From a virus: a stretch of 24,096 nucleotides of DNA. Of this stretch, positions 1 to 24,096 are shown one piece after another. Within the stretch, counting starts at the first letter, position 1. Every line of letters begins with the position of its first letter. The notes below the pieces were generated by a model. The model was given only the letters and a program-made list of their open reading frames with translations, had not been told where the DNA came from and did not search any database. The DNA lies in IMG/VR virus record IMGVR_UViG_3300029787_002349, positions 1 to 24,096 of that record. One strand, 5' to 3'. The translations under genes and the position numbers were made by a program.

Positions 1-266
1 CTGGTCTTTCTAAAGAAGATATTTCTGTAATACAAGAAAAAAATAATGTTACTATATCTAATAATAAAAAAGTGGATGATGTAGGTGCTACTGTAGATAA
101 AAAATATATACATAAGGGTATTGCTAAAAGACCATTTACAAAGAAGTTCTCACTTCTACAAAATGCTATTGTAAGTGATGTATCTTTTGAGGATGGGCTA
201 TTAACATTACACATTAACATTGTAGTTCCTGAAGAAGAGAAACCTAAACAAATAGAAATACAATAG
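1..266 (+). CDS. Small heat-shock protein Hsp20, 3' part (5' end outside window)
   Basis: The frame is open from the left edge (first full codon at base 3) to the TAG at 264-266, so only the C-terminal 88 or so residues are present. They read like the second half of an IbpA-type alpha-crystallin domain: the YIHKGIAKRPFTKKF stretch matches the family pattern Y.HRGIA.R.FER.F, followed by a DVSFEDGLLTLHI strand (family: ASLENGLL.I) and a PEEEKPKQIEI tail, which carries the I-x-I type motif. Hsp20 proteins are ATP-independent holdases that bind unfolding proteins in the cytoplasm. Hsp20 genes occur in many marine T4-like and other phages, where they are thought to help capsid folding. A GTG at 72 is an internal codon, not the start. 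A terminator follows directly. The family call is firm, the role in this phage is inferred. Confidence 0.85.
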   Translation, partial: GLSKEDISVIQEKNNVTISNNKKVDDVGATVDKKYIHKGIAKRPFTKKFSLLQNAIVSDVSFEDGLLTLHINIVVPEEEKPKQIEIQ

Positions 267-272
267 AACTAT

Positions 273-303
273 GGAGGGGTGGGTAAAACCACCTCTCTCT
301 TTT
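273..303 (+). terminator. Rho-independent terminator after hsp20
   Basis: Bases 274-282 pair with 289-297 (nine pairs, one G-U) around a six-base loop of GTAAAA, and a CT-rich, T-ended tract runs to 303. It sits 7 bases after the hsp20 stop codon and ends just before the ribosome binding site of the next gene, so it should separate hsp20 from the downstream genes or attenuate read-through into them. Confidence 0.7.
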
Positions 304-314
304 CTGGAGAAGAT

Positions 315-1085
315 ATGAAAAAAGGACCAAATACAATTTACATAGGCTACGATCCTAAAGAACAGGTAGCCTATGATGTTTTAGAATTTACATTAGAACG
401 CACTGCAATAGAGCATATTCGCATAGTACCTTTACGAAAAGATCGTTTAGAACTTAATGGTTTATACACTAGAAAACATGACGTTGTTGATGGTCAAATG
501 ATTGATCAAATAGATGGTAAACCTTTTTCTAGTGAGTTTAGTTTCACACGTTTTCTTGTACCAGCTTTGCAGATGCATGAAGGTTGGGCATTGTATATGG
601 ATTGTGATATGTATCCACGTATAGATTTTAATACTTTATTTGAAGAATATAATTTAAACTATTATCCTTTATATTGTGTCAAACATAAATATGAACCGGG
701 TGATGGCGTTAAAATGGATGGCAGAGTTCAACAAAACTACTATAGAAAAAACTGGTCTAGTTTTGTTCTTTGGAATTGTAGCCATCCTCTCAATAGAAAT
801 TTAACACCAGAAGTTGTTAATACTCAAACAGGTCAATGGCTTCATTCTTTTGGTTGGTTGCCAGATAAAGAGGCTGACATTGGTTCTATACATGAAGAAT
901 GGAACTGGTTAGACAATCACTCACCTGAAGAAATTGAAGCTAAGAATGTACACTTTACCACAGGTGGTCCTTGGTTTAAAGAGTGGAAGTCTAGTAGAAA
1001 AATTGATGGTAAATATGCAGCAGAATGGAATTATGATTATACTCATCTTGCAGGAACAGGACAGATAAAACCTTATGAAATATAA
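315..1085 (+). CDS. GT8-like glycosyltransferase
   Basis: Predicted 256-residue cytoplasmic glycosyltransferase with a GT-A fold, expected to move a sugar from a nucleotide-sugar donor to a glycan or protein acceptor. Visible motifs: an N-terminal strand with GYDPKEQVAYDV (about residues 11-22), FTRFLVPAL (77-85), then ALYMDCDMYP with the metal-binding DXD as DCD (96-98), and near the C-terminus a VHFTTGGPWFKEW segment typical of GT8-like phage enzymes. The start is taken as the ATG at 315 because GGAGA lies at 306-310; the in-frame GTG at 279 lies inside the terminator stem and is unlikely. The gene overlaps the next one by 11 bases, which suggests coupled translation with the 793-residue multidomain protein. 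Donor and acceptor cannot be read from the sequence. Confidence 0.8.
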   Translation: MKKGPNTIYIGYDPKEQVAYDVLEFTLERTAIEHIRIVPLRKDRLELNGLYTRKHDVVDGQMIDQIDGKPFSSEFSFTRFLVPALQMHEGWALYMDCDMYPRIDFNTLFEEYNLNYYPLYCVKHKYEPGDGVKMDGRVQQNYYRKNWSSFVLWNCSHPLNRNLTPEVVNTQTGQWLHSFGWLPDKEADIGSIHEEWNWLDNHSPEEIEAKNVHFTTGGPWFKEWKSSRKIDGKYAAEWNYDYTHLAGTGQIKPYEI

Positions 1086-3456
1086 AGTAGTTACATGTTT
1101 TGATGAAACATTATTAAAACTTAATGGATCAAAACTAATAGAGCAGTTTGCCTCAAGCTGGCAACCTAGCATAGAATTTCATTGTTATTATTATAATTTA
1201 GATTTATCTAATTATTCTTTACCTAAGAAAAAGAATATTTACTATCATAATCTAAATGATATAGATGGCTTCCCTGAGTTTATGGAGCGCAACAAAACTC
1301 ATGATGGCACAGAAGATGGCAGTGTTCAATATAATTCTATCATTGATGTTATATCAGAAGGACCAAAAGTATTTGCTATAAGTGAGGAAGCATTTAAAGA
1401 TAGTAACTCTTGGCTATTCTGGTTGGATGCTAACTGTTGTACCGTAAGAGATATAAGATTAAATAGTTTAAAAACTATCTTTAGTGATGATTCTAATGCA
1501 TTGTCTCTAGCTTTAGTTGAACATAGAAACCATTTTGCTGGTTTTAATTTACAAAGCCAAGCTGTTGTAGAACTCCTTGCAGATATAAAAGGAGCATATA
1601 TTACAGATAGATTTACAGATTATAGGGAGTGGGGATTTAATTTTATACTAGGTTCAATACTACCTCTTTACCAAGCACGAGGTTTAAATTATAAATTATT
1701 TACAGAAAATAGTCTTGGTGTCTTAAATAATTTATTTGTAGATCTGCGTGACCCTGCATCTAAAAAACTTAGAGATGCTAAAGGTAATAGAATAGTTCCT
1801 TTATCTGACAAAGAAACATCACCAGATATCTTACCGGGAAGATACAAACAACTTGCAGATATAGTTAGGCACTACAAACCACAAACTATCTTAGAAACAG
1901 GAACATGGAATGGTGGTAGAGCTATAGAGATGTCTCTTGCTGCTTTTGAAAAGTCAGATAAAGTTCACTACATTGGTTATGATTTATTTGAAGATGCTAC
2001 ACCAGAGATAGATCAAGAAGAGTTTAACTCCAAAGCTCACAATACTTTAGCTGCTGTTGAAGCTAGACTAACAGAGTTCCAAGAGTTTGTTAAAAAAGAA
2101 AGACAAAAAGATTTTAGTTTTGAATTAACTAAGGGTAATGTCAAAGATGCACTCAATATTAAAGCAGATAATGATATTGATTTTGCTCTCATTGGTAGTG
2201 GTAATAGCTTCAATACCGTAGAGTATGAATATAATACTTTAAAAGATATACCTGTTGTTGTCGCAGATCATTACTTTACAAAGGATGAAGCAGAAGAAAT
2301 ACCACCTGATGCCTATCAAGGTGTTAACCAAGTATTTAAATCTGTCCCTACAAAAGAAGTAAAATCAGATGAAGTACCAGACGTAGATGGATGGATTACA
2401 TTTGATGATGCAGCTACCACTAGAAAATATGTGCTTCCCTCTAGTGATAGAGTTCTTGGAGGTGGCACTACACACTTAGCTGTATTCTTACATGATCCTG
2501 ATTTAAAAGATCTTCCAGAAGATGTTAAACGTGTTCCTATCGTAGTTCATCCTAGAGATTGTGTACCTAAAGATTATATTGTAAGTAATATACAAACCAA
2601 TATAAAAATGATAGGAGAAGACAACTGGGTATCTAAACATCCTCCTCATAGAGAAGTGGGTATTGTTGTATCTGCTGGCCCTTATTTAGATTGTGTAGCT
2701 CTAAAAGAGTTTATGCATACGTATTTAGCAAAAGGTATTAGACCTAAAATACTAACTGTTAAACATGCTTATCCTAATCTATTAAAGAATGGTATAATAC
2801 CGTGGGGATGTATTGTTCTTGATCCTCGTTCAATAGAAGGTAAGAGCACACACAATATTGTGCGTAAAGATTTGTTTAAAGATATAAATAAAGAAACTTT
2901 ATTCTTTGTTGCCTCTATGACAGATCCATCTGTTACTAAACATATTAAAGATGGTAATGGTAAAATATGGGGATGGCACGCTTTTACAGATTTCATGAGA
3001 CAAGAACAAGAACGAGGCACACAGATAGTAAATCAAACTGTGCAGCTTAACGAAGAGCTAGGTATACCGCAAGGTGCTACATTAATTACAGGTGGTACTT
3101 GTGCAGCTATGCGTGGTATTGGCTTAATGCACACGATGGGCTTCAGAGAGATACATCTCTTTGGCTTTGATTGCTGTCGTGAAGAACCAACAGCGGAAGA
3201 AAAGACAGAAACTACAGGTGATATAGAAGGTGGTGAAACACCTAAACCTAAATACATACAGGTCAATGTGGGAGATGTTACTTACTGGACTACAGGTGAG
3301 CTTTTGGCTATGGCTCAAGACTGTGAAAAAGTATTTGATGATCCCGGCCTTGACGGTGTATTAGAGTTTCATGGTGAAAATACAATGATATCAGCCTTGT
3401 GGGATATTAAACAAAGTAAGGAGAAACGTCCAGCGTTTAAAGATTATTATGCTTGA
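1075..3456 (+). CDS. Three-part protein: glycosyltransferase-like, methyltransferase-like and DUF115/MptE-like domains
   Basis: Protein of 793 residues that reads as three joined domains. Residues 1-225 look like a GT-A glycosyltransferase, with a WLFWLDAN segment (113-120) where the metal-binding D-x-D is expected and the second Asp is Asn. Residues about 250-450 resemble a Rossmann methyltransferase of the Methyltransf_24 type: motif I ETGTWNGG (274-281), IGYD (300-303), and FALIGSGNS (370-378) where the family usually has FIDGGHS. Residues about 525-793 resemble DUF115/MptE-like proteins (the family of Maf flagellin glycosyltransferases): IVVSAGPYLDC (530-540), GGTCAAMR (673-680) and GFREIHLFGFDCC (689-701). 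No signal peptide or TM segment is seen. It overlaps both neighbours, a glycosyltransferase and a methyltransferase, so a role in glycan building or glycosylation is likely. The DUF115 call is the firmest; the altered motifs leave activity of the first two parts open. Confidence 0.7.
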   Translation: MKYKVVTCFDETLLKLNGSKLIEQFASSWQPSIEFHCYYYNLDLSNYSLPKKKNIYYHNLNDIDGFPEFMERNKTHDGTEDGSVQYNSIIDVISEGPKVFAISEEAFKDSNSWLFWLDANCCTVRDIRLNSLKTIFSDDSNALSLALVEHRNHFAGFNLQSQAVVELLADIKGAYITDRFTDYREWGFNFILGSILPLYQARGLNYKLFTENSLGVLNNLFVDLRDPASKKLRDAKGNRIVPLSDKETSPDILPGRYKQLADIVRHYKPQTILETGTWNGGRAIEMSLAAFEKSDKVHYIGYDLFEDATPEIDQEEFNSKAHNTLAAVEARLTEFQEFVKKERQKDFSFELTKGNVKDALNIKADNDIDFALIGSGNSFNTVEYEYNTLKDIPVVVADHYFTKDEAEEIPPDAYQGVNQVFKSVPTKEVKSDEVPDVDGWITFDDAATTRKYVLPSSDRVLGGGTTHLAVFLHDPDLKDLPEDVKRVPIVVHPRDCVPKDYIVSNIQTNIKMIGEDNWVSKHPPHREVGIVVSAGPYLDCVALKEFMHTYLAKGIRPKILTVKHAYPNLLKNGIIPWGCIVLDPRSIEGKSTHNIVRKDLFKDINKETLFFVASMTDPSVTKHIKDGNGKIWGWHAFTDFMRQEQERGTQIVNQTVQLNEELGIPQGATLITGGTCAAMRGIGLMHTMGFREIHLFGFDCCREEPTAEEKTETTGDIEGGETPKPKYIQVNVGDVTYWTTGELLAMAQDCEKVFDDPGLDGVLEFHGENTMISALWDIKQSKEKRPAFKDYYA

Positions 3457-4129
3457 GTATATAGAAGAATATAGTAGAGATAACACATCTCAAAGATATA
3501 AAGATTTATTAAAAGAATATGAGAAGTTACATGCACTTGATGAAGGTATGTTTAACGGTAGAAGTTTAGTAAGATTTGCTGGACCACTTGAACAAATAAT
3601 TAACAAACATAAATGTGAAACACTGTTAGATTATGGTTGTGGTAAAGGCCATCCATATACAGATAAGTTTCATACAGTTCCTGACTCTGATTTCTTAGAT
3701 AAACCAATACATGAGTTTTGGGGTATAAAAGATATCACTTTGTATGACCCCGGTGAAGAAGAGCATAGTGAGTTACCAACTGGTGTTTATGATATTGTAA
3801 TATGCACTGATGTTTTAGAACATATACCACATGAAGATCTTACTTGGGTTATTGAAGAAATACTTAAATACTCTACAAACGTAGTATTTCTTAATATATG
3901 TTGTATACCTGCCATGAAACATTTTCCTAATGGTGAGAATGTTCATGTATCATTATATCCTGTTAAAGAATGGCTACAATTTATTGCTAGATTATCTATA
4001 GATTATCCATATCTAACTATCTATGTTTATGCAGATGACAAAGACAATGATAAGTATCGTTTAAATGCTTATAAAATAATACCAAGACCTACAATTATAC
4101 CACTCAAAACTAAGCCTGAAAAAGAATGA
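3449..4129 (+). CDS. Class I SAM-dependent methyltransferase
   Basis: 226-residue protein with a clear class I methyltransferase core: motif I LLDYGCGKG (59-67) for S-adenosylmethionine binding, LYDPG (98-102) at the end of strand 2, and YDIVICTDVLEHIP (114-127) covering motif IV and the following helix. A GENVHVSLYPVKEW stretch (162-175) matches the C-terminal part of phage methyltransferases of this kind. The substrate is unknown; the immediate glycosyltransferase neighbours point to a sugar or glycoconjugate, but DNA, protein or a small molecule cannot be excluded. The ATG at 3449 overlaps the end of the preceding gene by 8 bases, and the TGA stop overlaps the next ATG (ATGA at 4126-4129), so the gene is embedded in a translationally coupled run. 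Confidence 0.85.
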   Translation: MLEYIEEYSRDNTSQRYKDLLKEYEKLHALDEGMFNGRSLVRFAGPLEQIINKHKCETLLDYGCGKGHPYTDKFHTVPDSDFLDKPIHEFWGIKDITLYDPGEEEHSELPTGVYDIVICTDVLEHIPHEDLTWVIEEILKYSTNVVFLNICCIPAMKHFPNGENVHVSLYPVKEWLQFIARLSIDYPYLTIYVYADDKDNDKYRLNAYKIIPRPTIIPLKTKPEKE

Positions 4130-4446
4130 CTGTATTAAGATATAATAGATTTTATTATGATCCATTACCCAGTAATGTTAAGATTGATGAAAGTCCTATA
4201 CATGGTCATGGCATCTTTGCTAAAGAAGATATTAAATCTAAAACAGATTTAGGTTCTACTCATATTAAATATCCTATGATTGTAGGTTATATACGAACAC
4301 CTATGGGTGGTTTTATAAATCACTCAGATAAACCAAACTGTCATTTAATCATATCTCAAGATTGGGATGACTTTATAATTTATAACTTGGTAACACATAA
4401 AAAAATATTAAAAGATGAAGAAATACTTTTAGACTATGAAGTGTAA
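4126..4446 (+). CDS. Small SET-domain protein (putative protein-lysine methyltransferase)
   Basis: 106-residue protein that is essentially a minimal SET domain. The N-terminal part has ESPIHGHGIFAKEDIK (22-37), the usual opening strand pair of SET proteins. GGFINHSDKPNC (61-72) carries the NHS motif that forms part of the pseudo-knot and the S-adenosylmethionine site, and EEILLDYEV (98-106) supplies the conserved Glu and Tyr near the C-terminus. No post-SET cysteines follow. SET proteins methylate lysine side chains with S-adenosylmethionine; small bacterial and phage members have mostly unknown targets. It starts in an ATGA overlap with the methyltransferase gene and ends 11 bases before the holin gene, whose SD overlaps its stop. 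Family assignment is good, target unknown. Confidence 0.8.
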   Translation: MTVLRYNRFYYDPLPSNVKIDESPIHGHGIFAKEDIKSKTDLGSTHIKYPMIVGYIRTPMGGFINHSDKPNCHLIISQDWDDFIIYNLVTHKKILKDEEILLDYEV

Positions 4447-4457
4447 GGAGTAACATA

Positions 4458-4862
4458 ATGTTAGGACTAGCAGATAGTGTCATAGGTGTAGCTGGTAAGG
4501 TTCTTGATAAGTTTGTAGAAGACAAAGATCTCAAAACTAAACTAGAGGCTGAACTAAAACAGCAGATGATTAGTCTTGATCTTGCTCAGACACAAGCAAA
4601 TATAGAACAAGCTAAACACCCTTCCATCTTTGTTGCTGGAGCTAGGCCAGCCATCATGTGGATATGTGCTCTAGGTCTTGGTTGGCAGTTTATTCTTGCA
4701 CCTATATCTTCATGGATTATTATAACTTGGTATCCTACTATAACATTACCTATGTTAGAAACAGGAGAACTAACAAGTCTTGTTCTTGCTCTTCTTGGTC
4801 TTGGTGGTATGCGTACAGCAGAAAAGTGGAAAGGTGTTCAAAGAGATAATATGAAACATTGA
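4458..4862 (+). CDS. Holin, gene-transfer-agent 3TM type
   Basis: 134-residue protein that matches the layout of the 3TM gene-transfer-release holin family. An N-terminal amphipathic and coiled-coil-like part (about 1-52, rich in Lys, Glu and Gln) is followed by SIFVAGARPAIMWICALGLG (56-75) leading into a first TM helix. A second hydrophobic stretch covers about 77-100, and a third, LTSLVLALLGLGGMRTAEKW (105-124), holds the typical GLGGMRTAEK ending. Holins oligomerise in the inner membrane at lysis time and release the endolysin or collapse the membrane. The start is the ATG at 4458 preceded by AAGGAG (4445-4450). The stop codon overlaps a TTG that may start a 31-residue membrane peptide. 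The endolysin itself is on the other strand at 6938-7324. Confidence 0.85.
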   Translation: MLGLADSVIGVAGKVLDKFVEDKDLKTKLEAELKQQMISLDLAQTQANIEQAKHPSIFVAGARPAIMWICALGLGWQFILAPISSWIIITWYPTITLPMLETGELTSLVLALLGLGGMRTAEKWKGVQRDNMKH

Positions 4863-4954
4863 TAATAAAAATAATAGGTGGATCTATATTATTATGGATC
4901 TTATATATAATTAGTATTGGTATTATTCAAACATTTTGTGGGTGTTTAGTTTAA
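4859..4954 (+). CDS. 31-residue single-TM micropeptide between holin and cupin
   Basis: Short open frame starting with TTG at 4859-4861, overlapping the holin stop (TTGA), and ending with TAA at 4952-4954, which shares its last base with the ATG of the cupin gene (TAATG). The peptide is almost entirely hydrophobic: one Lys at position 4, a GGS turn, then one membrane-spanning stretch, LLWILYIISIGIIQ (11-24), ending in TFCGCLV with two Cys close to the C-terminus. The frame fills the gap between holin and cupin exactly, with an overlap at each end. That pattern recurs through this genome and argues for translation, although TTG is a weak start. It could be an antiholin or holin partner, or another small lysis-related membrane peptide. 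No canonical lipobox is seen. Confidence 0.45.
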   Translation: MIIKIIGGSILLWILYIISIGIIQTFCGCLV

Positions 4955-5304
4955 TGAAAGCAGGAAAAGTTTGGGGTGAGACACACTCTGTATTTAAAAA
5001 TGGTGTATTTGAATTTCACCATATAAAATTTAATAAAGGTAGTAAATGTAGTAAACATAAACACAAGTATAAGTGGAATGGATTCTATGTTACTAAAGGT
5101 AAACTAATTATTAGAGTATGGAAAAATGATTATAATCTTATGGATGAAACACTTCTCACAGAGGGTGAATGGACAACGGTAAAACCGGGAGAGTATCATC
5201 AGTTTGAAGCTGTATCAGATGGTGAAGCTCTTGAATTATATTGGGCTGAGTTTGACCATGATGATATTGAACGTGAGACAGTAGGAGAGGCTAGTGGCTC
5301 TTAA
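4954..5304 (+). CDS. Cupin-domain protein
   Basis: 116-residue small beta-barrel protein. Cupin motif 1 is seen as GSKCSKHKHKYKWNGFYVTKG (29-49), with His35 and His37 as likely metal ligands; the usual Glu position (42) is Asn. Motif 2 is VKPGEYHQFEA (76-86), with His82. It is all one cupin domain with an acidic tail. Single-domain cupins of this size include sugar isomerases, dioxygenase-like proteins and ligand-binding proteins; the nearby sugar-transfer genes make a sugar-related role reasonable but unproven. The start is the ATG at 4954 in a TAATG overlap with the upstream micropeptide; an in-frame TTG at 4936 is less likely. The end overlaps the start of the terminase small subunit by 11 bases. 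Confidence 0.75.
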   Translation: MKAGKVWGETHSVFKNGVFEFHHIKFNKGSKCSKHKHKYKWNGFYVTKGKLIIRVWKNDYNLMDETLLTEGEWTTVKPGEYHQFEAVSDGEALELYWAEFDHDDIERETVGEASGS

Positions 5305-5761
5305 TGAAAAGCAAGAGAAGTTTGCACAGTCCTACATATTACATCGTAATGCTACAGAGGCTGCAAAGAACGCTGGTTATGCTCCTGACTCAGCAGCTAA
5401 TCAGGGCTACCGTCTTATGCAGAATCAAGAGGTTGTTGATAGAGTCCACGAACTAGAGCAACAACTTGAAACAGATGTAGATGTTATAGGTGAATTAGAA
5501 AAACAGTATGAGTTTGCTAAGAACAACGGTCACTCAAATAGTGCGCTCAAGGCACTAGAGTTATTATCTAGAATACGTGGTGCTAATAGTGATGTCAATT
5601 CGGGGTTAGATAAAGACACACTAGAAACAGCTATTGTTGGGTGTCTTAATACATTAGGAGAAGATAAAGTTATTAATCTATTACAGAAGTGTGACTTTGC
5701 AAGTAACATATTTGAAGAGGGGGATATAGAAGAGGATGCCAAGGAAATGGAAAGTGTATGA
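5294..5761 (+). CDS. terS: Terminase small subunit
   Basis: 155-residue protein of the Terminase_2 type. The N-terminal DNA-binding helix-turn-helix is clear: LNEKQEKFAQSYILHRNATE (3-22), AAKNAGYA (23-30), then AANQGYRLMQNQEVVDRV (34-51). The middle is helical and probably oligomerises; the tail (about 135-155) is acidic and may contact the large subunit. Small terminases recognise the packaging site on concatemeric DNA and hand it to the large subunit. The start is GTG at 5294 with GGAGAGG just upstream (5284-5290), inside the end of the cupin gene. No large-subunit gene follows, which is unusual. Bases 5392-5436 have a near-copy in a structural gene on the other strand. Confidence 0.88.
   Translation: MALNEKQEKFAQSYILHRNATEAAKNAGYAPDSAANQGYRLMQNQEVVDRVHELEQQLETDVDVIGELEKQYEFAKNNGHSNSALKALELLSRIRGANSDVNSGLDKDTLETAIVGCLNTLGEDKVINLLQKCDFASNIFEEGDIEEDAKEMESV
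5392..5436 (+). repeat. 45-bp repeat, copy 1 (inside terS)
   Basis: This stretch matches the reverse-strand segment 13019-12975 at 42 of 45 positions, including an unbroken 22-base run at its start (5392-5413). It encodes AANQGYRLMQNQEVV of the helix-turn-helix region of the terminase small subunit, and the copy is read in the same frame in the other gene. The match was found by eye and counted base by base. Confidence 0.85.
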
Positions 5762-5870
5762 TTCTGATGGTAATATAGTTATTATTACTACATATAAAGA
5801 AGCAGCTATATATATGTTGAAAAAACTAAAAGATAAGAAAAAAAGAGGGGCAAAGCTGACCGCTGAGTAG
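5736..5870 (+). CDS. 44-residue basic protein of unknown function
   Basis: Short frame starting with ATG at 5736, 26 bases inside the end of the terminase small subunit gene, and ending with TAG at 5868-5870. A purine-rich AGGGGG (5718-5723) about 12 bases upstream could serve as a ribosome binding site. The product begins MPRKWKVYDSDGNIV and continues as a helix-like segment with a strongly basic end (KKLKDKKKRGAK). The N-terminal part, with its SDGNIV turn, could be a small beta hairpin. No family is recognised. The left arm of the bidirectional terminator stem lies within its last codons, so it is the last gene of the + strand block. It may be a nucleic-acid-binding helper, but that is only suggested by charge. 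Confidence 0.55.
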   Translation: MPRKWKVYDSDGNIVIITTYKEAAIYMLKKLKDKKKRGAKLTAE

Positions 5871-5886
5871 CCTTCTTGCCCCTTTA
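5838..5886. terminator. Bidirectional terminator between convergent gene blocks
   Basis: Bases 5844-5853 pair with 5876-5885 (ten pairs, one G-U) with a 22-base loop. Read on the - strand the stem is followed by a run of seven T (5844-5838), a canonical rho-independent signal for the long leftward structural and lysis transcript. Read on the + strand only TTT follows, so it should be weaker for the rightward transcript. Confidence 0.75.
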
Positions 5887-5938
5887 GGTTACTAACCTAC
5901 CAGAGAGGTGTAGATTGCTCTGTATGAGCAAATATACC
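5885..5938. other. Two further hairpins in the convergent intergenic region
   Basis: TAGGTT (5885-5890) pairs with AACCTA (5894-5899) around ACT. A longer hairpin pairs 5907-5912 with 5933-5938 and 5915-5920 with 5926-5931, twelve pairs in all, one of them G-U, with a small asymmetric internal loop and a TGTAT terminal loop. Neither is followed by a T run. Together with the terminator they make a three-hairpin 3' region for the leftward mRNA. They might protect RNA ends or belong to an unrecognised small RNA. Confidence 0.4.
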
Positions 5939-5941
5939 CCC

Positions 5942-6211
5942 TTAACGTGGATTTCGCCCTAACTTACCTGCCTGATAAGCAGCAGCACCAAAGTAAGCTG
6001 CAATTAAACCTGATAAGGCTAGATAAGCCATCTCCATAACATTATTATTACCATAACGATCTGGTACAATTATAATAGCTATAGTCATAGCAAGTAACAT
6101 TCCCATCACAAGCCAAGCCATACGTCTTCTATTAGTCTGATATACAGACTTATCAGGCATCATATCTTTTTCTTCTTTATTAATATCATCGTGCATCATT
6201 TCACCCACCAT
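5942..6211 (-). CDS. Two-TM membrane protein, possible holin or antiholin
   Basis: 89-residue protein with a charged N-terminal arm (1-30, ending NRRR), a first TM helix at about 31-50 (MAWLVMGMLLAMTIAIIIVP), a short polar loop (DRYGNNN), a second TM helix at about 60-80 (MEMAYLALSGLIAAYFGAAA) and a short basic tail. A good ribosome binding site (AAGGAG) precedes the ATG at 6211. It is the last gene of the - strand block and lies four genes after the endolysin region begins. Size, topology and position fit a holin or holin-like protein, yet a separate 3TM holin is encoded on the + strand. The call is therefore tentative. Confidence 0.6.
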   Translation of the reverse strand: MVGEMMHDDINKEEKDMMPDKSVYQTNRRRMAWLVMGMLLAMTIAIIIVPDRYGNNNVMEMAYLALSGLIAAYFGAAAYQAGKLGRNPR

Positions 6212-6220
6212 TAGAACTCC

Positions 6221-6688
6221 TTATATATTAAGATAAATTATTGCACCTATCGCTACGATTATCGCAGCAAATAAAGTTATTAAAGCAGCTAGTCCAATGT
6301 TCTTTAGTTTCTCTAATCTCTGGGATTGTTTTTTTGCTGCATCTTGCTTTGCTTTTTTTAATTCAAGTCTTGCTTCTCTCTCCAAAGCTAGAAACTGTTG
6401 CCAACTACCCGGAGTTCCATAGAGTTGCATAAACTCACGAAGCTCTTCTCTTTGTCTTTGTACAGTCTGAGTATGTAACAAACGCTTCATAGCAGTCTCT
6501 GAACTAGAACTGCCCATTAGTTTTGTTCTATTGTTTTCTTCTTGTACTTGTGAACAGCCTTTAGCCCAATCAGTTAGCTGCTTACCACAATCTGCAACTG
6601 TTCTACCATTCTGAAGAAGTTGTTTTACTTCTTTAAATGCTTTATTAGCTAACGCTATGCCACTAATAATTGTGACTGGATCAACCAA
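6221..6688 (-). CDS. C-terminally membrane-anchored helical protein
   Basis: 155-residue protein starting with TTG at 6688, chosen because GAGGGG lies a few bases upstream in the short gap after the preceding gene; the product begins MVDPVTIISGIALANKAF. The middle is helical and rich in Gln, Arg, Glu and Lys (about 65-128), consistent with a coiled coil. A single TM helix fills the C-terminus (131-153, IGLAALITLFAAIIVAIGAI...). Cys34 and Cys45 are the only cysteines. Proteins with a MVDPVTI start and a hydrophobic tail recur near lysis or tail genes of marine phages, but I know of no assigned function. It lies between the endolysin group and the two-TM protein, so a membrane or lysis role is plausible. 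Confidence 0.6.
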   Translation of the reverse strand: MVDPVTIISGIALANKAFKEVKQLLQNGRTVADCGKQLTDWAKGCSQVQEENNRTKLMGSSSSETAMKRLLHTQTVQRQREELREFMQLYGTPGSWQQFLALEREARLELKKAKQDAAKKQSQRLEKLKNIGLAALITLFAAIIVAIGAIIYLNI

Positions 6689-6710
6689 AATTACCCCTCA
6701 ATCTATCAAC

Positions 6711-6938
6711 TCATACAAATATCTCTTTTGTACTGTTTGACTTACCAACTTCTACTTCTTGACCATACCTATCATACAATGTGGTGGAGGACTCAGATAC
6801 TCTTACAACAGGACCATCCATTGTATATTTACGTGTGATGTAAGTAAGTTCGTCTCCACCAGATTGTATTGTATGTCTTGTGTATACCTCTATGGGAGCC
6901 ATGCTCATACCCATAATATGTGATTGTACAGGCTCCAT
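6711..6938 (-). CDS. Small protein of unknown function
   Basis: 75-residue protein starting in a TAATG overlap with the endolysin stop at 6938. It looks like a small beta-strand protein: alternating stretches such as IEVYTRHTI, ELTYITRKY, PVVRVSESST and EVEVGKSNST. No TM segment, signal peptide, cysteine or known motif is seen. Its place directly after the endolysin gene and before a membrane-anchored protein makes a link to lysis or to the virion equally possible. Being in a coupled gene run with clear boundaries on both sides supports it as a real gene; the function is not recognised. Confidence 0.6.
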   Translation of the reverse strand: MEPVQSHIMGMSMAPIEVYTRHTIQSGGDELTYITRKYTMDGPVVRVSESSTTLYDRYGQEVEVGKSNSTKEIFV

Positions 6939-7324
6939 TATTTATAACTCCATACTGTTGGTCTAGGTGTACGATCTGAGTCATCCATATCATCTATATG
7001 AATAAATCTTTTATTATGTGCTCCACGTTGAGCCACACCTATGCCTGTAAATTTATGTTCTATTGCTAGTCTAATAAGATCGTAAGCATCTGATCCTGTT
7101 ACAGCTACATCTACTGCACGTCCTTGTACGTGTGCTGAATTAGGAGAGCCACCTATTGCACTGTTATGTGCTTGACTCCTATAACCTGATGTGATAATCA
7201 TTGGTCTATCATAACACTCACGAAGATATTCTAATTTTTCCATGAACTGCTCGTCCATTAAACACTCATCTGTACCTTTACATTTCATTTCTTTTTCTGT
7301 AAAGTAAGTCCAATGTGTTGACAT
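6938..7324 (-). CDS. Peptidase M15 endolysin
   Basis: 128-residue protein made of a single Peptidase_M15-type domain (M15A/M15C, D,D- or L,D-peptidase). These zinc enzymes cut the stem or cross-link peptides of peptidoglycan and act as phage endolysins. Seen: ITSGYRS (44-50), HNSAIGG (53-59), SAHVQGRAVDV (63-73) with zinc ligands His65 and Asp72, a catalytic acidic region near the C-terminus and FIHIDD (107-112) with the third zinc ligand His109. There is no signal peptide, so it would need a holin to reach the periplasm. It starts and ends in TAATG overlaps. The upstream gene encodes a TM/coiled-coil protein, in keeping with a lysis module. Confidence 0.88.
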   Translation of the reverse strand: MSTHWTYFTEKEMKCKGTDECLMDEQFMEKLEYLRECYDRPMIITSGYRSQAHNSAIGGSPNSAHVQGRAVDVAVTGSDAYDLIRLAIEHKFTGIGVAQRGAHNKRFIHIDDMDDSDRTPRPTVWSYK

Positions 7325-7569
7325 TATCTACAAATCCTTTCCATCATATTATCTAATTTAGTTTCAAGTTTATCAAAACGATCTATAAGTTTTTCTATAT
7401 CTCTTTCAACTTCATCTTTACGTGCATATTCTTTTGCTATCTCTTCTCTAGTCTTACTAACTAATATACGTGCCTCATCTAGTTTTGTATTCACACCACG
7501 TATCCACCATATCACCATACCAGCAAAGCCGCTAAGTATGAGATTCCATATCATTGCGCTCTCTGGCAT
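7324..7569 (-). CDS. N-terminal TM plus coiled-coil protein, possible lysis accessory (i-spanin-like)
   Basis: 81-residue protein with one TM helix at about 6-23 (MIWNLILSGFAGMVIWWI) and a long charged helix after it (28-78) with heptad-like spacing, e.g. KLDEARILVSKTREEIAK and DRFDKLETKLDNMM. That topology, an inner-membrane anchor with a periplasmic or cytoplasmic coiled coil, and the position directly before the endolysin gene resemble an i-spanin or a small lysis regulator. No embedded outer-membrane spanin frame was noticed. It starts in a TAATG overlap with the 1398-residue gene and ends in one with the endolysin gene. Confidence 0.6.
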   Translation of the reverse strand: MPESAMIWNLILSGFAGMVIWWIRGVNTKLDEARILVSKTREEIAKEYARKDEVERDIEKLIDRFDKLETKLDNMMERICR

Positions 7570-10500
7570 TACTCTTCTCCTTGTTCTTCTTGATTTGATT
7601 TTTGTATTTCTTCTGTATAAACTTTAGCAAGTTCTCCCATTAATCCAGTTGGGTTATATTGTCCAAACTTTTCTTGAAAAATATTTACTAAATTTTTATT
7701 TTCTGTTGGATTAAGAACATTTGTAGCAAAAGAACTGTTAAGTATTAAAGTAGCCTTATCAGAATTTTTTTGATACTGTGCATTAGGTCCAGCTATTGCT
7801 CTAATAACACGGTTTTTTCCAAATTTTTGAGCATTACCATTTAAATCTTGATAACTCATTTCTGAAAACAACTTCATTTTATTTTTTAATTTATTAAAGT
7901 TTTCTTTTTTTACTTGCATTTGTTCTCTATATTTATCTTTAATCTCATTAATAATTTCAGGAGTTATTTGTCTTGGTTTTAATTGTCGTAAATAACCCAT
8001 AAAAGCATTATCACTTAGATCTAATTTACGCATATCTTTATATACTGCATATCCTATAGATTTATTAAGATCATTTGTAGTAGTTCTTTGTCCTGTCGTT
8101 AACCAGCTAGTCATATCATTCATAGTTAATGGAAAACCATATGAAGTACGAGCTATATCTGCTACTTCTGAAGCTTTCATCTGATCAAAATATGCTCTAA
8201 CAGCTTGTGATGTACCCGGCTCTAATGATTCAGCAAGCTCAAGAACAAGACGTTTTGTATTTTCTAAATTTATTCCGGGTTGTTCTTCTGAAAATAAATC
8301 TCCATGACCAAGAGAACTTGCAGCAATATTAATAAGACCATCCACTACAAATTTTGGAGATGTATATGGACCTAAAATAGAACCAACTAATGCTTTAACA
8401 GAATCTTCTATATCTGTTTCAGTTACATTATCTCCACCAAGTATACGACCAATTAATCTAGTAGCTACTTTAGCAAAATCTAATGCATCATATTGTGAAG
8501 AGTTTGCATATCTAACAATTATTGTCTTTTGACCAGTTTTTTTATCTTCTACTTCTACAGCAGGTTTTAATATAAGGGGCTTAGCACCTCTCTGCCAAGC
8601 TCCTCCCATTTCTTCATAAGCTCTTAAATTTATTTTATTTTGTTCAGCAGAAGATCTTATAGGTTTACCATCATCATCATAATTATCAAGAGGCATTGCA
8701 GTTTCTGCTTCATTATTTGCATCTACAAAAGCATCTATACCATATGAAGTTGCTGCAAAACCTGATCCTCTTCTAACTCCTCGCTTTATTAATCTACCCC
8801 CTAGTTTTACATTACCTTTTTTAATTTCGTTTGCACCTTTTAATAAATCTAATGCTGAATATTTTAAAATATTTTTTGATGTTCGTACCATTTCAGAGGG
8901 AAATAATGCATACGTACCAACAGGTAATCTAGATAACATTCTAGCTCCCGGTGCTGCAACACTATATGAAGGCATAACATCACGAACTATTTGAGATGCC
9001 ATTTCAAATAACTCATCATCAGCAACAGTATTGCCATACATCTTTTTTAATTCACGATATTCTATTTCATGTGCTATTAACTTAGCATATGTATCAGGTA
9101 CACCATATGCTTGGCTTAATGAATCCATACCTTTTTTATAAGCTTTACCTAAAGGGTTATCTAATTTATCACCATATAAATTAATATTTTTACGAATAAG
9201 CTCTGCTGATAAATCACTATCTACAACACCTTGTTCTTTTAACTTTTCTAATCTTTGTAAAGCTTTTTTATTTCCTAAACGATACATTTCAAATACATCA
9301 TTAGTAGCTTGTCTAACAACATTATCTTTTCCAATGGCAGAAAAAATGTAGCCGTTAGCACCAAAGTTTTGAACAGCACCATAAGAGTTTACAACATACG
9401 CAGGAATATCAAGAACTGTTTGAGTGGCTTGACCATATGCTGCAATATTTGCTAGTGTATTTCCAAAAGCTCCTCCACCTAATTTTGAATTTGTCCAATA
9501 ATCTACACCATTCTCAAAATATCTGTAAAGAGCATCATCTGTATACATATCTTTTAAAAATACTCCAGAATCTTTAGCTGTTTTACCTAATTGTTTTTCA
9601 ACTAAATCTTCTAAATTTTTTGCTTGCCGTGAAGGTGGAATAGTTCCTTTTTTTCTTTTAATTGTAACTCTTTGTTTAGGTAGAAAATCTATTAATCCAC
9701 CTAACTCTATTGTTGCAGCATCATCCTCACCTTTTTGTAAAGCTTTAACAGCAAACTTATTTAATTCTGAAAAGTATTCAGAACTTTTAAGTAATTTTTG
9801 TTGAGTTATTAAAGTTTCACTCAATCTACCAAGAGCATCTTTTCTTTCACCTAATAGATTTAAAATAGGTTGATTTAGTTCCTGTCTTTTTTTAAGAGCA
9901 TTTAAAGCTTTACCTATGCTTGTTCCAGATTTAGGAGTAAGATCACCTAAAATTTTTGGTATATCTAAAATAAAATCAGTAGAGTCAGACTCACCAGCTA
10001 GTCTTCTAACTGTATGCACTATTCTATCATCAATTTGTTCTGCTGTTTCTTCAGGAAATTTTTTCCTAAATACTTTTCTAGCATCTTCTACTTTAGTTAA
10101 AAATTCTCCATCTAACTTACCTTCTGTGGCATCAATAATTTTCTTTAAATAAGCAGGATTATTATTAGCTTCAAAACTTCTTGTTATATAAAACTTACCT
10201 TCACCACGATTAACACCTAGTTTTTTATCTCCTTCTAAACCAAGCAAATCATTTAATCTATTTTCATTTGTTTTTATAGCATCCCCTACTTCTTTTAAAG
10301 CATCTAATACTTTAGTTCCTTGTAAAGAAGGTGCTATAGTTCCTTCATCAAGAAAATTATTAACATCTTCATCTGTAATTCTAGTACTCACTTTATTTTT
10401 AATTCTTTGTAGTGAATCCTTTTTCATTTCTGTTTCTAAATTTTTTATAAGACGTTTAACAGTTAAAGCAGAATTACTTCCCCTCTCTCTTTTTAATGCA

Positions 10501-11765
10501 GCATTAAATACTTCTTTGGGAAGACCAACATTAGATTTAAGAAATCTTCCTACTTTTGTATTTACTAATGCTACTATTTCTGTTATGTTATGCCTAACAG
10601 GTTTTTTAGGATCAACAACATCTGTTTCTTTTTCTAGTGATTTAACTTTTACTTTTTCTGTAGATGGAGCTTCATCTAATTCTTTACGAACAGCCGTTGC
10701 AATATTTTCAGCTTCTCTACCAACAGGAACTATACGACCTAAAACACCACCAGTTACTAATCCAAGACCTGTTGCTTTAGCTGCCTCTGCAACATTTATA
10801 TCTCTGTTTGGATCTGCAATAATTTGTTCACCTACATCAAAACCACCAGTATAAATACCACCAGTAACAGCACCAGTTCCTATATTTTTAGCTCGTAAAG
10901 CTCTAACAGCTTGTTTTTTTAGTTGATCATCTGTAACTTCTTCTACTTGTTTTTTGACAACTTTATCTTTACCTACATCTTTAACTGTTTCTTCAACTAT
11001 ATTTTTTTTAGCAAGCTGTTGTATTAGTTGATTTTTAAATGATAATTTAGCTGCTGTAGATGCAGCCTTACCACCAATTAATTTAGCTAATGCACCCACA
11101 CCTAAAGTACCTACTAAACCTATTATAGTTTCAGGAGCAAGAAAAGTATTTTTAACAGCACGTAAAAAACTTTTTACATCTGAGTCTGCAACCTCAAATT
11201 GTTTTAAAGAATCAGCCCATGCCTTCTGCTGTTCTGGAGTCATGTCTCCTATATTGTAAGCAGTTATTCCAAGGTTAGTTAAATCATTTCCTAGTTTAGA
11301 GTGACGATCCATAAACCAATCACCTATACTATCATAACCTTCTTCTTCTGGATCAAACTCTACACCGGGATTTTCTTGATTCCATACTATCTTAGCATTT
11401 TTATTCCACTCTTCATCTTTAGCTAAAGCAGATACATTTTTAGCCTCTTCTTCTTCTATTGCTTTTTCATATACTTCTTTACCTAAATCTTTAGTACGAG
11501 GTTGTACTTTAGATAAAGTATCAGCAGATATTCTACCTCTTGTTAGTCGTGCATACTCTCCTGATTCATCAAGAGGATCAGCTACTAAATCAAAATCTTC
11601 TTGTTTTTCTTTAGGTTCTTCTGAAGGAGTATCAACTGTTTTATCAGCAGATAAGTTTTCCAACATTGTATTTATATCTGTAAAACTCTCCTGTCTACCT
11701 TGAGAATTATCTGAAGGAGGAGTATCAGTTAAGTTTTCTAATATTGTATTTATATCCGTAGACAT
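7569..11765 (-). CDS. Large internal virion protein (probable DNA-ejection protein)
   Basis: 1398-residue protein, the largest in the window, at the end of the structural block. The N-terminus is acidic and holds a duplicated motif, TDINTILENL (3-12) and TDINTMLENL (29-38). Glycine-rich hydrophobic segments follow at about 212-232, 285-300 and 330-350, of the kind seen in internal proteins that enter the host membrane. The long remainder is helical and lysine-rich, with coiled-coil parts in the middle (about 400-560) and at the C-terminus. The last third loosely recalls large polyvalent phage proteins. No transglycosylase motif was recognised. By analogy with T7 gp15/gp16 and P22 ejection proteins, it likely sits inside the capsid and leaves with the DNA; this is inferred from size, composition and position. 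Confidence 0.65.
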   Translation of the reverse strand: MSTDINTILENLTDTPPSDNSQGRQESFTDINTMLENLSADKTVDTPSEEPKEKQEDFDLVADPLDESGEYARLTRGRISADTLSKVQPRTKDLGKEVYEKAIEEEEAKNVSALAKDEEWNKNAKIVWNQENPGVEFDPEEEGYDSIGDWFMDRHSKLGNDLTNLGITAYNIGDMTPEQQKAWADSLKQFEVADSDVKSFLRAVKNTFLAPETIIGLVGTLGVGALAKLIGGKAASTAAKLSFKNQLIQQLAKKNIVEETVKDVGKDKVVKKQVEEVTDDQLKKQAVRALRAKNIGTGAVTGGIYTGGFDVGEQIIADPNRDINVAEAAKATGLGLVTGGVLGRIVPVGREAENIATAVRKELDEAPSTEKVKVKSLEKETDVVDPKKPVRHNITEIVALVNTKVGRFLKSNVGLPKEVFNAALKRERGSNSALTVKRLIKNLETEMKKDSLQRIKNKVSTRITDEDVNNFLDEGTIAPSLQGTKVLDALKEVGDAIKTNENRLNDLLGLEGDKKLGVNRGEGKFYITRSFEANNNPAYLKKIIDATEGKLDGEFLTKVEDARKVFRKKFPEETAEQIDDRIVHTVRRLAGESDSTDFILDIPKILGDLTPKSGTSIGKALNALKKRQELNQPILNLLGERKDALGRLSETLITQQKLLKSSEYFSELNKFAVKALQKGEDDAATIELGGLIDFLPKQRVTIKRKKGTIPPSRQAKNLEDLVEKQLGKTAKDSGVFLKDMYTDDALYRYFENGVDYWTNSKLGGGAFGNTLANIAAYGQATQTVLDIPAYVVNSYGAVQNFGANGYIFSAIGKDNVVRQATNDVFEMYRLGNKKALQRLEKLKEQGVVDSDLSAELIRKNINLYGDKLDNPLGKAYKKGMDSLSQAYGVPDTYAKLIAHEIEYRELKKMYGNTVADDELFEMASQIVRDVMPSYSVAAPGARMLSRLPVGTYALFPSEMVRTSKNILKYSALDLLKGANEIKKGNVKLGGRLIKRGVRRGSGFAATSYGIDAFVDANNEAETAMPLDNYDDDGKPIRSSAEQNKINLRAYEEMGGAWQRGAKPLILKPAVEVEDKKTGQKTIIVRYANSSQYDALDFAKVATRLIGRILGGDNVTETDIEDSVKALVGSILGPYTSPKFVVDGLINIAASSLGHGDLFSEEQPGINLENTKRLVLELAESLEPGTSQAVRAYFDQMKASEVADIARTSYGFPLTMNDMTSWLTTGQRTTTNDLNKSIGYAVYKDMRKLDLSDNAFMGYLRQLKPRQITPEIINEIKDKYREQMQVKKENFNKLKNKMKLFSEMSYQDLNGNAQKFGKNRVIRAIAGPNAQYQKNSDKATLILNSSFATNVLNPTENKNLVNIFQEKFGQYNPTGLMGELAKVYTEEIQKSNQEEQGEE

Positions 11766-11773
11766 AATTTTAT

Positions 11774-14143
11774 TTAACTTTCATTTAGTGCTTCATTTAA
11801 AATTTTAACAGATATCTTTAGTTCTTTAGCTTTTTTTGCTATCGCTATTTTTTTCTGTCTATTAGTTTTACCTTTAATTTGATCTTTAAGTCGGGGAATA
11901 AGTATATTTGTAAAATTATCTCTTGCCTTTTGAGTTCTTAATGTGTTTTTAAATTCAGCTAATGTCGTAGGAGAGGTAGCAGCAAACTGGGACGGTCGTT
12001 TTGCTAATTCTCCACTTGCAAAAATCATTGCATCTCTTTGATTTTCAGTGCTTGTTGGTCCTAGTTCTTTTAACTTTTGAAGATATAATCTTTCATACTC
12101 ATTTTTTCTTTTTATCATTTCTCTAAAAGCAGGAGAATTTTGTGATAAAGCTGTTCTACCTTCAATTAAACCTATATCTCCATCCGCAGTTATCCTGTAA
12201 CCATATTGACTAACAACGCTATCTAAACCCTGTCTTAAATTTGAAGTAAATGCAGCACCTTTAGATGGAGTACCTTTTCTATCTTTTGCTGCTTTAGCTT
12301 TCTGAGCATCTATTTCTGCAATCGTCTTCTGCTTTTTAAGAAGTCCATCAGAAGCGGTATCAATTGCCTTTACTACGTTAGTAGGTATATTTGCTTCTGT
12401 ATTTGCAATAGTAGTTTTTAGGTTAGCTATTTCAGCCGCTATCTTATCTGCTTTTTCATCTTGTCCCTTCTGTCTTAGATCTTGCTCTTTTAATTGTTTT
12501 TGTTTTAGTGTAGCAGTATCAATAGCAGCTTTTCTTACTAACTTGTATTGATCTTTTTCTGCTTGTGATTCTCCTTCAGCGTATTTAGACATTGTTAATG
12601 CAAGAAGACCTACTGCACCAAACCTACCTGCATCTTCATCTAATACTGCATTTTGAGCAGCAGTTATCCCTGCCTCTTTAGGATCAATAATTTGTTTAGC
12701 TGCTTCAGGATTAATAATATCTAGTGTATCTTTATTTATTTTACCTAACTCTTCTAAAAACTTTTTATCTCTTTTTTTAATATTATCTAGAGCTTTAGAA
12801 GACCGTTGTTTAAATCCATCTAAAGCCTTTTGGGCTATATTAGCAGTTTCTTGTTGTTTTGCCAGTTCTAAAGTTCCTCTAAATTTAACATTCTTTTCCT
12901 GTTGACTTGTAAGACCTAAACCCTTTGAACCTATTTCAAGTGCCTTTTGTCCTAATCCAGTTCCGGGTATAAGCACAACCTCTTGATTGTCCATAATACG
13001 GTAGCCCTGATTAGCTGCTTTACCTGCCATTGATCTTTTAACTAGAGGTAAAGCACTTGCTAAACCACCACCCATCTTACGACTTACTTGTCCACCTTCA
13101 GCGGAAAAAAGGAAAGGAGAAACTCCACCACCCGGTCCAAATCCAGTTGGTCGTCTTGGCCTTCTATCTCTAAGACCTTCTAAACCTAAACCAAATACTT
13201 GTTGTGTTGGGGTTGCACTTGGTTTTGTTGTTCTTTCTGTTTTTGATATTGCTTTAGTAAATGGACTTCCTGTTACAAAGCCACTAAGTCTAGCAAGTTC
13301 TGTAGGAATAAATTCATCTTCTTCTAAAAATCTAGCATAGTCTTCTGATAATCTTGCTTGCCTAAATTCTCTATCTTCTTCTCCCAAACTTTTTAATAAT
13401 CCAAATTCAGCTAGTCCTGTATCTAATCTTTCTTTTCCTATATCTCGTGCCATTCCTGACGCATCTAATAGATCTCCAGCTATTGTTCTTCTACGGCTAC
13501 CTTCATCTTTAAATTTACCATATGCATCTTGAAAAGCCTTTTCTCTTCCAATAGCTTCAATATCTCCAAGTTGCCTACTAAAAGCATCGCCAAGTAATGA
13601 AGCTTGAACACCAGCACGACTGCCAAGACCAGACATACCTCCAGCAGATACTGCTTGTTTTTCAAACTGAGGTAATACTCTTTGTTGGAAATCTTCTTGA
13701 GCTTTTCTTTTTTGAACATCTAGAACAGCACTTAAATATGGACTTGCAAATTTATCAGCAACATCAGCCGTAAATTCAATATCTATATCTCCTATATCAT
13801 CTTTATATACACCAATATCTTTTTCATATTGATCTATATATGGAGTTTGTGTACCCACTAACGATTTTAATCCTGCTATTGCATCTAGTTCATCTTTACC
13901 TAAATCAGCAATAGTTGATTTTTCTTCTCCAACTTCTATCATTTTAGTAGGATCATCAGGATCTGGAACTGTTGTTACACCAAATCTTGCACGACCTCTT
14001 TTTGTACGGCCTTCATACAACTTTATAGCATCATCTATAACTTTTTTAGCTCCCGGCCTTATCTCTTCTGGGAGTTGTTGCGTTGTTATTTGAGTTGATG
14101 TTGTACGTTCTGGTTTACCAAAAAGAAAATCCATTAAGCTCAT
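11774..14143 (-). CDS. Large structural or internal virion protein (789 residues)
   Basis: The N-terminal part (1-300) is helical with many charged residues (MSLMDFLFGKPERTTST at the start, then KRKAQEDFQQRVLPQFEKQA around 145-165), typical of phage internal or tail-assembly proteins. A glycine-rich hinge follows (about 330-375, FGPGGGVSPF and KMGGGLASALPL), then AANQGYRIMDNQEVVLIPG (376-394), and a long Lys/Gln/Ala-rich helical half with coiled-coil character. The segment 376-390 is nearly identical to part of the terminase small subunit at both protein and DNA level. An AGGAT sequence upstream and close spacing to the preceding gene support the ATG at 14143. The position next to the 1398-residue protein suggests that the two are partner internal proteins. 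No enzyme motif is seen. Confidence 0.65.
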   Translation of the reverse strand: MSLMDFLFGKPERTTSTQITTQQLPEEIRPGAKKVIDDAIKLYEGRTKRGRARFGVTTVPDPDDPTKMIEVGEEKSTIADLGKDELDAIAGLKSLVGTQTPYIDQYEKDIGVYKDDIGDIDIEFTADVADKFASPYLSAVLDVQKRKAQEDFQQRVLPQFEKQAVSAGGMSGLGSRAGVQASLLGDAFSRQLGDIEAIGREKAFQDAYGKFKDEGSRRRTIAGDLLDASGMARDIGKERLDTGLAEFGLLKSLGEEDREFRQARLSEDYARFLEEDEFIPTELARLSGFVTGSPFTKAISKTERTTKPSATPTQQVFGLGLEGLRDRRPRRPTGFGPGGGVSPFLFSAEGGQVSRKMGGGLASALPLVKRSMAGKAANQGYRIMDNQEVVLIPGTGLGQKALEIGSKGLGLTSQQEKNVKFRGTLELAKQQETANIAQKALDGFKQRSSKALDNIKKRDKKFLEELGKINKDTLDIINPEAAKQIIDPKEAGITAAQNAVLDEDAGRFGAVGLLALTMSKYAEGESQAEKDQYKLVRKAAIDTATLKQKQLKEQDLRQKGQDEKADKIAAEIANLKTTIANTEANIPTNVVKAIDTASDGLLKKQKTIAEIDAQKAKAAKDRKGTPSKGAAFTSNLRQGLDSVVSQYGYRITADGDIGLIEGRTALSQNSPAFREMIKRKNEYERLYLQKLKELGPTSTENQRDAMIFASGELAKRPSQFAATSPTTLAEFKNTLRTQKARDNFTNILIPRLKDQIKGKTNRQKKIAIAKKAKELKISVKILNEALNES
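12975..13019 (-). repeat. 45-bp repeat, copy 2 (inside the 789-residue structural gene)
   Basis: Reverse-strand near-copy of 5392-5436; only three bases differ. Two codons change (CTT to ATT, CAG to GAC), giving Leu to Ile and Gln to Asp, and the reading frame is the same. Similarity stops sharply on both sides. Confidence 0.85.
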
Positions 14144-14147
14144 TTTA

Positions 14148-14759
14148 CTATCCTATCGCTGATTTTAATGAAGCTAGTCCATTTATTTGTTTGGGTTGTT
14201 TAGTTGTTCCAAATGCTTCTTGTCTAATTTCTCTTACTACTTTATCCATAATATCTGCACCTGCATCTGCACTACCATTTCCAAGAGCAGACATTGTATG
14301 TGCATCTACGATATATTCATCTGGGCTTACAGCAAGAGTTGCTACCTGCTCACCTTTTTCTATTATAGGCATTTGAACATTATCTTGCATACCATGTCCT
14401 TCACCGGGAACAGGACCACTACCAAAACTTACAGACATTCCCTCTGTACCAGCTTTTGCTTGCATAGTAGGTTGCATCCTCTCAGCTAATATGTTATCAT
14501 ATGAAGATGGTGTTTCAAAAGCATTTATCATATTTTGTATTTTAGCAAATCTTTCTGGATCTGCTGGCTGCACATTCATAGGTCTTTGATTAGAAGGTAC
14601 AGGTTGATCCATAGGCATTGGAGGCATAGGAGGCATTGGTACTGGTGGTGGATTAATTATATTAGAAGCTAGTTGCATTTCTTCTGTGCTAATTTTAGCA
14701 CTCTCTGCTAATTTATTTAAACCACTAAGTTTTAATATTTCTAATATATTTTCACTCAT
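14148..14759 (-). CDS. Proline-rich virion-region protein
   Basis: 203-residue protein in three parts: a helical start (1-33), a Pro/Met-rich linker (36-55, with PPPVPMPPMPPMPM), and a C-terminal part with GSGPVPGEGHGMQDNVQMPI (113-132) and VSPDEYIVDAHTMSALGNGS (144-163). The last motif, an aspartate or glutamate plus tyrosine before a conserved LGNGS-like loop, recurs in phage proteins next to large internal proteins; I know of no assigned function. It starts in an ATGA overlap with the upstream small gene and ends 4 bases before the ATG of the 789-residue gene. A role in internal-core or tail assembly is inferred from position only. Confidence 0.6.
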   Translation of the reverse strand: MSENILEILKLSGLNKLAESAKISTEEMQLASNIINPPPVPMPPMPPMPMDQPVPSNQRPMNVQPADPERFAKIQNMINAFETPSSYDNILAERMQPTMQAKAGTEGMSVSFGSGPVPGEGHGMQDNVQMPIIEKGEQVATLAVSPDEYIVDAHTMSALGNGSADAGADIMDKVVREIRQEAFGTTKQPKQINGLASLKSAIG

Positions 14760-14941
14760 GGCTGCTTACCTTTTAAAAAGTCATTCATCATATTAGAGTA
14801 GTTTAACTTTTTCATTTTCATAAACTCTTGTTTTTGATCAAGACGATATCGTTCAGGATCAATCGCTTGTCCAGTATTAATATTATTTAATAAAGTACTT
14901 TCATTAATTAATTTGAAATGCTCTGCTAAATTTTTTTTCAT
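14756..14941 (-). CDS. Small helical protein of unknown function
   Basis: 61-residue protein if started at the ATG at 14941, which shares its A with the TAA stop of the upstream gene (TAATG), as at most junctions of this block; an in-frame ATG at 14959 would add six residues (MAEFKL). Neither start has a clear ribosome binding site, so coupling to the upstream gene is likely. The product is mainly helical and basic with several Met and Asn residues (for example QKQEFMKMKKLNYSNMMNDF near the end). No motif is recognised. It ends in an ATGA overlap with the proline-rich protein gene. Confidence 0.6.
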   Translation of the reverse strand: MKKNLAEHFKLINESTLLNNINTGQAIDPERYRLDQKQEFMKMKKLNYSNMMNDFLKGKQP

Positions 14942-15216
14942 TAGTTTAAATTCTGCCATGAAGTTTCTGCACCAAGACTAACATACCCTTTAAATTTTCC
15001 TGAACTTACAGAGTATGCTATGTCACCTTTTTGTGGACGACCTATCTGAGTTACTGTTGTTACAGTAAATACAGTTGCTGCCGCCGCATTATCTATATCT
15101 AAATCTCTTGCATCTAACTCTTGAATTAAAACATCTCCCCATGTTTTTACTTGATTATACATATCTACCAAGTCTTCATTTGTTAGTGCAAAAGGTAAAA
15201 CAGGATATGTTGTCAT
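14941..15216 (-). CDS. Small conserved-type phage tail-region protein
   Basis: 91-residue protein. The first half is helical (LTNEDLVDMYNQVKTWGDVL, 12-31, then LDARDLDID); the second half looks like beta strands with Thr/Val-rich stretches and ends GKFKGYVSLGAETSWQNLN. The ending resembles the short beta modules found on phage tail or receptor-binding accessory proteins. It starts in a TAATG overlap with the 722-residue structural gene and is followed by two more small genes before the large internal proteins. A tail-associated role is suggested by context; no family name can be given. Confidence 0.6.
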   Translation of the reverse strand: MTTYPVLPFALTNEDLVDMYNQVKTWGDVLIQELDARDLDIDNAAAATVFTVTTVTQIGRPQKGDIAYSVSSGKFKGYVSLGAETSWQNLN

Positions 15217-17384
15217 TATCTTTCACCATCGCCTTGTAATGCTATTCGTACTGATCCCCATCTCCAACTAGCATTATTTGATCCACAAGATACCCTAATT
15301 TTAGCTTGCCTTCCTCTAGCTCTTATATTAATCTTTTCTGTATTATTAAATATATCAAACTCTTTTGTAGTCTGTTCTGTGCTTTCAGGATATTTTTTTG
15401 TTACGATTTTAAATTTAATCTGTCCTCCTGATAAATCATAGTCAGGTACAATTTTATTCATAAACATAACTTGATTACCATCATTAATATCAAAATCGCC
15501 AGACTCCACAAAAGATGTTAATGTTTCGTCACTACCTGTAAATACACCCGGTGGTTCATTATTATAAATATTATTACCAGTTGCAGTTACACCAGTTGTT
15601 ATAGTATTTCCAAATACACTACGATCAGTAAATGTAGTAAATATCATTTCACCATATACCCAGTACTTTTCTTCTGGATTATAAATAACATATTTATTAC
15701 ATTCTGTATTACCATTAGAAACATATAGCCATATTATTTCTCTAAACTCAGAATTAATACCACAATAAACTTTATCATAATAAGATGTATTAAGATCATC
15801 AAATATAAATCTACGAACCGTACAATCTAAAACTTGAACTGCACCAGCATGAACATAAAAATTATCATAACCCATCCAATATGTAGTGCCGTTATAATCT
15901 ATGGCTGCATGTTGTCCTATAAGTCCACAGTTAGTTCCTACTTGTTGAAACTTAAATACAAAGTTACCACCAACAAATTGCATAAGCCAAAGAGCATTAT
16001 CTGTCCAAATATTAATAGCATTTCTTGCACGAACAGCACCAACTATTCTAGTTCCATCTGTTAATACAACCTCACCAGAATCTGTTGCAGCAGTTGGATT
16101 CCATTCATTTCTATCATCTTGATCAGACCAACGAACAAGCATAGGATCAAATGTACCACTAACTGTGGCAGTAGCTTCAAATCTATTTGTACCAAGACAG
16201 ATAAGATGTCTATCATTAGGAGACACAATAATAGAGTTTGTGCTTACAGGAGAGGTTGTTACAGCAGTAGCTCTTGTTGGTTCTGTACTTGCATCAGAAT
16301 CATAATAAAATAATCCACCACCTTTTCTATTAGCTACAACATCATCACCCCAGTTATCAAAACTCCATTGTGATATATCCAAAAATAAATCACTAGCACT
16401 TGCAGATGCAGCTTGATTCCATCCTCTCGTTTTAGCTGCTGCTCCACCACCTGTTTGTGGATATATAAGAGCAGTTATATTTAAATTAGACGTAGCATTT
16501 TCTGTTGCAGATGCTGCTGTATTTACACTAACAATTATTTGTGTTCCATTAACAGATACAATAGTAAACTGAGGACCACCAATATCTACACTGTTATCTG
16601 TTGGCTTTGTTAAAATTAAATTACCACCTACAGTAACAGGAGTTACAGAAGTATTAGATGGTAAGAAGTATACAAAATCATTTGCTACACCCCCATGTGC
16701 GGCTGCACAAGATACTGTAACTAATGTATTACTACCAGTTGTAGATATTTTACTAATACCCACAGATGTAGGCTCTGCTGCATTATAAGGTGCTGCTGCC
16801 CAACCTAAACCTGCGGCTGCAACAGAATTACCTGTTGGTATATAATAATTAAATGTTGCACTTCCTACATCACTACCAGTTGCATTAGCAGCAGTTGTTA
16901 CATTAATTGTAAAAGCATTTGCACTTTCAATAGATACAACTTGATATGTATTACCTTGTAAACTTACAGCATTAAATGCTGCTGAAGATGTAAATAAAAC
17001 ATAGTCTCCCACTACTCTACCATGTGCATTGTCAGAACAACAAACTCTAACTTCACCAGAACTTGTACCAAAACAATTTGTTAAAGTAGTATTTTCTGTT
17101 AATGGTGTTACATCATATAACTCATCACCTTCATGAATATAAAGTTTTTCAGGTGTTCCAAATATTGCAGTAGAAATATTATCAGCAGGTTTCCATGCTA
17201 ATAATGCTCTAGCTGATCCATCAAACTTAGCTCCTTGTGCTCTTGTTTCATAGCCTCGCATATTCTCAGGCTTGCCTTCACGAAACCTAACACGGTTTCC
17301 ATCAAACCATTTACCCTCTTCTGCATATTGGGTAGACTCTCTGTGGAAACCCGGAGCCAGTTTAAATGTTTTTAACTCTGCCAT
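15216..17384 (-). CDS. Virion structural protein, gp10-like stabilisation or tail-hub type
   Basis: 722-residue protein. The N-terminus (FKLAPGFHRESTQYAEEGKW, 7-26, then NRVRFREGKPENMRGYE) and the following repeats with WxP and GTPEKLYIHEGDELYDVTPL resemble beta-propeller-like phage proteins related to P22 packaged-DNA stabilisation protein gp10. The middle (about 130-340) is Thr/Ser/Asn/Val-rich, with two copies of an ACAAAHG-like block: CCSDNAHGRVVGDYVLFTSS and SCAAAHGGVANDFVYFLPS. The region from about 385 to 620 carries WSDQDDRNEWNPT, IWTDNALWLMQFVGG and GYDNFYVHAG, the kind of blades seen in gp10. If gp10-like, it would close the head-tail channel below the gp4-like adaptor. Confidence in the exact family is moderate; that it is a virion protein is likely. 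Confidence 0.6.
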   Translation of the reverse strand: MAELKTFKLAPGFHRESTQYAEEGKWFDGNRVRFREGKPENMRGYETRAQGAKFDGSARALLAWKPADNISTAIFGTPEKLYIHEGDELYDVTPLTENTTLTNCFGTSSGEVRVCCSDNAHGRVVGDYVLFTSSAAFNAVSLQGNTYQVVSIESANAFTINVTTAANATGSDVGSATFNYYIPTGNSVAAAGLGWAAAPYNAAEPTSVGISKISTTGSNTLVTVSCAAAHGGVANDFVYFLPSNTSVTPVTVGGNLILTKPTDNSVDIGGPQFTIVSVNGTQIIVSVNTAASATENATSNLNITALIYPQTGGGAAAKTRGWNQAASASASDLFLDISQWSFDNWGDDVVANRKGGGLFYYDSDASTEPTRATAVTTSPVSTNSIIVSPNDRHLICLGTNRFEATATVSGTFDPMLVRWSDQDDRNEWNPTAATDSGEVVLTDGTRIVGAVRARNAINIWTDNALWLMQFVGGNFVFKFQQVGTNCGLIGQHAAIDYNGTTYWMGYDNFYVHAGAVQVLDCTVRRFIFDDLNTSYYDKVYCGINSEFREIIWLYVSNGNTECNKYVIYNPEEKYWVYGEMIFTTFTDRSVFGNTITTGVTATGNNIYNNEPPGVFTGSDETLTSFVESGDFDINDGNQVMFMNKIVPDYDLSGGQIKFKIVTKKYPESTEQTTKEFDIFNNTEKINIRARGRQAKIRVSCGSNNASWRWGSVRIALQGDGER

Positions 17385-17385
17385 A

Positions 17386-18573
17386 TTAAGTCTTTATAAT
17401 ATAATTTAAGATAAAGGTTGGCTGTACGTTATTATGTGCTGATCCACTACCAGTAGTATTAATAAGATTTTGATTACCTCCTGAACTTGTTCTATATGAT
17501 TGAGTAGCTGTATCAAAATTTTGCTGTTCATTAACTATATTAAATCTATTGCCACTATCACCACTACCAGTAAGAGGATTAAGAGCTTGGTGAGTATGTG
17601 AAGCAAGTTGTGCTTCAGTTAGTGTATGTGTTTCAGCACCACCAGATCCACCAAGAGTATCACCATCAACACCACCTGTTTGTCCAGTTAATCTATTAGC
17701 ACTTGTACCACCCATATCATCTTGACCAGCAACAACACGACCACGTAAGTCAGGAATATTAAATGTGCTTGAACCGTCACCATCACCATATATACTTGTA
17801 ATAACTGAAAATAATCCAGAGTACGTAGAACGACTTACTGCCTGACCATGACACAATAAAAATCCAGTAGGAGTTCCAGCAGATGTACCAGCAAAAGGTA
17901 TAACACCTCCAGTTGGAAAAGTAGTGATACCTGTTAAGTTAGAACCATCACCGTGAAATGCAGAGGCACATACTTTAGAACTTACAAATACGTTTCCTTT
18001 AACAGTTACATCAGACAAAAATGTTGCATTACCTCCTACACTCAATGTAGAAGCAAGACTAACTGCACCTGCAACTGTTACTGTACTACTAAAATTAGCA
18101 GCACCTCCTACATCTAAAGTTCCTCCAACAGTTAAAGAACTAAATTCTGTTGGAGCAACATTAAAAATATCTGTTCCATTAGTTATTACAAATTGATTTT
18201 CTGATGGCCTTATAGTAACACCAGTTTGTCCAGCAACTTTTAATATAATATCTGCACCAGCAGAAGCGTATGATACAACATTACGTATTACATAACTTTT
18301 AGAATTAGATGGTATAAGAATGTTAATAGCACTATGAGTTCCACCTACACTGCCTTGAACTTCAAGAAAAGCAGAACGAGCCTGATCACCACTACCTTGA
18401 TTTTCAGTTAATGTAACATTAGCAGTAGTTCCTACTGTTATAGTTGTATAACCAGCAACTGCATCATCAACAAGACTAATAACACCATCATTGAGAACTT
18501 GTCCCCAACTATTGGGGTTGTCTCCATCACCTTGTTTATTAAGTCTAAGGTTAGTGGTAAAAGTACTAGACAT
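17386..18573 (-). CDS. Tail fibre protein with phage tail-collar domain
   Basis: 395-residue protein. After an N-terminal part (1-140) likely to attach to the tail, residues about 145-200 hold beta repeats such as VTVAGAVSLASTLSVGG and a VCASAFHGDGSNLTG box, both shared with the neighbouring 861-residue fibre protein. A tail-collar domain follows (about 222-290): PTGGVIPFAG, GFLLCHGQAVSRSTYSGLF, YGDGDGSSTFNIPDLRGRV. The C-terminus is Gly/Asn/Ser-rich and ends HNNVQPTFILNYIIKT, the common closing strand of collar-type fibres. It is expected on the outside of the tail in receptor binding. AAGGAAAA before the ATG overlaps the end of the preceding gene. Confidence 0.85.
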   Translation of the reverse strand: MSSTFTTNLRLNKQGDGDNPNSWGQVLNDGVISLVDDAVAGYTTITVGTTANVTLTENQGSGDQARSAFLEVQGSVGGTHSAINILIPSNSKSYVIRNVVSYASAGADIILKVAGQTGVTIRPSENQFVITNGTDIFNVAPTEFSSLTVGGTLDVGGAANFSSTVTVAGAVSLASTLSVGGNATFLSDVTVKGNVFVSSKVCASAFHGDGSNLTGITTFPTGGVIPFAGTSAGTPTGFLLCHGQAVSRSTYSGLFSVITSIYGDGDGSSTFNIPDLRGRVVAGQDDMGGTSANRLTGQTGGVDGDTLGGSGGAETHTLTEAQLASHTHQALNPLTGSGDSGNRFNIVNEQQNFDTATQSYRTSSGGNQNLINTTGSGSAHNNVQPTFILNYIIKT

Positions 18574-18574
18574 T

Positions 18575-18805
18575 TTATTTTCCTTCTAAAGATTTAAGAA
18601 GTTCATTTGTAAAGGTATCAAGAGCTACTTGCACTTGATCTAATTGAAACTTTAAATTATTTGCTTTTAGCTGTAAGTCTTTTATCTGATTAATAAAATA
18701 ATGTTGTTGTTCAGATAAATCATTTTCTTTATAATCAGTACCATTTATATTTATAACATTTGGTTCTTCAGCTTTTATAGCATTATCGTTCACTTTATTC
18801 TCCAT
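18575..18805 (-). CDS. Small coiled-coil protein, possible fibre helper
   Basis: 76-residue acidic-to-neutral protein. NVININGTDYKENDLSEQQH (16-35) is followed by a continuous helix with heptad-like spacing (FINQIKDLQLKANNLKFQLD, 37-56, to the end). Small proteins with an N-terminal ING.DY/YK.EDLS motif and a single coiled coil are often encoded beside tail-fibre genes in marine phages. The stop lies one base before the start of the collar-domain fibre and carries that gene's ribosome binding site. It could be a fibre chaperone or trimerisation partner; this is only inferred from position and shape. Confidence 0.6.
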   Translation of the reverse strand: MENKVNDNAIKAEEPNVININGTDYKENDLSEQQHYFINQIKDLQLKANNLKFQLDQVQVALDTFTNELLKSLEGK

Positions 18806-18813
18806 AAATATTT

Positions 18814-18841
18814 ATTATAATATTATATCACACTTTACCAA
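18814..18841 (-). promoter_or_regulatory. Possible promoter before the coiled-coil and collar-fibre genes
   Basis: On the - strand TTGGTA (18841-18836) and TATAAT (18819-18814) are separated by 16 bases. The spacing to the ATG at 18805 would leave almost no leader, and the stretch is simply very AT-rich, so the call is weak. Confidence 0.2.
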
Positions 18842-19152
18842 GGAATACCAGACCCTTGTTTTGGAGTTGCTTTTTCTGCAATTTGACCAGCAACATTAGC
18901 CTCTATTGAGGTTACTTCATCAGAACCTAGAGCATCTTTTGCCCAACCTATTGCTTTTGTTTCTGTAATATCTGAATAAGAGGTAAATGAAGACAAATCA
19001 TCTGTTGGAATAACAATAGAACCATAGCATTGTCCTGTGTTTCCATCTGCATCTTTATCTGCACAATTCCAATGCACATTAAAAACTACGTCTATTTTAC
19101 CACCATGACTTTTGTAAAAGTCAAGACTATTAACTGTCCATGTTGCTGCCAT
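18835..19152 (-). CDS. Conserved-type tail-region protein of unknown function
   Basis: 105-residue protein. WTVNSLDFYKSHGGKIDVVF (5-24), VHWNCADKDADG (26-37), CYGSIVIP (42-49) and a C-terminal EKATPKQGSGIPW. The pattern (VNSLD at the start, W-x-C/A in the middle, an IEA...QI helix, and a PW end) resembles a small protein family seen beside phage tail-fibre genes and annotated only as a domain of unknown function; I give no number with confidence. A strong AAGGAG precedes the ATG at 19152. It is probably a beta-sandwich with a C-terminal helix and may be a fibre or tail accessory. Confidence 0.65.
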   Translation of the reverse strand: MAATWTVNSLDFYKSHGGKIDVVFNVHWNCADKDADGNTGQCYGSIVIPTDDLSSFTSYSDITETKAIGWAKDALGSDEVTSIEANVAGQIAEKATPKQGSGIPW

Positions 19153-19166
19153 TTTTTTTCTCCTTA

Positions 19167-21752
19167 TTATTCACTCTTTTCTGGCTCAACAATTACTTTT
19201 CCATTATCATCAGTCCACTCCGTTGCAAGCATATGCGGATCTTTTCTTTCGCCCACCACAATCCAACTAATCGTGTCTGTACAAGAATTATCTTGTGCCT
19301 GGATTGTTAGTGTTGCTCCAGATACACTACCTTTAACAGCTATCCAACCAGTTTCATTACTGGTAAAACATTGTACATCAGTACATAATGCTTCAAATGT
19401 TCCACTTGTCATACCCGACGCAGTGTCTATATTAACTGTCGCAGAGCCTGATGATAAAACAACCTTACCTCTATAAATTAAATCTGCTTGTGGACCTTCA
19501 ATAAACGAATGAACTAGGTAATGTGTATCTTTTTTACTCGTAAGTGGGTGATCAATTTTGAAAGAGCCTGAACCTTTAGACAACGCACCCGTGATGTCTA
19601 CGGCTCCAGCGGAGGAAATAGTCATTCTTTCCCCACCGTTTGTATGAAACCGCAAACTGTTTCCATTGTGCTTATATTGAATTAATCCCGCTGTATTTGA
19701 ATCTGGATCTGCAAAGGCTATTATAGAATCAAAATTCGCAGCAGCCGTTAGGAGCAATTGCACACTACCACTTGAGTTTGCAACGTGGAGTGGGTATCCA
19801 CTTACACCAGTGGTTGTTCCTATATTTACTCGTTGGCTACTATCAATACGCAAGGCTTCTGTATCGTTAGTTGATAACCTAATAAGACCAGCATCACGAT
19901 TAGCTATTTCAAAATCTGCTGATGAGCCAGCGAAGGTGTATCCTATTTTTACACCATCTGTTACAGCAGAGTCTGCACGATCAAAAGATATTCTTGCTAC
20001 AGGATTTGCAGATCCTGTGTCTTTCATAGTTAAAATAGCATCATTGGTTGCACTTGTTGTTCCAATTCCAACTACACCTGCTATATTAACTGCACCACTT
20101 ACTGATACAGCACCTTCAAAAGTTGCTGCACCTGCTACAGTAACAGTGCTATTAAGTTGAGTAGCACCACCTACAATTAATGCTCCACTAACAGATACGT
20201 CATCTTCAAACTCTGCTTTGCCTGTAGCTAAGAAAGTGCCACCTATAGATGTGTTACTATTTACATTTAAAGTAGAAGCAAGTGAAACTGCACCACCTAT
20301 TGTTGTTGTCCCACCTATATTAACATTGCCACTAACAGATACATTACCATCAAATGTAATATTACCTGTGGTAAATAATGTACCACCTACAGAAACATTA
20401 CCTGCCACATCTATATTTCCAGAAACTGATACACTATCTTCAAATATAGCTGCTCCAGCTACAGTTACAGTAGATGCTAAATGTGTTGCACCGCCTACAC
20501 TTAATGTAGAGGCTAGGCTAACTGCACCAGCAATAGTAGTAGTGCCGCCAATATTAACATTACCTGATACGGATACATCGTCTTTAAATTCAGCCTTACC
20601 TGTTGCTAAGAAAGTACCACCTATAGAAGTATTACCAGTTACATCTAAAGTTGATCCTAAACTTGTGGCTCCTGCTATTGTAACAGTGCTTGCAAAATTA
20701 GATGCCCCTGCTACACTTAAAGTAGAAGCTAAACTAACTGCTCCTGCTATAGTGGTAGTTCCACCTATATTAACATTACCACTTACTGATACATCATCGT
20801 CAAAAGTAGCAGCACCAACTGCTAAAAATGTTCCACCTATAGAAGTATTTCCTCCTACATCAAAAGTTGAACCTACTGTTAATGCAGCAGATACTGCTAA
20901 ACTACCACCAATTCTACCATCAGTAATAATAGAAGCAGCTATACCTGTAAGATTAGAACCATCTCCAAAATATGCTGATGCACAAACTCTAGCATTAGTA
21001 GCTTGAATATTTGTACCAGCTATTGTAACAGTACCACCTACATTAAGATCACCACTAACAGATGTATCTCCACTAAATCCTGCATTACCTGTAGCTCTAA
21101 ATGTGCCGCCAACTGAAGCAGAAGTAGCTACATCTAATCTACCACTTACTGATACATCATTATCAAATGTAGCTTTAGAGGTAAATGTACTAGCACCTGC
21201 TACATTAAATGTGCCACTTACGGATACATTATTATTAAATATAGCCGCACCTTCTACAGTTACTGTGCTACCAAAGTTAGCTGCCCCTGATACAGATACG
21301 TCATCTTTAAATACAGCTTTACCTTCTACTGTAACTGTAGAACCAAAGTTTGCTGCACCACCTACTGTAACAGTTGATTTTAAATGTGTAGCTCCTACTA
21401 TAGTAGCAGTGCTAGATACTTGTAATGTCCCACCCACTACAGCATTACTAACTGATATATTACCTGCTATTACAGCAGTAACACCTGTTATATTTGAACC
21501 GTCTCCATAAAATGCAGAAGCACATACTCTATTATCTACATGAAGATTACTATCAAGAGAAACAGAACCAGTAACTCCTAAAGCACCACTAACTTGTACA
21601 GCATTAGTTGCAACTTTAAGTGCTGTGTTAGTACCATCTCCTGTTTGTATTGGTTTAAGAGATGTATCTACACCTTCATTACTAACAGCAGAACTTACAA
21701 GTATAAGCTGTTTATAAGTGTTTGAAATAAGTCTTCCTGTTAAATCTGTCAT
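19167..21752 (-). CDS. Tail fibre protein built of many short beta repeats
   Basis: 861-residue protein if started at the ATG at 21752, which overlaps the upstream stop as ATGA; a TTG at 21764 would add four residues. The N-terminus (TDLTGRLISNTYKQLILVSS) is probably the tail-attachment part. Residues about 95-560 are made of repeated turns such as GGTFLATGKAEFKDDVSVSG and STLSVGG; VSVSG occurs nine times plus one TSVSG variant. Two boxes VCASAFYGDGSNITG and VCASAYFGDGSNLTG interrupt them. Residues 561-700 hold GIGTTSATND and LRIDSSQRVNIGTTTG, as found in many phage fibres, and the C-terminal 100 residues form a separate domain ending EWTDDNGKVIVEPEKSE. It is expected to form an elongated trimer that binds the host. 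No S74 chaperone motif was recognised. Confidence 0.82.
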   Translation of the reverse strand: MTDLTGRLISNTYKQLILVSSAVSNEGVDTSLKPIQTGDGTNTALKVATNAVQVSGALGVTGSVSLDSNLHVDNRVCASAFYGDGSNITGVTAVIAGNISVSNAVVGGTLQVSSTATIVGATHLKSTVTVGGAANFGSTVTVEGKAVFKDDVSVSGAANFGSTVTVEGAAIFNNNVSVSGTFNVAGASTFTSKATFDNDVSVSGRLDVATSASVGGTFRATGNAGFSGDTSVSGDLNVGGTVTIAGTNIQATNARVCASAYFGDGSNLTGIAASIITDGRIGGSLAVSAALTVGSTFDVGGNTSIGGTFLAVGAATFDDDVSVSGNVNIGGTTTIAGAVSLASTLSVAGASNFASTVTIAGATSLGSTLDVTGNTSIGGTFLATGKAEFKDDVSVSGNVNIGGTTTIAGAVSLASTLSVGGATHLASTVTVAGAAIFEDSVSVSGNIDVAGNVSVGGTLFTTGNITFDGNVSVSGNVNIGGTTTIGGAVSLASTLNVNSNTSIGGTFLATGKAEFEDDVSVSGALIVGGATQLNSTVTVAGAATFEGAVSVSGAVNIAGVVGIGTTSATNDAILTMKDTGSANPVARISFDRADSAVTDGVKIGYTFAGSSADFEIANRDAGLIRLSTNDTEALRIDSSQRVNIGTTTGVSGYPLHVANSSGSVQLLLTAAANFDSIIAFADPDSNTAGLIQYKHNGNSLRFHTNGGERMTISSAGAVDITGALSKGSGSFKIDHPLTSKKDTHYLVHSFIEGPQADLIYRGKVVLSSGSATVNIDTASGMTSGTFEALCTDVQCFTSNETGWIAVKGSVSGATLTIQAQDNSCTDTISWIVVGERKDPHMLATEWTDDNGKVIVEPEKSE
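20070..21467 (-). repeat. Tandem beta-repeat region of the fibre gene
   Basis: Imperfect coding repeats of roughly 24 residues and larger compound units. Three units contain NVNIGGTTTI followed by a GAVSLASTL segment, and three contain NTSIGGTFLA. Units identical in protein differ at many synonymous positions, for instance 20495-20577 against 20713-20795. Confidence 0.8.
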
Positions 21753-22024
21753 ATTAGCTGCCAAAATTTTTCTGTTGAATCATAAGTGCTTGCTGCTTGA
21801 TCCCATGTTAGATTTCTACCTGTATCATCTGGTCTTGGATTTAGTATTGCAGGGTTGTCTCTAACATCAGGTACTTTATTTTGTGGATGATTTTTTAAAT
21901 CGTATTGTCCTTCATAATCTTCTGGGCATACTAACATACCATAGCTATTTAATCTCATTGCACGGTGTGGATAAACAAACCCACAAATGTCACACATAGC
22001 TAAAGCATTTTTAGTACTTGCCAT
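21749..22024 (-). CDS. Zinc-ribbon-like small protein
   Basis: 91-residue protein with CDICGF (11-16), then SYGMLVCPEDYEGQYDLKNH (27-46). The layout C-x2-C, 18 residues, C-x2-D resembles zinc-ribbon proteins of phage structural regions, which usually have C-x2-C in the second pair; here the fourth ligand would be Asp36 or a nearby His. The rest is a proline-rich, polar C-terminus that ends STYDSTEKFWQLI. It starts in a TAATG overlap with the gp4-like adaptor gene and ends in an ATGA overlap with the fibre gene. Possible roles are head completion or assembly; nothing more can be read from it. Confidence 0.65.
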   Translation of the reverse strand: MASTKNALAMCDICGFVYPHRAMRLNSYGMLVCPEDYEGQYDLKNHPQNKVPDVRDNPAILNPRPDDTGRNLTWDQAASTYDSTEKFWQLI

Positions 22025-22698
22025 TAAATATATCCTAACCTTGGAACCACATGCATAGAGGCTCTTTGTCTATCTTCCTGCATAGCTCTTGCAAGAAGTT
22101 CTTCATAATTAAGTTTTAAAAATTGTATTCTATCTGCTGGAACACCGGGACGTTTTATTGACATATAATAAGAAAGGCCCATTGTTAGACATGGTAAAAA
22201 TCTTTTAGGTACGTCAGCATTTTGTATTGCTGATTTATTTACATCTTGTAATTCTTTTACTAATTCTAATTTAAGAACATCAGTTGAGTTATCTGGTAAA
22301 GGCCACAAACGTAAGACAGGATTATCTCTTTCTCTACGAATAGAGTATTGATTAGGTCTGCCTTTTTGTGTTTTATTTGGTATAAGTAAATATTCTTCTG
22401 AGCTAATTCTTTCTAGTTGTAAATCTGTATCGTCTCTATTAATAACAACTTCAAGAGCATCCACAGTGGAGCTATCTAATGAATATGTAGCAGTGCTTGC
22501 TGTTACAGTTAAAGAAGAAACAGATGTACTCCAAAGCATCACACCACGATTCTGCCAATCTTTAAGCATAAGATTAATAGAGCGTCTAGCAGATGCTGGT
22601 TCATGACCTAGTGTATTTTCACCACCAATCATCTCTGTAGCTTCTTGAATAACTTCATCTATATCTAGATTAAAGTTATATGTTCCTGAAACTGCCAT
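22024..22698 (-). CDS. Head-tail adaptor, P22 gp4-like
   Basis: 224-residue protein. FNLDIDEVIQEATEMIGGE (9-27), ARRSINLMLKDWQNRGVMLW (37-56), then a beta part (SVSSLTVTASTATYSLDSST), PNQYSIRRERDNPVLRLWPL in the middle, and helices with PKRFLPCLTMGLSYYMSIKR (167-186) and ELLARAMQEDRQRASM near the end. This order, an N-terminal helix pair, a beta sheet with RPxxY/W and WPxP-like motifs, and C-terminal helices, matches the P22 gp4 / tail accessory factor group that binds the portal ring after packaging. Start and stop both form TAATG overlaps. Its presence supports a short-tailed virion. Confidence 0.75.
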   Translation of the reverse strand: MAVSGTYNFNLDIDEVIQEATEMIGGENTLGHEPASARRSINLMLKDWQNRGVMLWSTSVSSLTVTASTATYSLDSSTVDALEVVINRDDTDLQLERISSEEYLLIPNKTQKGRPNQYSIRRERDNPVLRLWPLPDNSTDVLKLELVKELQDVNKSAIQNADVPKRFLPCLTMGLSYYMSIKRPGVPADRIQFLKLNYEELLARAMQEDRQRASMHVVPRLGYI

Positions 22699-22985
22699 TA
22701 CTTCTTAGTCCTTCTTCTTACAGCTTTCTTCTTCTTGAAGGTCTTCACGTTTGTAGGCTTGCCTCTTACTCCTTGTACTTTTGCTCTCTTCCTTGCAACA
22801 GCACTCTTGATCTGACCTTTGCTCATGCGCTTCGCAGTGGCTCTTGGTACGCATTTTGGATATTTCCTCTTGCTAGTTTTAGTAGACTTACGACCACAGG
22901 CTTGGAACTTACCCTTTTTCTTTGGAGCACCAATATCAACCCAATCACCCTTTGGGCCTTTTCCAAACCAGTCTTTTAAGCTCAT
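22698..22985 (-). CDS. Lys/Arg-rich protein with a conserved-type Cys pair
   Basis: 95-residue strongly basic protein. The N-terminal part (LKDWFGKGPKGDWVDIGAPK, 3-22) leads to GKFQACGRKSTKTSKRKYPK (25-44), followed at once by CVPRATAKRMSKGQIKSAVA (45-64), with cysteines about 15 residues apart. The pattern W..GDWVDI ... CGR ... YPKC.P ... RMSK resembles a small basic family (DUF5872-like) seen in marine phages and some large viruses. The C-terminus is a run of basic residues (KKKKAVRRRTKK). It is the last of four consecutive basic small genes and lies directly before the gp4-like adaptor. DNA binding inside the capsid is the simplest reading, but it is inferred from charge. Confidence 0.65.
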   Translation of the reverse strand: MSLKDWFGKGPKGDWVDIGAPKKKGKFQACGRKSTKTSKRKYPKCVPRATAKRMSKGQIKSAVARKRAKVQGVRGKPTNVKTFKKKKAVRRRTKK

Positions 22986-23164
22986 GCGTACTTACCACCA
23001 CGTTTCTTATAGGTACGTACTAAATATGCGTTTGCATATGCTGAAGGATATACCTTGAACTTACGCTTAGTTTCTGATTTTACCTGTGCATAAAGCTTAG
23101 GATTAAGCGGTCTAGGCGATCCTTTTTTTCTTTTTGTTTTTGGCTTTGCTTTTTTGATTGCCAT
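22982..23164 (-). CDS. 60-residue basic protein (DUF5872-like)
   Basis: Starts with ATG at 23164, 53 bases inside the end of the upstream gene, with AGAAGG as ribosome binding site. The product opens with a Lys-rich arm (MAIKKAKPKTKRKKGSPR) and continues NPKLYAQVKSETKRKF, then YPSAYANAYLVRTYKKRGGK. The second part resembles the Y..VK.E..K.....PSAYRSG.IV..YK..GG.Y pattern of DUF5872-like proteins, which in other viruses may be fused to the Cys-pair domain found in the next gene here. It ends in an ATGA overlap with that gene. Function is unknown; nucleic-acid binding is likely from composition. Confidence 0.65.
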   Translation of the reverse strand: MAIKKAKPKTKRKKGSPRPLNPKLYAQVKSETKRKFKVYPSAYANAYLVRTYKKRGGKYA

Positions 23165-23426
23165 CTTTTAATACCTTCTTTGCTTGTTTAGCTATTCGTA
23201 CAACTTCATTCTTACCCATAACTTTTGCACGTTGTTCCATAACTGTAAGTATTTGTATTTTACGTGCATATGGTTTTTTAACTCTTTTAACTTTAGCTAC
23301 AGTAGCTCTTGCATCTGCTGGAGTAGCAAACTTTATACTAACTGTATCTTTTGGATTTTCATCAGTATAAAGTCTGCGTCCAGAGCCTTTTGGCTTTTTA
23401 CCTGTACCTTTTTTGGGGTCAGCCAT
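23112..23426 (-). CDS. 104-residue basic protein of unknown function
   Basis: Lys-rich ends flank a more ordered centre: MADPKKGTGKKPKGSGRRLY (1-20), then DTVSIKFATPADARATVAKV (27-46), a helical region with QILTVMEQRAKVMGKNEVVR (58-77), and a tail of repeated Lys/Asn (KSKAKNKKKK). The centre, a strand followed by helices, could be a small fold of its own. The last 53 bases also encode the start of the next basic protein in another frame. It starts in a TAATG overlap with the 53-residue basic gene. No family is recognised; capsid-internal or DNA-binding use is a guess from charge and location. Confidence 0.6.
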   Translation of the reverse strand: MADPKKGTGKKPKGSGRRLYTDENPKDTVSIKFATPADARATVAKVKRVKKPYARKIQILTVMEQRAKVMGKNEVVRIAKQAKKVLKDGNQKSKAKNKKKKRIA

Positions 23427-23587
23427 TACCTAGCACGACCACCGCTACGTCTACGAACTGCTCCACCACGACTACGTGTTTTAGTCATCATGCGACCACC
23501 TCCTTTACGAGTGCGTGTTTTGCTCATCATGCGTCCACCACCCATACGTTTTTTCATTTTACTTCCGTTTTTGCTTTTTTTTGGCAT
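23426..23587 (-). CDS. 53-residue protamine-like Arg/Lys/Gly protein
   Basis: Short frame from ATG at 23587 to TAA at 23428-23426, which shares a base with the next ATG (TAATG). AGAGGAGAA about 10 bases upstream is a strong ribosome binding site. The product has 21 Lys or Arg in 53 residues and no Asp or Glu. It contains a 13-residue tandem repeat with a GGGRMM core: GGGRMMSKTRTR followed by GGGRMMTKTRSR, and a C-terminal RRRSGGRAR. The gene overlaps the end of the preceding gene by 29 bases. It resembles protamine or RGG-type nucleic-acid-binding peptides in composition. Its place in the head-gene region suggests a DNA-condensing or capsid-internal role, which is inference. Confidence 0.6.
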   Translation of the reverse strand: MPKKSKNGSKMKKRMGGGRMMSKTRTRKGGGRMMTKTRSRGGAVRRRSGGRAR

Positions 23588-24096
23588 TTGATTTTTTCTC
23601 CTCTGTATAAAGATTATTAAATGTAATACTAGGATCTGTATAACTATCGTTTATTTCTGCTGAGTGAATGTATTGACTAGGAACAAAATCAGGTGCTCCT
23701 TCACCAGCCTCCCACAAAGCAGGGTTTGTTACTCTTACTCTATTATTAGGCAACGCTACAATGTTACCTGTAAATTTATCAGCATCTATTAATTCTAATA
23801 CATGTGATTGTTTATGTTGTGCAGGATCATCTGATATATGACTTTCAGTATAATCAACTGTAAACAAATAACGTCCTTTATAAAATTCTCCATCTATTTT
23901 ACAAAACCAAGGGCTAGAAGATATTCTATCCATTATTATTACACTATGATTTCTAGCAGAGCAGTCCCAAGGTTGAGTAAAATGTGTTGGCATTAATTCA
24001 GGCCAATCATCTAATCTAGTGTCAGCTATTAATGCACCTATTGGCATTCTAGCCCACATTGCCCCACCATATGTATTATTTTCTTCATCACAACCA
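23559..24096 (-). CDS. Conserved-type phage protein, C-terminal part (5' end outside window)
   Basis: The frame is open to the right edge, with codons for CDEENNTYGGA before the first ATG at 24059, so the gene most likely starts outside the window. About 178 residues are visible. Motifs include MWARMPIGALIADTRLDDWP, QPWDCSARNHSVIIMDRIS, SPWFCKIDGEFYKGRYLFTV, DDPAQHKQSHVLELI and ALPNNRVRVTNPALW; the end is Lys-rich (KKSNAKKKQKRK). Similar proteins occur in marine podovirus-like genomes beside capsid and connector genes, but without a known role to my knowledge. It overlaps the next small gene by 29 bases at an A8 run. Confidence 0.65.
   Translation of the reverse strand, partial: GCDEENNTYGGAMWARMPIGALIADTRLDDWPELMPTHFTQPWDCSARNHSVIIMDRISSSPWFCKIDGEFYKGRYLFTVDYTESHISDDPAQHKQSHVLELIDADKFTGNIVALPNNRVRVTNPALWEAGEGAPDFVPSQYIHSAEINDSYTDPSITFNNLYTEEKKSNAKKKQKRK

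Follow-up and report, generated by a model that had tools for sequence, protein, structure and literature searches.

A short stretch of the terminase small subunit gene copied in frame into a putative virion protein gene of a bacteriophage

Two unrelated proteins encoded on one stretch of viral DNA, the terminase small subunit (TerS) and a 789-aa putative virion protein, have a nearly identical peptide. This raises the question of how the peptide came to be present in both and whether it does the same work in both. We analysed the whole stretch of 24,096 nt (hereafter the window; IMG/VR record IMGVR_UViG_3300029787_002349) together with related viral loci. The features concerned are listed in Table 1.

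Table 1. Positions of the donor, the recipient and the inserted stretch in the window
Feature	Position	Strand	Basis
789-aa putative virion protein gene, recipient	11774..14143	-	open reading frame; homologues in 69 viral loci
42-bp in-frame insertion TAATCAGGGCTACCGTATTATGGACAATCAAGAGGTTGTGCT relative to L001/L002	12972..13013	-	DNA alignment of relatives
8-nt microhomology AGCAGCTA at the entry junction, common to the recipient site (as in relatives) and terS	13012..13019	-	DNA of relatives
Terminase small subunit (TerS) gene, donor	5294..5761	+	Pfam Terminase_2, E=1.3e-15; PHROG 51 TerS, E=2.6e-18
Donor stretch in terS, AGCAGCTAATCAGGGCTACCGTCTTATGCAGAATCAAGAGGTTGT, coding the second part of the helix-turn-helix	5392..5436	+	DNA match, alleles of relatives, solved TerS chains

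A terS stretch within the virion gene

The TerS protein of the window matches the solved TerS chains 21di, 4zc3, 2cmp and 3zqp, and alignment to the solved domains places the segment of interest in the second part of the helix-turn-helix (HTH) region. A TerS model has helices at residues 31-41 and 45-77; the helix assignment is partly read from this model, which is poor, and the AlphaFold models of both TerS and the virion protein have a mean pLDDT of only 47-48. Two further genes were noted. A small SET-domain protein (4126-4446, E=3e-9) adjoins a methyltransferase gene in a plus-strand gene block, and a 793-aa protein (1075-3456) gave a weak partial match (E=6e-4) to PseD, a flagellin modification protein, which falls far short of the curated cut-off.

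The sequence-only reading had labelled the recipient an internal virion protein; no known family was matched in Pfam, PHROGs, NCBIfam or PDB. No Pfam, PHROG or PDB match to Terminase_2 or a complete HTH was obtained either, the protein containing the second HTH part only, and it is not a TerS homologue. Its first ~375 residues are conserved and are followed by a variable linker which holds the insert. Homologues were not found in the phage collection or in genome contigs. The 3' part of the gene and a 1398-aa gene together form a swapped cassette (7585-12374) in comparison with the related genome G001: the flanks of the cassette are 91-95% DNA-identical to G001, whereas between the large protein and the corresponding 1596-aa protein of G001 the identity is only ~24%.

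DNA comparison of terS 5392-5436 (plus strand) with virion gene 12975-13019 (minus strand) gave 42 identical bases out of 45. A distance of 7.5 kb separates the copies, which are on opposite strands, and outside the matched stretch the similarity drops at once to background. When the codons of the peptide are compared, AANQGYRLMQNQEVV (TerS residues 34-48, 5393-5437, plus strand) and AANQGYRIMDNQEVV (virion protein residues 376-390, 12974-13018, minus strand) are identical at 41 of 45 nt. The match pointed out by the sequence-only reading therefore holds, with its position correct to one base, and extends to the DNA. Two codons do carry the nonsynonymous differences it described (CTT>ATT and CAG>GAC), but these amount to three nucleotide changes, and a synonymous one (GTT>GTG) has to be added. 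Identical codons number 12 of 15, compared with 6.2 expected from the codon usage of the window if the same peptide had been coded independently (P ~1e-4), and by chance 0 matches to the shared 44-nt pattern would be expected. A scan for near-identical stretches found no other dispersed repeat this strong within the window, the internal repeats of the fibre-like gene aside. The latter gene (19167-21764) has many degenerate repeats at spacings that are multiples of 18 bp, and its length differs among relatives (865 vs 1149 aa).

The relatives reveal how the virion gene acquired the stretch. In the near relatives L001 and L002, GGTAAAGCAGC is joined directly to TATACCCGGA, the sequence after the joint continuing TATACCC, and the peptide is absent. 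In the window, the order is GGTAAAGCAGC, TAATCAGGGCTACCGTATTATGGACAATCAAGAGGTTGTGCT, TATACCCGGA, a clean insertion with homologous virion sequence resuming on both flanks. The first 39 nt of the insertion align with terS with 3 mismatches and the last 3 nt do not; its edges are uncertain by a few bases because donor and recipient share sequence there. The left flank is identical between relative and window at 87 of 90 positions, the virion proteins of L001 and L002 are ~69% identical to that of the window over most of their length, and terS of L002 agrees with that of the window at 452 of 465 nt. The more distant relative L021 and the other aligned virion homologues also lack the peptide. A wide scan yielded 69 loci encoding the virion protein; with at least 32 of 45 bases of the terS stretch required for a second copy, none of them carried one, nor did any other locus examined, and no other viral-contig record with the insert or its exit junction was found. 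The insertion is thus seen in one record only, in scans that may omit records near-identical to the window. When the insertions relative to G001 and G006 are compared, repetitive genes aside, no other has a strong distant template: this one scores 30, most others 8-13.

The direction of copying follows from the same comparison. All 10 relatives keep the stretch in terS, where the protein is nearly invariant across the segment, and the stretch is part of the Terminase_2 domain, whereas the virion homologues are without a copy; the copying therefore went from terS into the virion gene. The reverse direction is ruled out by the presence of the stretch in the TerS of every relative and by its place in Terminase_2, and an ancestral peptide that was lost in the relatives is ruled out because none of the homologues carries it. 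That the peptide was copied from TerS, as had been proposed from the letters of the window, agrees with the insertion seen against the relatives and with TerS as the only sensible donor, and survives the comparison of homologues that had been suggested as a check. At all 7 codons that vary among the relatives, the copy agrees with the terS allele of the window itself, and the allele of no other relative matches it at all of them. The TerS of another phage is hence a less likely donor.

Junctions and a route of insertion

At the entry junction, the recipient site and terS have the 8 bases AGCAGCTA in common; at least 8 shared bases at a random breakpoint pair have a probability of ~4.5e-4. The exit junction has no clear microhomology and contains an extra GCT that terS does not supply. 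This may be a duplication of the GCT of the target, or a target duplication plus one base.

We consider it very likely that the insert originated in a single templated insertion, primed by microhomology while phage DNA was being replicated or repaired, and that a variable and probably disordered linker tolerated it; the insertion site is gappy in the homologue alignment and coil in the poor model. In such an event, a 3' end in the virion gene, either growing or broken and with AGCAGCTA as its last bases, would pair with the same 8 bases of terS on the opposite strand, either in the same genome or in a sister copy within the infected cell. About 39 bases of terS would be copied before the end went back to the virion gene, and this return would leave the three bases GCT, untemplated or derived from the target. 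The insert would then have drifted after its entry. Since 42 is divisible by three and the frame was open, the virion protein gained 14 residues.

A microhomology-primed template switch is the best explanation of the entry, the orientation, the persistence of the donor and the size of the insert. The separation of 7.5 kb exceeds that of classic quasipalindrome switching, and an event in trans or at a broken end is therefore needed. We infer a polymerase template switch in preference to the capture of a terS fragment at a break; such a capture may be another route to the same product, and the two are not separable here. With 42 bp, no ORF of its own and a single occurrence, the insert does not have the features of an IS, an intein or a homing element.

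Possible roles of the inserted peptide and other explanations

The peptide corresponds to the end part of one HTH helix and the beginning of the following one, and the virion protein is without the first HTH helix. In the virion protein model, the segment lies in an extended coil from ~323 to 398 with a very low confidence (pLDDT ~27). The copy has four changes, three of them nonsynonymous (neutral expectation 78%); they look neutral, although four changes cannot prove neutrality. Most likely the peptide is a tolerated passenger, and of the readings offered from the letters of the window, that of a possible relic fits best; the peptide probably has no function.

Functional mimicry would mean that the piece of TerS was kept because it binds the DNA site of TerS, or TerS or TerL, thereby linking packaging with virion assembly. 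The insert is in frame and read in the TerS frame, most residues are preserved, and in TerS the segment belongs to the DNA-binding domain. The frame match, however, is explained by a microhomology that is itself in frame together with filtering for an open frame, and the partial HTH, the coil, the absence of the peptide from all other virion homologues and the neutral-looking substitutions, compared with a near-invariant TerS segment, make mimicry very unlikely. We also give little credence to the more specific idea that the virion protein has kept part of the TerS DNA-recognition region and copies or competes with the contacts of TerS to DNA or the large terminase; contact with the same DNA or partner, as raised in the sequence-only reading, is not borne out. 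The structure prediction that it had proposed does place the segment outside a TerS-like HTH in the virion protein, but with so poor a model this is weak evidence.

The stretch might instead matter as DNA, for instance as a pac site bound by TerS, with the second copy acting in cis. Copying did occur at the DNA level, and pac sites are frequently located in or near terS. However, the synonymous variation of the donor stretch is ordinary for terS (0.135 vs 0.167 in the rest of the gene; 33rd percentile of 15-codon windows), which argues against an extra constraint on the DNA, and no relative has the second copy, so that a duplicated site is hardly to be expected. Still less credible is a chimera formed during assembly or amplification of the metagenome contig. 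Strand-displacement amplification commonly yields inverted chimeras (PMC9484634) and a single record carries the insert, but homologous virion sequence stands on both flanks, the reading frame is intact, and there are 3-4 differences between insert and terS, which a fresh chimera would not show. Finally, chance or convergence, for which the shortness of the peptide might speak, is ruled out by the codon-level identity, far above that expected, and the precise insertion.

A second pair and comparison with known systems

In the related genome G009, a 31-nt stretch occurs on opposite strands at L053:4932-4962 (minus) and L053:18106-18136 (plus) with 30 of 31 bases identical. It encodes KDWNNLQFWE in a head/neck-like protein of 226 aa, which is conserved, and MDIKDWNNIQFWE where a 60-aa gene begins; L135, the sole other homologue found of that small gene, differs at the N-terminus. 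We take this for a probable second case of such copying, although its direction is less certain. The two cases together suggest that such events happen repeatedly within this phage group and supply new peptide segments. The window provides a base-resolved phage example of a short in-frame gene piece placed into another gene on the opposite strand at a microhomology; our literature search found no paper on this kind of event in phage evolution. It also cautions against inferring a common function whenever two unrelated proteins have a near-identical peptide.

The source of the peptide is the TerS DNA-binding domain (Pfam Terminase_2; 21di, 2cmp, 3zqp), of which the virion protein has a 15-residue piece only. 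The insertion resembles MMBIR-like templated insertions (PMC8421209) in its short insert from a distant locus, the junction microhomology and the unchanged donor. The cases found of the latter are mostly eukaryotic, whereas here a bacteriophage is concerned and microhomology exists at one junction only. Short inverted template switches have been described for E. coli (PMC7202029), for coding genes of yeast (PMC8604942) and, in vitro, for the replisome of phage T7 (PMC9484634). Like the present case, quasipalindrome switches (E. coli, PMC7202029, PMC6357072; yeast genes, PMC8604942) involve inverted copying between short matches and yield multi-base coding changes, but they use nearby inverted-repeat arms, while here 7.5 kb separates the sites and an entire block of 14 codons has been added.
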